Source: Actinotalea soli
GTDB lineage: Bacteria; Actinomycetota; Actinomycetes; Actinomycetales; Cellulomonadaceae
Direction: 5' to 3'
Assembly: GCF_017565425.1 (NCBI RefSeq)
Contig: NZ_JAGEMK010000003.1
Coordinates: forward strand, 124,001-188,000
DNA: 64,000 nucleotides
The notes beneath the pieces were generated by a model. The model was given only the letters and a program-made list of their open reading frames with translations, made no database searches and was not told where the DNA came from. Below, piece by piece: positions 1-64,000 of this stretch (position 1 is its first letter; each line of letters begins with the position of its first letter). The position numbers and the translations under genes are program-made.

Positions 1-891
1 CTTGGCGGCCCACACGGTGTCCCGGTCGATGGGACCCGGGTCGGTGCTCAGCGGTCGCGCCACCTCGGCCTGCCACTCGATCAACGAGCGCTCGGCCACG
101 GGGAGGTACGCGGTCTCGGGCACGTCCTCGACCCGCAGGTAGAGCGGGTTGACGAAGCGACGGGTGGTGGGCAGGTAGGGCGAGGGGGTGAGGGGAGGCA
201 TGGGCTCGGCCGCGTGCAGCGGGTTGATCAGCACGAAGTCCGCACCGCAGCGGCGGGCAGCCAGCCAGGCCATCTCCCCCAGGTCCGCGAGGTCACCCAC
301 CCCCCAGGACTGGTGCGAGCGCACCGAGTACAGCTGGGCCATGAGACCCCAGCCACGGGTCTCGCCGACTCCTGCCGGCAGCTCGAGGCGGCCGGGGGTC
401 ACCACGACCTCGCAGGCGGCCCGGGTCCCGTCGCTGTCGACGACCAGGGTGTGCCAGCCGAGGGGCAGGTCGGTCGGGAGGTCGAGGGTCGCGCGCCCGA
501 CCGTCCGTCCGTCGACGGTGCGCGGGGGGACGTAGACGTCGGCCTGCTCGACCGGGCGGCGACCGCCCCCGGCCTCGGGGTCGACCTCGAGGTGCGCGGT
601 GACCGGTGCCCCGTCCTCGACGTGCACCGGGACCTGGACGGTCGCGCCCTCACGGACCACCACGACGGGCGGCAGCACGTGACGCCAGGGCTCGTCCTCG
701 GCCTCGGCCAGAGCGAGGTCCACGCGCTCGGGGGACGAGGCGTCGACCCCCAGGGCGGCGAGCACGCTCACCAGGGTCTCGGTGGAGACGAAGCGGTGCC
801 CACCACCGAAGTCCCAGAAGTCGGGCACGACGCCGTGGCGCGCCGCGAGGGCGAGCAGGGGCTCGGGCAGGGCGGCGGTCGTCTCTGGCAC
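1..891 (-). CDS. malQ: 4-alpha-glucanotransferase MalQ (N-terminal part, cut by window edge)
   Basis: Amylomaltase (GH77), a cytosolic enzyme that disproportionates maltodextrins. I read the minus strand from a GTG at 891, preceded by a weak GGAT..GAGG ribosome site, as 297 open codons running off the left edge. Residues near 190-215 read RGWGLMAQLYSVRSHQSWG and those near 245-270 contain SPYLPTTRRFVNPLY, both signature stretches of actinobacterial MalQ. The first ~170 residues form the extra N-terminal region of actinobacterial and proteobacterial MalQ rather than the catalytic barrel. The catalytic residues lie outside the window. It is divergent from the MscS gene. Confidence 0.9.
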   Translation of the reverse strand, partial: MPETTAALPEPLLALAARHGVVPDFWDFGGGHRFVSTETLVSVLAALGVDASSPERVDLALAEAEDEPWRHVLPPVVVVREGATVQVPVHVEDGAPVTAHLEVDPEAGGGRRPVEQADVYVPPRTVDGRTVGRATLDLPTDLPLGWHTLVVDSDGTRAACEVVVTPGRLELPAGVGETRGWGLMAQLYSVRSHQSWGVGDLADLGEMAWLAARRCGADFVLINPLHAAEPMPPLTPSPYLPTTRRFVNPLYLRVEDVPETAYLPVAERSLIEWQAEVARPLSTDPGPIDRDTVWAAK

Positions 892-971
892 GCCTCGATC
901 CTGCCAGAGCCCCGCCAGTCCGCACCTGCGCGCGCCGCGCGGACCGACGTGAACCTCGCAGGCCGCCGAAC

Positions 972-977
972 TACCCT
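972..977 (+). promoter_or_regulatory. -10 hexamer of a probably leaderless MscS transcript
   Basis: TACCCT, six bases before the ATG at 984. No Shine-Dalgarno sequence lies in between, so the mRNA probably starts at the start codon. Confidence 0.5.
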
Positions 978-983
978 GCCCGC

Positions 984-1973
984 ATGGACGACGCCCCCGC
1001 ACCCGTGACCTGGATCCAGGAGTTCCTCGACTGGTTCCTCGGAGCCCCGCTGCAGACCCTCATCGCCATCGCCGCCGCCGTCGTGCTCCTCGCGGTGGCC
1101 CGGTGGCTCGTGGCCCGGGCCGTGCGCTCGATCGTCGAGGGCGGGGCCTCGGTGCGGTCCAAGGCGGGCAACCTGCTCACGCGGGCGGGGGCCGGCAACC
1201 TGGCCGCCGAGTCCAACCCGCTGCTGGTCGCCCGGCGCGTGCAGCGGGCCGAGACCATGGGCTCGGTGCTGCGCTCGACCGCTGGCCTCGTCGTCGGGAT
1301 CATCCTGCTGACCGCGCTCGCCAACATCTACGGCTGGGAGCTCGGGCCGCTGGTCGCCTCGGCGGGGGTGGTGGGCGTGGCCCTGGGCTTCGGTGCGCAG
1401 ACCCTGGTCAAGGACTTCCTGTCGGGAATCTTCATGCTCGTCGAGGACCAGTACGGGGTGGGCGACGTCGTGGACCTCGGCGAGGCCTCGGGGGTGGTCG
1501 AGGCGATCGGTCTGCGGGTGACGCAGATCCGCGACCTCTCGGGGACGCTCTGGTACGTGCGCAACGGCGAGGTGCTGCGCGTGGGGAACATGACCCAGGG
1601 CTGGTCGAAGGCCCTCGTCGAGGTCCTGGTCTCCCCCGACGCCGACGTCCCCCGCGCCACCGCCCTGCTCCGCACGGCCGCCCAGGAGGTCGCCGAGCAC
1701 GAAGAGCTGGGCAGGCTCCTGCTCGCCGAGGCCGACGTCACGGCCTACGAGGACCTCACGGCCGAGGGGGTGCGGCTGCGACTCATGGTCAAGACGGCCC
1801 CTGCCCAGCAGTGGCTCGTCCAGCGTGAGCTGCGGGCCAGGATCCGCGACCTGTTCGCGGCCGAGGGGCTGCCCCTGGCCCTGCCGCGACGCGAGGTGCT
1901 CGTGGAGCGGGACGCCCCCGGGCCCGTCGCCGAGGGAGCTCCCACCCGTCAGGACCAGAGCAGCACGGGCTGA
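984..1973 (+). CDS. MscS-family small-conductance mechanosensitive channel
   Basis: Inner-membrane channel that releases solutes on hypo-osmotic shock; 329 residues. Hydrophobic segments lie at about 22-46 and 97-116. The pore helix follows at about 121-153, with the MscS-type small-residue run (LVASAGVVGVALGFGAQTL). The beta domain begins at GVGDVVDLGE and a cytoplasmic alpha/beta domain follows. The last ~25 residues are polar and unlike the family core. The ATG at 984 is chosen because upstream codons are Pro/Arg-rich and unlike the family, and because a TACCCT hexamer sits six bases upstream. The 3' end overlaps the convergent PTS IIA gene by 25 bases. Confidence 0.92.
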   Translation: MDDAPAPVTWIQEFLDWFLGAPLQTLIAIAAAVVLLAVARWLVARAVRSIVEGGASVRSKAGNLLTRAGAGNLAAESNPLLVARRVQRAETMGSVLRSTAGLVVGIILLTALANIYGWELGPLVASAGVVGVALGFGAQTLVKDFLSGIFMLVEDQYGVGDVVDLGEASGVVEAIGLRVTQIRDLSGTLWYVRNGEVLRVGNMTQGWSKALVEVLVSPDADVPRATALLRTAAQEVAEHEELGRLLLAEADVTAYEDLTAEGVRLRLMVKTAPAQQWLVQRELRARIRDLFAAEGLPLALPRREVLVERDAPGPVAEGAPTRQDQSSTG

Positions 1974-2437
1974 CCCTCGCTCACCCGGTCCCCCGGTCCC
2001 ACCAGACGCAGCACGTCGTCGACCCGGGCCTGCAGGGCCACGACCGGGGAGACGGTCGGCCGGCCCCCCGCGCGCACCTGCGCCGGGCTCCAGGCCAGCA
2101 TGGGCTGCCCGGCGTGGACGAGCTCACCGTTGCCGACCACGGCGCCGAACCCGACGCCGTCGAGCTGAGCGGTCCGCAGGCCCAGGTGCACGAGCACCGC
2201 CCGGCGGTCGTCCACCTGGACCACGGCGGCGTGGGGGTAGAGGCTCATCAGGCGTCCGTCGCACGGGGCGACGACCACCACTCGCCCGCCGTCAGCCGGC
2301 TCGTCGGGCAGGATCGCGAGGCCGGGTCCGATGATCCCGTCGGCGAAGACGGGGTCGGTCACCTCGGCGGCGGCGACCACGGTGCCGCCCAGCGGTGCGA
2401 CGACCTGGACCGTCGGGCTGGTCGGCCGACCGGTCAA
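1949..2437 (-). CDS. PTS glucose-type EIIA protein (second of two)
   Basis: Stand-alone EIIA(Glc/Crr)-type phosphocarrier of 162 residues, accepting phosphate from HPr and passing it to EIIB. The pattern VAPLGGTV...DPVFADGIIGPG...H69...VLVHLG matches Crr, and both histidines of the family are kept (H69 and the phosphorylated H84), spaced 15 residues apart as in E. coli. I place the start at a TTG (2437) that overlaps the TGA of the preceding IIA gene in TTGA and is preceded by GGGGGA; longer GTG/ATG starts would add an Arg-rich, non-homologous leader. It is clearly diverged from its neighbour, so it may serve a different IIBC or have a regulatory role. Confidence 0.8.
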   Translation of the reverse strand: MTGRPTSPTVQVVAPLGGTVVAAAEVTDPVFADGIIGPGLAILPDEPADGGRVVVVAPCDGRLMSLYPHAAVVQVDDRRAVLVHLGLRTAQLDGVGFGAVVGNGELVHAGQPMLAWSPAQVRAGGRPTVSPVVALQARVDDVLRLVGPGDRVSEGQPVLLWS

Positions 2438-2904
2438 CGGTCCCCCGGGGACCAGCGCAGCAGCGGGGTCCCCCCGGCCACCACGGTCCCCACCGGGACG
2501 AGGCGCTCGACCGTCTCGGGGTCGGCCTCGACCGCGATGACCGGGCACAGGGCCGAGAGCCCTCGGGCGGTGACGTCGTCGGGCCGCCACCGCACGACGG
2601 GGGCGCCGGCCGTGACGGTCGCGCCGCGCCGCGCCAGGGTCGTGTACCCCTCCCCGCCGAGGCTCACGGTCTCGATACCGAGGTGCACCAGCACCCCGTG
2701 CGTCCCCGAGGTCACGACGAAGGCGTGGGGCTGGAGGGTCGACACGACGCCCTCCACCGGGGCGACGGCCGCCTGGACCCCCGTCGTCGGGCGGATCGCG
2801 GCACCAGGGCCGACCATGGCCTGGGCGAAGACCGGGTCCGGGACGTCGGCGAGGTCCAGGACCGTACCGGCCACAGGAGCCAGCACGGTCAGCGTCCGTG
2901 CCAC
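2434..2904 (-). CDS. PTS glucose-type EIIA protein (first of two)
   Basis: EIIA(Glc)-type phosphocarrier, 156 residues. It reads VLAPVAGTV...DVPDPVFAQAMVGPG, with H60 in PHAFVV and H74 in VLVHLG as the probable phosphotransfer histidines; one residue is missing between them relative to Crr. The GTG at 2904 lies seven bases after the IIB stop, and no earlier in-frame start gives IIA-like sequence. It sits between the IIB gene and a second IIA gene in one operon. No IIC membrane gene is present here, so the transporter must be completed from another locus, or these proteins act as regulators. Confidence 0.85.
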   Translation of the reverse strand: MARTLTVLAPVAGTVLDLADVPDPVFAQAMVGPGAAIRPTTGVQAAVAPVEGVVSTLQPHAFVVTSGTHGVLVHLGIETVSLGGEGYTTLARRGATVTAGAPVVRWRPDDVTARGLSALCPVIAVEADPETVERLVPVGTVVAGGTPLLRWSPGDR

Positions 2905-2911
2905 GACGAGC

Positions 2912-3142
2912 TCAGCGCAGGTCGTCGATGTCCGAGGCGAGGGTGTCGGCCTCAGGCCCGACCACGACCTGGACCACACGCCCCGACCGCACGACACCGA
3001 ACGCGCCGGTGGCCTTGAGCGCAGCCTCGTCGACGAGGGCCGGGTCCTCGAGCTCGACCCGCAGGCGGGTGATGCACGGCTCGAGGTCGACGACGTTGCC
3101 ATCGCCTCCGAGGGCCGCGAGGATCTGCTCAGCCTTGCTCAT
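2912..3142 (-). CDS. PTS glucose/GlcNAc-type EIIB protein
   Basis: Stand-alone EIIB domain of 76 residues. C23 in the sequence [13 protein letters not shown] is the phosphocysteine of the glucose/N-acetylglucosamine family. The ATG at 3142 follows an AGGAGGC ribosome site (rc of gcctcct at 3147-3153), which decides the start over an upstream GTG. It is the first gene of a three-gene operon (IIB-IIA-IIA). In other bacteria this domain is usually fused to IIC or IIA; separate IIB proteins of this length are common in actinobacteria. The sugar cannot be told from sequence alone. Confidence 0.88.
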
Positions 3143-3234
3143 GGTGGCCTCCTGGGAACGCGATGCGGGGACTGCTCCTACCGTCACACAGTAGTCACTC
3201 CCACGCACCGGGACGGCCCTGCGCCCGCGTGCGC

Positions 3235-3240
3235 GACAAT
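3235..3240 (+). promoter_or_regulatory. -10 hexamer upstream of truncated hemoglobin
   Basis: GACAAT, six bases before the GTG at 3247. The spacing matches the leaderless pattern seen elsewhere here, although the first base differs from TANNNT. Confidence 0.4.
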
Positions 3241-3246
3241 GGCGCG

Positions 3247-3645
3247 GTGAACCCTCCTGACTCCTTCTACGCGAGCGTGGGCGGGGCCGAGACCTTCCGC
3301 CGTCTCGTCGAGGTCTTCTACGCCGAGGTGGCCCAGGACGAGGTGCTCGCCCCCATGTACCCCGAGGCCGACCTCGGGCCCGCGGCCGACCGTCTGCGCC
3401 TCTTCCTCGAGCAGTACTGGGGCGGGCCGACGACGTACAGCGACGAGCGCGGGCACCCCCGTCTGCGCATGAGGCACGCCCCCTTCCACGTCAACCCCGA
3501 CGCCCGGGACCGGTGGCTCGCCCACATGCGGACCGCCGTCGAGAGCCTCGACCTCCCGCCCCTGCAGCACGCCACGCTGTGGGACTACCTCGAGCGGGCC
3601 GCCCACGCCATGGTCAACACCTTCGAGGAGACCCCACCACGATGA
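3247..3645 (+). CDS. glbO: group II truncated hemoglobin (trHbO type)
   Basis: Small cytosolic heme protein, 132 residues, of the 2-on-2 globin group II family, linked in mycobacteria to oxygen or NO chemistry. The proximal heme ligand is H77 in MRHAPF. Y25 (helix B), Y38 (MYPE, CD1) and W90 (G8) match the heme-pocket residues of M. tuberculosis GlbO. The GTG at 3247 directly precedes the globin fold, and no further upstream start is useful. Its TGA overlaps the ATG of the thioesterase gene (ATGA), so the two are translationally coupled. Confidence 0.92.
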
Positions 3646-4508
3646 CCGCCCCTGATCCCATGCGTCGCGTCCTGGACGTGCTCGACCTCGAGGTCCTGGA
3701 CCCCGACACCTTCACGGGCGGGAGCCTGCCCAAGCCGGGGGGCCGGGTCTTCGGTGGCCAGGTGCTGGCGCAGTCCCTCCTCGCCGCGGCCCGCACCGTC
3801 CCCGAGGACCGCCTGCCCCACTCCGTCCACGGGTACTTCCTGCGGGCCGGGGACGTGCGCGAGCCGATCACCTTCGCGGTCGAACGGATGCGCGACGGCA
3901 GGTCCTTCAGCGCGCGGCGCACCCACGCCCTGCAGCGCGGCGAGCCGATCCTGTCGATGATCACCTCCTTCCAGGTCGACCAGCCCGGCCTCGAGCACGC
4001 AGACCCGCCGCCGACCTCGGTGACTCCTCCGGAGGAGATCCCGAGCGCGGCCGACCTGCTGGGGGCGATCGACCACCCCGTCGCCGCCTTCTGGACCGAG
4101 TCCGCGGCCTTCGACCTGCGGCACGTGGGCTCGCCCGTCTACCTCGGTCCGGCCGAGGAGCGCACCGACCGCCAGATGGTGTGGATGCGTGCCCGGGGCC
4201 CCGTGCCCGAGGGCCAGGCCATGCACCGCGCCCTGCTGGCCTACGCCTGCGACCAGGTGATGCTCGAGCCCGTCCTGCGCCGGCACGGCCTCACCTGGGC
4301 GACGCCGGGCCTGTCGATGGCGAGCCTGGACCACGCGATGTGGTGGCACCGCGAGGTGCGGGTCGACGAGTGGCTGCTGTACGTGCAGTCCGGACCCAAC
4401 GCCCACGGCGGCCGCGGCCTGGGGGCAGCCCGGGTCTACAGCCAGGACGGGGTGCTGGTCGCGACCATCGCGCAGGAGGGCATGGTCCGCGTCCCCGAGG
4501 AGGACTGA
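3642..4508 (+). CDS. tesB: acyl-CoA thioesterase II (TesB family)
   Basis: Hydrolyses acyl-CoA to free fatty acid and CoA; 288 residues, the usual length for double-hotdog TesB. N-terminal hotdog: [17 protein letters not shown], then [14 protein letters not shown] and [13 protein letters not shown]-terminal hotdog: [19 protein letters not shown] and [18 protein letters not shown]. The ATG overlaps the glbO stop. The glbO-tesB order is frequent in actinobacteria, but a joint function is not established by the sequence. Confidence 0.93.
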
Positions 4509-4577
4509 CCTCGCACCTCGCCCGCGCAGGGCCCGCCCGGTGCCACCGTTCGTCGCGCCGTCCCGGGGCCGACGGGT

Positions 4578-4583
4578 GACACT
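4578..4583 (+). promoter_or_regulatory. -10 hexamer upstream of topoisomerase IB
   Basis: GACACT, six bases before the ATG at 4590, with no ribosome site between; a weaker match to the leaderless pattern. Confidence 0.35.
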
Positions 4584-4589
4584 GACGCC

Positions 4590-5561
4590 ATGCCACGCCT
4601 GCGCCGGGTGCGTTCGACCGATCCGGGATGGACCCGACGCCGTCACGGCCGCGGGCTCCTCTACCTCGACGAGCGCGGGGAGCGGATCGGCGACCCCGAG
4701 CTCCTGGCCCGGTGCACCGACCTGGTCATCCCCCCGGCCTGGCGGGACGTGTGGATCTGCCCGTTCGAGAACGGCCACATCCAGGCCATGGGCACCGACG
4801 ACGCCGGGCGTCGGCAGTACCTGTACCACCCGGCGTGGCGGGCGCGGCGCGACCGGGCCAAGCACGAGCACGTGCTCGAGGTGGCCCGGCGCCTGCCCCG
4901 AGCACGACGCCGGGTGGTCGCCGACCTCGCGCTGCCGGGGGTACCCAAGGAGCGGGTGCTCGCCCTGGCCTTCCGGCTGCTCGACGACGCGTACTTCCGG
5001 GCTGGCGGGGAGTCCTACGCCCGGGACAACGGCTCGTACGGGCTGGCGACGGTGCGCCGCGAGCACGTGCAGGTCGACGCCGAGGGGGTGCGCTTCTGCT
5101 ACCCGGCCAAGTCGGGCCAGCAGCGCGAGACCGTCGTCGAGGACCCCGAGATCCGCGAGCTGGTCCGTGAGCTGAAGGACCGCGAGGACGAGGACCCCGA
5201 GCTGCTCGCGTGGCGCGACGAGGACGGCTGGCACGACATCACGACGGCGGATGTGGTGAGCATGGTCAAGGCGCTGCTGGGGCCCGAGGCGCGCCCGAAG
5301 GACTTCCGCACGTGGCATGCCACCGTGCTCGCAGCCGCGGGTCTCGCCGAGCACGAGGTCCCGCGGGCCGAACGCGCCCGACGGCGCGTCGTCGCCCAGG
5401 TGGTGCGCGAGGTCGCCGAGGAGCTCGGCAACACCCCGGCGGTCTGCCGGGCCTCGTACATCGACCCCCGCCTGATCGACCTCTGGGAGCGGGGCCAGAC
5501 CATCGGCCGGCGCCGGACCCGCGGCGGGGCCGAGCGCGCGGTCATCGCGCTGCTCTCGTGA
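4590..5561 (+). CDS. DNA topoisomerase IB (poxvirus/bacterial type)
   Basis: Relaxes supercoils by nicking one strand through a 3'-phosphotyrosyl intermediate; 323 residues. Visible active-site elements: Y290 in CRASYIDPRL (nucleophile), R240 in PKDFRTWHA, K174 in YPAKSGQQR, and the N-terminal DNA-binding domain with IPPAWRDVWI and GHIQAMGTDDAGRRQY. Length and motifs fit the compact bacterial enzymes related to vaccinia topoisomerase. It is monocistronic and ends in a convergent arrangement with the rhamnogalacturonan lyase gene, with two hairpins in between. Confidence 0.93.
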   Translation: MPRLRRVRSTDPGWTRRRHGRGLLYLDERGERIGDPELLARCTDLVIPPAWRDVWICPFENGHIQAMGTDDAGRRQYLYHPAWRARRDRAKHEHVLEVARRLPRARRRVVADLALPGVPKERVLALAFRLLDDAYFRAGGESYARDNGSYGLATVRREHVQVDAEGVRFCYPAKSGQQRETVVEDPEIRELVRELKDREDEDPELLAWRDEDGWHDITTADVVSMVKALLGPEARPKDFRTWHATVLAAAGLAEHEVPRAERARRRVVAQVVREVAEELGNTPAVCRASYIDPRLIDLWERGQTIGRRRTRGGAERAVIALLS

Positions 5562-5564
5562 CGT

Positions 5565-5645
5565 GACGGGCCGGCCCACCGCACGGCGGACCGGCCCGTC
5601 TGCTCGGTCCGGGACCCAGGCCCTGGCGGGCCGGGGTCACGGACC
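5565..5645. terminator. two adjacent hairpins between convergent genes
   Basis: Hairpin 1 (5565-5600) pairs GACGGGCCGG with CCGGCCCGTC around a 16-nt loop. Hairpin 2 (5606-5645) pairs GGTCCGGGACCC with GGGTCACGGACC, with one mismatch. There is no U-tract, as is common in high-GC actinobacteria. They lie between the convergent topoisomerase and lyase genes and could stop transcription from both sides. Confidence 0.6.
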
Positions 5646-5650
5646 GCCCG

Positions 5651-8254
5651 TCACCGCCCCAGCTGGGTGATGAGCGTCTGGACGCGGTGACCGAGCACGG
5701 ACTTCGCCTCGTCGCTCACCTGCCGCCCCGTGCTGCGGTCCAGGGTGCGCTCGAACCGCTCGAGGGCGCGCACCGCCTGGTCCACCCGACCGGCGTCGAG
5801 GTGACGCTCGGCCTGGCGCAGGCTCGCCTGGAGCACCTTGTCGGTCGGCCGCTTGACCTGCCCGTCCTCGACGTACCCGTCCAGCAGCGCCGAGAGCGCC
5901 TCGAGGCCGCCGGGGGCCCAGTACTCGGGCAGCGGCACCTGGGACCAGTCGAGGTCCGAGGCGAGGTAGAAGCTCGTGTAGGCCGGCTGGTTGTAGACGG
6001 TCTGCTGACGCGCGATCTCGGCCCGGTACTGCGGGTCGTGCATCAGCGTGTAGAGCTTGCGGTCGGTCACCTCGGTCGAGAGGTAGATCCGGATGGCGCT
6101 GCTGTCCAGGGTCCGGACCAGGAGCTCCTCGCGCCAGTCACCGAAGACGTCGGCGACGAGGGACGGGTTGCCCTTGGTCCAGTTGTTGGTCGCCGTGCCC
6201 TCGGCGCTCAGCAGGGTCCCCCGCTGCCAGTCGTCGATCGTGGGCGTGACCACGGTCTCTGTGGCTGTGCCGTTGACCACCTGGGTGGTCATGTCAGCCG
6301 CCCATCGGATGGTCTGGTTGGTCCCGGGGATCGAGTCCGAGACCACCTCGCCCTGAGGGGTGTGCAGCCCGAGCGCCCCCGAGCCACCAGGCATGCTCGC
6401 CCAGGCCTCGATGCCGCGCGAGTCGGGCAGCACGTCGCCGACCATCCCGCGCCCCGTGTCCCGTCCGGAGTACGTGCCCCAGAGGACCTCACCCGTGGCG
6501 GCGTCGAGCATGGCCATGCCGTACGGCGCCCAGGCCCCGCCCTCGAAGACCATGAAGGCTTCTATGCCCTCGCGGTCCGGGTCGAGCTGACCCACGTGCA
6601 TCGCGTCGCCGTGTCCCAGCCGGGCCATCTCCCCGGGCGCTGCGCTGCCCTCGGGCATCTCGGCGAAGGCGCTGTAGAGCAGGCTGCCGTCGTGGTCGAT
6701 GGTCGCCGCCCCGTAGACGATCTCGTGCTTGCCGTCCCCGTCGACGTCGGCCGCGCTGAGCGAGTGCTGGCCCTGGGTCGTGATGGTGCCGAACTCCGGG
6801 TCGGTACCGTCCACCCCGTGCGGCCCGTCGTTGAACGGGTTGCTCATCGGGGTCCAGCCGCTGTCCACGTCCCAGACCTCGCGCAGGCGCTCGCCGTCCC
6901 AGTCGTAGGCGACGATCGTGGAGCGCGTGTAGTAGCCGCGGGCGAAGATCGCCGAGGGGCGCTGGCCGTCCAGGTAGGCCACCCCGGAGAGGAACCGGTC
7001 GACCCGGTTGCCCGGCTCGATGCGGGACATCGCGTAGTCCCCCCACATGAGCCCGTCGTCGTGCCGCTCGGGGGTGTACGGGATGGTCTGGAGCTCGGCC
7101 CCCGTGAGGCCGTCGAAGACGGTCAGGTACTCGGGGCCGTCGAGGATGAACCCTTCGAAGGCACGGAGGTCGTTGCGGGCGCTCCGGCCAGGGGCGTACT
7201 CGTCCATGAAGTAGTCGGTGAGCGCCTCGGCGTCCTGGCGGGACAACGGGTACTCGTGCTCGGGCTCGATGCCGAAGGCCTCCTCGAGGGTGGCCGGCCA
7301 GCTGCCGTCGACCACCTCGGGGTGCTCGTGCCAGCCGAGGAACATCTCGACCACGTGCTCGTAGTAGTCCTCGGCGCTCTTGCGGTAGTCGTCCTGGTGG
7401 GAGTAGCCCGCCTCGACGTCCTCGTCGGGCATCGTGACGAAGGCCGCCGCGCCCGGCTCGCCGTCCTCGTAGGCGACGGTGCGGGTGCCGGGGGCCGTCT
7501 TCATCATCATCTCCGAACGGCCGTCACCGTCGAAGTCGTAGACGAGGAACTGCGTGTAGTGCGCCCCGGCGCGGATGTTCACGCCCAGGTCGATCCGGTG
7601 CAGCAGCTCGCCCTCGAGGGTGTAGGTGTCGACGTACACCGGTCCGGTGTAGCCGACCTGGGAGACGTCCCTGGAGTTGGACGGGTCCCACTTGACGACG
7701 AACTCGTACCGCCCGTCCCCGGTGACGTCCCCGACGCTCATGTCGTTGGCCGCGTAGGTGTACTCCTCGCCGGACGGGGTGACGCCGCCGTCCGGACGCT
7801 GCAGGGGCAGGTCGTAGTACTCGTCGGCCCACGGGGCGACCTCGTCGCTGAGGTCGACCTCGTGGCCGTCGACCACCGCGGCGACGCGGTAGGTCGCGGT
7901 GCCGTCCGCACCGGGGTCGAGGTGGTTGGTGCTGTCGGTCACGGTCGCGATGCGCTCACCGTCGCGGTACACGTGGAAGTCGGCCCCGGTGAGGCCCCCC
8001 TCCCCGTGAGCGGTGGCCTCGTGACCGAGCAGCCGCCAGCTCAGGTGCACGCCGTCCTCGGTGGTCGCGGCGACCAGGCCACGGTCGAGATGCTCGAGCT
8101 GGAGGGCGTCGACCCCGCTCGGCGCCCCGCCGGGCGGTCCGTGCTTCGGGGGCTTGGCGACCGCGGTCCCTGCCGCTGTCGTGACGAGCAGGGCCGCGCA
8201 GGCGGCACCGGCGACGACACCGCGTCGCAGGGGGCTCGTGCTGAGAGAACTCAT
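5651..8254 (-). CDS. secreted rhamnogalacturonan lyase, PL11 family, with C-terminal helical domain
   Basis: Extracellular pectin enzyme that cleaves the rhamnogalacturonan I backbone (YesW/YesX relatives); 867 residues. A signal peptide of about 33 residues ends near GTAVAK. A fibronectin-III-like module follows (about 50-140). The PL11 eight-bladed propeller (about 150-785) carries several calcium-loop-like repeats, such as DVTGDGRYE, DFDGDGRSE and DVDGDGKHE. The last ~80 residues form a charged helical module resembling the FIMAH domain found at the C termini of actinobacterial secreted enzymes. The ATG at 8254 has AAGGAT six bases upstream. It stands alone, without neighbouring sugar transporters, and is probably repressed by a LacI-type regulator. 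Confidence 0.92.
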   Translation of the reverse strand: MSSLSTSPLRRGVVAGAACAALLVTTAAGTAVAKPPKHGPPGGAPSGVDALQLEHLDRGLVAATTEDGVHLSWRLLGHEATAHGEGGLTGADFHVYRDGERIATVTDSTNHLDPGADGTATYRVAAVVDGHEVDLSDEVAPWADEYYDLPLQRPDGGVTPSGEEYTYAANDMSVGDVTGDGRYEFVVKWDPSNSRDVSQVGYTGPVYVDTYTLEGELLHRIDLGVNIRAGAHYTQFLVYDFDGDGRSEMMMKTAPGTRTVAYEDGEPGAAAFVTMPDEDVEAGYSHQDDYRKSAEDYYEHVVEMFLGWHEHPEVVDGSWPATLEEAFGIEPEHEYPLSRQDAEALTDYFMDEYAPGRSARNDLRAFEGFILDGPEYLTVFDGLTGAELQTIPYTPERHDDGLMWGDYAMSRIEPGNRVDRFLSGVAYLDGQRPSAIFARGYYTRSTIVAYDWDGERLREVWDVDSGWTPMSNPFNDGPHGVDGTDPEFGTITTQGQHSLSAADVDGDGKHEIVYGAATIDHDGSLLYSAFAEMPEGSAAPGEMARLGHGDAMHVGQLDPDREGIEAFMVFEGGAWAPYGMAMLDAATGEVLWGTYSGRDTGRGMVGDVLPDSRGIEAWASMPGGSGALGLHTPQGEVVSDSIPGTNQTIRWAADMTTQVVNGTATETVVTPTIDDWQRGTLLSAEGTATNNWTKGNPSLVADVFGDWREELLVRTLDSSAIRIYLSTEVTDRKLYTLMHDPQYRAEIARQQTVYNQPAYTSFYLASDLDWSQVPLPEYWAPGGLEALSALLDGYVEDGQVKRPTDKVLQASLRQAERHLDAGRVDQAVRALERFERTLDRSTGRQVSDEAKSVLGHRVQTLITQLGR

Positions 8255-8291
8255 CGTTGAATCCTTCGGCTCGTGATGGACCCCGGCGGGT

Positions 8292-8377
8292 TGTAACGAT
8301 TCACCTCTCGGTCATCGGGCTTGTAACGATTCATCCGGGGTCCTGTGACGGTAACGAGAGGGGCCTCGGTGGGTCAA
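8292..8377 (-). promoter_or_regulatory. lyase promoter with two LacI-type operators
   Basis: On the minus strand, -35 TTGACC (8377-8372) and -10 TACCGT (8353-8348) are 18 bases apart. Just downstream lie two identical sites, TGTAACGATTCA (8292-8303 and 8322-8333), in direct orientation 30 bases apart. Each fits the centrally CG-containing half-palindrome TGNANCGNTNCA of LacI/GalR operators. Their position inside the leader suggests repression by blocking polymerase. No lacI-family gene lies in the window. Confidence 0.65.
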
Positions 8378-8453
8378 GACCCCACCCGTCCCGGTGGTGG
8401 CCCGGGCCCGCCGGGGAGAGCATGGGGAGCATGCCGACCACCACCCCGCGTCC

Positions 8454-9932
8454 GTGAGCCGCCTCGTCGCCGTCACCGGGGTCACCGGGTACGTCGGGGG
8501 GCGCCTGGTCCCCGAGCTGCTCGACGCCGGCTTCGCGGTCCGTGCGATCGCCCGCGACACCTCGCGGCTGCGCGGGCGCCCGTGGGCCGGGGAGATCGAG
8601 CCCTTCTCGGCGGACGCCGCGGACCCCGACCAGATCCGTGCGGCCCTCGAGGGCGTCGAGGTCGCGTACTACCTGATCCACTCCCTCGGCTCGGGGCGCC
8701 GCTTCGAGGCACGGGACCGACGCACCGCGCTGACCTTCGCCCAGGCGGCACGCGAGGCGGGGGTGCAGCGCATCGTCTACCTGGGTGGGCTCGCCCCCGA
8801 CGTCGAGAACCTCTCCCCGCACCTGGAGTCGCGCAAGGAGGTGGGCGAGATCCTGCTGGCCTCGGGGGTGCCGACGACGGTGCTGCGGGCCGCGGTGATC
8901 CTCGGCTCGGGGTCCGCCTCCTTCGAGATGATGCGCTACCTCACCGAGCGGCTGCCGGCCATGACCACCCCGCGCTGGGTCGACAACCGCATCCAGCCCA
9001 TCGCGGTGCGGGACGTCCTGCGCTACCTCGTCGGCAGCGCCGACATGCCCCCCGAGGTGAGCCGCACCTTCGACATCGGCGGCCCCGAGGTCCTGACCTA
9101 CCGCGAGATGATGCAGCGCTACGCGGCCGCGGCCGGGCTCCCCCGGCGGATCATCATCGGCGTCGGGGTGCTCACCCCTCGGCTGTCGAGCCTGTGGGTG
9201 TCTCTCGTGACCCCCGTCCCCGCGCCGCTCGCCCGACCCCTGGTCGAGTCCCTGGTGCACGAGGTCGTGTGCCACGAGCACGACATCGCCCGCCACGTCC
9301 CCGACCCGCCCGAGGGTCTGCTGCCCTTCGACGAGGCCGTGCGTCTGGCCCTGCAGCGCATCCAGGACGCCGACGTCGCGACGCGCTGGTCCTCGGCCTC
9401 GGTGCCTGGGGCCCCGAGCGACCCGCTGCCGAGCGACCCGGGGTGGGCCGGCGGCTCGCTGTACCGCGACGAGCGCACCACCCAGGTCGACGCCTCGACC
9501 GATGCCGTGTGGTCGGTCCTCGAGTCCCTCGGCGGGGAGCGCGGCTGGTACTCCTGGCCCCTGGCGTGGCAGGTCCGCGGGATCGTGGACCGGATCTCGG
9601 GCGGGCCCGGCCTGCGTCGCGGTCGGCGCGACCCGTCCCGCCTGATGGTCGGCGACGCGGTGGACTTCTGGCGGGTCGAGGAGGTCGAGCCCGGTCAGCT
9701 GCTGCGGCTGCGCGCGGAGATGCGCGTCCCGGGGCTCGCGTGGCTCGAGCTCTCGGTCAGCGAGGGTGAGCGACCTGGCACCTCGGAGCTGCGCCAGGTC
9801 GCGATCTTCCACCCGCACGGCCTGGTCGGCCAGCTCTACTGGTGGTCGGTGGCCCCGTTCCACGGCGTGGTCTTCGGCGGGATGCAGCGCGGCATGAAGG
9901 CCGAGGCCGAGCTCACGACCGAGCCGTCGTGA
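8454..9932 (+). CDS. SDR-type NAD(P)-binding protein fused to DUF2867
   Basis: Two-domain protein of about 492 residues. The N-terminal atypical SDR/NmrA-like domain (1-~300) begins VAVTGVTGYVGGRLVPELL, the Rossmann glycine motif, followed by YYLIHSLGSG. The C-terminal DUF2867 domain (~330-490) is a START-like fold, with EERGWYSW-like and FWRVEEVEPGQLLRLRAEM segments. The architecture is common in actinobacteria; substrate unknown. Start: GTG at 8454 gives the Rossmann fold directly; an upstream in-frame ATG at 8394 is possible. Neither has an ideally spaced ribosome site. The stop overlaps the next start (GTGA). Confidence 0.85.
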   Translation: MSRLVAVTGVTGYVGGRLVPELLDAGFAVRAIARDTSRLRGRPWAGEIEPFSADAADPDQIRAALEGVEVAYYLIHSLGSGRRFEARDRRTALTFAQAAREAGVQRIVYLGGLAPDVENLSPHLESRKEVGEILLASGVPTTVLRAAVILGSGSASFEMMRYLTERLPAMTTPRWVDNRIQPIAVRDVLRYLVGSADMPPEVSRTFDIGGPEVLTYREMMQRYAAAAGLPRRIIIGVGVLTPRLSSLWVSLVTPVPAPLARPLVESLVHEVVCHEHDIARHVPDPPEGLLPFDEAVRLALQRIQDADVATRWSSASVPGAPSDPLPSDPGWAGGSLYRDERTTQVDASTDAVWSVLESLGGERGWYSWPLAWQVRGIVDRISGGPGLRRGRRDPSRLMVGDAVDFWRVEEVEPGQLLRLRAEMRVPGLAWLELSVSEGERPGTSELRQVAIFHPHGLVGQLYWWSVAPFHGVVFGGMQRGMKAEAELTTEPS

Positions 9933-10465
9933 GCCACGCCGAGGGGCTCCCGGTCCTGCGCGCGCCGATGCGGTCGCGGCTCGACGAGGTCGATGCGGCG
10001 GCCGCGGTGGAGCGGGCGCTCGCCCTCGGTCTGTGCGGCATCGGCGGGCGTCTCGCGCGGGCCCCCGCCGACCTGGCCGAGGCCTGCGCCCTCGTGGCCG
10101 AGCAGCACGACGAGCGGACGGCGCGGCGGCTCGAGCGCTTCGCGGCGGAGCCCGCGGGGGCCTTCGTGTGGACCCGCACGGGCGAGGGCCTGTTCGCGGT
10201 GGGGAGGCTGACGGGCCCCTGGCGCTACGATGCGTCGGCCGACGCCCGTGCCCTCGACCTGGTGCACGTGCGTGACTGCGCCTGGGCCGAGGCCCTGCTA
10301 CCTGCCGCGCAGACCCCGGCGCCGGTGCTGGCGACCTTCGCCCGGGGCGGGCGCAACCTGCAGCGCGTGCACGACGGCGGCGTCGCGGCAGCCTCCGCCC
10401 GGGCCGTCGAGGCTCAGGATCGGCGCGGGGACCGGCGACGCATGGGCACAGGCTCCTCGAGGTAG
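9929..10465 (+). CDS. conserved hypothetical protein, translationally coupled to the SDR-DUF2867 gene
   Basis: 178-residue cytosolic protein with no signal peptide or membrane segment. It is rich in Ala/Arg, with a helical N-terminal half and a central beta-looking stretch (AFVWTRTGEGLFAVGRLTGP). A conserved-looking block, LDLVHVRDCAWAEALLP...VLATFARGGRNLQRVH, lies at about 110-150. I do not recognise the family. GTG at 9929 overlaps the upstream stop in GTGA. The 3' 52 bases overlap the convergent thioesterase gene, so the last residues may be lineage-specific. Confidence 0.7.
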   Translation: MSHAEGLPVLRAPMRSRLDEVDAAAAVERALALGLCGIGGRLARAPADLAEACALVAEQHDERTARRLERFAAEPAGAFVWTRTGEGLFAVGRLTGPWRYDASADARALDLVHVRDCAWAEALLPAAQTPAPVLATFARGGRNLQRVHDGGVAAASARAVEAQDRRGDRRRMGTGSSR

Positions 10466-10902
10466 GGCTCCCACGCGGCGCGCTCGACCTCGTCGATCCG
10501 GCGCGGGCGTCCGGTGGTGGCGTCGAGCAGCACGAGGGTGGTCGAGGCGTGGACGTAGACGGTGCGGGTCCCCTCGACCTGGGCCGTCACCTGGTAGCAG
10601 ACGTCCAGGCTCGCCCCGCCCAGGTGCCCGATCCACATCTCGACGGTCACCGGGTCGCGTCGGTAGCCGAGCGGGAGCAGGTACTCGATCTCCGACCGGG
10701 CGACGAGGGTGTGGGTCGTGGCCCCCGGGCCGGCGTCGAGTACGGCCGTGGGCCAGAGACCGGCGTCGCGGGCCTCGGCGTGCCGCCAGAAGGCAGCGAT
10801 GCGCGCCTCCTCGAGCAGCCGCAGCACGGCCACGTTGTTGACGTGCCCGTAGGCGTCGAGGTCGGCCCAGCGCACCGCGACGGGGACGTTCAGGCGGCTC
10901 AT
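10414..10902 (-). CDS. hotdog-fold acyl-CoA thioesterase (4HBT/YbgC type)
   Basis: 162 residues, single hotdog domain. WADLDAYGHVNNVAVLRLLEEAR carries the catalytic Asp16 and nearby His20 of 4-hydroxybenzoyl-CoA/YbgC-like thioesterases; EIEYLLPLGYRRDPVTVEMWIGHLGGASLDV is the long central strand region. The ATG at 10902 overlaps the stop of the upstream GTPase gene (ATGA), placing it third in a GTPase-GTPase-thioesterase operon. The substrate cannot be read from sequence. YbgC in proteobacteria is tied to membrane phospholipid metabolism, which could fit membrane-acting GTPase neighbours, but that link is only inference. Confidence 0.88.
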   Translation of the reverse strand: MSRLNVPVAVRWADLDAYGHVNNVAVLRLLEEARIAAFWRHAEARDAGLWPTAVLDAGPGATTHTLVARSEIEYLLPLGYRRDPVTVEMWIGHLGGASLDVCYQVTAQVEGTRTVYVHASTTLVLLDATTGRPRRIDEVERAAWEPYLEEPVPMRRRSPRRS

Positions 10903-12602
10903 CGGGCTCCTCGGCGGGCTGGACGACGGGACGCGCGACGTCCAGGGGCGGCGGCGCGCTGGGCGGCCTCGCGGCACTCGTCGACCTGCGCGAGGACCTG
11001 GGTGACGGGGGCCTGGACGTGGTCGTGGGCCACCGTGGCGATCGCTGCGTGCAGTCGACGGGCGGCACGCCGGGCCCGACGGCGGGCGCCCACCACGGTC
11101 CCGAGCCGGGAGAGGCCCGCGACCACGAGGCCGAGCAGCGCTCCCCCGACGGCGGCGAGGGTGGGCCAGGGCACCTCCCCCCAGCGGGGCGGGTCCGGGA
11201 CGGGGATGCGCAGGGCGTCCAGCCCGGCGAGCCCCGCGAGCCAGAGGCCCCCGAGCACGGCGACCGTGAGCAGCAGCCACTGCAGGGCACCGACCCCCTG
11301 CCACCAGGTGGGGCGTCGGGGGCGGAGCACCTCGGTGCCGGCGACCGCGCGGTCCAGGGCGTCGGGCAGGTCCCCCGCCTCGGCGGCGTGCCGTGCGGCC
11401 AGGGCCCAGGGCTCGGGCACCCCGACCGAGGCGGCATCGACGTAGTCACGGACCGCGGTGCGCGCCCGCGCGGCCTCGGCTGCACCGGTCGGCGGCAGGG
11501 AGGTCCGCCCCAGGTCCGGTCCCTCGACCGGGCGCGACGGGGCCTGGTCTCGCGAGGACCGGGAGCGGCCCAGGTGCAGGCGCCGGAGCGGGTCTGCCCG
11601 GCGGCGCGCCAGCCAGCGCAGCGGCGGCCATCCGGTGGCCAGCCGCCCCTCGAGGAGCCAGGACCCGCGGACCGCCGCGACGACCTGCGGCACCCCCGCG
11701 GCGTGCTCGAGGGAGGCGACGAGCTCGGTCACGGCCGGGGCGGTCGTGGGCCGCGGGTCACCGCAGTGCTCGAGCACGCTGCTGGCCGCGGCGGTCACGT
11801 CGGCCTCGAGGCGCTGCCGGGCGGCCTCGCGGCGCAGCGCTGCCTCGTCGAGCAGGGCCACCAGGTCGGCGACGCCCTCGCCGGTCTGCGCCGAGGTGGT
11901 GAGCACCCTCGCGCTCCCGAGGCCGTCCTCGTCGAGGAGGCGGAGCAGGTCCTGCCGGCAGGCCTCGAGCTCCTCGGCGGCCAGCCGGTCCACCTGGTTG
12001 AGGACCACGACGACGACCGCTGCGTGCCCCGCGAGCCCGCGGAGGTAGCGCTCGTGCACGGCCGCGTCGGCGTACTTCTGCGGGTCGACGACCCACACCA
12101 TGAGGTCCACCAGGGCGACGAGGCGCTCGGCCTCGGTGCGGTGGGCGGCCACGACCGAGTCGTGGTCGGGCAGGTCGAGGACCACGAGCCCGTCGGTCGC
12201 GAGGTCGAGGACTTCGGGCCTGCTGCTGGGTGCACTGGCGCTGGCCGGCGTGCCGTGGTCGGCGCCCGGGCGATCGAGGTGGTGACGGCGCCGCACGCCC
12301 AGCCAGTCGAGCAGGGGCCCGGCGCCCTCCGGACCGCGGACCACGGCGAGGGGCTCGGCCGTCGTGGGGCGCAGCACCCCCACGGGGGCGAGGTCGGCGC
12401 CGGTCACGGCGTTGACCAGGGAGGACTTGCCCGAGCCGGTGGACCCGGCGAAGGCGACGACGGTGTGCTGGTCCGAGAGCCGCATCCGCTGCCCGGCCCG
12501 GGCCTCGACGGCCTGGACCTGCCCGAGGACCTCCACGGGCAGCACCTCGCGACCTGCCCGCACCGCGACGGCGAGGGCGTCGAGCCGCTCGGCGAGGCTC
12601 AC
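10899..12602 (-). CDS. dynamin-like P-loop GTPase with two membrane segments (B-type, first pair)
   Basis: 567 residues. P-loop GSTGSGKS at 53-60; switch-like VLRPTT; G3 position reads DLPDHDS (Asp where dynamins have Gly); LMVWVVDPQKYAD; G4 is a good NQVD, followed by TSAQTGEG (G5-like). After an Arg/Pro-rich linker, two hydrophobic segments (around WLLLTVAVLGGLWLAGLAGL and LAAVGGALLGLVVAGL) suggest membrane anchoring, followed by a basic tail. GTG at 12602 overlaps the stop of the A-type GTPase (GTGA). The ATGA overlap downstream couples it to a thioesterase. A closely related gene is at 17792-19288. Probably a partner of the A-type protein in a membrane-remodelling or surveillance complex (inference). 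Confidence 0.82.
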   Translation of the reverse strand: MSLAERLDALAVAVRAGREVLPVEVLGQVQAVEARAGQRMRLSDQHTVVAFAGSTGSGKSSLVNAVTGADLAPVGVLRPTTAEPLAVVRGPEGAGPLLDWLGVRRRHHLDRPGADHGTPASASAPSSRPEVLDLATDGLVVLDLPDHDSVVAAHRTEAERLVALVDLMVWVVDPQKYADAAVHERYLRGLAGHAAVVVVVLNQVDRLAAEELEACRQDLLRLLDEDGLGSARVLTTSAQTGEGVADLVALLDEAALRREAARQRLEADVTAAASSVLEHCGDPRPTTAPAVTELVASLEHAAGVPQVVAAVRGSWLLEGRLATGWPPLRWLARRRADPLRRLHLGRSRSSRDQAPSRPVEGPDLGRTSLPPTGAAEAARARTAVRDYVDAASVGVPEPWALAARHAAEAGDLPDALDRAVAGTEVLRPRRPTWWQGVGALQWLLLTVAVLGGLWLAGLAGLDALRIPVPDPPRWGEVPWPTLAAVGGALLGLVVAGLSRLGTVVGARRRARRAARRLHAAIATVAHDHVQAPVTQVLAQVDECREAAQRAAAPGRRASRRPARRGAR

Positions 12603-14449
12603 TGCCACAGCCGCCTCCACCACGCCAGCAGGCCACCGGCCTCGGGGTCCTCGACCCGCCCAGGTGCGGCGGGGTCGATCACCGGGCGGCGGGCGGTGCG
12701 CGGCCCGGAGGGGCCGCCGCTGTCGGTGCCGAGGCCCGCGGCACGGGCAGCCTCGGCCAGCTCGTGGGCGGTCGTGCGCAGGGGGTCACCACTCGGACCC
12801 GTGAGGCTCGCGCGCTCGAGGTCGAGGGCCCGGACCCGGGTCGTGAACCTCGCGGCCTCGTCGGCGAGGAGCCGGCCCACCCGGGCGTCGAGGTCCTCGT
12901 GGGCCGTCCGGGTGAGCCGCCGCACGGCGTCGTCGCCGAAGACCGCCTCGAGCAGTCGCTGGCCGAGCACGGCGGCGCCCCCGGCGACCCCGAGCTCGGC
13001 GGCGGTGAGACCGCCGGTCGAGGCGAAGATCGCCACCATGAGTGCCGCACCGAGGCCGTTGACGCCGAAGGACAACGCCCGTGCGGTCACGCGCCGGTCA
13101 GCCCCCTCGGAGGAGACGAGCTCCAGGACGGCCCCCTGCCACGCGCGGACCTCGGTGGAGGTGCGGTCCCGCAGGTCGCTCGACGCGCGGCTCAGGGTGG
13201 GGTCGTCCAGCAGCCGGGTACCGGCCGGGTCGGCTCGCCATGCGGCATGCACCTGCTCGGCCGCCTCCTCGGCGACGTCGACCACGAGGTCGACCAGGCC
13301 GCTGCCGATGGCCTGGGCGACGGGCTCGGGGGCGGGCCTGCCCCGCAGGAAGGCCGTGGCGCGGTCCCGCCAGGAGCTCACCCTCGTCTCGAGGGCCCGC
13401 AGGAGCTCTCCGGTGCCGACGAACTCCTGCCAGCGGGCCAGCACCTCGCCGCGCAGCATGGTGCCGTCCGAGGTCGCCTCGTGGACCTGGGCGTGGGCCC
13501 GCGCGTAGGTGCTGGTGGCGACCTGACCGAGGTGGCTCGCGTGGGCCGCCTGGTCGTCGGCGGCTGCAGCGAGGCCCGGCAGCACGGCGACCACGTCGGC
13601 CACCGCCCCGCTCACGGTGCGGCGCAGCACCTCGTCACGGGCCTCGGCGTCCTCGGCGATCTCGCGGAGCCATCGGTCCAGGTCGGCGACGGCCGTCGGC
13701 GGGAGCAGGCCCTCGGCGAGGGTCTGCTCGTCGACCGCGGCGAGGTGGGCGCTGACCAGGCCTCGCTCGTCGAGCATCCGAGCGAGGTCGGCGACGACCG
13801 CCTGGTGCGCCCCGGGCTCGATGCGGTTGAGCACCACGGTCACGGCGGCTCGGCGCCGGGCGGCGGCGGCCAGCAGGTCCCAGGGCACGGCGTCGGCGTA
13901 ACGGGCGGCCGTCGTGACGAAGACCCAGAGGTCGGCCGCCCCGAGGAGCTCCTCACCGAGCCGACGGTTCGCCTCGACCACGGAGTCGATGTCGGGGGCG
14001 TCGAGGACGGCCAGGCCGCGCGGGATGCCGGGGTGCCCCACGAGGCGCAGCGCGTGACCGTGGGCCTCGGCCCCGGTGACGCGGGGCAGGCCCGGCAGGA
14101 TCCGGTCGCTCGTGAACCAGGCGGCGTCCGTCGGGTGGTGCACGAGGACCGGTGACCGGGTGGTGGGCCGCAGGACTCCCGCGGGGGTCACCGGGGTGCC
14201 GACGAGGCTGTTGACCAGGGTGGACTTGCCGGCCCCGGTCGAGCCACCCACGACGGCGAGGAGCGGCGCCCCGGCCTGCCGCACCCGGGGCAGCAGGTAG
14301 TCGTCCAGATGGTCGGCGAGCCGGGCGCCCTCACGCCGCGCGAGGTCGGCACCGGTCAGCTCGAGGGGCAGCCGCAGGTCGCCGAGGGCGGTGCGCACCC
14401 CGGCGAGGGCCGAGACCAGGCGCTGGGCCTGCTCGGGACTCGCGACCAT
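12599..14449 (-). CDS. dynamin-like P-loop GTPase (A-type, first pair)
   Basis: 616 residues. P-loop GGSTGAGKST at 68-77, VLRPTTRSPVLVHHP, G3 position DAPDIDSV, DLWVFVTTAARYADAVPW. The G4 position reads NRIE, not NKxD. The C-terminal half is helical, with a hydrophobic patch near 470-500 (GLGAALMVAIFASTGGLTAAE). The start ATG at 14449 has GAGGAGG upstream; longer readings run into the ettA end and are Pro/Arg-rich. It is the first gene of the operon A-B-thioesterase. It is a paralogue of 19285-20934, with which it shares the same motif variants. Confidence 0.82.
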   Translation of the reverse strand: MVASPEQAQRLVSALAGVRTALGDLRLPLELTGADLARREGARLADHLDDYLLPRVRQAGAPLLAVVGGSTGAGKSTLVNSLVGTPVTPAGVLRPTTRSPVLVHHPTDAAWFTSDRILPGLPRVTGAEAHGHALRLVGHPGIPRGLAVLDAPDIDSVVEANRRLGEELLGAADLWVFVTTAARYADAVPWDLLAAAARRRAAVTVVLNRIEPGAHQAVVADLARMLDERGLVSAHLAAVDEQTLAEGLLPPTAVADLDRWLREIAEDAEARDEVLRRTVSGAVADVVAVLPGLAAAADDQAAHASHLGQVATSTYARAHAQVHEATSDGTMLRGEVLARWQEFVGTGELLRALETRVSSWRDRATAFLRGRPAPEPVAQAIGSGLVDLVVDVAEEAAEQVHAAWRADPAGTRLLDDPTLSRASSDLRDRTSTEVRAWQGAVLELVSSEGADRRVTARALSFGVNGLGAALMVAIFASTGGLTAAELGVAGGAAVLGQRLLEAVFGDDAVRRLTRTAHEDLDARVGRLLADEAARFTTRVRALDLERASLTGPSGDPLRTTAHELAEAARAAGLGTDSGGPSGPRTARRPVIDPAAPGRVEDPEAGGLLAWWRRLWQ

Positions 14450-14485
14450 GCCGCCTCCTCGTCGGTGCCCGCCGGTCCGCGCCAG

Positions 14486-14524
14486 GCTCCCGGCCGGGGC
14501 CTGGGTCGGGACCCGGCCGGGAGC
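14486..14524 (-). terminator. strong GC hairpin after ettA
   Basis: A perfect 13-bp stem pairs GCTCCCGGCCGGG with CCCGGCCGGGAGC around a 13-nt loop. It begins six bases past the ettA stop codon and lies 36 bases upstream of the next gene's start, so it separates ettA from the GTPase operon. No U-tract follows. Confidence 0.7.
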
Positions 14525-14529
14525 AGGCG

Positions 14530-16212
<1,683 letters not shown>

Positions 16213-16272
16213 GATCGGGTCTGCTCCAAGCGTCGGACGGGCGGCGCAGCTGCGCCTGGACCACCCGTCAGC

Positions 16273-16818
16273 CTACGGCGTCAGGGCCGCCACGTCCTCG
16301 GACGTCCGCGCCTCGTCCTGCTCGGCCGGCACCTCCCACGGGTCGACCTCGCCCGCGCCGTCCTCCGTGCGGCTGCGCGCGAGCTCGTCGTCCTCGGGCG
16401 GCCCGGCGTCCTCGGTGCCGGTCGTGCCGTCCGTCGTCGCGCCCGCAGAGCCGCTCGTGTAGGTGCGCCGGGTGAACTCCGAGCGCCCTCGGGTGAGGTC
16501 GTGGCCGACCGCAGTGATCTCGAGGGTCAGGCCGGTGCGCGGGCCGTTCTCCCCGATCCACTCCTCGGTGCGCAGCTTGCCGTGCACCACGACGGGGTCG
16601 CCCTTGTGCACCGAGGCCGCGACGTTGAGGGCCACGTCCCGGAACGCCTTGGCCGTGAACCACTCGGTGCGACCGTCGGTCCACGTCCCCTGCCTGCTGT
16701 CGAACCACCGCGGGGTGGTCGCGACGCGGAAGCTCGTGAAGGGCACCCCGTCCCCGACCACCTCGCGCGGGGTCGACGCCGCCCACCCGACCACCGTGAC
16801 CATCAGCTCGTTCGCCAT
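16273..16818 (-). CDS. ssb: single-stranded DNA-binding protein (divergent actinobacterial SSB paralogue)
   Basis: 181 residues. OB-fold in the first ~110 (MVTVVGWAASTPREVV, FRVATTPRWFD, AKAFRDVALNVAASVHKGDPVVVHGKL). A long acidic, disordered tail with Thr/Glu/Asp follows. The tail ends EDVAALTP, not the DDDIPF-type tip that recruits repair proteins in the housekeeping SSB. It therefore looks like the second SSB of actinobacteria (SsbB-like, used in special states such as competence or chromosome segregation in Streptomyces); the assignment is by resemblance only. Confidence 0.88.
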   Translation of the reverse strand: MANELMVTVVGWAASTPREVVGDGVPFTSFRVATTPRWFDSRQGTWTDGRTEWFTAKAFRDVALNVAASVHKGDPVVVHGKLRTEEWIGENGPRTGLTLEITAVGHDLTRGRSEFTRRTYTSGSAGATTDGTTGTEDAGPPEDDELARSRTEDGAGEVDPWEVPAEQDEARTSEDVAALTP

Positions 16819-16953
16819 GTCCGTCTCCGTCCGTCCCGAGCCGGCCTCTCCGGCTCTGCGACGAGCCTCGGCTCCCGGGACGGGGCACGACGGACGGGTC
16901 CGGCCACCCTGGGGACGGGCCTGCCCGGGTCAGCCTGTGGACATCGGCGCCGG

Positions 16954-16959
16954 TAGCGT
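16954..16959 (+). promoter_or_regulatory. -10 hexamer of TSUP gene
   Basis: TAGCGT, seven bases before the GTG at 16967; this spacing picks 16967 over the nearby in-frame GTG at 16958, which overlaps the hexamer. Confidence 0.5.
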
Positions 16960-16966
16960 GCCCCAC

Positions 16967-17767
16967 GTGCCAGACACACCGGACCAGGCTGCTCCTGCGG
17001 CCCGCCCTCCCCTGCCCGTGCTGCGCCTGGCCCTCGTCGGGGTGGTCGGCGGGCTGCTGTCGGGGCTCTTCGGGGTGGGCGGCGGCATCCTCATGGTTCC
17101 CCTGCTCATCGGGCTCGCCCACATGGATCAGCGCCGGGCGGCCGCGACCTCGTTGGTGGCGATCCTGCCCACGGCCGTGGTGGGGAGCATCACCTACGGG
17201 CTCAACGGCGAGGTCGACCTGGTCGCGGGCCTGCTGGTGGCCCTCGGCGGGGTGGTCGGGGCGAAGGTCGGCACGCTGCTGCTGCGCCGTCTCCCTCTGG
17301 GCTGGCTGCGCTGGATGTTCGTCGCACTGCTCGTCGTCGTCGCGGTGCAGCTGGTCCTGGTGGTGCCGAGCCGCGGTGCGGAGATCGCCATCACGCCGTG
17401 GGTCGGCGTGGCGATGGTCCTGGTCGGCGTGCTCGTGGGCATCACGGCCGGGCTCTTCGGCATCGGGGGCGGGGTCATCACCGTCCCAGCGCTCATCGTG
17501 CTGTTCGGCGCGGGTGACCTGGTGGCCAAGGGGACGTCCCTGCTCGTCATCATCCCCACCGCCGTGGTCGGCACGTGGAGCAACCTGCGGGGCGGTCTGG
17601 TCGACCTCCGTGCGGGGGCGGTCGTCGGCCTGACGGCGACCCTCACCTCGTTCGGTGGCGTCGCCCTGGCCTTCATCATCCCCGCCCAGGTGTCGAGCGT
17701 GCTGTTCGCGATCCTCGTGCTGGGCTCGGCGGTCCAGCTCGCGATCCGGGCGTACCGGCTGCGCTGA
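16967..17767 (+). CDS. TSUP-family (TauE/SafE) anion permease
   Basis: Membrane transporter of 266 residues with about eight hydrophobic segments. It shows the internal repeat typical of the TauE/SafE family: GLLSGLFGVGGGILMVPLL (about 25-43) and GITAGLFGIGGGVITVPAL (about 157-175). The family exports sulfite, sulfoacetate or other small anions; the substrate here is unknown and no sulfur genes are near. It is monocistronic on the plus strand between ssb and the second GTPase pair. Confidence 0.9.
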   Translation: MPDTPDQAAPAARPPLPVLRLALVGVVGGLLSGLFGVGGGILMVPLLIGLAHMDQRRAAATSLVAILPTAVVGSITYGLNGEVDLVAGLLVALGGVVGAKVGTLLLRRLPLGWLRWMFVALLVVVAVQLVLVVPSRGAEIAITPWVGVAMVLVGVLVGITAGLFGIGGGVITVPALIVLFGAGDLVAKGTSLLVIIPTAVVGTWSNLRGGLVDLRAGAVVGLTATLTSFGGVALAFIIPAQVSSVLFAILVLGSAVQLAIRAYRLR

Positions 17768-17791
17768 GCAGCACCCGCAGAGGGCAGAACC

Positions 17792-19288
17792 TCAGACGGA
17801 CGCGACCTCACGCACGGCGCGGTGGTCGGCCAGCACGACGATGCTCGGCCGGGCGAGGCGGGTCTCGACCACCTCGGCGAGAGCAGCCCGGGAGGCCTCG
17901 GCGAACTGCTCCGAGCGACGCCGTCCGGCGCCGCGCTCCGCCCGCGCGGCCAGGCCCCAGGCACCGGCAGCCAGCAGGAGGCCGGCACCCCCGGCCACCG
18001 CGGCGAGGGTCGCGGTGTCCGTCCACCCCTGCGCCCCGGCGACCGCGCCGACGACCACCCCGGCGACGACGAGAGCAGCGAGCCCGACGAGCACGCCGAG
18101 GGTGCGCCACACCGAGGCGGCCCGGGACCGGACCGGTTCGGCGACGACCTCAGCAACGGCGGCCCCCACGGCCGAGGTCAGCTCGGTGAGGGGTGCGACC
18201 TGCTCGTCGAGGCGCTCTCGCCAGGGCTCGGGCAGCCCATGCCCGACCCGTTCGAGCCAGGTCCGGCGGACGAGCTCGACGTGGTCGCCCTGCGCCGGCC
18301 CCGCCGCGACGCGTCGGCTGCTCCGCCCGGCGTCCCGTGCGGCGTCGATCGCCCCCGGCAGCCCGACCGCGTAGGCCAGCGCGTCGGTCGCGGCCACGCG
18401 CGGCAGGGCGTCCGCGTCGAGCTCCTCGGTCCCCACGGCCCGGCGCAGCTCCCGGGCGGCGTCGTCGAGCTCGGAGGCGGCCCGCACCTCGGCGATCCCG
18501 CGCCGCTCGACCGCATCCGCGAGGACCCCGCGCAGCACGGGCAGGCCGACACCGGTCCGGGCTGAGACCGCGTGCACGCCGACGCCCTCGAGGCCGTCCT
18601 CGCGCAGCAGCCGGTCGACGTCACGCATGAGGGCTGCCTGGGCGTCGACGGGGACGGTGTCGATCTGGTTGAGCACCACGAGCATCGAGGCCTCGTGCCC
18701 CACGAGGTGGCGCAGGTAGCCGGTGTGCAGGGCGTCGTCGGCGTACTTCTGGGGGTCCACGACCCAGACCAGCAGGTCGACCTGCGGAAGCAGACGGTCC
18801 ACGACGGCGCGGTGCTCGGCCTCGATCGAGTCGTGGTCGGGCAGGTCGAGGAGCACGAGCCCGCGCAGGTCCGCCTGGGTGTCACCGTCCAGGGCGCTCT
18901 CCCGCTCGATGCGGCGGTCCGTGGAGACCCCGAGCCAGTCGAGCAGCGGGGTGGCGTCCTGGGCCCACACGCAGGCCGTGACCTGCGAGGTCGTCGGACG
19001 GCGGACGCCCACGTCGGCGAAGTCGAGCCGTGCCAGGGCGTTGAACAGGCTCGACTTGCCCGAGCCGGTCCCCCCGACCAGGGCCACGACCGTGCGGTCC
19101 ACACCGAGGGCGAGCCGGCCGCGCACCTCGGTCAGGGTGCGGCGCACGCGGGCGGTCGCCTCGTCGGGCATCGCCAGCAGCGCCCGCTCGAGGGCGACCT
19201 CGATGCGGTCGACGCGGTCGAGCAGCGCTGAGGTCCGCTCGCCGCTCACCACGAGGGTTCCCTGGTCGGCGAGGTTCTTCTCGGTCAT
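17792..19288 (-). CDS. dynamin-like P-loop GTPase with two membrane segments (B-type, second pair)
   Basis: 498 residues, paralogue of the gene at 10899-12602. GGTGSGKSS at 72-80, DLPDHDSIEAEHR, LLVWVVDPQKYAD, and G4 NQID. The C-terminal region holds two hydrophobic segments (GVLVGLAALVVAGVVVGAVAG and LAAVAGGAGLLLAAGAWGLAA), then a basic RRRSEQF tail. ATG at 19288 overlaps the stop of the A-type partner (ATGA). It lacks the long Arg/Pro linker of its paralogue. Shared WVVDPQKYAD and LLDWLGV motifs, not usual in other GTPases, mark the family. Confidence 0.82.
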   Translation of the reverse strand: MTEKNLADQGTLVVSGERTSALLDRVDRIEVALERALLAMPDEATARVRRTLTEVRGRLALGVDRTVVALVGGTGSGKSSLFNALARLDFADVGVRRPTTSQVTACVWAQDATPLLDWLGVSTDRRIERESALDGDTQADLRGLVLLDLPDHDSIEAEHRAVVDRLLPQVDLLVWVVDPQKYADDALHTGYLRHLVGHEASMLVVLNQIDTVPVDAQAALMRDVDRLLREDGLEGVGVHAVSARTGVGLPVLRGVLADAVERRGIAEVRAASELDDAARELRRAVGTEELDADALPRVAATDALAYAVGLPGAIDAARDAGRSSRRVAAGPAQGDHVELVRRTWLERVGHGLPEPWRERLDEQVAPLTELTSAVGAAVAEVVAEPVRSRAASVWRTLGVLVGLAALVVAGVVVGAVAGAQGWTDTATLAAVAGGAGLLLAAGAWGLAARAERGAGRRRSEQFAEASRAALAEVVETRLARPSIVVLADHRAVREVASV

Positions 19289-20934
19289 GTGAGCCCCTTG
19301 AGGACGGCGAGCCGCAGCCGCAGGAGGGAGGCGGCGTCGTCGGCAAGATCGGGGTCGACGAGCGCGGTGAGGGCAGGCTGCGCGCCGGCCCGGCACTGCT
19401 CGACGGCCCGTGCGGTCAGGTCGCGGCGCAGGGTCGCGGCGGCCTCGCGCGCCGGGTCACGGCCGACGGCGCCCTCGAGGACGATCCGGGCCGAGCCCAG
19501 CCCCGCGGCGGCCGCGGCGACGAGCGCACCGGGGCCGTCCGGCCCCGTCGCACGGACCAGGCGGGCGAGTCGGCGGGCCGCGGCCTTGTCGGGCTCGGCG
19601 AGGGCCGTGGCGACGGTGCGGGCGGTCTCGAGCCACCCCGCGGCGGCTGCGTCCGCCGAGGTCATGGTCGTCGCGGTGTCAGGGGTGGTGCTGGTGCCGC
19701 CCACCACGAGGTCCAGGACCCCGCGGGCACCGGGCTGGGTCGTCGTCTCGAGGGCGGTGACGACGGCCAGCTCGGCCCGGCGTCGGCACCCGGCGAGGGC
19801 CATCCCCGCGGACCGTCGCAGCTCGAGGGTGATGGACGCGAGGGCCTCGACGCGCTCGTCGCGACCACGCCGTGAGGTCCAGCCGGTCAGCGGCCCGCCT
19901 CCGCTCGCGAGGGATGCCCAGGTGCCGCGCACCGGGCCGTCGGCCACTCCTGCGGTCTCGACCTCGGCACGCTCGGCGACCGAGCCGGCGGCCTGCTCGA
20001 TCAGTGCGGTCAACGCGGTCCGGGCGTCGACCTGCGCCTGCACGGCCTCGGCGAGCCCGGTGACCCACGGGCGCAGCGCCTGCAGCGAACCGCGCTGGGT
20101 GCGGGCGATGACCGAGCGGGCGCGGTCCGGCCCGGCCACCATGGCGAGCCACCGGCCGATCGGCGCGACGACCTTCGCGTCGAGCATGCCCTCGTGGGGA
20201 CCGGCGTCGGGGACGAGGAACAGCGGGACGGCCGCCATGCCTCGCGCGCGCAGCCTCCCCATGAGGTCCCCGCGGACGGCCACCAGGGCGTCGTCGGGCA
20301 CGCGGTTGAGGACCATGGCCATCGAGGTGCCGCGCTCGGTGGCCCGGTCGAGCACCTCCCAGGGCAGGGCGTCGCCGTAGCGCGCCGCCGTGGTGACGAA
20401 GAGCCACAGGTCCGCGGCCTCGAGCAGGCGGTGGGCGGTGCTGCGGTTGGAGGTGAGCAGCGAGTCCAGGTCGGGGGCGTCGACCAGGGCGATGCCCCGC
20501 GGCACGGCCCCGTGCGGCACCACGTCGACGATCTCCAGGAGGGGGTGCTCGGCGAGCAGGGCGGCGTCGTCGGGGTGGTGGGCCAGGACGGGGCGTCGCG
20601 TGGTGGGGCGGAGCACCCCGGCGGCGCTCACCTCGGTCCGCAGCACCGAGTTGACCAGGGTGGACTTGCCGGCGCCCGTCGAGCCGGCGACCACCACGAT
20701 CGCCGGGGCGGAGAGCTCGCGCAGGCGGGGCAGCAGGTGGTCGTCGAGCTGGTCGAGCAGCCGACGGCGCTGGTCCTCGGCCTCGGTCACGCCCTCGAGG
20801 GGCAGCGGGAAACGGGTCGCGGCGACGTCACGGCGCAGGTCCGTGACGGCGTCGAGCAGGGAGGCCTGGGCCCGGGGTCGTCCGGTGTCACGCTGGCCCC
20901 CGGCTGAGGCCTCGGTCGCGGGGTACGTGATCAC
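19285..20934 (-). CDS. dynamin-like P-loop GTPase (A-type, second pair)
   Basis: 549 residues, paralogue of 12599-14449. GSTGAGKST at 84-92, VLRPTTRRPVLAHHPDDAALL, DAPDLDSLLTSNR, DLWLFVTTAARYGDALPW. The G4 position reads NRVP, so the usual nucleotide-specificity Asp is absent. The rest is helical and Ala-rich without a clear membrane span. GTG at 20934 has GGAGG about eight bases upstream; an ATG at 20970 would add 12 residues. Followed by its B-type partner with a 4-base overlap. Confidence 0.82.
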   Translation of the reverse strand: MITYPATEASAGGQRDTGRPRAQASLLDAVTDLRRDVAATRFPLPLEGVTEAEDQRRRLLDQLDDHLLPRLRELSAPAIVVVAGSTGAGKSTLVNSVLRTEVSAAGVLRPTTRRPVLAHHPDDAALLAEHPLLEIVDVVPHGAVPRGIALVDAPDLDSLLTSNRSTAHRLLEAADLWLFVTTAARYGDALPWEVLDRATERGTSMAMVLNRVPDDALVAVRGDLMGRLRARGMAAVPLFLVPDAGPHEGMLDAKVVAPIGRWLAMVAGPDRARSVIARTQRGSLQALRPWVTGLAEAVQAQVDARTALTALIEQAAGSVAERAEVETAGVADGPVRGTWASLASGGGPLTGWTSRRGRDERVEALASITLELRRSAGMALAGCRRRAELAVVTALETTTQPGARGVLDLVVGGTSTTPDTATTMTSADAAAAGWLETARTVATALAEPDKAAARRLARLVRATGPDGPGALVAAAAAGLGSARIVLEGAVGRDPAREAAATLRRDLTARAVEQCRAGAQPALTALVDPDLADDAASLLRLRLAVLKGLT

Positions 20935-21110
20935 CCCCTGATCCTCCCGTGACGAAGGCACCCAGGCCAACCGCGCGCGCCGCGCACGCGCAGCGGATCG
21001 CGCACCCGGAGACCCGACGACGGCGTGGGGCCGCGTAGCCTTGGACCCGGCGACACCGCTCCCTGCGGTCAGGCCCGGTTCCCCGGGCGACCCGGTGCGG
21101 CCGTGGCCCG

Positions 21111-21183
21111 GCCCCCGTAGCTCAGTGGATAGAGCATCGGACTTCTAATCCGCAGGTCGCAGGTTCGAATCCTGCCGGGGGCG
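21111..21183 (+). tRNA. tRNA-Arg (anticodon TCT)
   Basis: 73-base cloverleaf. Acceptor GCCCCCG pairs with CGGGGGC, then discriminator G; anticodon loop CTTCTAA gives TCT; T-arm GCAGGTTCGAATCCTGC. CCA is not encoded. Confidence 0.95.
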
Positions 21184-21194
21184 CCGAGGCCTGA

Positions 21195-21998
21195 TCACAC
21201 CGTCGTCTCGGCGTGCAGCCGCAGCAGTGCCATCGCCTCGGCGGTCGGGGTGCCGGGTTCGGCGTCGTAGATGATGACCTGCTGCCCGGGGGCGCCCGGG
21301 ACGTCCAGGGCCTCGTAGGTGAGGGACAGGTCACCGACCACGGGATGACGCAGCCGCTTGGCTGCGTGGGACTTGCCCCGCACGTGCTGCTGCGCCCACA
21401 GCGCCCGGAACTCCTCGCTCGAGGCGGCGAGCTCGGCCACGAACGGCTCGAGGACGGCCGCGGGCACGCGCGTGGCGTTGTGCCGCAGCGCCGCGACGGT
21501 GCTGTGGGCGGCCCCCTCCCAGTCCCGGTAGAAGGTGCGGCCTGCCGGGTCCTGGAAGACGGCGCGCGCGAGGTTGTCGCTGGCCGTCAGCGGGCTGAGC
21601 AGGGCGCGGGCGAGGGCGTTCGCAGCCAGGATCTCGAGGGTCCCGTCGAGCACGAAAGCGGCCTGGTCCGGCCACCGGTCGAGCTGCCGGGCGAGCTCGG
21701 GGCGGACGTGGTGTGCGGGCGCACCGACCGGTGGGGCGTACCCGGAGAGGTGGAAGAGGTGCTGGCGCTCGTCCTCGGCGAGGTCCAGGCCACGGGCGAG
21801 CGCCTCGACGACCTGCGCCGACGGCCGCCGCTCCCGCCCCTGCTCGAGCCGCGTGTAGTAGTCGACGCTGACCCCGGCGAGGACGGCGACCTCCTCGCGC
21901 CGCAGCCCTGCGACGCGGCGTCGCCCACCGCGCGGCAGCCCGAGAGCACCAGGGTCGAGCCGTGCGCGGAGGGCCTGGAGGAACTCACCCAAGGTCAT
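21195..21998 (-). CDS. XRE-family regulator with MmyB-like ligand-binding domain
   Basis: 267 residues. An N-terminal helix-turn-helix (GLRREEVAVLAGVSVDYYTRLEQGRERRPS, about 30-60) matches the SCO4944/MmyB type. The C-terminal MmyB-like domain (about 95-260) has WPDQAAFVLDGTLEILAANALARAL and the DLSLTYEALDVPGAPGQQVIIYDAEPGT ending typical of that family, thought to bind fatty-acid-like ligands. ATG at 21998 follows GGAGGAT. It is divergent from the SDR gene at 22162, the normal arrangement in which this regulator controls its neighbour. Confidence 0.9.
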   Translation of the reverse strand: MTLGEFLQALRARLDPGALGLPRGGRRRVAGLRREEVAVLAGVSVDYYTRLEQGRERRPSAQVVEALARGLDLAEDERQHLFHLSGYAPPVGAPAHHVRPELARQLDRWPDQAAFVLDGTLEILAANALARALLSPLTASDNLARAVFQDPAGRTFYRDWEGAAHSTVAALRHNATRVPAAVLEPFVAELAASSEEFRALWAQQHVRGKSHAAKRLRHPVVGDLSLTYEALDVPGAPGQQVIIYDAEPGTPTAEAMALLRLHAETTV

Positions 21999-22161
21999 CC
22001 TCCGAGCGTAGGTCCGCGGGTCGTGGCTGTCCTGGTCCTGCTGCACCCCCTCTCGTGCACCTCGGCACGGCCCGGCCTGGTTGCCGTGCGCGATGCCCGC
22101 GACGGTGGAGGTCCGGTGCCATCGCCACCCAGGGCGTGGCACGTCAGCCGAGGAGGACCCC

Positions 22162-22923
22162 ATGACCTCTGTCACGACCGAGCCCACGTCGCGGGCGGAC
22201 CGCAAGGTCGTCCTGATCACCGGAGCGTCGAGCGGGATCGGGGCCGCGACCGCCGTCGCGCTGGCTGCCGAGGGCCACGCCGTCGTGCTGGGCGCACGTC
22301 GCGCCGACCGGCTCGACGGCCTGGTGGCCGAGATCCGCGCCGCGGGCGGCACGGCCGCGGCGGTGCACCTGGACGTGACGAACCGGGCCGACCTGCAGCG
22401 CGCCGTGGCCCACGCCGTCACCACCTTCGGCAGCCTCGACGTGCTCGTCAACAACGCCGGCGTCATGCCCCTCTCGGCGTTGAGCGAGGGCAAGGTCGAG
22501 GAGTGGGACTGGATGATCGACGTCAACCTGCGCGGGGTCCTGCACGGCATCGCGGCCGCCGAACCAGTGATGCGGCGGCAGGGGTGGGGGCACGTCATCA
22601 CCGTCGCCTCGACCGGCGCGCACGAGGTGGTCCCGACCGCAGCGGTCTACTGCGCCACGAAGTACGCGGCGTGGGCCGTCAGCGAAGGGCTGCGCGTCGA
22701 GTCCGGGCCCTGGCTCCGGGTCACGACGATCACCCCCGGTGTCGTCGAGTCGGAGCTCGCCGAGACCATCTCGGACGACGCGGCCCGCGAGGCGATGGAG
22801 GCGTACCGCGCCGCGGCGATCCCGGCGGCCGAGGTGGCCGCCGCCATCCGGTTCGCGATCGACGCGGGGAAGGACGTGGACGTCAACGAGATCATCCTCC
22901 GCCCGACCGCGCAGCGCCCCTGA
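22162..22923 (+). CDS. short-chain dehydrogenase/reductase (classical SDR)
   Basis: NAD(P)-dependent oxidoreductase of 253 residues. TGASSGIG at 20-27, the NNAG structural motif, catalytic Ser in ITVAST and YCATK as the YxxxK dyad. GARRADRLDGL after strand 2 suggests NADP preference (Arg residues). Substrate unknown. A good AGGAGGA site precedes the ATG. It is divergent from an MmyB-type regulator and tail-to-tail with the MarR gene. Confidence 0.92.
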   Translation: MTSVTTEPTSRADRKVVLITGASSGIGAATAVALAAEGHAVVLGARRADRLDGLVAEIRAAGGTAAAVHLDVTNRADLQRAVAHAVTTFGSLDVLVNNAGVMPLSALSEGKVEEWDWMIDVNLRGVLHGIAAAEPVMRRQGWGHVITVASTGAHEVVPTAAVYCATKYAAWAVSEGLRVESGPWLRVTTITPGVVESELAETISDDAAREAMEAYRAAAIPAAEVAAAIRFAIDAGKDVDVNEIILRPTAQRP

Positions 22924-22964
22924 ACCCTCGGGCCCCGGGGCTCAGGCCTCGGTGGCCTCGGGGG

Positions 22965-23525
22965 TCAGCCGGGCTCGACCCGACCGAGCCAGGCAGCGAG
23001 CAGGCCCTCGAGCTGGGCAGCCTCCTGCGCGCTGAGGGTGTCCAGCAGGCGGCGCTCGTTGCGCATGTGGTCGGCGAAGGCCTTGTCGATGAGCTCCCGC
23101 CCGGCGACGGTCAGTCCGACGACCCGCCCGCGCCCGTCCTCGTCGGCCTGCCTCCGGGTCACGAGGCCAGCCTCCTCGAGGCGGTCGACCCGCTTGGTCA
23201 TGGCCCCGGTGGTCACCATCGTGAACCGGGCGAGCTCCCCCGGGGCACGCTCGAAGGGCTCCCCCGCGCGGCGCAGGGTGGCCAGCACGTCGAACTCCCC
23301 CTCGCTCAGGCCGTGACGGCGGTAGACGACGCACAGCTCCTCGGTGAGGTGGGTGCCCAGGCGGTGCAGCCGGCCGATGACCCCCTGCGGTGAGACATCG
23401 AGGTCTGGTCGCTCGCGAGCCCACTCGGCCTGGATGCGGGCGACGTGGTCGGGCGTGCTGTCGGGCGCCCTGTCGACCGCGGTGCCGGGGCCGGCGACGT
23501 GTGATCCACCCATGGACGACACCAT
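22965..23525 (-). CDS. MarR-family transcriptional regulator
   Basis: About 186 residues; winged helix with LSEGEFDVLATLRRAGEP, FTMVTTGAMTKRVDRLEEAGLVTRR (recognition helix) and DGRGRVVGLTVAGRELI (wing). Start: I prefer ATG 23525 because it fits the divergent promoter; ATG 23513 four codons later is also possible. Earlier starts would lie within the EamA coding region. It is divergent from an EamA exporter, with two CTTCC-N2-GGAAG sites between them, so it probably represses both genes and is released by a small-molecule effector. Confidence 0.9.
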   Translation of the reverse strand: MVSSMGGSHVAGPGTAVDRAPDSTPDHVARIQAEWARERPDLDVSPQGVIGRLHRLGTHLTEELCVVYRRHGLSEGEFDVLATLRRAGEPFERAPGELARFTMVTTGAMTKRVDRLEEAGLVTRRQADEDGRGRVVGLTVAGRELIDKAFADHMRNERRLLDTLSAQEAAQLEGLLAAWLGRVEPG

Positions 23526-23528
23526 ACC

Positions 23529-23560
23529 TTCCAAGGAAGCTATAGTGTCTTCCATGGAAG
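23529..23560. promoter_or_regulatory. divergent MarR/EamA control region with twin palindromes
   Basis: Site 1, CTTCCAAGGAAG (23529-23540), and site 2, CTTCCATGGAAG (23549-23560, a perfect palindrome), have centres 20 bases apart, two helical turns. Between them TATAGT (23541-23546) serves as the -10 of the EamA gene, whose ATG (23554) is inside site 2. On the other strand TATAGC overlaps it and points toward the marR start at 23525. Binding of a MarR dimer would cover both start sites. Confidence 0.72.
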
Positions 23561-24537
23561 CTACCTGGCGCTGGGTCCTCGTGACCGCGATCGCGCCGAT
23601 CTCCTGGGGCAGCACGTACTACGTGACGCGCGAGTTCCTGCCGGTCGACCACCCGCTCACCGGCGCGGCGATCCGCGCCCTGCCGGCCGGGCTCCTGCTG
23701 CTGGCCGTCTGCCGACGGCTCCCCCGCGGCTCCTGGTGGTGGCGGTCCCTCGTGCTGGGCACGCTCAACATGAGCGCGTTCTTCGCCCTCGTCTACCTCG
23801 CGGCCCAGCTGCTCCCCACCAGCGTGGCCTCGGTGATCATGGCGACCTCCTCGGTGGCGATGATGCTCGTGGCCTGGGCCCTGCTCGCCGAACGACCCGG
23901 ACTGCTGCCCGCCCTCGGGGCGACCCTCGGCATCACCGGCGTCGCCACGATGTTGCTCACGGGCGCGGAGTCGGTCTCGACGGGCGGGGTCCTCGCCTCG
24001 GTCTCGGCGATGCTCATGTCCTCGGTGGGGTACGTCCTGGCCAAGAGGTGGAGCGGTCAGGTCCCCGTCCTCGCCTCGACCTCGTGGCAGCTGGTCGCGG
24101 GCGGCCTGATCCTCGTCCCCGTGGCCCTCGTGGTCGAGGGGCCACCGCCCGCCCTCGACGCCCCGGCGGTCCTGGCCTTCGCCTACGTGAGCGTGATCGC
24201 CACCGCCGTGGCCTTCGCCGCGTGGTTCACCGGGCTGCGGCACCTCACGGCCGGCACGGTCGCGCTGATCGGACTGCTCAACCCGGTGACCGGAGTGCTC
24301 CTCGGCACCGCGCTCGCGGCCGAGAGCCTGACCCTGCGCCAAGGAGCGGGGGTCGCGCTCGTGCTCCTCGGCATCGCTCTGGGTCAGCCAGCCGCCACCC
24401 GCCGGTGGCACCGCAGGGCTCCCGTCTCGGGTGCGGGGGCGGCACCGCCGGACGAGCGGGTCGCGGCCCGGGCCCCCGACCGCCCCGCTCAGCCCTGCTC
24501 GACCAGGAGCACCACGACGGCGAGCAACCACACGTAG
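23554..24537 (+). CDS. EamA-family drug/metabolite exporter
   Basis: 327 residues, ten predicted membrane segments in two EamA repeats (N-terminal WGSTYYVTREFLPVDHPLTGAAIRALPAG; C-terminal TAVAFAAWFTGLRHLTAGTVALIGLLNPV). Family members export amino acids, nucleosides or drugs. The last ~45 residues are Pro/Ala/Arg-rich and overlap the convergent uppP gene by 49 bases. A probable leaderless mRNA starts at the ATG. The divergent MarR gene is the likely regulator. Confidence 0.92.
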   Translation: MEATWRWVLVTAIAPISWGSTYYVTREFLPVDHPLTGAAIRALPAGLLLLAVCRRLPRGSWWWRSLVLGTLNMSAFFALVYLAAQLLPTSVASVIMATSSVAMMLVAWALLAERPGLLPALGATLGITGVATMLLTGAESVSTGGVLASVSAMLMSSVGYVLAKRWSGQVPVLASTSWQLVAGGLILVPVALVVEGPPPALDAPAVLAFAYVSVIATAVAFAAWFTGLRHLTAGTVALIGLLNPVTGVLLGTALAAESLTLRQGAGVALVLLGIALGQPAATRRWHRRAPVSGAGAAPPDERVAARAPDRPAQPCSTRSTTTASNHT

Positions 24538-25328
24538 ACCGCGAACACCCGGAACCGTGCGGCGTAGAGCAGACGCAGGACGAGCACGAGCGCAACGGTC
24601 CCGGAGACCGCACTCACGACCACCCCCACTCCCAGGCTCCACCAGGGGACCTGCGTCACCTCACCCGTGGCGAGCACGTCGAGCGCCTGGATCAGGGTCG
24701 CCGCAAGGATCGTGGGGATGGCGAGGATGAAGCTGAACTCGGCGGCCTGCTTCCGCTTCATGCCGAGCGCGAGGCCAGCGGCGATGGTCAGCCCGCTCCG
24801 GCTGAGCCCCGGGAGCAGGGCGAGCGCCTGCGCGAGGCCCACACCGACGGCCTCGCGCGACCCCGGGACCTCGATCGTGCCGGCAGCCGCCCGGTCCGAC
24901 CACCACAGGACGACGCCCGTGAGGACCAGCATCCCGACGATCACGGACGGGCTCCCGAAGACCGCCGGGGCGACCTCCCGGACCGCCAGGCCCACGACCC
25001 CCGTGACCGCCGTACCCAGCACGATCATCAGCAGGAACCGCTGAGCCGGCCCTCGGCCGGCCCGGGTGGCCGGGTCCCGGTGCTCGGACACGGCCTGACG
25101 GCCGATCTCCACCAGACGATGGCGCAGGACGACGGCGATCGAGACCAGCGTGCCGACGTGCAGCACCAGGTTGACGAGGATCGCCTCCGAGGAGTCGGGG
25201 TCGGGCACCTCGACCCCTCGGGACTGCAGCCAGTGCTGCGTCAGGGCCAGGTGGCTGCTCGAGCTCACCGGGACGAACATGAACACGCCCTGGACGAGCC
25301 CCAGCAGTGCGGCGATCTCGGGGCTCAT
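24489..25328 (-). CDS. uppP: UppP/BacA-like undecaprenyl-diphosphatase, variant active site
   Basis: Polytopic membrane protein, 279 residues, of the BacA family that recycles undecaprenyl pyrophosphate for cell-wall synthesis. The FVPVSSSSHLAL and LLPGLSRSGLTIAAGL signatures are present, including the histidine (H26) and SRSG arginine. However, the first motif reads GLVQGVFMFVPVSS: Q13 and M17 stand where E. coli BacA has Glu17 and Glu21, reported as essential. It may be a divergent clade with altered chemistry or substrate. It lies 63 bases after the end of the PAP2 gene's upstream-facing unit, on the same strand. Confidence 0.8.
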   Translation of the reverse strand: MSPEIAALLGLVQGVFMFVPVSSSSHLALTQHWLQSRGVEVPDPDSSEAILVNLVLHVGTLVSIAVVLRHRLVEIGRQAVSEHRDPATRAGRGPAQRFLLMIVLGTAVTGVVGLAVREVAPAVFGSPSVIVGMLVLTGVVLWWSDRAAAGTIEVPGSREAVGVGLAQALALLPGLSRSGLTIAAGLALGMKRKQAAEFSFILAIPTILAATLIQALDVLATGEVTQVPWWSLGVGVVVSAVSGTVALVLVLRLLYAARFRVFAVYVWLLAVVVLLVEQG

Positions 25329-25391
25329 CGAGCTGAGCCCGGCAGGAGGCCGGTCGGGTACGAGCGGTGCGAGATCGCGGTCATGCCCACC

Positions 25392-26198
25392 TCAGGTCAC
25401 CGCCGGTCCGGGGCCGGGGTCCTCGGCAGGTTCCGAGGTCGCGGTCTTGCGGGCCGCGTGGATCGCGCGCCGCCGGTCCAGCACGATCACCCCACCCAGC
25501 ACCGCGAGCGCGAGGGCCATCGAGGCCACCACGTCGCTGACGAAGTGGTACCCCAGGTAGAGCCGGCTCATGGCCACCAGCAGGATGCCCAGGGCCGTCC
25601 CGGCAAGCCAGAGGAGCAGGGCCGGGACGGACGGCCGCCGGATCCACAGCAGGTACCCCAGCACCAGCAGGAAGGTCGCGGCGCCGATGGTGTGCCCCGA
25701 GGGGAAGGAGTAGGTGGTCTCGACCCCGGCGACGGTCATCGAGTCCACCGGGGGACGGGGACGGGCGATCACGCTCTTCAGCGCGAGGGAGATGAGTGAG
25801 GAGGCGACCATCGCCCCGGTGAGCAGCACGGCCGGCCACCAGGCGCGACGCAGGGCACCCCACAGGATCGCGGTGACCGCGATGAGCACGGGCAGGACCA
25901 CCGGGCCGGACACCGTCGAGACGAGGGTCAGGAATCCGGTCACGGTGTCGGTGCGTGCCTGCACCAGGAACTCGAGGGCAGGCTCGTCGAGGAGGGCGAG
26001 GTCGTCGTTCTCCTGGACCGCGTCGAGCACTCCGATGAACCCTGCGGTCCCCAGCACGACGAAGGCCAGGCCGACGACGACGGCGAGCTGCGGCACCAGG
26101 GCCGGGTGGTCCGCCCGCGCACGACCGACCGCCGCACGGACGCGGGCACGCCGGCTCGACGGCGAGGAGGTCACGGGCGTCGGGGAGGGCGCGGGCAT
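25392..26198 (-). CDS. PAP2-superfamily membrane phosphatase
   Basis: 268 residues, about six membrane segments. The three catalytic motifs are complete: K141..ARPRPP, SFPSGHT (164-170) and SRLYLGYHFVSD (211-222). It is related to PgpB/BcrC enzymes that dephosphorylate undecaprenyl pyrophosphate or phosphatidate. ATG at 26198 is chosen; an upstream in-frame start at 26375 would add a basic, non-homologous extension. Its neighbour uppP (same strand, next gene downstream) belongs to the other Und-PP phosphatase family, suggesting a shared lipid-carrier role. Confidence 0.9.
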   Translation of the reverse strand: MPAPSPTPVTSSPSSRRARVRAAVGRARADHPALVPQLAVVVGLAFVVLGTAGFIGVLDAVQENDDLALLDEPALEFLVQARTDTVTGFLTLVSTVSGPVVLPVLIAVTAILWGALRRAWWPAVLLTGAMVASSLISLALKSVIARPRPPVDSMTVAGVETTYSFPSGHTIGAATFLLVLGYLLWIRRPSVPALLLWLAGTALGILLVAMSRLYLGYHFVSDVVASMALALAVLGGVIVLDRRRAIHAARKTATSEPAEDPGPGPAVT

Positions 26199-26395
26199 CG
26201 CACGAGCATCCCAGGAAGGCCGCGTCGTCGCCGCACGAGGCTCGTCAGGGACGCGCCGTCGCGCAGGAGACGCGACGGTGCGTCCGAATAATCCCGTGCG
26301 CGCACGGCCCGGGGACTGGGACCGTGGACCTACCGCGGTGGAGGACCTGGCCCGTCCTCGGTCCCTGTCCAGCACACCCTCTGTGGAGCACCACC

Positions 26396-26635
26396 ATGCA
26401 TCCGTCGACCCTGTACGACGTCGCCGTGCGCGAGCACGAACGCGTCATCGCCGACCGTGCCCGCGCGCACCAGGCCGCCCCGTGGCGGTCCGAGCGCCCG
26501 CGCACCACCACCACTCGCGTCCGGACCTTCGTCCGGCGCCACCGCGCCCGGGCCACCTCGGCCCCGGCGCTCCCCGCTCGGCGGCCGGCCGCAGACCCGC
26601 GGCCGGCCGCCGACGGCCACCTCGCCCTGTCCTGA
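26396..26635 (+). CDS. small basic hypothetical protein
   Basis: 79 residues starting MHPSTLYDVAVREHERVIADRAR, a helical N terminus of a kind seen in short actinobacterial proteins, followed by an Arg/Thr-rich and then Ala/Pro-rich tail. No membrane segment. Codon use looks coding, but the function is unknown; the tail could be partly spurious. Confidence 0.5.
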   Translation: MHPSTLYDVAVREHERVIADRARAHQAAPWRSERPRTTTTRVRTFVRRHRARATSAPALPARRPAADPRPAADGHLALS

Positions 26636-26752
26636 CCCGCTGCCGACCACGGCCCTCGCGCTGGTCTGCCCGACGCACGGGCGCCCTGCCTGCCGCCGCT
26701 GGTCGTCGTCTGGGACGATGCCGTCCATGACGCCGACCGCCGCCCGCCCCTG

Positions 26753-27145
26753 ATGGGGCGCCACGCAGCGGGCCCGCCACCGGCCACCCCGCCTCGGGGC
26801 CCGTCACCACAGGGCCCGTCGTCAGAAGGTCCGTCGTCGCAGAGCCCGCCCTCCCTCAGCCTGTCGACCTCCAGCCCGTCAGCTGCCGGCCTACCACCCG
26901 GGCCCGGCCCCGCCCCGTCCGCAGCTGCCCCGCCCCGCGCGCGGCTCGACGGCCTCGACGTCGCCATCCTCATCACCTTGACCGCGCTGCCCGTCGGGGG
27001 AGTCCTGCTCTGGGCAGGCGCGGGATGGTTGGTGGCCGTGGCGGCCGTGCTCGGGACAGCGGTCGTCGTGCTCGTCGCGGTCCGGGTGAGCACCCCGCGG
27101 GACCCCGCACGCACGGCACGCCGTCGGGGCGGCCGCCGGGGCTGA
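26753..27145 (+). CDS. small membrane protein with proline/serine-rich N terminus
   Basis: 130 residues: about 65 residues of low-complexity Pro/Ser/Gly, then two hydrophobic segments (VAILITLTALPVGGVLLWAGAGW and LVAVAAVLGTAVVVLVAVRVS) and a short basic tail. I do not recognise a family. It ends nine bases before the orn -10 region, so it does not appear co-transcribed with orn. The exact start is uncertain because several in-frame codons could serve. Confidence 0.5.
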   Translation: MGRHAAGPPPATPPRGPSPQGPSSEGPSSQSPPSLSLSTSSPSAAGLPPGPGPAPSAAAPPRARLDGLDVAILITLTALPVGGVLLWAGAGWLVAVAAVLGTAVVVLVAVRVSTPRDPARTARRRGGRRG

Positions 27146-27150
27146 CCCCG

Positions 27151-27156
27151 TACAGT
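27151..27156 (+). promoter_or_regulatory. -10 hexamer of oligoribonuclease gene
   Basis: TACAGT, seven bases before GTG 27164; the in-frame GTG at 27155 overlaps the hexamer and is therefore unlikely to be used. Confidence 0.5.
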
Positions 27157-27163
27157 GACGCGG

Positions 27164-27805
27164 GTGAGCCCTGCCCCCGCCCCCAACGACCGGATCGTCT
27201 GGATCGACTGCGAGATGACCGGCCTCGACCTGTCCCGCGACGCGCTCGTGGAGGTGGCCGCCGTGGTCACCGACTCCGAGCTGAACGTCCTGGGTGACGG
27301 GGTCGACGTCGTCATCACCCCGCCGGTCGAGGCCCTCGAGCAGATGGACCCCTTCGTGCGGACCATGCACACGACCTCGGGCCTGCTCGAGGCGCTGCCG
27401 GGGGGCACCACCCTCGCCGAGGCCGAGCAGCAGGTGCTCGACTACCTGCGCGCGTGGATCCCCGAGGCGGGCAAGGCCCCGCTGGCCGGCAACTCGGTCG
27501 GTACCGACAAGGCCTTCCTCGAGCGGGACATGCCCGGCCTGGCCGGTCACCTGCACTACCGGATCATCGACGTGTCCTCCGTCAAGGAGCTCGCCCGCCG
27601 CTGGTACCCGCGCATCTACTTCGCCTCCCCCGAGAAGAACGGCGGGCACCGCGCCCTCGCCGACATCCTCGAGAGCATCGACGAGCTGCGCTACTACCGC
27701 GCCGCGATGCTCGTCCCGCAGCCCGGCCCGGACTCCGCCACCGCCAAGAAGGTCGCGGCGCAGGTCATGGCGAGCACCGTGCGGTCAGGCTTCAACGCTC
27801 CCTGA
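27164..27805 (+). CDS. orn: oligoribonuclease
   Basis: 3'-5' exoribonuclease (DEDDh) that degrades di- to pentanucleotides, including pGpG; 213 residues. D15 and E17 in WIDCEMTGLD, the middle Asp in NSVGTDKAFLERDMP, and H/D of GGHRALADILESI complete the DEDDh set. The leaderless-type promoter supports the GTG at 27164. A very long hairpin follows the stop, before the tRNA-His gene on the other strand. Confidence 0.95.
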   Translation: MSPAPAPNDRIVWIDCEMTGLDLSRDALVEVAAVVTDSELNVLGDGVDVVITPPVEALEQMDPFVRTMHTTSGLLEALPGGTTLAEAEQQVLDYLRAWIPEAGKAPLAGNSVGTDKAFLERDMPGLAGHLHYRIIDVSSVKELARRWYPRIYFASPEKNGGHRALADILESIDELRYYRAAMLVPQPGPDSATAKKVAAQVMASTVRSGFNAP

Positions 27806-27816
27806 CTGGACGACAG

Positions 27817-27873
27817 AACGAGGCCCGAGGCTGCCTCGCGGATCTTCTCCGCGAGGCGGCCTCGGGCCTCGTT
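27817..27873. terminator. long bidirectional hairpin between orn and tRNA-His
   Basis: A stem of about 26 bp with a single mismatch (AACGAGGCCCGAGGC... with ...GCCTCGGGCCTCGTT) and a loop of about 5 bases. It sits 12 bases after orn and 7 bases beyond the tRNA-His 3' end, so it can end both transcripts. Confidence 0.8.
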
Positions 27874-27880
27874 CGTACGG

Positions 27881-27954
27881 GGTGGCTAACGGGACTTGAA
27901 CCCGCGACCCCCTGGACCACAACCAGGTGCTCTACCTGCTGAGCTATAGCCACC
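27881..27954 (-). tRNA. tRNA-His (anticodon GTG)
   Basis: Read on the minus strand: 5' GGTGGCTA pairs with TAGCCACC, including the extra G-1 opposite C73 that marks tRNA-His. The anticodon stem-loop CTGGTTGTGGTCCAG gives GTG, and the T-arm is CGGGTTCAAGTCCCG. Confidence 0.95.
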
Positions 27955-28024
27955 ATGATCTGTGGTGAGATCGTCACCGCGGACCGCCGAGAAGTCTACC
28001 CGCTCCCCCGGGGTGCTCCCGACC

Positions 28025-28948
28025 TCAGCGCGCGCGGGCCATGATCGCGTCGGCGAACCGGTCCAGCGCACCCTCGGCGAGCTCGAGGAACATCGACGGC
28101 TCGACCAGCTCGAGCTCCATGAGGACGGGCTCGTCCTCGTCGTTGCTGACCACGTCGACCCGGGCGTAGAGGAAGGTCGAGGCGTCCGCGACGTCGGCCT
28201 CGACCGAGAGCAGCCGGGCCGCTGTGTCGATGATCGTGCGGGCCACGGCGATCTCGGACGCCGAGGCGCTGCCCGAGCGCATCGTCTCCTCCTTGTAGAC
28301 GCCCTCGACGCCGACGTCGGGGCCGTCGAGCATGGCCTCCTTGACCACCGAGTGCGAGTACTCCCCCGCGACGAACACGTGGGCGCGCTCGCCGTGGGTG
28401 TCGACGCTGGTCAGGTAGCGCTGGACCATGACGGTCCGGTCCTCGCGCAGCAGTCGCCGGGCGTGCTGGATGGCCAGGCCGCGGGAGTTCGCGTCGATCG
28501 CGGTGTAGCGCCCGGTGTCCCGAGAGCCGGCCGAGACGGCGGGCTTGATCACGAAGTCGCCGTCGGCCGGGAAGCGGGTGTGCAGGGCGCGGGAGGTGAG
28601 GTTGCGCTCGGGCTCGAGCCACATGGTGGGCACCACGCCCACCCCAGCCTGCTCGAGCTCGCGCAGGTAGTGCTTGTCGGTGTTCCAGCGGATCACCGAG
28701 ATCGGGTTGGCGAGCCTCGTCACGGCCTCGACGCGGGCCACCCACTCGAGGAACTCCTCACGGCGCTGGGCGTAGTCCCAGGTGGAACGGACGACGACCA
28801 GGTCGTAGGAGGCCCAGTCGATCGATGCGTCGTCCCAGACGGCAGGCTCGGCGGTCGCGCCGCGCGAACGGAGCGCCTCGAGCAGGGGGACGTCCCCGGT
28901 GTCGAGGTCGGGCAGGGCGGAGCAGGTGGCCAGTGCGATGCGTGTCAC
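28025..28948 (-). CDS. ATP-grasp domain enzyme of unknown substrate
   Basis: 307 residues. An N-terminal pre-ATP-grasp region (WASYDLVVVRSTWDYAQRREEFLEW) is followed by nucleotide-binding segments (FVIKPAVSAGSRDTGRY; VMVQRYLTSV) and the metal-binding end (YARVDVVSNDEDEPVLMELELVEPSMFL). This group resembles glutathione-synthase-like, RimK-type ligases; it could ligate an amino acid to a carboxylate, but neither partner is evident. It starts with GTG 28948, which has TAGTGT six bases upstream. It lies downstream of no other gene and is monocistronic. Confidence 0.88.
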   Translation of the reverse strand: MTRIALATCSALPDLDTGDVPLLEALRSRGATAEPAVWDDASIDWASYDLVVVRSTWDYAQRREEFLEWVARVEAVTRLANPISVIRWNTDKHYLRELEQAGVGVVPTMWLEPERNLTSRALHTRFPADGDFVIKPAVSAGSRDTGRYTAIDANSRGLAIQHARRLLREDRTVMVQRYLTSVDTHGERAHVFVAGEYSHSVVKEAMLDGPDVGVEGVYKEETMRSGSASASEIAVARTIIDTAARLLSVEADVADASTFLYARVDVVSNDEDEPVLMELELVEPSMFLELAEGALDRFADAIMARAR

Positions 28949-28954
28949 GTGGCG

Positions 28955-28960
28955 ACACTA
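28955..28960 (-). promoter_or_regulatory. -10 hexamer of ATP-grasp gene
   Basis: TAGTGT on the minus strand, six bases before the GTG at 28948; leaderless geometry. Confidence 0.5.
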
Positions 28961-29113
28961 GCCGCCAACCCCGCCGACCGGGTGAAACCGGAGCGTCAGA
29001 TCCCCCCGTGGAGCCCGCACCCCCTCCCCCACAGTGCCGACCACCCCGATCTAGGGTTGGATCTCTCGAGGGGGTCGACTTCTTGATGCGACCACGGAGG
29101 GACGAAGACGCCG

Positions 29114-29512
29114 ATGAGCGAGACGACAGGTCACGCACGCGACGAAGGATCCGGGATGAGCCTGCGCGAGCTGCCGGACAGCTCGCTGGTCGAGGCCTGG
29201 GGGGAGATCGACCTCGCGGTCCGGCACGCCGTCGGGCCGCTGTGCCAGGTGGTCGCCGACCGCGCCCTGCCGGTGGTGATCGACGCTCAGGGGATCACCT
29301 TCATCGACTCGACGGGCATGTCCATCCTCGTGCGGATCGCGCGAGATGCCGAGTCCGGTGGCTACCCGGTCCGGCTGCGCAACGCCCCGTGGATGCTGCG
29401 CGAGCTGCTCACGATCACCGGCGTCGACCAGCTCCTGCCCTTCACGGACGAGGACGACGAGGTCGACGAGGCCGCGGGCGCCCCCAGGACCGACGACCGC
29501 GAGCAGTCCTGA
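29114..29512 (+). CDS. STAS-domain anti-sigma factor antagonist
   Basis: 132 residues; a STAS fold at about 18-110. The phospho-acceptor Ser sits in GITFIDSTGMSIL, the usual anti-anti-sigma (SpoIIAA/RsbV) motif. The tail is acidic (DEDDEVDEAAG). Such proteins sequester an anti-sigma kinase and free a stress sigma factor, but no partner kinase lies next to it. It is isolated, and its 165-base upstream gap holds a TAGGGT hexamer near 29051 but no clear -35. A second STAS gene is at 45789. Confidence 0.88.
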   Translation: MSETTGHARDEGSGMSLRELPDSSLVEAWGEIDLAVRHAVGPLCQVVADRALPVVIDAQGITFIDSTGMSILVRIARDAESGGYPVRLRNAPWMLRELLTITGVDQLLPFTDEDDEVDEAAGAPRTDDREQS

Positions 29513-29609
29513 CCCGGTCGCGCAGGTCGGGCTGACGGCCCGCGCCACCCGTTGCCCGCGAGGGCCGCACGCGCCGCGAGGTGCACGGTCGAGGCCTGCG
29601 CCGGGGTGA

Positions 29610-30686
29610 TCACACCGCGCGTGTCCGGGGCTCGTCCTCGACCGGCTCGTCCTCGACCGGCTGGGCCTCGACGAGGCGGCGCAGGGCACCGAGCAGGCTG
29701 TCAGCGGTGACCACGCCGACCTGCCCCTGCCCCTGAGCGTCGGCGACGGCCACCTCGCCACCCCCCGAGGCCGCCAGGGCGGCGAAGGCCTCGTCGAGCC
29801 GGGAGCCGACCCGCAGCGGGGCCGCGGGGGCCAGGCTCGGCACGCGGGTCACGGGCGTGAAGTCGGGGAGGGCGGGCACGACATCGGCCGGGGTCACCTC
29901 ACCGATCGCGAGCAGCCGGACCGCGCGGCCCTGACCGACCAGGTCCTCGACCATGGGTCCGGCAGGCCGGGCCAGGAGCTCGACGGCGTCCCCGAGCTGC
30001 TCGAGGCGCCCCCCTCGGGCGAAGACGGCGACCCTGTCCCCCAGGCGCACGGCCTCGTCGACGTCGTGGGTCACCAGCATGACCGTGGTGCCGAGCTCGC
30101 GCTGGATGCGCCAGAACTCCTGCTGGAGCCGGCGCCGCCCGGCCGGGTCGACCGCGCCGAAGGGCTCGTCCATCAGGAGCACCGGCGGGTCCGCCGCGAG
30201 GGCCCGGGCCACGCCCACGCGCTGCCGCTCGCCACCCGAGAGCTGGTGCGGGTAGCGGCGGGTGTAGGTGTCGGGGTCCAGGCCCACGAGCTCGAGCAGC
30301 TCCCCGGTGCGCCGCTTGGACCGAGCCCGGTCCCAGCCCAGCAGGTCCGGGACGGTGCCGATGTTCTGGCCCACGGTGCGGTGCGGGAAGAGGCCCACGT
30401 GCTGGATCACGTAGCCGATGCGGCGCCGCAGCTCGACGGGGTCGGTGCTGGCGATGTCACGCCCCTGGACCACCACGCGCCCCGAGGTCGGGTCCACCAG
30501 GCGGTTGACCATGCGCAGGGTGGTGGACTTGCCGCACCCGGACGGGCCCACGAGCACCATGAGCTCGTGCTCGCGGACCTCGAGGTCGAGGTGCTCGACG
30601 GCGACCGTGCCGTCGGGGTACTCCTTGCGCACCTGCTCGAACCGGATCACCGGCTCACCGGTGGCGACGGGCCGCTGGGAGCTCAT
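29610..30686 (-). CDS. glycine-betaine-type ABC importer, ATP-binding subunit
   Basis: 358 residues. Walker A GPSGCGKST (47-55), signature QLSGGERQRVGVARAL, Walker B LLMDEPFGAVD and H-loop VTHDVDEAV. The ~100-residue C-terminal extension resembles the CBS region of OpuCA/ProV proteins but looks degenerate. It is transcribed divergently from the two permeases and the binding protein, with only 52 bases between starts, so one region controls the whole transporter. Imports glycine betaine, choline or a related osmolyte. Confidence 0.9.
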   Translation of the reverse strand: MSSQRPVATGEPVIRFEQVRKEYPDGTVAVEHLDLEVREHELMVLVGPSGCGKSTTLRMVNRLVDPTSGRVVVQGRDIASTDPVELRRRIGYVIQHVGLFPHRTVGQNIGTVPDLLGWDRARSKRRTGELLELVGLDPDTYTRRYPHQLSGGERQRVGVARALAADPPVLLMDEPFGAVDPAGRRRLQQEFWRIQRELGTTVMLVTHDVDEAVRLGDRVAVFARGGRLEQLGDAVELLARPAGPMVEDLVGQGRAVRLLAIGEVTPADVVPALPDFTPVTRVPSLAPAAPLRVGSRLDEAFAALAASGGGEVAVADAQGQGQVGVVTADSLLGALRRLVEAQPVEDEPVEDEPRTRAV

Positions 30687-30725
30687 GCGTGGCGACGCTA
30701 CACCGCGGGATACCAGGGTTCGCGG

Positions 30726-30731
30726 TAGCGT
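30726..30731 (+). promoter_or_regulatory. -10 hexamer of osmolyte permease operon
   Basis: TAGCGT, seven bases before the ATG at 30739, in the 52-base gap between the ATPase and permease genes. Confidence 0.5.
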
Positions 30732-30738
30732 CCCGTCG

Positions 30739-31404
30739 ATGGAACCGGTCGCGAACCCCTGGTTCTCCTGGTCCTACGTGGAACGGAACTGGGGAGACAT
30801 CACCACGGCCGTCAGCCAGCACACCACCCTGACGATCCAGGCCATGGTCATCGCCTTCGCGATCGCCCTGCCGCTCGCGGTCCTCGCCCACGGGCGGCCA
30901 CGGGTCGCGACCGCGGTGCTCGGGGCCACGGGGGCCCTCTACACGATCCCCTCGCTGGCCCTCTTCGCGATCCTCGCCCCGTTCACCGGGATCGGGCGCA
31001 CGACGGTCCTCATCGGGCTGGTCGCCTACGCACTGCTCATCCTCGTGCGCAACATCGTGGTGGGCCTCGAGGGCGTCGACCCGGACGTGCGGGACGCCGC
31101 CCGCGGGCTCGGCTACGGACGGGCCCGGATGCTGCTCACCGTCGAGCTGCCCAACGCCCTGCCCGCCGTGATCGCCGGCCTGCGGGTCGCGACCGTCTCG
31201 ACCGTGGCCCTGGTGACGATCGGCGTGGTGGTGGGCTTCGGCGGGCTGGGGCAGCTGATGTTCCGCGGGTTCAACAGCAGCTATCGCGCCGAGATCGTCA
31301 CCGCGACGGTGCTGACGGTGGCCATCGCGGTGATCGCGGACCTGCTGATCCTGGCCCTCGGTCGTCTGATGACGCCGTGGACCCGCACCGGGAGGACCGC
31401 ATGA
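30739..31404 (+). CDS. glycine-betaine-type ABC importer, permease 1
   Basis: 221-residue integral membrane subunit with about five spans. The cytoplasmic EAA-like loop is VRDAARGLGYGRARMLLTVELPNALPAVIAGLR, the coupling element for the ATPase. QHTTLTIQAMVIAFAIALPLAVL is typical of OpuCB/OpuCD. Its stop overlaps the start of the second permease (ATGA). First gene of the permease-permease-binding protein operon. Confidence 0.92.
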   Translation: MEPVANPWFSWSYVERNWGDITTAVSQHTTLTIQAMVIAFAIALPLAVLAHGRPRVATAVLGATGALYTIPSLALFAILAPFTGIGRTTVLIGLVAYALLILVRNIVVGLEGVDPDVRDAARGLGYGRARMLLTVELPNALPAVIAGLRVATVSTVALVTIGVVVGFGGLGQLMFRGFNSSYRAEIVTATVLTVAIAVIADLLILALGRLMTPWTRTGRTA

Positions 31405-32087
31405 ACGACTCGGTCATCGAGCAGGCCTTCCGCTGGCTCAACGACCCGCTCAACTGGACGGGACGCAACGGGATCCTCGAGCGGACCGGCGAGCACCTGG
31501 GCATGTCCGCCCTGGCGGTGCTGCTCGCCGCTGCCGTGGCCCTGCCGGTGGGGGTCTGGCTCGGTCACCGGCGGAAGGGCACCGGCCTCGTCGTCGTCGT
31601 GGCGAACGCGTCGCGGGCCCTGCCGACCTTCGCCCTCCTGCTGATCTTCGCCTCGACGGCGATCGGCTTCGGCAACCGCCCGACCGTGCTGGCGGTCGCC
31701 ATCTTCGCGATACCCCCGATCCTCACCAACGCGTGCGCGGGACTGCTCGACGTCGACGCCGACGTCCGCGACGCTGCCCGCGGCATGGGCATGTCCGGGC
31801 GCCGCTCCCTGCTGCTGGTCGAGATCCCCCTCGCCCTGCCGCTGATCGCTGCGGGGATGCGCACCGCCGTCGTGCAGGTCATCGCGACCGTCACCCTGGC
31901 CGGGCTGGTCGGGGGCGGCGGCCTGGGTCCGCTCATCGTCACAGGGCTCGGTACCCGGCGCTTCGGCGAGGTGCTCGCGGGGGGCCTGCTCGTCGCAGCG
32001 CTGTGCCTCGTCGCCGAGGTCGTCATGGCCGGGGTGCAGCGCCTGGCGACCCCCGCCCCCATGCGATCGATCGTTGTCAGGACGTGA
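31401..32087 (+). CDS. glycine-betaine-type ABC importer, permease 2
   Basis: 228 residues, second transmembrane subunit, with ASRALPTFALLLIFAS and the EAA loop VRDAARGMGMSGRRSLLLVEIPLALPLIAAGMR. It pairs with permease 1 as a heterodimer, as in OpuC. The GGAGG site before ATG 31401 lies inside the end of permease 1. Followed after 96 bases by the lipoprotein gene, which has its own ribosome site. Confidence 0.92.
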   Translation: MNDSVIEQAFRWLNDPLNWTGRNGILERTGEHLGMSALAVLLAAAVALPVGVWLGHRRKGTGLVVVVANASRALPTFALLLIFASTAIGFGNRPTVLAVAIFAIPPILTNACAGLLDVDADVRDAARGMGMSGRRSLLLVEIPLALPLIAAGMRTAVVQVIATVTLAGLVGGGGLGPLIVTGLGTRRFGEVLAGGLLVAALCLVAEVVMAGVQRLATPAPMRSIVVRT

Positions 32088-32183
32088 CCTTGGACGGCCC
32101 CCCACCGGTTGCCGACCGGGACGTGCCCGGGATCGAATGGTCGACGGCGCGAAGTGCGCCCTCGACCGATCTGGGAGATCTCC

Positions 32184-33191
32184 GTGCGCGTACCCCGCCC
32201 CGTCCTGGCCGCCGCTGCGGCCGGCGCCCTGCTGCTCGTCTCAGCCTGCGGGGACGCAGGCTCCTCGGGCACCCAGCCTGAGCCCGAGGCCGGTGGCTCG
32301 ACCGAGGAGAGCCTCGAGGTCTGCGAGGCCATCGCCGGTGAGGAGCTAGTCGTCCTCGAGGACGACCTGGGCCTGCAGACCGTCGACAACATCATCCCTG
32401 CGGTCAACGCCGAGGCCGTGGCCGAGGACGACCAGATGATCGGCCTGCTGGACCAGGTCTCTGCGGCCCTCGACACCGACGTCCTCATCAGCCTCAACCG
32501 TGCCGTCGACGTCGAGCGCCAGACCTCGACCGAGGTCGCCGCCGAGTTCCTCGAGACCGAGGGCCTGGCCGAGCAGGAGGAGGTCGGGGAGGGCGCGAGC
32601 GTCGTGGTCGGCGCCGGCAACTTCTCCGAGAGCGCGACCCTGGCCGAGCTCTACGCAGGGGTGCTGCGGGCCGCGGGCTACGAAGCGTCCACCCAGACCA
32701 TCGGCAACCGTGAGACCTACATGCCTGCCCTGCAGGACGGCACCCTCACGGTGATCCCCGAGTACGTCGGCACCGCGACCGAGTTCATCAACCAGACCGT
32801 CAACGGGGCCGACGCCGAGGCCGTGGCCAGCTCGGACCTCGAGGCCACGACCGCGGCCCTCACCGAGCTCGGCGCGGAGGTCGGCCTCGTCTTCGGTGAG
32901 CCCTCGGCCGCCCAGGACCAGAACGCCTTCGCCGTGACGACGGCCTTCGCCGACGAGTACGGCGTCAGCACCCTCAGCGAGCTCGCCGAGAGCTGCGCCA
33001 TCACCCTGGGCGGTCCGCCCGAGTGCCCCGAGCGTCCGTTCTGCCAGCCCGGCCTCGAGGAGGTCTACGGGCTCGAGATCGACGAGTTCACCTCCCTCGA
33101 CGCCGGCGGCCCGCTGACCAAGACCGCCCTGCAGCAGGGTGAGATCGCCGTCGGGCTGGTGTTCTCCTCCGACGCGGCCCTCGGGGCCTGA
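32184..33191 (+). CDS. osmolyte-binding lipoprotein (OpuAC family), apparently circularly permuted
   Basis: 335 residues. The lipobox LLVSACG puts the acylated Cys at 22. The order of segments is unusual. Residues 53-128 (ELVVLEDDLGLQTVDNIIP...LISLNRAVDV...VAAEFL) resemble the C-terminal end of ordinary family members. Residues 138 onward (VVVGAGNFSESATLAELYAGVL...PEYVGT) resemble their N-terminal start. The protein stops at QQGEIAVGLVFSSDAAL, just where ordinary members continue into the VVLED segment. LGGPPECPERPFCQPGLEEVYG is a normal family motif. GTG 32184 has GGGAG upstream and begins a proper signal peptide. Confidence 0.85.
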   Translation: MRVPRPVLAAAAAGALLLVSACGDAGSSGTQPEPEAGGSTEESLEVCEAIAGEELVVLEDDLGLQTVDNIIPAVNAEAVAEDDQMIGLLDQVSAALDTDVLISLNRAVDVERQTSTEVAAEFLETEGLAEQEEVGEGASVVVGAGNFSESATLAELYAGVLRAAGYEASTQTIGNRETYMPALQDGTLTVIPEYVGTATEFINQTVNGADAEAVASSDLEATTAALTELGAEVGLVFGEPSAAQDQNAFAVTTAFADEYGVSTLSELAESCAITLGGPPECPERPFCQPGLEEVYGLEIDEFTSLDAGGPLTKTALQQGEIAVGLVFSSDAALGA

Positions 33192-33210
33192 TCCGCGCGG
33201 GCGTCACCGG

Positions 33211-33708
33211 ATGACGCACGACGAGCGCAGCGACCACGGACTCGACCACCGACGTTCGGTCTGGGTCGCTGCGCTCATCGGCGTCGGCGTGATGGCCGCC
33301 GTGGATGAGATCGTCTTCCACCAGATCCTCGCCTGGCACCACTTCTACGACCGGTCCACCTCTGACGTCGCACTCCTGTCCGACGGCCTGCTCCACGCCG
33401 CCGAGCTGGTCGCCCTCGTCGCCGGGATCTTCCTCATGGCCGACCTCTCCCGTCGGCAGGCCCTCTCCTGGCCCTCGGCGTGGGGCGGCTTCCTCCTCGG
33501 TGCCGGAGGCTTCCAGCTCTTCGACGGAATCGTCACCCACAAGGTGCTCCAGCTCCACCAGGTGAGGTACGACGTCGACCTGCTGCCCTACGACCTGGCG
33601 TGGAACCTCGCGGGCGGCGCGCTCCTCGTCTTCGGGGTGATCCTCGTCGCGCGGGCCGGGCGGTCCCTGCGCCGGACCTCCGGGGATCACGTCCGGCACG
33701 AGGACTGA
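33211..33708 (+). CDS. DUF2243 membrane protein
   Basis: 165 residues, four hydrophobic segments. Family-typical histidine-bearing motifs are visible: AAVDEIVFHQILAWHHFYD, SDGLLHAAEL and LFDGIVTHKVLQLHQVRY. The His/Asp clusters near membrane ends suggest metal or heme handling (inference). It is followed by a CtaG-type gene 18 bases on, a common pairing. It starts 19 bases after the binding-protein stop and may be co-transcribed with it by read-through. Confidence 0.88.
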   Translation: MTHDERSDHGLDHRRSVWVAALIGVGVMAAVDEIVFHQILAWHHFYDRSTSDVALLSDGLLHAAELVALVAGIFLMADLSRRQALSWPSAWGGFLLGAGGFQLFDGIVTHKVLQLHQVRYDVDLLPYDLAWNLAGGALLVFGVILVARAGRSLRRTSGDHVRHED

Positions 33709-33726
33709 CATGCCCGGCCGACGACG

Positions 33727-34536
33727 GTGACGGTGACCTGGTGGGAGCCGATGATCCTCGGCTGCGCCCTGCTCGGGCTCTACCTCGCGGTCCTCCTCCG
33801 ACGGCCCTCGACCCTGCCGAGGTGGCCCCGGCGGCGGCTCGCGGCCTGGGTCGTGGGGGTCCTCGTCGTCGCGGTCGCGCTGAGCCCACCGCTCGCCGAC
33901 CTCGCGCGGCTGGACCACCGCGCGCACATGGTTCAGCACCTGCTCCTCGGCATGTACGCCCCGATCGTCCTCGTCTTCTCAGCCCCGGTGACCCTCCTGC
34001 TCGGGACGCTGCGCCCGGCAGACGCCCGGCTCCTCGCGCGCGGTCTGCGGTCGCCACCGGTCCGGACGCTGACCCACCCGGTCACCGCGGCGGTCCTCAG
34101 CGTGGGCGGGCTCTTCGCGCTGTACCTGACCCCGCTCTACGGGCTGACGCAGGTCCACGCAGGGGTGCACGGCCTCGTGCTGGCCCACCTCCTCCTGGCG
34201 GGCTACGTGTACACGTGGTCCATCGCTGGCCCAGACCCCGCCCCGCACCGTCCCGGGCTTCTCACCAGGGTGGCCGTCCTCGTCCTGGCCGCCGGGTCTC
34301 ACGCCTTCCTCGCACGGCTGCTGCACGCGCAGGCCGTCCGAGGAGCAGATCACCACTCAGGTCACGGCGGGACGCAGGCGGACGCCGACGGGGCCTCCAT
34401 GGCCACCGCAGCCCAGTGGATGTACTACGGAGGTGACGGGGCGGAGATCCTGCTGGCCGTGATGCTCTTCAGCTGGTGGTATCAGAGCCCGTACTCCTCC
34501 AGGAGACGCAGCCACACCTCGCTGACGGTCGGGTAG
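33727..34536 (+). CDS. caa3-type cytochrome oxidase assembly protein CtaG-like
   Basis: 269 residues, about seven membrane segments; the caa3_CtaG family acts in copper delivery or assembly of cytochrome c oxidase. Histidines in LDHRAHMVQHLLLGMYAP, HAGVHGLVLAHLLLAGYVYTW and the HHSGHGG loop are the likely metal-contacting positions. GTG 33727 follows the DUF2243 gene closely. The 3' end overlaps the convergent flavoprotein gene by 55 bases, and the last ~20 residues may be non-family. Confidence 0.9.
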   Translation: MTVTWWEPMILGCALLGLYLAVLLRRPSTLPRWPRRRLAAWVVGVLVVAVALSPPLADLARLDHRAHMVQHLLLGMYAPIVLVFSAPVTLLLGTLRPADARLLARGLRSPPVRTLTHPVTAAVLSVGGLFALYLTPLYGLTQVHAGVHGLVLAHLLLAGYVYTWSIAGPDPAPHRPGLLTRVAVLVLAAGSHAFLARLLHAQAVRGADHHSGHGGTQADADGASMATAAQWMYYGGDGAEILLAVMLFSWWYQSPYSSRRRSHTSLTVG

Positions 34537-35996
34537 GGCGGGACCGCGTGCCACAGCCGGGGCAGCGGCACCTCGCCGACCACGGCGATGGTCGCCGCGT
34601 GCAGCAGCTCGGCGACCTCGGGCCCGACGAAGGTGGCCCCGAGGAGCACCTCTCGCTCGGTGTCGACCACGAGGATCGCGCGGCCCTCGACCTCGTCCCG
34701 GGCCAGCGCGGCCCCCGCCACCGACGAGAACGGCACCTCGACCCGCCGCACTGCGTGGCCTGCCTCGACGGCGGCCGCCTCGGTCAGCCCGACCGAGGCG
34801 ACCTCGGGGCGGGTGAACACGACCTGGGTCAGGGCGCCGTGGTCGGCCGTCGCCCGGTAACGGCTCCACGCCGGCTGCTCCCCCGCGGCCGCCGGCTCGA
34901 CGTGACCGTCGGCCTCCTCCTGCGCGGCAGCACCGAACCGCGCCGCGATGACGTCCCCGGCGATCCGGGCGTCGTACTTGCCCTGGTGGGTGGTCGCGAC
35001 CCTGCCGGTGACGTCCCCGACCGCGTACAACCAGCCCTCGGGGACCGCGGCGACCCGCAGGCTGTCGTCGACCGTCACGGGGGCGCCGGGCTCGAGCCCG
35101 ACGGTCTCCAGGCCGAGGTCACCGCTGCGCGGGCGTCGTCCGGTCGCGACGAGCACCTCCGCGGCCGTGACGACTCCTGCCTCGGTCTCGACCTCGACCC
35201 CCGACCCGCGGCGGGTGACCCGGGTCGGGGTGGTGCCGAACCGGACGTCGACGCCGCGGGTCCGGAGGCCCGCTGCGACGGCCTCCCCGGCCGCCGGTTC
35301 CATCGAGCCGAGCAGCCGCTCGCCCCGGACGAGCACGGTGACCGTCGACCCCAGGTCCGCGTAGGCCGTGGCCATCTCGGTAGCCACGACGCCCCCGCCG
35401 AGCACCACGAGCGAGTCCGGGACCTCCTGCGCCGCCGTGGCCTCGCGGCTCGTCCACGGCTGCGCCTCGGCCAGGCCCGGGATCTCGGGGGTGACGGGCT
35501 CGCTGCCGGTCGCCACGACGACCGCGCACCGGGCGGTGATCGTGGTGGCCTGACCCTCGTGGTGCACCTCGACCGTGCGCGGCCCCGTCAGGCGGGCGTG
35601 GCCGCGCACCAGGTCGATGCCCGTGCTCTCGAGCCACTGCACCTGGCCGGCGTCGTCCCAGCTGCTCGCGAAGGAGTTGCGCCGCGCGAGCACCGCGCCG
35701 ACGTCCAGCATGCCGGTGACGCCCTGCGCCGCACCGTCGACCGCACGGGCGGCCTCGAGCACGGCCCCGGGACGCAGCAAGGCCTTCGAGGGCATGCAGG
35801 CCCAGTAGGAGCACTCCCCCCCGACCAGCTCGGCCTCGACGACGACGACGGTCAGGCCGCCGCGACCGGCCCGGTCGGCGGCGTTCTCCCCCACCGCCCC
35901 GCCACCGAGCACGACGACGTCGTAGGTGCGGTGGTCGGTCTCGGTGGGTCCCGAGCCGGTGGACGCGGAGCTGGCGGGTCCTGGCGAGCTGGTCAT
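34482..35996 (-). CDS. FAD-dependent pyridine nucleotide-disulfide oxidoreductase (MerA/Lpd-like)
   Basis: 504 residues. FAD motif VVVLGGGAVGENAA; redox pair CSYWAC (six residues, C-x4-C) in GGECSYWACMPSKALLRP, where lipoamide dehydrogenases have CLNxGC; NAD(P) motif VVLGGGVVATEMA; LYAVGDVTG; C-terminal dimer interface with HAVPPYPTVSEVW, His-Glu-like. Family members reduce disulfides, Hg(II) or quinones; no mer genes are near, so the substrate is open. Start ATG 35996 has GGAGGAAA five bases upstream. Confidence 0.88.
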   Translation of the reverse strand: MTSSPGPASSASTGSGPTETDHRTYDVVVLGGGAVGENAADRAGRGGLTVVVVEAELVGGECSYWACMPSKALLRPGAVLEAARAVDGAAQGVTGMLDVGAVLARRNSFASSWDDAGQVQWLESTGIDLVRGHARLTGPRTVEVHHEGQATTITARCAVVVATGSEPVTPEIPGLAEAQPWTSREATAAQEVPDSLVVLGGGVVATEMATAYADLGSTVTVLVRGERLLGSMEPAAGEAVAAGLRTRGVDVRFGTTPTRVTRRGSGVEVETEAGVVTAAEVLVATGRRPRSGDLGLETVGLEPGAPVTVDDSLRVAAVPEGWLYAVGDVTGRVATTHQGKYDARIAGDVIAARFGAAAQEEADGHVEPAAAGEQPAWSRYRATADHGALTQVVFTRPEVASVGLTEAAAVEAGHAVRRVEVPFSSVAGAALARDEVEGRAILVVDTEREVLLGATFVGPEVAELLHAATIAVVGEVPLPRLWHAVPPYPTVSEVWLRLLEEYGL

Positions 35997-36131
35997 CGTT
36001 TCCTCCACGGTGGGCGACGAGAGACATCGTCGCGCTGCGGGGCGCCGGGCGCACCCCCACCCTCCCGTCGGGCCGCTGCCAGGGCGAGGCCGGCCCTAGG
36101 CAGCGTCAGACGCCCGTGGAAGGATCCCGCT

Positions 36132-38489
<2,358 letters not shown>

Positions 38490-38615
38490 GGGCCGGGACC
38501 TCACCGCGAGAGGCCCTGGACCCGGGGCGTCCCAGCCTGACCCGGTCCAGCCCAGCAGACGGAGCACCCGTCGGCCCTGGCGACCATGATCGGACCCCTC
38601 GCCGAGCTGCACGAC

Positions 38616-38657
38616 GAAGGGCCCCTCTTCCGCGTTTCCGCAGATGAGGGGCCCTTC
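38616..38657. terminator. 12-bp hairpin between uvrA-like gene and tRNA-Lys
   Basis: GAAGGGCCCCTC pairs perfectly with GAGGGGCCCTTC around an 18-base loop. It ends four bases before the tRNA-Lys 3' end on the other strand and 127 bases after the uvrA-like stop. Confidence 0.7.
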
Positions 38658-38661
38658 ACTG

Positions 38662-38734
<73 letters not shown>

Positions 38735-38836
38735 GCGGTGCATGAGGCTACCACCGGCTTGGGGTTGGTGCGAAACCGGCGATCGGCAGCCGCCCGGGAC
38801 CCGCTGGGGCCTCGCGCAGGCGTCGGTCCTCGATGC

Positions 38837-39103
38837 TCAGCCGGAGGCGTCCCCGTTCTCCTCGCCGGGCTTCTCGGCCTCGCGGGACTCGTCCTCGCCC
38901 TCCCACCAGGCGACGTCGGGAAGACCCTCGTCCTCCAGGATCTGAGGCGACGCCGGGCCGCTGGGCACCGCGAGGTCAGCCAGCAGGGCCAGCGGCACGT
39001 GCTGGCTGAGCAGGCTCATGACCTCCTGAGAGGCCTCGTCCTCGGGCACGGTCGAGGAGTCGACCTGGTCTTCGTCGTGCGGGGTGATCTTGTCGACGAC
39101 CAC
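38837..39103 (-). CDS. small acidic hypothetical protein
   Basis: 88 residues, strongly acidic, starting MVVDKITPHDEDQVDSSTVPEDEASQE, with LLSQHVPLALLADLAVPSGP in the middle and a Glu-rich end. GTG 39103 is preceded by CGGAGGTGG. It is a recognisable kind of short conserved actinobacterial protein, but no function is known to me. It starts 154 bases downstream of the groES-like stop on the same strand. Confidence 0.65.
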   Translation of the reverse strand: MVVDKITPHDEDQVDSSTVPEDEASQEVMSLLSQHVPLALLADLAVPSGPASPQILEDEGLPDVAWWEGEDESREAEKPGEENGDASG

Positions 39104-39257
39104 GCGGCCACCTCCGTTCTGCCCCCGACCACCGGTCTGGGGCTCTCCAGGGACAACTGCACCATCCAGGGGCCCGTTCCGCAACGGTGACGCGCGAGCA
39201 TCACCCCGTCGGCGGCACAGGACGCCAGGCTGCGGCCTGACTCGTGCAGGCCGGGGA

Positions 39258-39635
39258 CTACAGGTAGAGGCCGGTCCGCTGACCAGTGGCCTCGGGCTCT
39301 GCGACGCCGTGCAGGTCCCGCTCGCGGAGCAGCACGTAGTCGGTGCCGTGCAGCTCGACCTCGGCGCGCTCCTCGGGGTCGAAGAGCACCCGGTCCCCGC
39401 GGGAGACCTGGTGCACGTGCGGACCGGTCGCGACGACCAGCGCCCACGCGAGCCGCTTGCCCACCGAGGCCGTCGCGGGGATGACGATCCCCGACGTCGA
39501 GAGCCGCTCGGAGGACTCGGCATCCATCTGCACCAGGACCCTGTCGTGCAGCATCCGGATCGGCGGGTGGTCCCCCGGCCGGGGGCTGGAGGCAGGCGGG
39601 CCGGGGGGCGGGGGCGAGGGATCGGGCGTGCTCAC
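39258..39635 (-). CDS. GroES/Cpn10-like co-chaperonin domain protein
   Basis: 125 residues: a Pro/Ser-rich N-terminal stretch of about 25, then a Cpn10-like barrel (IRMLHDRVLVQMD, SGIVIPATASVGKR, VVATGPHVHQVSRGDRVLFDPEERAEVELHGTDYVLLRERDLHGV). It is not next to a groEL gene, and the mobile-loop region differs from housekeeping GroES, so it is probably an extra GroES homologue. GTG 39635 has TACCGT six bases upstream. Confidence 0.82.
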   Translation of the reverse strand: MSTPDPSPPPPGPPASSPRPGDHPPIRMLHDRVLVQMDAESSERLSTSGIVIPATASVGKRLAWALVVATGPHVHQVSRGDRVLFDPEERAEVELHGTDYVLLRERDLHGVAEPEATGQRTGLYL

Positions 39636-39641
39636 CCGCGC

Positions 39642-39647
39642 ACGGTA
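39642..39647 (-). promoter_or_regulatory. -10 hexamer of GroES-like gene
   Basis: TACCGT on the minus strand, six bases before GTG 39635, in the divergent gap with the bcp gene; leaderless geometry. Confidence 0.5.
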
Positions 39648-39683
39648 CTCGGTACGCTGGGCCCCCCGTCACGAAGGAGAACC

Positions 39684-40151
39684 ATGCCGCGCCTCAGCCC
39701 CGGTGACCTCGCCCCCGACTTCACCCTGCCGACGGCCGACGGCGGCACGATCACCCTGTCCCAGATGCGCGGCCAGCGTGTGGTGATCTTCTTCTTCCCC
39801 GCGGCCATGACCCCGGGGTGCACCACCCAGGCCTGCGACTTCCGTGACTCCTTCGAGACCCTCCAGGCCGCGGGGTACACCGTGCTCGGCATCTCCCCCG
39901 ACCCCGTGCCCCGGCTGGACGAGTTCACCCAGAGTGCCGAGCTGACCTACCCCCTGGCCTCGGACGTCGACCGGACGGTGCTGACGGCCTGGGGGGCCTT
40001 CGGCGAGAAGAAGCTCTACGGCAAGACCGTCGAGGGCGTCATCCGCTCCACGGTGGTCCTCGACGAGGAGGGCAAGGTCCAGGTCGCGCAGTACAACGTG
40101 CGGGCCACGGGACACGTCGCCAAGCTCCGCCGAGACCTCGGCATCTCCTGA
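39684..40151 (+). CDS. bcp: thiol peroxidase of the Bcp/PrxQ family
   Basis: Reduces hydroperoxides with thioredoxin as reductant; 155 residues. PAAMTPGCTTQACDFRD holds the peroxidatic Cys46 and the resolving Cys51, the C-x4-C pair of PrxQ; DFTLPTADGG and SPDPVPRLDEF are family motifs. ATG 39684 has AAGGAGAA upstream. Start faces the GroES-like gene; tRNA-Leu follows. Confidence 0.93.
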   Translation: MPRLSPGDLAPDFTLPTADGGTITLSQMRGQRVVIFFFPAAMTPGCTTQACDFRDSFETLQAAGYTVLGISPDPVPRLDEFTQSAELTYPLASDVDRTVLTAWGAFGEKKLYGKTVEGVIRSTVVLDEEGKVQVAQYNVRATGHVAKLRRDLGIS

Positions 40152-40223
40152 GCATGAGGCCGGGCGCCTGCTCCCCAGCTGGCGGGTGCCCCGGCCAGGG
40201 CACGAGCCCTAGGCTCCTCTTGA

Positions 40224-40304
40224 GCGCGAGTGGCGAAATGGCAGACGCGCCAGGTTTAGGTCCTGGTGCCCTCGGGCGTGCGGGTTCGACTCCCGCCTCG
40301 CGCA
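40224..40304 (+). tRNA. tRNA-Leu (anticodon TAG)
   Basis: 81-base class II tRNA. Acceptor GCGCGAG with CTCGCGC and discriminator A; anticodon stem-loop CCAGGTTTAGGTCCTGG gives TAG; long variable arm GTGCCCTCGGGCGT; T-arm GCGGGTTCGACTCCCGC. Confidence 0.95.
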
Positions 40305-40395
40305 CTTCCTCCGCCCCCTTGCATCTCTCTAGCAGATGCGGTGCGGGTCAGACAGTCACACCCTGGGATGACCTACTCGATCCCAGGAGGTCCAG

Positions 40396-40851
40396 ATGTC
40401 TCAGCAACCCACCCGCCCCGCGACCCAGGGCACACGCCCCGACCGGGCGCCGTACCAGTGGCTCGCCCTCGCCATCGGTGCGATCTACCTGCTCATCGGC
40501 GCCGTCGGATTCTTCGTCACCGGCTTCGACGGGTTCACCGAGCACGACCACTCCCAGACCCTGCTCGGCTTCGCCATCAACCCGCTGCACAACATCGTGC
40601 ACCTGCTGATCGGTGTGCTCGGCGTCGTGATGTGGAGCAAGCGGTCGAGCGCCAGGGCCTACGGATGGCTCCTCGCGATCGTCTATGGCGCGACCTCCGT
40701 CTACGGCCTGATCGTCGCGGACGACCCGGACCTGAACATCCTCAACATCAACGGGGCGGACAACGGTCTGCACATCGTCAGCACCCTGGCCGGCCTCGCG
40801 ATCGCGCTGTGGCCCGACAAGGACCGCCGGGCCGGCTCCAACCGCACGTGA
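40396..40851 (+). CDS. DUF4383 membrane protein
   Basis: 151 residues with four hydrophobic segments. The family motif NPLHNIVHLLIGVLGVVMW is clear, and a second histidine, in ADNGLHIVSTLAGLAIALW, repeats the pattern. Function is unknown; such genes often accompany stress loci in actinobacteria. ATG 40396 has CAGGAGGTC upstream. It is followed by a hairpin and then a GAF-ANTAR gene. Confidence 0.88.
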   Translation: MSQQPTRPATQGTRPDRAPYQWLALAIGAIYLLIGAVGFFVTGFDGFTEHDHSQTLLGFAINPLHNIVHLLIGVLGVVMWSKRSSARAYGWLLAIVYGATSVYGLIVADDPDLNILNINGADNGLHIVSTLAGLAIALWPDKDRRAGSNRT

Positions 40852-40920
40852 CCCTCGGCCGGACCACCGGCCGCTGATCACCCGCGCCCGCTCGTGGGCG
40901 GGCCGCACGACCGACGCAGG

Positions 40921-40958
40921 CAAGGCGTCGCCCCGGAGGGATCGCCGGGGCCGCCTTG
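40921..40958 (+). terminator. hairpin after DUF4383 gene
   Basis: CAAGGCG..CCCCGG pairs with CCGGGGC.CGCCTTG (about 13 bp with small bulges), about 70 bases after the stop codon; it would separate this gene from the GAF-ANTAR gene. Confidence 0.6.
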
Positions 40959-41012
40959 TCGGCGCGCCTGGGCGGTCCCTCCGGCTCGAGTGGCGCCGCC
41001 GGCCGACCTGGG

Positions 41013-41035
41013 TCACCGTAGGCGAGTCACGGTGA
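41013..41035. repeat. inverted repeat upstream of GAF-ANTAR gene
   Basis: TCACCGT and ACGGTGA flank nine bases, 44 bases before the ATG at 41079. It may be an operator or a leader hairpin; the loop does not match the A..G hexaloop bound by ANTAR proteins. Confidence 0.4.
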
Positions 41036-41078
41036 GGAAGTCGCGCGTGACCGGATCGAACGTCCGGAGCACCCGCCC

Positions 41079-41897
41079 ATGACTACCCTCGGCACGACAC
41101 CCCCCGCCCGACCGCGCCACGACCTCGGTTCGACCCTCCTGGCACTCCTGGCAGCGCCCCACGCCGACCTCTCGGACTTCGCGCGGGGGGTCGCCCGCTC
41201 CCTCACCGCCGAGCTCGGGACGCCCTACGGCATCGGCCTCACGCTGCGGCACCACGAGGGCGTCGACATCGCCGGGTGCAGCGACGCGACCACGGAGTGT
41301 GAACGCGCACTCGACCACGAGGGCGGCTCACCCGCCGCGGCCGTCCTCGCCCGGCGCCAGGCCGCGGTCGTCACCGACATGGCGAGCGCACCGTGGCGGG
41401 CCTGGGGCACCGTCGCGCTGCGCCGGGGCTTCCGGGCGGCAAGCATCGTCCCGTCCACCACGACGACCGGGACCGCCCTGACACTCACGATCTACTCCTG
41501 CGTGCCCCCGGAGGCGTGGCCGTCAGACGGGCCCCCACGGGATGCCGCCGCCCTGGCCGAGGACGTCGCGCACGCCCTCTCCCTCCGTCAGAGAGCGGAG
41601 CACACCCGGCGCTCGGTGGAGGACCTGCGCACCGCGCTGGACACCCGCGCCGTCATCGACCAGGCCCTCGGCGTCCTCATGGCGCGCGACCGTTGCAGCG
41701 CCGACCAGGCGATGAACGTGCTGCGCAAGGAGGCCGGCCGACGGCAGGTCAAGCTCCGCACCCTCGCCGGGCACATCGTCGAGCACGTCAGCGGGCGCCC
41801 CGCGCAGAAGGGCACCCACTTCCAGGACCGGACGACCGTGGGCGCCGGTCGAGCGGTCCGGCCCCGCCCGGCAGCACGGGGCGACCGCGCGTCCTGA
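41079..41897 (+). CDS. GAF-ANTAR regulator (RNA-binding antiterminator type)
   Basis: 272 residues. GAF-like sensor at about 15-165, then a coiled linker (ALSLRQRAEHTRRSVEDL) and the ANTAR domain at about 185-240 (LDTRAVIDQALGVLMARDRCSADQAMNVLRKEA...VKLRTLAGHIV). Actinobacterial GAF-ANTAR proteins bind nascent RNA hairpins and prevent termination. The C-terminal 30 residues are basic. Its target is not evident. The nearby genes point to stress physiology, but no contiguous operon follows, because the next three genes are on the other strand. Confidence 0.9.
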   Translation: MTTLGTTPPARPRHDLGSTLLALLAAPHADLSDFARGVARSLTAELGTPYGIGLTLRHHEGVDIAGCSDATTECERALDHEGGSPAAAVLARRQAAVVTDMASAPWRAWGTVALRRGFRAASIVPSTTTTGTALTLTIYSCVPPEAWPSDGPPRDAAALAEDVAHALSLRQRAEHTRRSVEDLRTALDTRAVIDQALGVLMARDRCSADQAMNVLRKEAGRRQVKLRTLAGHIVEHVSGRPAQKGTHFQDRTTVGAGRAVRPRPAARGDRAS

Positions 41898-41931
41898 GCG
41901 CGGCCGCCCCGTCCTGGTCAGCTCCCCTCCG

Positions 41932-42528
41932 TCAGCCCTGGCCGCGCGACTCCTGCACCTGCTCCTTGGCCTGGGTCGCGTCGCCCCGCAGACCCTGCGC
42001 TGCGTCCGCGCCGTCCTCCTTGAGGGTCGTGGCCGCCTCGCGTGCGCGCTCCTGGACAGCGGACACCGCCTCCTGAGCGGGGGCGCGCAGGTCGTCGACC
42101 ACCGACGAGGCCGCATCCTTGAGCTGGTCGGAGTGCTCCGAAGCCTTCTCCTTGAGCTGGGTCGCCGCGTCGCGCTCGGCCTTGCTCGTGGGCAGCAGCG
42201 AGCTCGCCAGCCACCCCACACCGAACGCGATCAGCCCGGCGGCGAGCGGGTTGCCCTCCGCCTTCTCCCGCAGGGTGCTCTGCAGGCCGTGCGCGACCTC
42301 CCCGGGCGAGGAGCTCTCCTGCTGCTTGCTGCGGACCGACTCCTTCGCGTCGTGGGCGCTGCCCATCACGCGTTCCTTGACCGAGCCCACGGCGCCGCGC
42401 ACCTGCTCGGTCTTGCGGTGCGCGATGCTGCTGGGGCTCACCTTGTCCTCGAGGGCGTCCACGTCGTGGCTGAGGTCAGCGCGCGTCCGCTCGATGTCGG
42501 CGCGAATCTGGTCCGGGTCGGTGCTCAT
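41932..42528 (-). CDS. DUF3618 membrane-associated protein
   Basis: 198 residues. It opens with the DUF3618 motif DPDQIRADIERTRADLSHDVDALEDKVSPS. A short hydrophobic segment (LAAGLIAFGVGWLASSLLP, about 95-115) is flanked by long charged helices rich in Lys/Glu/Ala. Its ATG overlaps the stop of the holin-like gene (ATGA). It is third in a three-gene operon with 4-base overlaps. The family occurs with holin-like proteins in actinobacterial stress loci; its function is unknown. Confidence 0.88.
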   Translation of the reverse strand: MSTDPDQIRADIERTRADLSHDVDALEDKVSPSSIAHRKTEQVRGAVGSVKERVMGSAHDAKESVRSKQQESSSPGEVAHGLQSTLREKAEGNPLAAGLIAFGVGWLASSLLPTSKAERDAATQLKEKASEHSDQLKDAASSVVDDLRAPAQEAVSAVQERAREAATTLKEDGADAAQGLRGDATQAKEQVQESRGQG

Positions 42529-42956
42529 CGGTTTCTCTCCTCGTGTCCTTGCAGTGCGTCAGGGATCTTCTTGGCCGTCTCCATCGTGCGAGGGGCGCCC
42601 TTGATCTCCGTGATCTCGGCACGACCCTTGAGGGCGAGCACCGCCGCGACGGCGCCCCAGATGACGGCGACGACCAGGGCCGACCAGCCCAGGTCGATCA
42701 GGTGACCGAGCCCCCACCAGAGGGAGATCGACAGGAACACGAGGACCATGTGACCGGCGACGCCGGCGCCGGTCAGCATCCCGGCCCCCTTCCCAGCCCT
42801 CGTGGCCGACTCGGACAGCTCGGCCTTGGCCAGGGCGACCTCCTGACGCATCAGCGTCGAGACGTCCTCGCTGATGCGTCCGAGCAGCTCACCGAGGCTC
42901 GGCTGCTCATGGCCGTTGCTGCCCGTCCCGGTACCGACGCCAGGGGTGGAGCTCAT
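42525..42956 (-). CDS. holin-X-like membrane protein (Phage_holin_3_6 family)
   Basis: 143 residues. An amphipathic segment, SLGELLGRISEDVSTLMRQEVALAKAEL, is the family hallmark. Two hydrophobic spans follow (GAGVAGHMVLVFLSISLWWGL and SALVVAVIWGAVAAVLAL). Despite the name it is chromosomal and not in a phage; it belongs to the actinobacterial housekeeping/stress group. Start and stop each overlap the neighbouring genes by 4 bases. Confidence 0.88.
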   Translation of the reverse strand: MSSTPGVGTGTGSNGHEQPSLGELLGRISEDVSTLMRQEVALAKAELSESATRAGKGAGMLTGAGVAGHMVLVFLSISLWWGLGHLIDLGWSALVVAVIWGAVAAVLALKGRAEITEIKGAPRTMETAKKIPDALQGHEERNR

Positions 42957-43708
42957 GGCGTCCTCCGCTGCTCGAGACCCGAGACAGGCTCACCTGTCGC
43001 CGTGCCGACCCCGTGGCCGGACGGTGCCGTACCAGCCGGCGTGCTGGCGATCGGGGCCCGCCCGGGCGCCGAGGCGGCCGGCGACGTGCCCGCCGGCGGT
43101 ACTCCGGGGGTGGAAGGAGCGCCCGGGGCCCGGTGAGCCCCGCCCTGACCCGTGCTGGCCTGACCCGTGCTGCCGAGGGCGTGGTCCCCGGCGTCCTTCG
43201 CCGGCGCGTCCTTGACGCCGCGCGTCAGGCGCCCGGCAAGGAGCCCCAGACCGGCCGCGACCGCGAGGAACGCCCCCGGCCGACGTCGCGCGAAGTCCTT
43301 GACCTCGTCGACGAGGGAGCCGGGTTCGCGGTCCTCGAGCCAGCCCGCTGCGGCGTCCGCCCGCGAGGCCACCTGCCGAGCGAGGTCGGCACCGAGCCCA
43401 CCGCCGTCCTCGGCGCTGTCGGCCATCGAGCCGAGCTCGCTGCCCAGGCCGCGCAGGCCCTCGGCGACCTTGGTCTGCTGGGTCCCTGCCTGACCGACGA
43501 GCTCGACCCGTGCCTGCTCGAGGAGGTCCCGGGCCTGGCGGCCCGCCTCCTTGGTCACCTCGCCGGCCTCGGACCGTGCCTCGCCGGCCAGCCCACGGGC
43601 CGAGTCGGCAGCGCTGTGCGCGACACCCTCGGCCTGCTCCCGCGCCTCCTGCTTGGTCGAACCCTGGGTCCCGCCCGCAGACCGGCTCCCGCTGGTGCTG
43701 TACGTCAT
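42953..43708 (-). CDS. alanine-rich helical protein with one membrane segment
   Basis: 251 residues. Residues 1-~115 are Ala/Glu/Lys/Arg-rich and helical (QEAREQAEGVAHSAADSARG), resembling late-embryogenesis-abundant-like repeats. One hydrophobic stretch, RPGAFLAVAAGLGLLAGRLTRG, follows at about 140-160. The C-terminal ~85 residues are Pro/Gly/Ser/Thr low complexity. It is first in the operon with the holin-like and DUF3618 proteins. Function unknown; desiccation or envelope stress is a guess from composition. Confidence 0.8.
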   Translation of the reverse strand: MTYSTSGSRSAGGTQGSTKQEAREQAEGVAHSAADSARGLAGEARSEAGEVTKEAGRQARDLLEQARVELVGQAGTQQTKVAEGLRGLGSELGSMADSAEDGGGLGADLARQVASRADAAAGWLEDREPGSLVDEVKDFARRRPGAFLAVAAGLGLLAGRLTRGVKDAPAKDAGDHALGSTGQASTGQGGAHRAPGAPSTPGVPPAGTSPAASAPGRAPIASTPAGTAPSGHGVGTATGEPVSGLEQRRTP

Positions 43709-43732
43709 GATGTCTCTCCCTCGCAGATCAGG

Positions 43733-44614
43733 TCAGTCTTTCTTGAGCTTGTCCTGCACCGTGCCCGCGGCCTTCTCCACGACGTTCGGCAGGTCCGTGG
43801 TGCCGTAGAACCGGGCGTCGGGCCGGGTGGGCGGCGGCATGGGCACGCCCTTCTCCGGGGTCTCGCGGTAGCTGAACTCGCCGTTGCCGTCGGGGGTCGG
43901 ACCGCTCGCCCACGAGCCCTCGGCGGCATGCTTGCCGTCGGAGAAGTTGATGTACTCGTAGGACACGTCGGTGGCCTCCTTGCGCTGAGGGAAGTTGCTG
44001 GGCACGGGCAGCTGCTCGTAGCCCTCCTCCTGCAGCTCCTTGGCCGCCGCGATCCACTGGTTCTGGTGCATCGTGTCTCGGGCCAGCAGGAACGACAGCA
44101 GGTCCCGGACCCCGGCGTCATCGGTCATGTGGTAGAGCCGCGCGACCTGCACGCGGCCCTGCATCTCGGCGTTCGCGTTGGCGGTGAAGTCGGCCAGCAG
44201 GTTGCCGCTCGCGGTGACGTACCCCGCCGACCACGGGTTGCCCATGCTGTCGACCGGGCGGGCCCCGGCCCCGGCGACGATCGCGTGCTGCAGGTCCGTC
44301 CCGCCGAGGACGGCGGCGACCGTGGGATCGTCCTGGATGGCCTTCTCGGTCGCACCGACAGGGGCCTTCTCGAGCAGCTGGGCGATCATCGTCGCGAGCA
44401 TCTCGACGTGGCCCATCTCCTCGGCACCGATGCCGAAGAGCAGGTCGCGGTACTTGCCGGGCATGTGGGCGTTCCACGACTGGAACCCGTACTGCATCGC
44501 CACGGTGATCTCGCCGTACTGCCCGCCGAGCACCTCCTGGAGCTTGCGGGCGTAGACGGCGTCGGGACGGTCGGGGCTGGCCTTGTGCTGGAGCTCTTGA
44601 CGGTGGAAGAACAT
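43733..44614 (-). CDS. manganese catalase
   Basis: Non-heme dimanganese catalase (KatN/YdbD type), 293 residues. Metal-ligand helices: LQEVLGGQYGEITVAMQYGFQSW, GIGAEEMGHVEMLATMIA and LARDTMHQNQWIAA supply the Glu/His set. The tail with GSWASGPTPDGNGEFSY is normal for the family. ATG 44614 has GGAGGTCTC upstream. It stands 24 bases upstream of the Ala-rich gene on the same strand and may be in its operon. It removes hydrogen peroxide, often in stationary phase or sporulating cells. Confidence 0.94.
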   Translation of the reverse strand: MFFHRQELQHKASPDRPDAVYARKLQEVLGGQYGEITVAMQYGFQSWNAHMPGKYRDLLFGIGAEEMGHVEMLATMIAQLLEKAPVGATEKAIQDDPTVAAVLGGTDLQHAIVAGAGARPVDSMGNPWSAGYVTASGNLLADFTANANAEMQGRVQVARLYHMTDDAGVRDLLSFLLARDTMHQNQWIAAAKELQEEGYEQLPVPSNFPQRKEATDVSYEYINFSDGKHAAEGSWASGPTPDGNGEFSYRETPEKGVPMPPPTRPDARFYGTTDLPNVVEKAAGTVQDKLKKD

Positions 44615-44932
44615 GGGAGACCTCCGATGTGCGGCCCTCGGGCCTGCGGACCTCGCTGTGGTACCCGAGGTCTCGGAGGTGGCGCGCAGGATGGCCGCGC
44701 CGCCCTCGAGATCTCGAGGATTGCGCCGACACGTTTCCTGCGTCGGTCCTTCTCTTCTCCGCCGTGGCCGTCTCGGCCTGCGGTGCCCTCACGCTAAGCA
44801 GGTCCGGGTCTGCCCGCCACCGGAGGTCTCGAGATGCCCGGTCGCCCCCGTGCGCGCACCATGGAGGCTCACGCAGACCGGTCCGAGGGAGGCAGGACGA
44901 CGGCGCCTCGCCCACGCCCCGACGGAGGACCC
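44615..44932. promoter_or_regulatory. 318-base divergent control region with repeated palindromic motif
   Basis: Lies between the manganese catalase and a GAF-ANTAR gene. It contains GAGGTCTCGGAGG (44667-44679), a perfect 16-base palindrome CCTCGAGATCTCGAGG (44704-44719) and GAGGTCTCGAGAT (44823-44835). A further GGAGGTCTC lies over the catalase ribosome site (minus strand, 44625-44617). The shared core GAGRTCTC may be an operator. No coding gene is supported here. Confidence 0.5.
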
Positions 44933-45697
44933 ATGAGCATCGGTGAGCCCACCACCCGGACGTCGCCGCGGTCCGACCGGTCCCCCGACCCCGCGGGCGC
45001 CGGCCTCCAGGATCTCGCGCTCGACACCGCAGACGTGCAGGAGTTCCTCGACCGGCTGGTGGTGCTCACCGCCGAGGCCCTCGACGGTCGGGTCTCGGCG
45101 GGGATCACGCTCGCCCGGGCGCGGCGCGAGGTCACGGTCGCCAGCAGCGACCCGAGCACCTCGCGCTACGACGAGCTCCAGTACGGGCTGAACGAGGGTC
45201 CCTGCCTGACCGCCCTCCGCGCGGGTACCGAGGTGCTCGTGCCTGACCTCGCCTCGGAGGACCGCTTCCCGAGCTACCGCGAGCACGCCCTCCCCCTCGG
45301 GCTGCGGTCGTGCCTCGCCGTGCCGCTCGCCGGTGACGACCGAGCTGCCGGGGCCCTGAACATGTACTCGAGGGAGCCAGGGACCTTCGACGAGGCCACC
45401 ATCGCGGTCGCGCGGCAGTTCGCCGGCGAGGCCGCACGCGCCCTGCGGCTCGCGATGCGCCTCGCCCAGCAGGCCGAGCTCACCGACCAGCTCCGGACGG
45501 CGCTGGGCTCGCGGGCGGTCATCGACCAGGCGATCGGGGTGATCATGGCCCAGAGCCGCTGCGGACCCGAGGCCGCCTTCGAGGTCCTGCGCACCGCGTC
45601 CCAGCACCGCAACGCCAAGCTGCGCGACCTCGCCGCCGAGATCGTGACCGCCGTGGCGCTGACGCCGGTCGCGGCCGAGGGCCACGACCGGACCTGA
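44933..45697 (+). CDS. GAF-ANTAR regulator (second copy in window)
   Basis: 254 residues. GAF domain at about 35-170 with YGLNEGPCLTALRAGTEVLVPDLASEDRFP and LGLRSCLAVPLAGDDRAAGALNMYS; ANTAR domain at about 190-243 (LGSRAVIDQAIGVIMAQSRCGPEAAFEVLRTAS...KLRDLAAEIV). It is closer to the canonical GAF-ANTAR type than the copy at 41079. ATG 44933 has CGGAGGACC upstream; a further upstream ATG would add an Arg-rich leader. It is divergent from the manganese catalase gene. Confidence 0.92.
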   Translation: MSIGEPTTRTSPRSDRSPDPAGAGLQDLALDTADVQEFLDRLVVLTAEALDGRVSAGITLARARREVTVASSDPSTSRYDELQYGLNEGPCLTALRAGTEVLVPDLASEDRFPSYREHALPLGLRSCLAVPLAGDDRAAGALNMYSREPGTFDEATIAVARQFAGEAARALRLAMRLAQQAELTDQLRTALGSRAVIDQAIGVIMAQSRCGPEAAFEVLRTASQHRNAKLRDLAAEIVTAVALTPVAAEGHDRT

Positions 45698-45788
45698 GCC
45701 GCACATCGGCGACACCCGCACCCCGACCGTCTACAGTCGACACAGGTCCAGCAGCGCGGCCCGCCCATCACCCTGCCCGCGGAGGCCC

Positions 45789-46199
45789 ATGCGCCACGAC
45801 CAGAGCCCCGGAACGCCCCCCGAGGGCGAGGGCTCGGTCGTCCTCTTCCTCACGAGCTCTCGGGCCCGCCTCGTGCTCAGCGGGGAAATCGATGTCACCC
45901 TGCGCGGAGAGATCGGCGAGGCGATGGACGAGGCCCTCGAGGCCTCGCTCCCGATCGAGATCGACACCCGTGGCGTGACCTTCATGGACTCCTCCGGGGT
46001 CTCGATGCTCGCACGGCTCTCGGCCCGCGCCCCGGATCGGCTCCAGCTGATCGATCCCCCCGAGCAGGTCCGCTTCCTGCTCGACCTCACACGCATCGGA
46101 CAGCTCGTCGACATCGTCGAGGCCGATCCGGGCTTCCCCTTCGACCCCGACCCCGACCCCGGCGTCCCGGCCGGCGGAGTCGACCGCGCCGCAGACTGA
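45789..46199 (+). CDS. STAS-domain anti-sigma factor antagonist (second copy)
   Basis: 136 residues; STAS fold with ARLVLSGEIDVTLRGEI and the phospho-site region GVTFMDSSGVSMLARL. The C-terminal tail is an Asp/Pro run (DPDPDPGVP). ATG 45789 has GGAGG upstream and a TACAGT hexamer about 55 bases earlier, so this gene has a leader. It lies 91 bases after the GAF-ANTAR gene and may respond to the same signals; no anti-sigma kinase is adjacent. Confidence 0.88.
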   Translation: MRHDQSPGTPPEGEGSVVLFLTSSRARLVLSGEIDVTLRGEIGEAMDEALEASLPIEIDTRGVTFMDSSGVSMLARLSARAPDRLQLIDPPEQVRFLLDLTRIGQLVDIVEADPGFPFDPDPDPGVPAGGVDRAAD

Positions 46200-46250
46200 C
46201 CGTGGCGCGGCACGGCGAGCCGTCCGGTGCGGTCTCCGCCCGGCACCGGG

Positions 46251-46805
46251 TCAGCCCCGCTCGCCCACCCGGTGCAGCACGACCTCGGCGCAGCCCGGCA
46301 GGCCGGCACCGATCCGCGCGCTCATCCACGTTGTGTCGGGCTGACGGCGCCGGTCGGTCGGAGACCCGGGGTTGAGCAGGCGCAGCCCGGCCGGGGTGGT
46401 GGTGTCCCACGGGATGTGGCTGTGGCCGAACACGAGGAGGTCGAGGTCCTCGGCGTAGGCGGCGTCCATCCGCCTCTCGCGCCCGCCCCGCGGCCCCGTC
46501 TCGTGGACCACACCCACCCGTACCCCGGCCAGCTCGGCGCGAGCGACCTCGGGCAGCCGTGCACGGAGCTCGGGCCCGTCGTTGTTGCCCCAGCAGCCCA
46601 GGAGCGCCTGGGACCGCTCCTCGAGCTCGTCGAGGAGCCGCGCGTCCACCCAGTCCCCGGCGTGGATCACGAGCTCGGCCCGCTCGACCGCCTCCCACAC
46701 CTCTCCTGGCAGCGCCTTGGCGCGGCGCGGCCAGTGCGTGTCCGCGAGCAGCACCGCCTCGAGCGGAGGGCCAGCCGTCGTCACGACAGGCGCCACGGCG
46801 CCCAC
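46251..46805 (-). CDS. YfcE/MJ0936-type metallophosphoesterase
   Basis: 184 residues. Metal-binding motifs in order: LADTHWP (D-x-H), IHAGDWVD, GNND (in CWGNNDGPE), HETG and FGHSHIPW. Family members hydrolyse phosphodiesters or pyrophosphates in vitro; the cellular substrate is unknown. GTG 46805 is the furthest useful start; the motif-bearing part begins at about residue 18. Divergent from ndh. Confidence 0.9.
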   Translation of the reverse strand: MGAVAPVVTTAGPPLEAVLLADTHWPRRAKALPGEVWEAVERAELVIHAGDWVDARLLDELEERSQALLGCWGNNDGPELRARLPEVARAELAGVRVGVVHETGPRGGRERRMDAAYAEDLDLLVFGHSHIPWDTTTPAGLRLLNPGSPTDRRRQPDTTWMSARIGAGLPGCAEVVLHRVGERG

Positions 46806-46843
46806 CCCCTTACCGTCGAGGAACCCGATCCGAGGAGCCCAGC

Positions 46844-48268
46844 ATGCCGCGCGCGCCCCAGTCCCTGCCCGGCCGCAGCCCCGACGGCCGCCACCACGTG
46901 GTCGTCGTCGGCTCGGGGTTCGGTGGTCTGTTCACCACCCGGGCCCTGGCCCGCGAGCCCGGGGTCGCGGTGACCTTGGTCGCGAGCACGGGCCACCACC
47001 TGTTTCAGCCTCTGCTCTACCAGGTGGCCACGGGCATCCTGTCCGAGGGTGAGGTCGCTCCGGCGACCCGGGAGGTGCTCCGGCGTCAGCGCAACGCCCG
47101 GGTGCTCCTGGGCACGGTGACCGACGTCGACCTCGAGCGGCAGGTCGTGACCTCGACCTCCCCGGGCGGCACCACCACGACCTCGTACGACTCCCTCGTC
47201 GTGGCCGCCGGGGCCGGGCAGTCCTACTTCGGCAACGACCACTTCGCGCGCTACGCCCCCGGCATGAAGAGCATCGACGACGCCCTCGAGCTGCGCGGCA
47301 GGATCTTCGGCGCCTTCGAGCTCGCCGAGCTCAGCGAGGACCCCGAGGAGGTCGAGAAGCTCCTGACGTTCGTCGTCGTCGGGGCCGGCCCGACCGGGGT
47401 CGAGATGGCCGGCCAGATCGCCGAGCTCGCCCACCGGGCCCTGCGGGGGAACTTCCGTCACATCGACCCACGGCGGAGCCGCATCGTGCTGGTGGACGCC
47501 GCCCCGACGATGCTCGGGGCCTTCAGCGACAAGCTCTCCCGCGCGGCTACCGCCCAGCTCGAGGCTCTCGGGGTCGAGGTGCGCCTCGGCCAGATGGTCA
47601 CCGGGGTGGACGCCGACGGCCTGGACCTGCGCGACCAGGGCGGCAGCACGAGCAGGATCGCCACCCGGTGCAAGGTCTGGGCAGCGGGGGTCGCGGCCTC
47701 GCCCCTGGGTGCCCAGCTCGCCGAGCGGGCCGGGGCCGAGACAGACCGCGCGGGGCGGGTCCGGGTCGAGCCGGACTGCACCCTGCCCGGCCACCCCGAG
47801 GTCTTCGTCATCGGAGACATGATGGCCCTGGACGACCTGCCCGGGGTCGCCCAGGTCGCGATGCAGAGCGGCAAGCACGCGGCCGGGGAGATCTCTCGCC
47901 GTCTGCGCGGGGAGACCCAGCGCCGACCGTTCCGCTTCCAGGACAAGGGCAGCATGGCGACCGTCTCGCGGTTCTACGCGATCGCCGAGGTCGGCGGCCG
48001 CGAGGTCTCCGGGGTCCTCGCCTGGGTCCTGTGGCTCGGCGTCCACGTGTTCTACCTCATCGGCTTCAAGAACCGCGTCACCACGCTGCTGCACTGGTTC
48101 GTGAGCTTCGTCGGCCGGGGCCGGTCGGAGCGCACGGCCACGCTGCAGCAGGTCCGGGCCCGCCAGGCCCTCGCCGCGCAGGACGAGGCCGAGCGAGCCC
48201 GGGCTCAGGACCGACTCACCGAGGCGGGGGACCGCCCGCGAGGCGACACGCCTGCGCAAAGCACGTGA
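46844..48268 (+). CDS. ndh: type II NADH dehydrogenase
   Basis: Single-subunit NADH:quinone oxidoreductase on the inner face of the membrane; 474 residues. FAD motif VVVVGSGFGGLFTTRAL near 18-34; HLFQPLLYQVATGILS; NADH motif FVVVGAGPTGVEMAG near 184-198; VFVIGDMM; C-terminal amphipathic and hydrophobic region VLAWVLWLGVHVFYLIGFKNR for membrane docking. The tail is charged (ARQALAAQDEAERARAQDRL). ATG 46844 has CGAGGAGC upstream. Its stop overlaps the next gene in GTGA. Confidence 0.94.
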   Translation: MPRAPQSLPGRSPDGRHHVVVVGSGFGGLFTTRALAREPGVAVTLVASTGHHLFQPLLYQVATGILSEGEVAPATREVLRRQRNARVLLGTVTDVDLERQVVTSTSPGGTTTTSYDSLVVAAGAGQSYFGNDHFARYAPGMKSIDDALELRGRIFGAFELAELSEDPEEVEKLLTFVVVGAGPTGVEMAGQIAELAHRALRGNFRHIDPRRSRIVLVDAAPTMLGAFSDKLSRAATAQLEALGVEVRLGQMVTGVDADGLDLRDQGGSTSRIATRCKVWAAGVAASPLGAQLAERAGAETDRAGRVRVEPDCTLPGHPEVFVIGDMMALDDLPGVAQVAMQSGKHAAGEISRRLRGETQRRPFRFQDKGSMATVSRFYAIAEVGGREVSGVLAWVLWLGVHVFYLIGFKNRVTTLLHWFVSFVGRGRSERTATLQQVRARQALAAQDEAERARAQDRLTEAGDRPRGDTPAQST

Positions 48269-49278
48269 GCAGCGGGCCGGACGTGCTCGACGTCCTGGTC
48301 GTGGGTGGCGGGCCGGGGGGCCTCAGCGCAGCCCTGGTGCTGGCCCGTGCTCGACGGCGTGTCGTCGTGGTCGACGCCGGGGAAGCCCGCAACGCCGCTG
48401 CGTCCCACGTCCACGGGTACCTGGGGCTGGACGACACCTCCCCGGAGGACCTGCGGCGCCGGGGACGAGACGAGGTGGCACGTTATGGCGGTGTGCTGCG
48501 GGCGGGACGGGTCACGAGCCTGCGGACGGCCTCACACGGCTTCCAGGTCGGTCTGGCAGACGGGGCGATGTTGATCGCACGGCACGTGGTGGTGGCGACG
48601 GGCCTGCGCGACGAGCTACCTGAGATCCCTGGTCTCGCCGAGCGGTGGGGCCGCGAGGTGCTGCACTGCCCGTACTGCCACGGCTGGGAGCACAGCGGTG
48701 AACGGGTGGTGGTGCTCGTCACGGCGTCGGAGGAGGTCGACAAGGCCTTCACGCTGCGTCAGTGGACCTCATCCGTCCAGGTCGTGCTGCACGGCCTCGA
48801 GCCGGAAGACCTGGAGCCGGAGGTCCTCGAACGCCTCGACGCCATGGACGTCGGCGTGAGAGCAGGGCCGGTCCGTCACCTCGTCCCAACCGCGCTCCCG
48901 GGGTCCCCCGCGCCGCGCACCGACCTCGCGGGCGCCGGCCAGAGCACGGGTCGGCTGACAGCGGTCGCGCTCGCGGACGGGAGTCACGTGCCGTGCGATG
49001 CCGTCGTGGTCCAACCCAGGCTACGAGCGCAGGACGAGCTGCTCGCGGATCTCGGCGTGCCGGTCCAGGCCGACGCGTTCGGGGAAGAGGCCTGGAGCAC
49101 CGACCAGGGCCGCACCGGTGTGCACGGTCTATGGGCGGTGGGCAACGTCAGCGAGCTGGGCGCCCAGGTCGTCGCGGCGGCGGCCGCGGGTCACCGTGCT
49201 GCCGTCGCGATCGACCACGAGCTCACGACAGCGGCCGTGGATGCTGCCGTGGACGCCCGCCGCTCGCGACGGGCCTGA
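48265..49278 (+). CDS. thioredoxin-reductase-like flavoprotein
   Basis: 337 residues. FAD motif VLVVGGGPGGLSAALVLARA; redox pair CPYCHGWE (C-x2-C); C-terminal FAD motif GLWAVGNVSELGAQVVAAAAAGHRAA. The NAD(P)-binding region has no standard GxGxxA (VVVLVTASEEVDKAF), as in the low-Mr TrxR-like group distinct from housekeeping TrxB (CATC). GTG 48265 overlaps the ndh stop, so the two flavoproteins are coupled. A thioredoxin gene lies tail-to-tail 4 bases away, but a functional partnership is only suggested by position. Confidence 0.88.
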   Translation: MSSGPDVLDVLVVGGGPGGLSAALVLARARRRVVVVDAGEARNAAASHVHGYLGLDDTSPEDLRRRGRDEVARYGGVLRAGRVTSLRTASHGFQVGLADGAMLIARHVVVATGLRDELPEIPGLAERWGREVLHCPYCHGWEHSGERVVVLVTASEEVDKAFTLRQWTSSVQVVLHGLEPEDLEPEVLERLDAMDVGVRAGPVRHLVPTALPGSPAPRTDLAGAGQSTGRLTAVALADGSHVPCDAVVVQPRLRAQDELLADLGVPVQADAFGEEAWSTDQGRTGVHGLWAVGNVSELGAQVVAAAAAGHRAAVAIDHELTTAAVDAAVDARRSRRA

Positions 49279-49282
49279 GCCC

Positions 49283-49672
49283 TCAGTCAGTCGGACCCGA
49301 GGCCTCGGCGGTGGCCTGCTGGGTCGCGAGCTGGGCGCGCACGTCCTCCATGTCCAGGCCCTTGACGGCCGTGACGACCTGCTCGAGGGCAGGGGCGGGC
49401 AGCGCGCCGGCCTGCGAGAACACCAGGATGCCCTCGCGGAAGGCCATCAGCGTGGGGATCGACGTGATCTGGGCGGCGGCGGCCAGGCCCTGCTCGGCCT
49501 CGGTGTCGACCTTGGCGTGCACCACGTCGGGGTGGGACTGCGAGGACTCCTCGAAGACGGGGCCGAAGCGCTTGCACGGTCCGCACCACTCGGCCCAGAA
49601 GTCCACGAGGACGATGTCGTTCTCGGTGACGGTCTTCTCGAACTCGGTCTCGGTCAGCTCGATCGTCGGCAT
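49283..49672 (-). CDS. trxA: thioredoxin
   Basis: 129 residues. WAEWCGPCKRFGPVF active site (C30, C33), the cis-Pro in ITSIPTLMAF, and a ~20-residue C-terminal extension (MEDVRAQLATQQATAEASGPTD) beyond the usual 105-110. A reductant for peroxiredoxins such as the Bcp encoded at 39684. ATG 49672 has GGAGGAATC upstream; divergent from the NUDIX gene. Confidence 0.95.
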   Translation of the reverse strand: MPTIELTETEFEKTVTENDIVLVDFWAEWCGPCKRFGPVFEESSQSHPDVVHAKVDTEAEQGLAAAAQITSIPTLMAFREGILVFSQAGALPAPALEQVVTAVKGLDMEDVRAQLATQQATAEASGPTD

Positions 49673-49737
49673 GGGTGATTCCTCCCTGATTCGTGTCTCT
49701 GCGTGAACGTCGCCGACGTCCTGGTATTCCGCGGCCG

Positions 49738-49743
49738 TAGGCT
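49738..49743 (+). promoter_or_regulatory. -10 hexamer of NUDIX gene
   Basis: TAGGCT, six bases before the ATG at 49750, with no ribosome site. Confidence 0.5.
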
Positions 49744-49749
49744 CCTGCC

Positions 49750-50301
49750 ATGACCGACACCGCCGACTACCCCGAGGACCACACCCCCGACGGGTGGCTC
49801 TCCGAGGCCGACATCGCGACTGCCCGGTCGCGCCTCCCCATGCTCTACGTGGACGCCGTGCCCGTGCGGGTCGACGAGAGCGGGGACGTGGTCGCGGTGG
49901 GACTGCTGCTGAGGGTCTCGCACGACGGCGCGATGACCCGGGCCCTGGTCTCGGGTCGCGTGCTCTACCACGAGCGCGTGCGCGACGCCCTGCTGCGGCA
50001 CATCGAGAAGGACCTCGGGCCGGTGGCCCTGCCGCAGGTGCCGGCCTCCCCGCAACCCTTCACGGTTGCCGAGTACTTCCCCACCCCCGGCGTGACGCCG
50101 TACCACGACCCCCGTCAGCACGCGGTGTCGATGGCCTACGTCGTGCCGGTCTCCGGGGACTGCGAGCCCCAGCAGGACGCCCTCGACCTCGCGTGGATGA
50201 CCCCCGAGGAGGCCTGCGCCGAGCAGGTGCAGGTCGAGATGACCGGGGGCCACGGGTACCTGCTCCGCCAGGCGATGGCCCACGTCGGTCGGCTGCGCTG
50301 A
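49750..50301 (+). CDS. NUDIX-fold protein of the DUF4916 family
   Basis: 183 residues. GWLSEADIATARSRLPMLYVDAVPVRVDESGDVVAVGLLLR opening and VAEYFPTPGVTPYHDPRQHAVSMAYVVPV are typical of DUF4916. The Nudix box is degenerate (VSGRVLYHERVRDALLRHIEKDLG lacks the usual REvxEE set), so hydrolase activity is uncertain. It stands alone, and its 3' end is two bases from the convergent ABC-F gene. Confidence 0.85.
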   Translation: MTDTADYPEDHTPDGWLSEADIATARSRLPMLYVDAVPVRVDESGDVVAVGLLLRVSHDGAMTRALVSGRVLYHERVRDALLRHIEKDLGPVALPQVPASPQPFTVAEYFPTPGVTPYHDPRQHAVSMAYVVPVSGDCEPQQDALDLAWMTPEEACAEQVQVEMTGGHGYLLRQAMAHVGRLR

Positions 50302-50303
50302 CC

Positions 50304-52031
<1,728 letters not shown>

Positions 52032-52032
52032 C

Positions 52033-52671
52033 TCAGGTCCCCAGCTGCTCGGCGATCACCCGGGCCAGCGCGCGGAAGGCCTGGCCGCGGTGGGAGATCG
52101 CGTTCTTCTCCTCGGCCGTGAGCTCGGCGCAGGTGAGCTCGGCGTCACCCGCCCGCGCGGGCTGGAGCTCAGGGACGAGCGCGGGGTCGTAGCCGAAACC
52201 GCCCTCGCCGCGCGGTTCCGTGGTGAGCCGTCCGCGTAGCGCACCGGTCTCGACGTGCTCGAACCCGGCCGGCGTCACCAGGGCCGCGGCGCAGGTGAAC
52301 TGCGCGCCGCGGTGCGCGGCCGGGACGTCGGCGAGCTGGGCCAGCAGCAGCGCGAGGTTGGCCGCGTCGTCCCCGTGCCGCCCGGACCACCGCGCCGAGA
52401 AGATGCCGGGTGCACCACCCAGCACGTCCACCGCGAGCCCCGAGTCGTCCGCGACGGCCGGGAGCCCGGTGTGGGCCACGAGGGCCCTGGCCTTGATGAG
52501 GGCGTTCTCGGCGAAGGTGACCCCGTCCTCGACCGGCTCGGGACCACCGACCTCCCCGGCACCGACGACCTCCTGGGCGGCCAGGCCGGGCACGACCGGG
52601 CCCAGGATCGCGCGCAGCTCGCCGAGCTTGTGCTGGTTGTGGGTCGCGAGGACCAGGCGGGGTGCGCTCAC
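52033..52671 (-). CDS. rdgB: XTP/dITP pyrophosphatase (RdgB/HAM1)
   Basis: Removes non-canonical purine nucleotides from the pool; 212 residues. [73 protein letters not shown] and [10 protein letters not shown] are the family motifs in order. Its GTG overlaps the end of rph by 4 bases (52668-52671), the usual rph-rdgB coupling. Confidence 0.95.
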
Positions 52672-53438
52672 GCGGTCGTCCCGCCGGCCAGCGCCTCGGC
52701 CTGCACCCGGCTCAGCTCGGTGGTACCCGCGAGGGCGAGGTCGAGCAGGACGTCCAGCTCGCGGCGGTCGAAGGGCGCCTGCTCAGCGGTCCCCTGCACC
52801 TCGACGAACTGCCCCGAGCCCGTCACGACGACGTTCATGTCCGTCTCGGCCCGCACGTCCTCGACGTAGGGCAGGTCGAGCATGGGTGTGCCGTCGATGA
52901 TGCCGACGCTGACCGCGGAGACCGAGTCCCGCAGCACCGGCTTGGTGCTGCGGACCGCCCCGGACCGCTGGCCCCAGGCCACGGCGTCCGCCAGCGCGAC
53001 GTACGCACCCGTGATGGCCGCGGTCCGGGTACCGCCGTCGGCCTGCAGGACGTCGCAGTCCAGCACGATGGTGTTCTCCCCGAGGGCCTTGACGTCGATG
53101 ACGGCGCGCAGCGAGCGGCCGATGAGCCGCGAGATCTCGTGGGTGCGGCCACCGATGCGCCCCTTGACGGACTCACGGTCGCTGCGGGTGCTCGTCGAGC
53201 GCGGCAGCATCGCGTACTCGGCCGTGACCCAGCCCTCCCCCGACCCCTTGCGCCACCGGGGCACGCTGTCGGTGAAGGAGGCTGCGCACAGCACACGGGT
53301 GCGGCCGAACTCGACCAGGACGCTGCCCTCGGCGGCGTCGAGCCAGCCCCGGGTGATCGTCACGGGCCGGAGCTCGTCGGCGCGGCGGCCGTCCGCACGC
53401 AGGAGGAAGGAGGAGGGGGATGCGGCGTCGGAGGTCAT
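52668..53438 (-). CDS. rph: ribonuclease PH
   Basis: Phosphorolytic 3'-5' exoribonuclease that trims tRNA 3' ends; 256 residues. Family motifs: [73 protein letters not shown] and [22 protein letters not shown] 53438 has TAGGCT six bases upstream and no clear ribosome site. Coupled to rdgB downstream. Confidence 0.96.
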
Positions 53439-53444
53439 CCCCCG

Positions 53445-53450
53445 AGCCTA
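53445..53450 (-). promoter_or_regulatory. -10 hexamer of rph
   Basis: TAGGCT on the minus strand, six bases before the ATG at 53438, in the 35-base gap after the MBL gene; an internal leaderless promoter. Confidence 0.45.
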
Positions 53451-53473
53451 GGTGCAGGCGGTGACGCCCGGGA

Positions 53474-54298
53474 TCAGAGCTCGACGACCATGCCCGGCCG
53501 GGCGAGGTCGATCGGGCCCGGGTACACCGCGACGGCCTCGTCGTAGGCCGCGCCGGGCGGGTTCCAGGCCGGGACGTGGGTCAGCACGAGCCGCCCCGCA
53601 CCGCCGTCGGCCGCGGCCTGCCCGGCCCGGCGACCGGTCAGGTGGATCCCCCGCACGTCGTCGTCCCGGCCCTCGACGAAGGCGGCCTCCGCCAGCAGGA
53701 CGTCGGCCTCCCTCGCCAGGGCGTCGAGGCCCGGGCAGCTGTCGGTGTCCCCGGTGTAGGCGAGGGTCACCCGGCGGGTCGGGTCCCGCTCCGAGGGCCC
53801 GGTCACGCGGACCCCGTAGGCCGGCACGGGGTGCTCGACGGCCACCGGGGTCAGGGTCAGCGGACCCACCTGGATCGGGCGACCGGGCTGCCAGGCGTGG
53901 ACGGCGAGCTGGTCGGTCATCGACTCGCCGGGCTCGAGCCCGTAGGCCGCTGCCAGACGCGAGGCCGTGCCGAAGGGGCCGTGGACGTCGAGCGGGCCCC
54001 GCCGCGCCCCGGTGCCCGCGCCCTCGGCATGGCCGCCGTGCCCCCGCGGCCGGTACTTGAGGTAGACGTAGAGCCCGCACATGTCGGCCATGTGGTCGGG
54101 GTGCAGGTGCGAGAGCCCGATCGCGTCGAGGTCGACGGGGTCGCAGTAGCGCTGCAGGGGCCCCAGCGCGCCGCTGCCCAGGTCCAGCAGCAGGCTCCAG
54201 GTGCGCCCAGCCTCGTCGTCGGCCTGCACCAGGTAGGAGGAGGACGCCGACTCGGGTCCGGGGAAGGACCCTGCGCAGCCGATCACCGTGAGCCTCAT
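53474..54298 (-). CDS. metallo-beta-lactamase-fold hydrolase (RNase Z/cAMP phosphodiesterase-like)
   Basis: 274 residues. LDLGSGALG, then HLHPDHMAD (HxHxDH metal site), [23 protein letters not shown] and LTHVPAWN. It is the protein encoded between murI and rph in many actinobacteria; it could be a phosphodiesterase or an RNase Z relative, but the substrate has not been shown by sequence. ATG 54298 overlaps the murI stop (ATGA). Confidence 0.9.
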
Positions 54299-55110
54299 CG
54301 CAGACTCGTCGCCGTCTCGACCGCGAGCACCTCGGGGCCCAGGAAGCGCCGGGCGAGGGTCGCGAAGCCGTCCGCGTCCCCGGTCGCGAGGAAGCGGTGC
54401 TCGGGCGGTCCCAGGCTCGGGTCGCGTTCGAGGTCGTGGGCCACGAGGGTGCGGTACACGTCCTTGGCGGTCTCCTCGGCGCTCGACACCAGGGTCACCT
54501 GCTCGCCCATCACGTAGGAGATCACCCCGGTCAGCAGCGGGTAGTGCGTGCACCCGAGGACCAGCGTGTCGACATCGGCCTCGCGGACCTGCTCGAGGGA
54601 GCGCCGGGCGACCTCGAGGACCTGCGGGCCCGACGTCGTGCCCGCCTCGACCAGGGTGACGAACTCGGGGCACGCCTGCGAGGTGAGGCTGATGCCTGCG
54701 GCGACGGCGAGCGCGTCGTCGTAGGCGCGCGAGCCGATCGTCGCGCGGGTGCCGATCACCCCCACACGGCCGTTGCGGGTCGCCGCGGCCGCGCGCCGCG
54801 CCGCGGGGAGGATCACCTCGACCACGGGCAGCCCGCGACGCTGGGTGTAGCGCTCCCGGGCGTCGCGCAGCACGGCGGCCGAGGCGCTGTTGCACGCGAT
54901 GACGAGCATCTTGACCCCCGCGTCGACCAGGTCGTCCATGACCTCGAGGGCGTGGGCCCGCACCGCGGCGAGGGGCTTGGGGCCGTAGGGCCCGTTGGCC
55001 GTGTCCCCGATGTAGAGCACTGACTCGTGCGGGAGCTGGTCGAGCACGGCGCGCGCGACCGTGAGGCCCCCGACACCGGAGTCGAAGATCCCGATCGGCG
55101 CGTCGTTCAC
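54295..55110 (-). CDS. murI: glutamate racemase
   Basis: Makes D-glutamate for peptidoglycan; 271 residues. [27 protein letters not shown] and [10 protein letters not shown] hold the Asp and the two catalytic cysteines. GTG 55110 has TAGGCT seven bases upstream. First gene of a unit followed by the coupled MBL gene; DUF2017 precedes it by 10 bases. Confidence 0.96.
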
Positions 55111-55117
55111 GCGCCCG

Positions 55118-55123
55118 AGCCTA
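55118..55123 (-). promoter_or_regulatory. -10 hexamer of murI
   Basis: TAGGCT on the minus strand, seven bases before GTG 55110; it overlaps the DUF2017 stop codon region (55121-55123). Confidence 0.45.
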
Positions 55124-55750
55124 GCCCGGTTCGGACCCCACCTCGGGCAGCGCCTCGAGCATGAGCTCGACGAGGGACTCCTGGAGCAGGCTCAGCACCA
55201 CGTACACGGTGGCGAGGAACCGCCGGGCCACCTGGGCCCGCGGGTCCGCGACGTCGGAGGGCTCGGGGTCGGAGCCGATCAGGTGGTAGAGCGCGTCGGC
55301 GTCGGCGTCGGTGCGCACCTCGAGACGCTCGGAGACCACCAGCCGCACGTCGGTCAGCGCCGCCGCGATGCGCGGGGCCTCGCTCGGCACGACGACGACG
55401 TCGAGGCTCGCGGCCATGAGAGCAGCCCGCAGCCGCAGCAGGTGGTCGGTCTTGGCGGTGCGCAGGTCCGCCTCGGTCAGCCGGCGGAACTCGGCCGTGA
55501 CCTCGGGGTCCACCGAGGCGTCGGGGAGCAGCCGGCGCAGCGCCGGGTCGGTCGGGGTCTGGACGTCCTCGGCCTCCATGCGCAGCGCGTCCAACGGGTG
55601 CGACGCCGCGGCCCTGCCCCGGGCGACCGAGCTGGGCCCACCCTCGGCGAGCAGGCTGACGACGTCGTCGACGACGTCGAGCAGGACGGCCCGCTCGGCG
55701 GCGTCGAGCCGGGCCACGTAGGCATCCCCCTCGCGGCGGAAGCCCTGCAT
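55121..55750 (-). CDS. DUF2017 protein
   Basis: 209 residues, helical, acidic, cytosolic. [34 protein letters not shown] at the start and [24 protein letters not shown] near the end match DUF2017. It is regularly encoded between clpS and murI in actinobacteria; function unknown, possibly linked to ClpS-directed proteolysis by position. ATG 55750 overlaps the clpS stop (TGATG); a GTG one codon earlier is equally placed. Confidence 0.88.
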
Positions 55751-56049
55751 CACGGGGTCCCGGGCTGGACGGTCGCCCACAGGCCGTAGCCGTGCATGGC
55801 CTGGACGTCGATCTCCATCTGCTCGCGGTTCCCGCGCGAGACCGTCGCCTGACCGTCCTCGTGCACCTGGCGCATGAGGTGCTCGGCCCGCTGGGTGCTG
55901 TACCCGAAGTAGCTCCGGAACACGTAGGTGACGTAGCTCATGAGGTTGACGGGGTCGTTCCACACCACCGTGCTCCAGCCGTCGACGACGGCAGCCTCGC
56001 CGAGGTCCACGTCCTCGAGCGGGGCCGACGAGGCGGTCACGGTGCTCAC
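55750..56049 (-). CDS. clpS: ATP-dependent Clp protease adaptor ClpS
   Basis: N-end-rule adaptor that delivers substrates to ClpAP/ClpCP; 99 residues. [21 protein letters not shown] and [20 protein letters not shown] are the substrate-pocket and ClpC-binding segments. GTG 56049 has TAGAGT six bases upstream. Divergent from pncB with 94 bases between the two starts. Confidence 0.96.
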
Positions 56050-56055
56050 GACCTC

Positions 56056-56061
56056 ACTCTA
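56056..56061 (-). promoter_or_regulatory. -10 hexamer of clpS operon
   Basis: TAGAGT on the minus strand, six bases before GTG 56049. Confidence 0.5.
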
Positions 56062-56131
56062 GGCAGCGTGAGGCCCCCCGGCACCAGCAGGGCCGCGGTG
56101 GTCACGGTTCGTGCCTGCCGCGCCCCCGCCC

Positions 56132-56137
56132 TACGGT
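56132..56137 (+). promoter_or_regulatory. -10 hexamer of pncB
   Basis: TACGGT, six bases before ATG 56144; leaderless geometry. Confidence 0.5.
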
Positions 56138-56143
56138 GATCCC

Positions 56144-57565
56144 ATGAGCGCAGAGCTGCCCTCGCCGTCGGCCCCGGCCCTCTCGGGCGAGGCCCCCTGG
56201 ACGGTTCCGGCGTCCACCCCGCGCACCGGGGCGGGACGCCCCTCCACGGCGCTGCACACCGACCGGTACGAGCTGACCATGCTGCAGGGCGCCCTGGCGG
56301 ACGGCACCGCGGACCGGCACTGCGTCTTCGAGGTCTTCGCCCGCAGGCTCCCCGCAGGACGTCGGTACGGCGTGGTCGCGGGCACGGGACGCGCGCTCGA
56401 GGCGATCGCCGCGTTCCGCTTCGGCGACGAGGAGCTGGCCTACCTCAGCCGGGAGCAGATGGTGGACCGGCGGACCCTGGACTTCCTCGCGGGCTACCGG
56501 TTCAACGGATCCATCACGGGCTACGCCGAGGGCGAGTGCTTCTTCCCCGGCTCCCCCGTGCTCTCGGTCGAGGGCACCTTCGCCGAGGCCGTGGTCCTCG
56601 AGACCCTCGTGCTCTCCGTCCTCAACTACGACTCCGCGGTCGCCTCGGCCGCCTCCCGGATGACGAGTGCGGCCGTCGACCGTCCGTGCCTCGAGATGGG
56701 CAGCCGGCGTGCTCACGAGCAGGCCGCCGTCGCCGCCGCCCGGGCGGCCGCCGTCGCGGGCTTCGCCGGGACCTCCAACCTCGAGGCGGGACGCCGTTAC
56801 GGCCTGCCGACGATCGGCACCGCGGCCCACGCCTACACCTTGCTGCACGACGACGAGGAGACCGCGTTCGCCTCCCAGGTCGCCTCGCACGGCCCCGGCA
56901 CGACCCTCCTGGTCGACACCTACGACGTGACGCGCGGCGTCGAGCGGGCCGTGGCCGCCGCCGGGACCGGCCTCGGCGCCGTGCGGCTCGACTCGGGCGA
57001 TCTGCCCACCCTCGCGCACGAGGTGCGCGCCCAGCTCGACCGCCTGGGGGCGACGAGCACCCGGATCGTGGTGAGCTCGGACCTCGACGAGCACGCGATC
57101 GCCGCCCTCGCGGCCGCGCCGGTGGACTCCTACGGCGTGGGCACCTCGGTGGTGACCGGCTCCGGGGCACCGACCTGCGGCATGGTCTACAAGCTCGTCG
57201 CCCGGGAGGGACGGGACGGCACCCTCGAGCCCGTGGCCAAGGCCTCAGGGGCCAAGAGCAGCCAGGGCGGCCGCAAGGTCGCGGCGCGCAGCCTCGACCA
57301 GGACGGCCGGGCGGTCGAGGAGGTCGTGGTGAGCGGGCTCGACCACGCCGTCACCGCCTGGGAGCCCGAGCGCGAGGACCTGCGGGGGCTGCACGTGCCG
57401 CTCGTCGTCGAAGGGGCGATCGACTCCCGGTGGACGGGGGCGGCAGGGGTCACGATCGCGGCCCGGCGGCACGAGGCCTCCCGCGAGGAGCTGCCGCGCG
57501 GGGCACGGCGCCTCTCGGCCGGGGACCCGGCCATCCCGACCTCGGGCCTGGTGCTTCCGGGCTGA
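56144..57565 (+). CDS. pncB: nicotinate phosphoribosyltransferase
   Basis: NAD salvage enzyme making nicotinate mononucleotide from nicotinate and PRPP; 473 residues. TDRYELTMLQGAL opening, CLEMGSRRAHEQAAVAAARAA, GTSNLEAGRRYGLPTIGTAAHA, VRLDSGDLPTLAHEVRAQLD and SDLDEHAI, GVGTSVVTGSGAP. The first ~30 residues are low complexity. Monocistronic, with a strong hairpin after it. Confidence 0.95.
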   Translation: MSAELPSPSAPALSGEAPWTVPASTPRTGAGRPSTALHTDRYELTMLQGALADGTADRHCVFEVFARRLPAGRRYGVVAGTGRALEAIAAFRFGDEELAYLSREQMVDRRTLDFLAGYRFNGSITGYAEGECFFPGSPVLSVEGTFAEAVVLETLVLSVLNYDSAVASAASRMTSAAVDRPCLEMGSRRAHEQAAVAAARAAAVAGFAGTSNLEAGRRYGLPTIGTAAHAYTLLHDDEETAFASQVASHGPGTTLLVDTYDVTRGVERAVAAAGTGLGAVRLDSGDLPTLAHEVRAQLDRLGATSTRIVVSSDLDEHAIAALAAAPVDSYGVGTSVVTGSGAPTCGMVYKLVAREGRDGTLEPVAKASGAKSSQGGRKVAARSLDQDGRAVEEVVVSGLDHAVTAWEPEREDLRGLHVPLVVEGAIDSRWTGAAGVTIAARRHEASREELPRGARRLSAGDPAIPTSGLVLPG

Positions 57566-57623
57566 GCGCGCCGGCCCGCCACACCCCCGCCGGTCACGAA
57601 CCCGTCGAACCGCGCCCCGACGC

Positions 57624-57674
57624 ACGAAGGTCCGGGGACCGGGCGGCTCTCGCCACCGGTCCCCGGACCTTCGT
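57624..57674. terminator. 19-bp perfect hairpin after pncB
   Basis: ACGAAGGTCCGGGGACCGG pairs exactly with CCGGTCCCCGGACCTTCGT around a 13-base loop, 58 bases past the pncB stop. It also lies 60 bases downstream of the convergent small membrane gene and could serve both. Confidence 0.85.
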
Positions 57675-57733
57675 CGATCTGCGTGCCGTCACGGGGTGAC
57701 GGCGGCGCGGGCCGTGAGGCCCGCGACCTGCGG

Positions 57734-57889
57734 CTAGACCTTGGCCTTGCCGCGCCCCACGAGCCCGAGGATCAGGCTGACGACGAGAACGATGATCGCG
57801 ATCCAGATGAGGAACTGCGCGGCCTCGACGGCAACGCCGAAGACCAGCAGGACGACACCGACGAGAAGAATGATCAACCAAGTAGGCAT
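57734..57889 (-). CDS. small hydrophobic membrane protein
   Basis: 51 residues with two membrane segments (WLIILLVGVVLLVFGVAV and FLIWIAIIVLVVSLILGLV) and a short basic tail GRGKAKV. ATG 57889 has AAAGGG upstream. Similar tiny proteins are common in actinobacteria and are often stress-induced; no function is known. Codon use is less GC-skewed than its neighbours because of the Ile/Leu/Val content. Confidence 0.75.
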   Translation of the reverse strand: MPTWLIILLVGVVLLVFGVAVEAAQFLIWIAIIVLVVSLILGLVGRGKAKV

Positions 57890-58023
57890 GACGAGCCCTT
57901 TCTGCATGTGGACCGTCTGGGGGAAGCCCAGCGGCTCGTGACCTAACGTTGGCAGCCTCTGAGGCGCCTCGCATCCTGAACGGTGAAGTCGCGCGAAGGT
58001 CGGCTTGCCCTGGTATAAGCCGC

Positions 58024-59865
58024 TCAGCGTCGGCCGACGAACCAGTCCCGCAGCAGGGCGGTGCGCTTCTCGAGCTGCTCGACGGTCGCCAGGGCCACCT
58101 CGGGACCGCCGGACCGACGCCGCAGCTCGGTGTGCACCGAGCCGTGGGGCTGACCGCTGCGGCGGGCCCACGCCCCGACCAGGGTGTTGAGCTCCTTGCG
58201 GAGCTCGACCAGACGGCGGTGGTCGACCTCGGGCTCGGCGGCACGCCGCGCAGCGGCACCGCTGACCTGCTGGGCCTGGCGCTGCCGGAGCAGCGTGCTC
58301 ACCTGGTCGGCGTCGAGCAGGCCGGGCAGCCCGAGGAAGTCCTGCTCCTCCTCCGAGCCGACCTCGGCACCCGTGCCGAACTCGCCGCCGTCGAAGAGGA
58401 CGCGGTCGAAGCTCGCCTGCGCCTCGAGGGCCTGGAAGGTACCCGGGATCCCGTCCGCCCCCACCGTGTCCGAGGCGCTCTCGGCGCGGTTCGCCGCGGC
58501 GAGGAGGTCGTCGGCGAGACCGACCTCCCCCTCCTCGGGCAGCGGGCGGTCCAGGGCGTGGTCCCGCTCGAGCTCCAGGGTCGCCGCGAGGGCCAGCAGC
58601 TGCGGAACGCTCGGCAGGAAGAGGGACGCGGTCTCGCCCCGGCGCCGGACCCGTACGAACCGGCCGACGGCCTGGGCGAAGAACAGCGGCGTCGCGGTCG
58701 ACGTGGCGTAGACGCCCACCGCGAGGCGCGGCACGTCGACGCCCTCGGAGACCATGCGGACCGCGACCATCCACCGGCTCGTCCCGGCGGAGAACTCGTC
58801 GATGCGGTCCGAGGCGCCGTCGTCGTCCGAGAGCACGACCGTGGGGGCCTCACCGGTGATCGACCGCAGGTGAGCGGCGTAGGCGCGGGCGTCGGTCTGG
58901 TCGGTCGCGATGATCAGGGCCCCGGCGTCGGGCACGGTGCGCCGCACCTCGGACAGCCGGCGGTCGGCAGCCGCCAGCACCGAGGGGATCCACTCCCCCT
59001 GCGGGTTCAGCGCGGTGCGCCAGGCCTGCGCCGTCATGTCCTTGGTCATGTCCTCGCCCAGGCGGGCCGAGACCTCGTCCCCGGCCCGGGTGCGCCAGCG
59101 CATCTGCCCGCTGTAGGACAGGAAGATCACGGGCCTGACCACGCCGTCCCGCAGCGCGTCGCCGTAGCCGTAGACGTAGTCGGCGACCGACCGCCGGATG
59201 CCGTGGGCGTCGGCGGCGTACTCGACGAAGGGGATGGCCGAGGTGTCCGACCGGAAGGGCGTGCCGGTGAGGGCGAGGCGCCGGGTGGCCCCCTCGAAGG
59301 ACTCGCGCACGGCGTCCCCCCAGGAGAGCGCGTCCCCGCCGTGGTGCACCTCGTCGAGGATGACCAGCGTGGGGGCCGCCGCGGTGCGGGCGGCGTGCAG
59401 GGCGGGCTTGCTGGCCACCTGGGCGTAGGTCAGGGCCACGCCGTCGAAGTGGGCGCCGTGGCGACCCTGGCTGTTGCGGAAGTTCGGGTCCAGGTGGACG
59501 CCGACCCTCGCGGCGGCGTCGGCCCACTGGCGCTTGAGGTGCTCGGTCGGGGCGACCACCGTGACGCGCCGGACGACGCCTCGCTCGAGGAGGTTGGTCG
59601 CGACCCGCAGCGCGAAGGTCGTCTTGCCTGCCCCGGGGGTGGCGACGGCGAGGAAGTCCTGCGGGTGGCGGCTCTCGTAGGCCTCGAGGGCAGCGGCCTG
59701 CCAGGCGCGGAGCTTGCTCGCCGTCCCCCACGGGGCGCGCGCCGGGAAGGCTGGCGAGAGGTGCGAGGCGGCCGAGGACGACGGGGTGGACACGCTCGCG
59801 GAGGACCCCGCCGACGGGGAGCCGTCGGTCGAGGGGTGGCGCGCGGCGTCGTGCTGGGGCGTCAC
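58024..59865 (-). CDS. DEAD/DEAH-box (SF2) helicase
   Basis: 613 residues. Q-like region KLRAWQAAALEAY; motif I ATPGAGKTT; Ia VVAPTEHLKRQW; II LDEVHHGG (DEVH); III LTGTPFRSD; IV-VI region RMVSEGVDVPRLAVGVYATSTATPLFFAQAVGRFVR. The ~170-residue C-terminal region is helical and specific to this actinobacterial group. GTG 59865 overlaps the DUF3039 stop (GTGA), so the two are translated together. Substrate may be DNA or RNA; resemblance is to SSL2/XPB-like helicases. Confidence 0.9.
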   Translation of the reverse strand: MTPQHDAARHPSTDGSPSAGSSASVSTPSSSAASHLSPAFPARAPWGTASKLRAWQAAALEAYESRHPQDFLAVATPGAGKTTFALRVATNLLERGVVRRVTVVAPTEHLKRQWADAAARVGVHLDPNFRNSQGRHGAHFDGVALTYAQVASKPALHAARTAAAPTLVILDEVHHGGDALSWGDAVRESFEGATRRLALTGTPFRSDTSAIPFVEYAADAHGIRRSVADYVYGYGDALRDGVVRPVIFLSYSGQMRWRTRAGDEVSARLGEDMTKDMTAQAWRTALNPQGEWIPSVLAAADRRLSEVRRTVPDAGALIIATDQTDARAYAAHLRSITGEAPTVVLSDDDGASDRIDEFSAGTSRWMVAVRMVSEGVDVPRLAVGVYATSTATPLFFAQAVGRFVRVRRRGETASLFLPSVPQLLALAATLELERDHALDRPLPEEGEVGLADDLLAAANRAESASDTVGADGIPGTFQALEAQASFDRVLFDGGEFGTGAEVGSEEEQDFLGLPGLLDADQVSTLLRQRQAQQVSGAAARRAAEPEVDHRRLVELRKELNTLVGAWARRSGQPHGSVHTELRRRSGGPEVALATVEQLEKRTALLRDWFVGRR

Positions 59866-60197
59866 CGTCCGCCGGAGGAGTCGCCCGAGCCGGAGCCGTC
59901 CCCGCCGTCCTGCGGGGCGCGCAGGCCCTCGTAGATCTCCTGGCAGATGGGGCAGACGGGGAACTTCTTGGGGTCGCGACCCGGTACCCACACCTTGCCG
60001 CACAGCGCGACCACGGGGCTGCCCGAGAGCGCCGAGTCGAGGATCTTCTCCTTGCGCACGTAGTGCGAGAACCGCTCGCGGTCCCCGGGCTCGACCTCCT
60101 CGCGGGTCTCGGTGCGCTCGAGCACGCTCGTCGACGTCCCCGATCCGGGGGTGCCCGGGTCCTCCGGGCCGGTCGAGGGGGGCATCGGCTCGCTCAT
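59862..60197 (-). CDS. DUF3039 protein (zinc-ribbon-like)
   Basis: 111 residues. The conserved core FSHYVRKEKILDSALSGSPVVALCGKVWVPGRDPKKFPVCPICQEIY contains Cys-x(n)-CPIC and a His, consistent with a small metal site. Both ends are low-complexity (Gly/Ser/Asp). Widely conserved next to this helicase in actinobacteria. ATG 60197 has TAGACT seven bases upstream. Function unknown. Confidence 0.92.
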   Translation of the reverse strand: MSEPMPPSTGPEDPGTPGSGTSTSVLERTETREEVEPGDRERFSHYVRKEKILDSALSGSPVVALCGKVWVPGRDPKKFPVCPICQEIYEGLRAPQDGGDGSGSGDSSGGR

Positions 60198-60204
60198 GGC
60201 GACG

Positions 60205-60210
60205 AGTCTA
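60205..60210 (-). promoter_or_regulatory. -10 hexamer of DUF3039-helicase operon
   Basis: TAGACT on the minus strand, seven bases before ATG 60197. Confidence 0.5.
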
Positions 60211-60244
60211 CGACGGCGCTCCGACGCGGTCACCGTGTGCTCGC

Positions 60245-61846
60245 TCACCGGGAGAGACGGGCCAGGAGCCGCACCGACCGCGCGTCGTACACGCGCCCGC
60301 CCTGAGCCACGCCCGCGCCGAGGACCAGCGCCCCACCCAGCACTCCGACACCGAGGGTGACCCAGGCCATCGCCGGCTCCCACCACATCGCGGCACCGAA
60401 GGCCACGAGCACCGGCACGCACAGCGCGAGGGTCGCCACCGAGGTCACGAGCTGGGCGACGAGGCTCGCCCCCACGGCCCCCATCTGCGCCGCGTAGGGG
60501 TTGGCCCCGGCGGCCGGCACGGGGTAGATGAGCGCCCCGCTCGCCACGGCCGAGACGGCGAGCCCGCCGCAGAGCACGCCGAGCCCTGCGCCGAGGGAGG
60601 CCGGGAGCAGGTCGACCCGTCCCGCGACCATCGAGCCCACGACGGCGACCCCGACGACGACCGGCACCGACCAGGCGAGGGTCGCGAGGGTGCGCCCCGC
60701 GCGGTCAGCCCAGCCCGGGACGCCGGCCACCACGTGCATCCACAGGGCGGTGCCGTCGAAGGCGACGTCGTTGTGCCGGCCCCAGCCGATCGTCCCGCCC
60801 ATCAGGGGCGCGATGCTCAGGGCGACGGCGGCCGGTGCGTCGATGACCGTCCCGGCGAGCACGACGATGATCAGCGGGGCCGCCACCGAGCCCAGCAGCG
60901 CACTGAGGTAGCGGGGGTCGGCGGTCCAGTAGCGCAGCGCCCGCCGGGTCACCGCGAGGGCAGGCCGGGCGACCGCGGGCAGGCCCAGACCCTCGCGGCC
61001 GAGGACGACGTCCCGACGACGACGGGACTGCCCACCCCGGGCCGGAGGGCTGACCAGGGCACGGTCGAGCAGGACGGCCCAGGCCCGGGCCGCGAGCACC
61101 ACGGTGCCCACCGCGACGACCACCCGTCCGAGGGCTCCGAGCACCTCGCCGTCGGCGAGGGCCGCCGGGGCCGCCCAGACCGCGCCGAGGGGGGTCCAGC
61201 CCAGCACCGCGGCGACAGCGGGCACCCGCTCGAGGGCTCCCTCCAGGCCGAGGGCCGCGACGCCGACCACGACCGGCACCGCGAACCCGGCGACGAGCAC
61301 CCCGCCCACCGCACTGATCTCCCGCGAGCGGCGCGAGCCGAGCACCCTCGCCGCGAGGCCCGTGCTCAGCCTCGAGGCGAGCACGCAGGTGAGCCCGGCC
61401 ACCGGGGCCAGGGCCAGGGCCAGCACGGCGGGGAGCACGCCGAGCTCACGGCCCGGACCGAGCCAGGCCAGCGCCGGCGCCGCGCTCCCCAGGAAGGTCA
61501 CCAGGGTCGGGACCCCGAGCAGCGCGGCGACCAGGAGCCCGGGGACCAGCCGCCGGGCCCGCAGCCCGAAGGTCGCGAACCGGCCGATGTCGAGGGAGTC
61601 GTCCAGGCCGGGGACCAGGAGGGGCACCACGGCCCACCCCAGCACCAGGACGGTGCCCACGAGGACGAGGACGTCGTGCACCACCTCGACCGGCTGACGA
61701 GACAGCCACACCATCCCACCCAGCACGGACGGGGACGAGGCGAGCGCCCACAGCAGGCCGACCACGAGCAGGACGATGCGCCACCCCTCCCGCCGCAGGG
61801 TGTGCAGCAGCAGACGCAGCCTCAGCCGGAGGAGGGTCGCAACCAC
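60245..61846 (-). CDS. ABC exporter permease
   Basis: 533 residues, about 12 hydrophobic segments. Basic N terminus (LLRLRLRLLLHTLRREGW), then repeated Val/Ala/Leu-rich spans; central cytosolic loop PPARGGQSRRRRDVVLGREG. It resembles permeases of ABC-2 exporters found with CcmA-type ATPases. GTG 61846 lies inside the end of the ATPase gene (25-base overlap), so it is translationally coupled. Substrate unknown. Confidence 0.85.
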   Translation of the reverse strand: MVATLLRLRLRLLLHTLRREGWRIVLLVVGLLWALASSPSVLGGMVWLSRQPVEVVHDVLVLVGTVLVLGWAVVPLLVPGLDDSLDIGRFATFGLRARRLVPGLLVAALLGVPTLVTFLGSAAPALAWLGPGRELGVLPAVLALALAPVAGLTCVLASRLSTGLAARVLGSRRSREISAVGGVLVAGFAVPVVVGVAALGLEGALERVPAVAAVLGWTPLGAVWAAPAALADGEVLGALGRVVVAVGTVVLAARAWAVLLDRALVSPPARGGQSRRRRDVVLGREGLGLPAVARPALAVTRRALRYWTADPRYLSALLGSVAAPLIIVVLAGTVIDAPAAVALSIAPLMGGTIGWGRHNDVAFDGTALWMHVVAGVPGWADRAGRTLATLAWSVPVVVGVAVVGSMVAGRVDLLPASLGAGLGVLCGGLAVSAVASGALIYPVPAAGANPYAAQMGAVGASLVAQLVTSVATLALCVPVLVAFGAAMWWEPAMAWVTLGVGVLGGALVLGAGVAQGGRVYDARSVRLLARLSR

Positions 61847-62607
61847 GTCAGCTCCGCGTGCTCGAGGCCGCCACCCAGCAGCCCGACGAACCGCTCCTCG
61901 AGGTCCTGACCGCCGCGCACCTCGTCGACCGTCCCGGCCGCGAGCACCCGACCGCCCGCGACCACCGCCACGTGGTCGCACAGCCGCTCGACCAGGGCCA
62001 TCACGTGGCTCGAGAGCACGACCGTCCCGCCCGCCTCGACGAAGCGCTGCAGGATGCCCCGGATCGCCCCCGCCGAGACAGGATCCACCGCCTCGAAGGG
62101 CTCGTCGAGCACGAGCAGCCGCGGGGCGTGCACCAGGGCGCAGGCGAGGGCGACCTTCTTGGTCATCCCCGCCGAGTAGTCCGCGACGAGGGTCGAGCCC
62201 GCGCCGACGAGGTCGAGGGCTTGCAGCAGGTCGTCGCGGCGCTCGGCCACGACCTCCCGGTCCATCCCGCGCAGCATCCCCGCGTAGCTGATGAGCTCGG
62301 CGCCGGTGAGCCGGTCGAAGAGCCGGAGCCCGTCGGGCAGCACGCCGAGCAGGGACGCTGCCGCACCCCGCGGCCGACCCCACACGTCGACCCCGTGCAC
62401 CAGGACCGACCCCTCGTCAGGGACCAGCAGGCCCGTGGCCATCGACAGGGTCGTCGTCTTGCCGGCCCCGTTGGGACCGACGACGCCGTAGAAGGAGCCC
62501 GCCGGGATGTCCAGGTCGAGGCCCGCGACGGCGACCGTCGCGCCGAACCTCTTGACCAGCCCGCGCATCGACAGGGCCGGAGCCGGATCAGGGTCGGGGA
62601 TGCTCAC
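61822..62607 (-). CDS. ABC exporter ATP-binding subunit
   Basis: 261 residues. Walker A GPNGAGKTT, signature DYSAGMTKKVALACAL (a variant, SAGM for SGG(Q/E)), Walker B LLVLDEPFEAVD and H-loop SSHVMALVE. CcmA-type multidrug/ABC-2 ATPase. Of two adjacent GTGs, the second (62607) has TAGGGT exactly six bases upstream, so I prefer it to 62610. Forms a two-gene exporter with the permease. Confidence 0.9.
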   Translation of the reverse strand: MSIPDPDPAPALSMRGLVKRFGATVAVAGLDLDIPAGSFYGVVGPNGAGKTTTLSMATGLLVPDEGSVLVHGVDVWGRPRGAAASLLGVLPDGLRLFDRLTGAELISYAGMLRGMDREVVAERRDDLLQALDLVGAGSTLVADYSAGMTKKVALACALVHAPRLLVLDEPFEAVDPVSAGAIRGILQRFVEAGGTVVLSSHVMALVERLCDHVAVVAGGRVLAAGTVDEVRGGQDLEERFVGLLGGGLEHAELTWLRPSSG

Positions 62608-62613
62608 CACGCC

Positions 62614-62619
62614 ACCCTA
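62614..62619 (-). promoter_or_regulatory. -10 hexamer of ABC exporter operon
   Basis: TAGGGT on the minus strand, six bases before GTG 62607. Confidence 0.5.
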
Positions 62620-62671
62620 CGGTCCGGGCGATGTGGGCTCGGCCTGGGGCCACGGCACCCACCCGTCCGGC

Positions 62672-63583
62672 CTAGGGCTCGGGATCACCGCCGGACGGGC
62701 CGACCTCGCTCGCGCTCCCGCCCTGCGCGCGTCGCCGCAGCAGGAGCACCGCGGCACCCAGGGCCAGCGCCCCCAGGGCACCGAGACCGAGGGTCACCGG
62801 CCCGGGCACGCCGGTCGCCGCACGCTCGGCCTCGGCCCGAGCGACCAAGCTCGCCGACGGGGAGGGGGTCGGCGTCGGTGCCGGGGCGGCCGTCGCCGTG
62901 AGGGTCGGTGCGGGGGTCGGCGTCGGGGTAGGGGTGGGCTCCGGCTCTGCCGGCTCGGCCACCTCCTCCTCGGGCGCGTCCCGACCCTCGGCCGGCGCAG
63001 CCCGGGCCGGAGGCTCGGCCGGGGCGGGCTCCGGCTCCGGCGCGGGGGCAGGGGCGGGGGCGCTCGGCTCCTCGACCGGGGCCGGGGCCGGAGCCGGGGG
63101 CGGCGCCCCGTACGCCGCGAAGACCTGCGTCCCCCAGGCCCTCCCGTCGACGACGACCACGGCGATGCCGACGTCGGTGAAGGCCGGGTTGAGGATGTTC
63201 GCGCGGTGCCCCGCGGAGTTCATCCACGCCGTGTGCAGCCCGGCGACGTCGGCGGGACGGTTCCACGCGACGTTCTCGGCCGCGGCGGTCCACCCGGCAG
63301 GGATCTGGCTCGCGTAGCTCGGGTTGTGGGACATCTCCCCGGCGTCGGCCATGGCCTGGCTCCACGCCCCGGCCACCTGGTTCATCGCACCGTCGAGCCT
63401 CAGCGGTCCCGCGCCGACGGCCGCACGCTCGGCGTTGACCTTGGCGAGCAGGTCCTCGGCGGGCCCGGCGGCGGCCGGGGTGGCGCCGAGGCCGGTGAGC
63501 ACCACGCCGAGCAGAAGAGCGAGGAGCGCGGCGCGCAGGCGCCCGGACCGGTGCGGCAGGCGCGGGGAGGAGGGCATGATCAC
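62672..63583 (-). CDS. CAP/SCP-domain surface protein with membrane anchor
   Basis: 303 residues. Signal peptide to about residue 40 (GATPAAAG); CAP domain about 42-160 with LLAKVNAERAAVGAGPL, AGEMSHNP, AENVAW, HTAWMNSAGHRANILNPAFTDVGIAVV; then about 90 residues of Pro/Ala/Glu/Thr repeats (cell-wall spanning); a C-terminal hydrophobic segment (LGLGALGALALGAAVLLL) followed by RRR, resembling a sortase tail but without a clear LPxTG (VPGPVT sits there). The catalytic-like His pair of CAP proteins is present. GTG 63583 has CAGAAT seven bases upstream; ATG 63577 is the alternative. Confidence 0.88.
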   Translation of the reverse strand: MIMPSSPRLPHRSGRLRAALLALLLGVVLTGLGATPAAAGPAEDLLAKVNAERAAVGAGPLRLDGAMNQVAGAWSQAMADAGEMSHNPSYASQIPAGWTAAAENVAWNRPADVAGLHTAWMNSAGHRANILNPAFTDVGIAVVVVDGRAWGTQVFAAYGAPPPAPAPAPVEEPSAPAPAPAPEPEPAPAEPPARAAPAEGRDAPEEEVAEPAEPEPTPTPTPTPAPTLTATAAPAPTPTPSPSASLVARAEAERAATGVPGPVTLGLGALGALALGAAVLLLRRRAQGGSASEVGPSGGDPEP

Positions 63584-63635
63584 CCGCAGGATTCTGTCTG
63601 CTTTGTCCGGTTCTGCCGAGGGGACGCGCCGAGGC

Positions 63636-64000
63636 TCACGTCTCGGCGGGGGTGGTCTCGGGGCGCACCTGCACGGGGTCCACCGGGTCCAGGGCCCAAC
63701 GGATGGTCCCTGTCGCCACCCGGCCCGCGACGCGACCGAACCGTTGCTCGTGGGCCGTGGCGGGCCGCAGGCCCAGCGGCTCCCGGCTCCACGCCGGCAT
63801 GAGCGCGACCCCCGCGGCGGCGATCAGCGCGTAGGCGGGCCGGGCCGGCAGGGGCAGGGGCGGGCGCCGCAGCAGGAACTCGGCCGCCTCCGCCGCGGCC
63901 GCGCTGGGTGCGAGCTCGGGGCGGTAGCTCGTGAGGACCTCGTCGAGCTCGGCGACCGTGACGGGCACCCCCTCGGCCCCGAGGGCCCGGGCGATGACGG
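63636..64000 (-). CDS. MpaB-type (DUF2236) oxygenase, C-terminal part, cut by window edge
   Basis: About 121 residues are visible, from VIARALGAEGVPVTVAELDEV at the edge. TVAELDEVLTSYRPEL...AAEFLLRRPPLPLPARPAYALIAAAGVALMPAW and the arginine-bearing RFGRVAGRVATGTIRWAL ending match the C-terminal region of the heme-dependent latex-clearing/MpaB oxygenase family. The heme-binding core lies beyond the window. The stop codon is at 63636-63638, 52 bases before the CAP gene. Confidence 0.75.
   Translation of the reverse strand, partial: VIARALGAEGVPVTVAELDEVLTSYRPELAPSAAAAEAAEFLLRRPPLPLPARPAYALIAAAGVALMPAWSREPLGLRPATAHEQRFGRVAGRVATGTIRWALDPVDPVQVRPETTPAET

What the first reader, a model, noticed from the sequence alone, without database searches (positions are those of the whole stretch)
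10899..20934. Two tandem pairs of paralogous dynamin-like GTPases bracketing ettA, ssb and a TSUP permease
Four GTPase genes fall into two types. A-type (12599-14449, 19285-20934) shares VTTAARYxDA(V/L)PW and GSTGAGKSTLVNS. B-type (10899-12602, 17792-19288) shares WVVDPQKYAD, LLDWLGV and two C-terminal membrane spans. Each A gene is followed by its B gene with a 4-base stop/start overlap. The same A-B module therefore occurs twice on the same strand, 3.3 kb apart. This is direct from sequence; that A and B form an obligate hetero-complex at the membrane, as known for paired bacterial dynamins (for example DynA/DynB of Streptomyces), is inference. Possible roles are membrane repair, division or phage defence.
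Basis: partly seen in the sequence, partly recalled or inferred. Interest (0 to 1): 0.7.

Follow-up and report, generated by a model that had tools for sequence, protein, structure and literature searches.

The report
Doubled DynA/DynB dynamin gene pair
Two diverged copies of a bacterial dynamin gene pair, of the kind that helps Streptomyces build its division septum, lie on either side of ssb and ettA in an actinobacterium; the pair itself is known, but keeping two of them side by side looks like a family-specific elaboration.

Summary
A1 (12599-14449), B1 (10899-12602), A2 (19285-20934) and B2 (17792-19288), all minus strand, form two A-B pairs with 4-base overlaps; A1/A2 and B1/B2 are each 39% identical. 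AlphaFold models of A1 and B1 (pLDDT 84, 87) match dynamin-superfamily structures best. Most B-types have two C-terminal hydrophobic spans. A-B-ssb-ettA recurs across Actinomycetia, including a chaplin-rich, Streptomyces-like genus, where it is the only tandem pair shared by three genomes scanned. So these are most likely DynA/DynB-family genes. The window's family (Cellulomonadaceae) usually has A2-B2-ssb-ettA-A1-B1. Trees show two old lineages that moved as A+B units. Pair 2 sits at the ssb site but has diverged more; pair 1, beside ettA, resembles the class-wide pair more. DxPD replaces the dynamin DxPG in 151 of 153 A and B proteins, and A-types lack a fixed NKxD. Most likely role: a GTPase complex at the division septum; how two pairs share the work is unknown. 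The TSUP gene is a local insertion. Phage defence has no good support. New variant of a known kind.

The parts
19285..20934 (-). A2: dynamin-like GTPase (DynA-like, pair 2); in its group most copies lack the strong C-terminal hydrophobic segment of A1
17792..19288 (-). B2: dynamin-like GTPase with C-terminal membrane spans (DynB-like, pair 2); ATGA overlap with A2
16967..17767 (+). TSUP/TauE permease on the opposite strand; local insertion, not found in the 17 other family loci (two truncated); start codon is my reading
16273..16818 (-). ssb: the lower-scoring of the genome's two SSB genes
14530..16212 (-). ettA, energy-dependent translational throttle ABC-F protein
   Evidence: NF008775, 935.7 bits, cut-off 599
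12599..14449 (-). A1: dynamin-like GTPase (DynA-like, pair 1) with helical stalk and one C-terminal hydrophobic segment
10899..12602 (-). B1: dynamin-like GTPase with two C-terminal hydrophobic spans (DynB-like, pair 1); GTGA overlap with A1
10414..10902 (-). 4HBT-type thioesterase, ATGA overlap with B1; a thioesterase lies downstream of ettA in many relatives, so pair 1 sits between the two

Best explanation
Both pairs are members of the actinobacterial DynA/DynB family. Each A is a peripheral or soluble dynamin-like GTPase and each B is a partner held in the cell membrane by a two-span hairpin in its helical part. By homology to Streptomyces, an A-B complex gathers at the division site, binds divisome proteins and the membrane, and stabilises the FtsZ ring and membrane during septum closure, with nucleotide-driven contact between G domains changing the complex. 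The window's family keeps two such modules: pair 2 at the ssb-ettA site used across the class, and pair 1 between ettA and the thioesterase. Shown here: gene order, pairing, predicted fold of A1 and B1, hydrophobic spans, kinship, two lineages. Inferred: physical A-B complex, divisome role, orthology to the named S. venezuelae genes, and division of labour between pairs (most A2 copies, like 3 of 4 Streptomyces-like A, lack the strong hydrophobic segment that A1 keeps).
For: Fold: A1 model pLDDT 84.3, B1 model 86.6; best Foldseek PDB matches are BDLP 2j69 (E 8e-10) for A1 and Cj-DLP 5owv (E 4.7e-8) for B1. Gene order: B downstream of A on the same strand for 75 of 76 A genes in 61 loci (the miss, L079, has B next to A). 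ssb within 4 kb downstream of B: 16 of 17 family pair 2, 3 of 4 g42, 20 of 36 other A1-type, 2 of 3 other A2-type. g42 is Streptomyces-like: 6-11 chaplin matches, mostly of high score, and 3-7 SsgA-family matches in 4 of 4 genomes. In 3 of 3 g42 genomes scanned with Dynamin_N, the A-B-ssb site has both genes over the cut-off and is the only tandem pair common to the three (my reading of the positions). dynA and dynB are vnz_12110 and vnz_12105; DynB has two membrane segments; here 70 of 76 B proteins scored have two strong hydrophobic C-terminal segments. Streptomyces DynA and DynB interact and belong to the divisome (passages).
Against: The S. venezuelae proteins could not be fetched, so identity with DynA/DynB rests on locus, topology and genome markers. 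In the g42 genomes the A match covered only about the first 390 of 655 profile positions, so the C-terminal half of A is weakly conserved between the two. No experiment in Cellulomonadaceae. G021 (another genus of the family) and G005 (same genus, 660 contigs) have no A gene; 77 of 148 class genomes gave no A match at 1e-10. In 11 of 36 other A1-type genes, and in 14 of 14 loci of other classes, no ettA of the window's kind was found near the pair. Mirror-tree correlations do not single out cognate pairs: A1-B2 0.80, A1-B1 0.81, A2-B2 0.78. Whole-chain TM-scores to the PDB matches are low (about 0.2-0.5). By sequence profile, B is nearer Era/Der-type GTPases and no dynamin appears among the listed PDB matches.
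Confidence: 0.66

Rival explanations
1. General membrane repair or stress-response dynamins (as proposed for B. subtilis DynA or mycobacterial IniA) rather than divisome parts; two pairs give two stress inputs.
For: Same fold class as IniA and BDLP; one off-site pair lies beside a Band_7 (flotillin-type) gene; the off-site loci sampled show no division-gene context.
Against: The relatives with a published role that match in locus and topology are the divisome pair DynA/DynB.
Confidence: 0.2
2. Anti-phage defence dynamins (Eleos/LeoA-LeoBC-like).
For: PADLOC LeoBC (2.7e-9, 34.7 bits) and LeoA (1.3e-8) match B2, and weakly B1 (4e-4, 5e-4). One off-site neighbour has a weak HNH match (8e-6).
Against: Matches cover the GTPase part only; none for A1 at 0.01; recurrent site with ssb-ettA across a class; of 20 neighbour ORFs of six off-site loci four have no family at 1e-5 and the rest, apart from the HNH match, are not of a kind I know as defence genes.
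Confidence: 0.05
3. Pair 2 is a decaying duplicate with no separate role.
For: Pair 2 evolves faster: mean Kimura distances A 0.70, B 0.75 against 0.53 and 0.61 for pair 1 over 15 genomes; most A2 lack the hydrophobic segment.
Against: G1 and G3 are kept in 17 of 17 family A2 and 18 of 18 family B2; pair 2 is one old group over four families; G018 has a pair 2 and no second A match in its draft genome.
Confidence: 0.09

Closest known systems
Streptomyces DynA/DynB
   Same: Adjacent A then B genes; B with two membrane spans; A-B-ssb-ettA order in Streptomyces-like genomes.
   Different: One such pair in the g42 genomes, two of different lineages here. B to ettA is 3.5-4.0 kb in three g42 loci and 1.6 kb from B2 here.
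Campylobacter Cj-DLP1/Cj-DLP2
   Same: Tandem genes for two different dynamin-like proteins; top structure match of B1.
   Different: The Cj complex is cytosolic (PMC6104087 passage), B here has membrane spans; not among the listed sequence-profile matches.
Mycobacterial IniA
   Same: Actinobacterial dynamin-like protein; close structure match of A1 and B1.
   Different: About 15% identity in the structure alignments; 5 of 5 listed f19 genomes lack the A gene (that f19 is mycobacterial is my guess from genome size).
Cyanobacterial BDLP
   Same: Best structure match of A1 (E 8e-10).
   Different: 13% identity; A-B pairing and two-span topology not tested for it here.

Membership tests
Actinobacterial DynA/DynB family | Two adjacent genes, A then B, both dynamin-like | tested here: met
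Actinobacterial DynA/DynB family | DynB has two membrane segments | tested here: met
   (hydropathy); DynB statement from a passage of PMC8748795
Actinobacterial DynA/DynB family | Sequence homology to the S. venezuelae pair | tested here: inconclusive
   A and B homologues in 4 of 4 g42 loci, g42 Streptomyces-like; vnz sequences themselves not available
Actinobacterial DynA/DynB family | Septal localisation, divisome interactions, Z-ring stabilisation | not testable with these tools
   needs microscopy and deletion
Dynamin superfamily | GTPase domain followed by long helical stalk of dynamin type | tested here: met
   (A1 and B1 only, predicted models)
Dynamin superfamily | Canonical G3 motif DxPG (motif recalled) | tested here: not met
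   DxPD in 74 of 76 A and 77 of 77 B, DxPG in none; 2 short A proteins (L097, L098) have neither. So I file these in the DynA/DynB family, dynamin-like by fold, not as canonical dynamins.
Dynamin superfamily | Canonical G4 (T/N)KxD (motif recalled) | tested here: inconclusive
   B: NQxD or NHxD; A: [NDS]R followed by no fixed D
Dynamin superfamily | Membrane-binding element in the stalk | tested here: inconclusive
   B: two spans; A1: one hydrophobic segment; A2: mostly none; binding not tested
Eleos (LeoA/LeoBC) defence | Full-length match to LeoA and LeoBC | tested here: not met
   partial, GTPase region only

The most novel reading that the evidence does not exclude
The Cellulomonadaceae divisome uses a four-protein dynamin assembly: two old, distinct A-B modules that cross-interact (A1 with B2 as well as B1), with a non-standard nucleotide site (DxPD throughout, no fixed NKxD Asp in A), where pair 2 is a membrane-span module with a paddle-less A that regulates the paddle-bearing pair 1.
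Probability: 0.18. Interest if true: 0.6.

Novelty: new variant of a known kind. Interest (0 to 1): 0.4.

Why it matters
Paired dynamin-like GTPases are bacterial counterparts of mitofusins and dynamins, and why they come in pairs is open. A family with two distinct pairs in one locus offers a natural test: whether partners are exclusive, whether one pair can be lost, and which part (the A hydrophobic segment, the B spans) carries the function. The recurrent link to a second SSB and to EttA is a further lead to how division, DNA and translation may be coupled in actinobacteria.

Tried and rejected
Pfam Dynamin_N as proof of dynamin kinship: rejected, because the model rings in 13 of 14 (E 0.01) and 14 of 14 (E 0.1) control genomes and on other P-loop genes of this genome. 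PDB by sequence profile: A gave 23 matches up to E 0.1, mostly P-loop stretches; B gave 100 (60 shown), led by Era/Der/HflX/FeoB-type GTPases; no bacterial or eukaryotic dynamin among those shown. Recent duplication inside the family: held-together tree 31 log units worse, p-AU 0.041, a borderline rejection. Placement of pair 2: the A tree and the full concatenated tree put it deep, with long branches near it; in the B tree it joins the ssb-site pairs of other families of the order (95), and so it does in the concatenated tree after I removed ten long or distant rows (98.8). The concatenated set itself (69 rows) leaves out the rows on a drop list of 19 names, mostly near-copies and fragments, rows whose partner was missing, and three of 14 outgroup pairs. 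Mirror-tree test for exclusive pairing: no clear answer. Promoter and terminator scan: none found, few expected. Neighbours of off-site pairs: no shared theme in 20 ORFs of six loci. Literature: Schlimpert 2017 is not held. Searches SCO2683+ssbB, Cellulomonas+dynamin (two unrelated papers by their listing) and dynamin-like+Actinobacteria+gene duplication+DynB (none) found no paper on a doubled pair; the library is partial, so this is weak. Other searches. That ssbB lies next to dynB in named Streptomyces, and that SsbB acts in sporulation, I recall; no call showed it.
Full report
What is there. The A-B junctions are GTGA and ATGA overlaps; B1 and the thioesterase also overlap by ATGA. A1/A2 and B1/B2 are 39% identical. 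A TauE/TSUP permease lies on the plus strand between ssb and B2 and was not found in the 17 other family loci, two of which are cut short.

Where the window comes from. It lies in a 3.63 Mb, 32-contig assembly. Five same-genus genomes have contigs of the same length as named records of Actinotalea or Cellulomonas (1287891, 684601, 359767, 93575 and 1161159 bases), so I take family f1 as Cellulomonadaceae.

Are they dynamins? Pfam Dynamin_N matches of the four proteins are short, at the P-loop (in the genome search the B1 match spans the model), and the model rings in nearly all control genomes. Sequence profiles find no dynamin among the PDB matches shown. So sequence alone does not decide. 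AlphaFold models from 24-row alignments are confident: mean pLDDT 84.3 for A1 and 86.6 for B1, each with a G domain followed by long helices. Foldseek against the PDB lists 50 rows for each. For A1 I recognise all 50 as dynamin-superfamily proteins (counting EHD4), led by BDLP, E 8.0e-10. For B1 I recognise 47 of 50; the others are Toc34 (two rows) and MnmE. Whole-chain TM-scores are mostly 0.2-0.5. A2 and B2 were not modelled.

Motifs. Over 76 A and 77 B proteins taken from 61 loci, G3 is DxPDxDS in 74 A and 77 B, and DxPG in none; the two A without it (L097, L098) are short, 313-314 residues. D thus stands where dynamins, as I recall, have G. The P-loop GxTGxGKS[ST] was found in 73 of 76 A and 75 of 77 B. 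G4 is NQxD or NHxD in B and [NDS]R without a fixed Asp in A; the window has NRIE in A1 and NRVP in A2. Counting 19-residue segments of mean hydropathy above 1.6 in the C-terminal part: two in 16/16 family B1, 15/17 family B2, 3/4 g42 B, 34/36 other B1 and 2/3 other B2 (70 of 76); at least one in 16/16 family A1 and 32/34 other A1, but in 7/17 family A2, 1/4 g42 A and 0/3 other A2.

Distribution. With an A profile, 15 of 18 genus genomes (own included) have two A matches of over 400 bits; G005 has none, G009 and G013 one, all three being drafts of 430-840 contigs. In other genera of the family 5 of 7 genomes have two of over 300 bits, G018 one (pair 2 type), G021 none; in other families of the order 2 of 14 have two of over 250 bits (my counts from the rows). 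In the class 71 of 148 genomes have an A match at 1e-10 and in the phylum sample 25 of 149 at 1e-15; these two searches scored only the best 8-9 candidates per genome. Some large genomes of family f29 also hold two, unlinked, pairs.

Gene order. Loci were fetched because they held an A match. Of 76 A genes, 75 have B downstream on the same strand; for the miss (L079) merged open frames hid it from the script and one search shows B next to A. Family pair 2 is followed by ssb within 4 kb in 16 of 17 (the other, L119, is at a contig end), and family A1 has ettA upstream in 16 of 16. Outside the family, ssb follows B in 20 of 36 and ettA lies within 9 kb downstream in 25 of 36 A1-type genes; in g42 both in 3 of 4, the fourth being L079. 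In L125 (family) and L075 (order; its pair 1 is elsewhere, L074) ettA and the thioesterase are neighbours without pair 1, which fits pair 1 having been placed at that junction. In 14 of 14 loci of other classes A and B were side by side, and no ssb and no strong ettA match was found near them.

Link to DynA/DynB. Family f31/g42 has genomes of 6.1-9.9 Mb. In four of them there are 6-11 chaplin matches (nearly all of 60-104 bits) and 3-7 SsgA-family matches; of the five other genomes searched, four have no chaplin and one (G050) seven weak ones (24-37 bits) in one frame, and SsgA matches number 0 or 1, one in the window's own genome. I take g42 as Streptomyces or close kin. In three g42 genomes Dynamin_N over its cut-off marks both genes of the A-B-ssb site; one of them (G081) also has a run of three strong dynamin genes. 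Papers, passages only: dynA and dynB are vnz_12110 and vnz_12105 (PMC6428758); DynB has two membrane segments, SepX binds DynB but not DynA, and sepX-dynB co-occurrence extends to unicellular actinobacteria (PMC8748795); the two proteins interact in vivo and belong to the sporulation divisome (PMC6104087; PMC7985256); tandem DynA and DynB are mentioned in the IniA paper (PMC6715688). Schlimpert 2017 itself was not seen.

History of the two pairs. The A and B trees each make family pair 1 one group and family pair 2, with copies from f3, f9 and f12, another, so A and B moved as units. The B tree (95) and the concatenated tree without ten long or distant rows (98.8) place pair 2 with the ssb-site pairs of other families of the order; the A tree and the full concatenated tree place it deep instead. 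Pair 1 groups with off-site pairs of the order and with families f32 and f36. A duplication inside the family is disfavoured, p-AU 0.041. I read this as an old second lineage, by early duplication or transfer, which in this family came to lie between ettA and the thioesterase. Pair 2 evolves faster.

The ssb here is the lower-scoring of the genome's two SSB genes (54 against 107 bits); one g42 genome shows the same split, 65 against 110. Any role of it here is inference.

Mechanism and limits. The best-supported account is a DynA/DynB-type GTPase complex at the division membrane, in two diverged versions. Pair exclusivity is open: residual mirror-tree correlations over 15 genomes are 0.81 (A1-B1), 0.80 (A1-B2), 0.78 (A2-B2), 0.74 (A1-A2), 0.66 (B1-A2) and 0.65 (B1-B2).

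Noticed in passing
window 16967-17767 (+): A TauE/TSUP permease lies between ssb and B2 on the opposite strand in this genome and in none of the 17 other family loci examined.
   Followed up: partly
L085:4302-5888: An off-site A-B pair of family f29 lies tail to tail with a Band_7/SPFH (flotillin-type) gene.
   Followed up: no
G081:C1:6512468-6516813: One Streptomyces-like genome has three consecutive strong Dynamin_N matches (89-108 bits), apart from the A-B-ssb pair.
   Followed up: no
L097:7215-8159 and L098:7338-8279: Two genomes of family f32 have a short A gene of about 313 residues without the DxPDxDS motif, still followed by B, ssb and ettA.
   Followed up: no
window 16273-16818 (-): The ssb next to the pairs is the second SSB gene; an A-B-ssb-ettA neighbourhood recurs across the class.
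   Followed up: partly
window 21111-21185 (+): A tRNA-Arg (tct) gene lies just upstream of A2.
   Followed up: no
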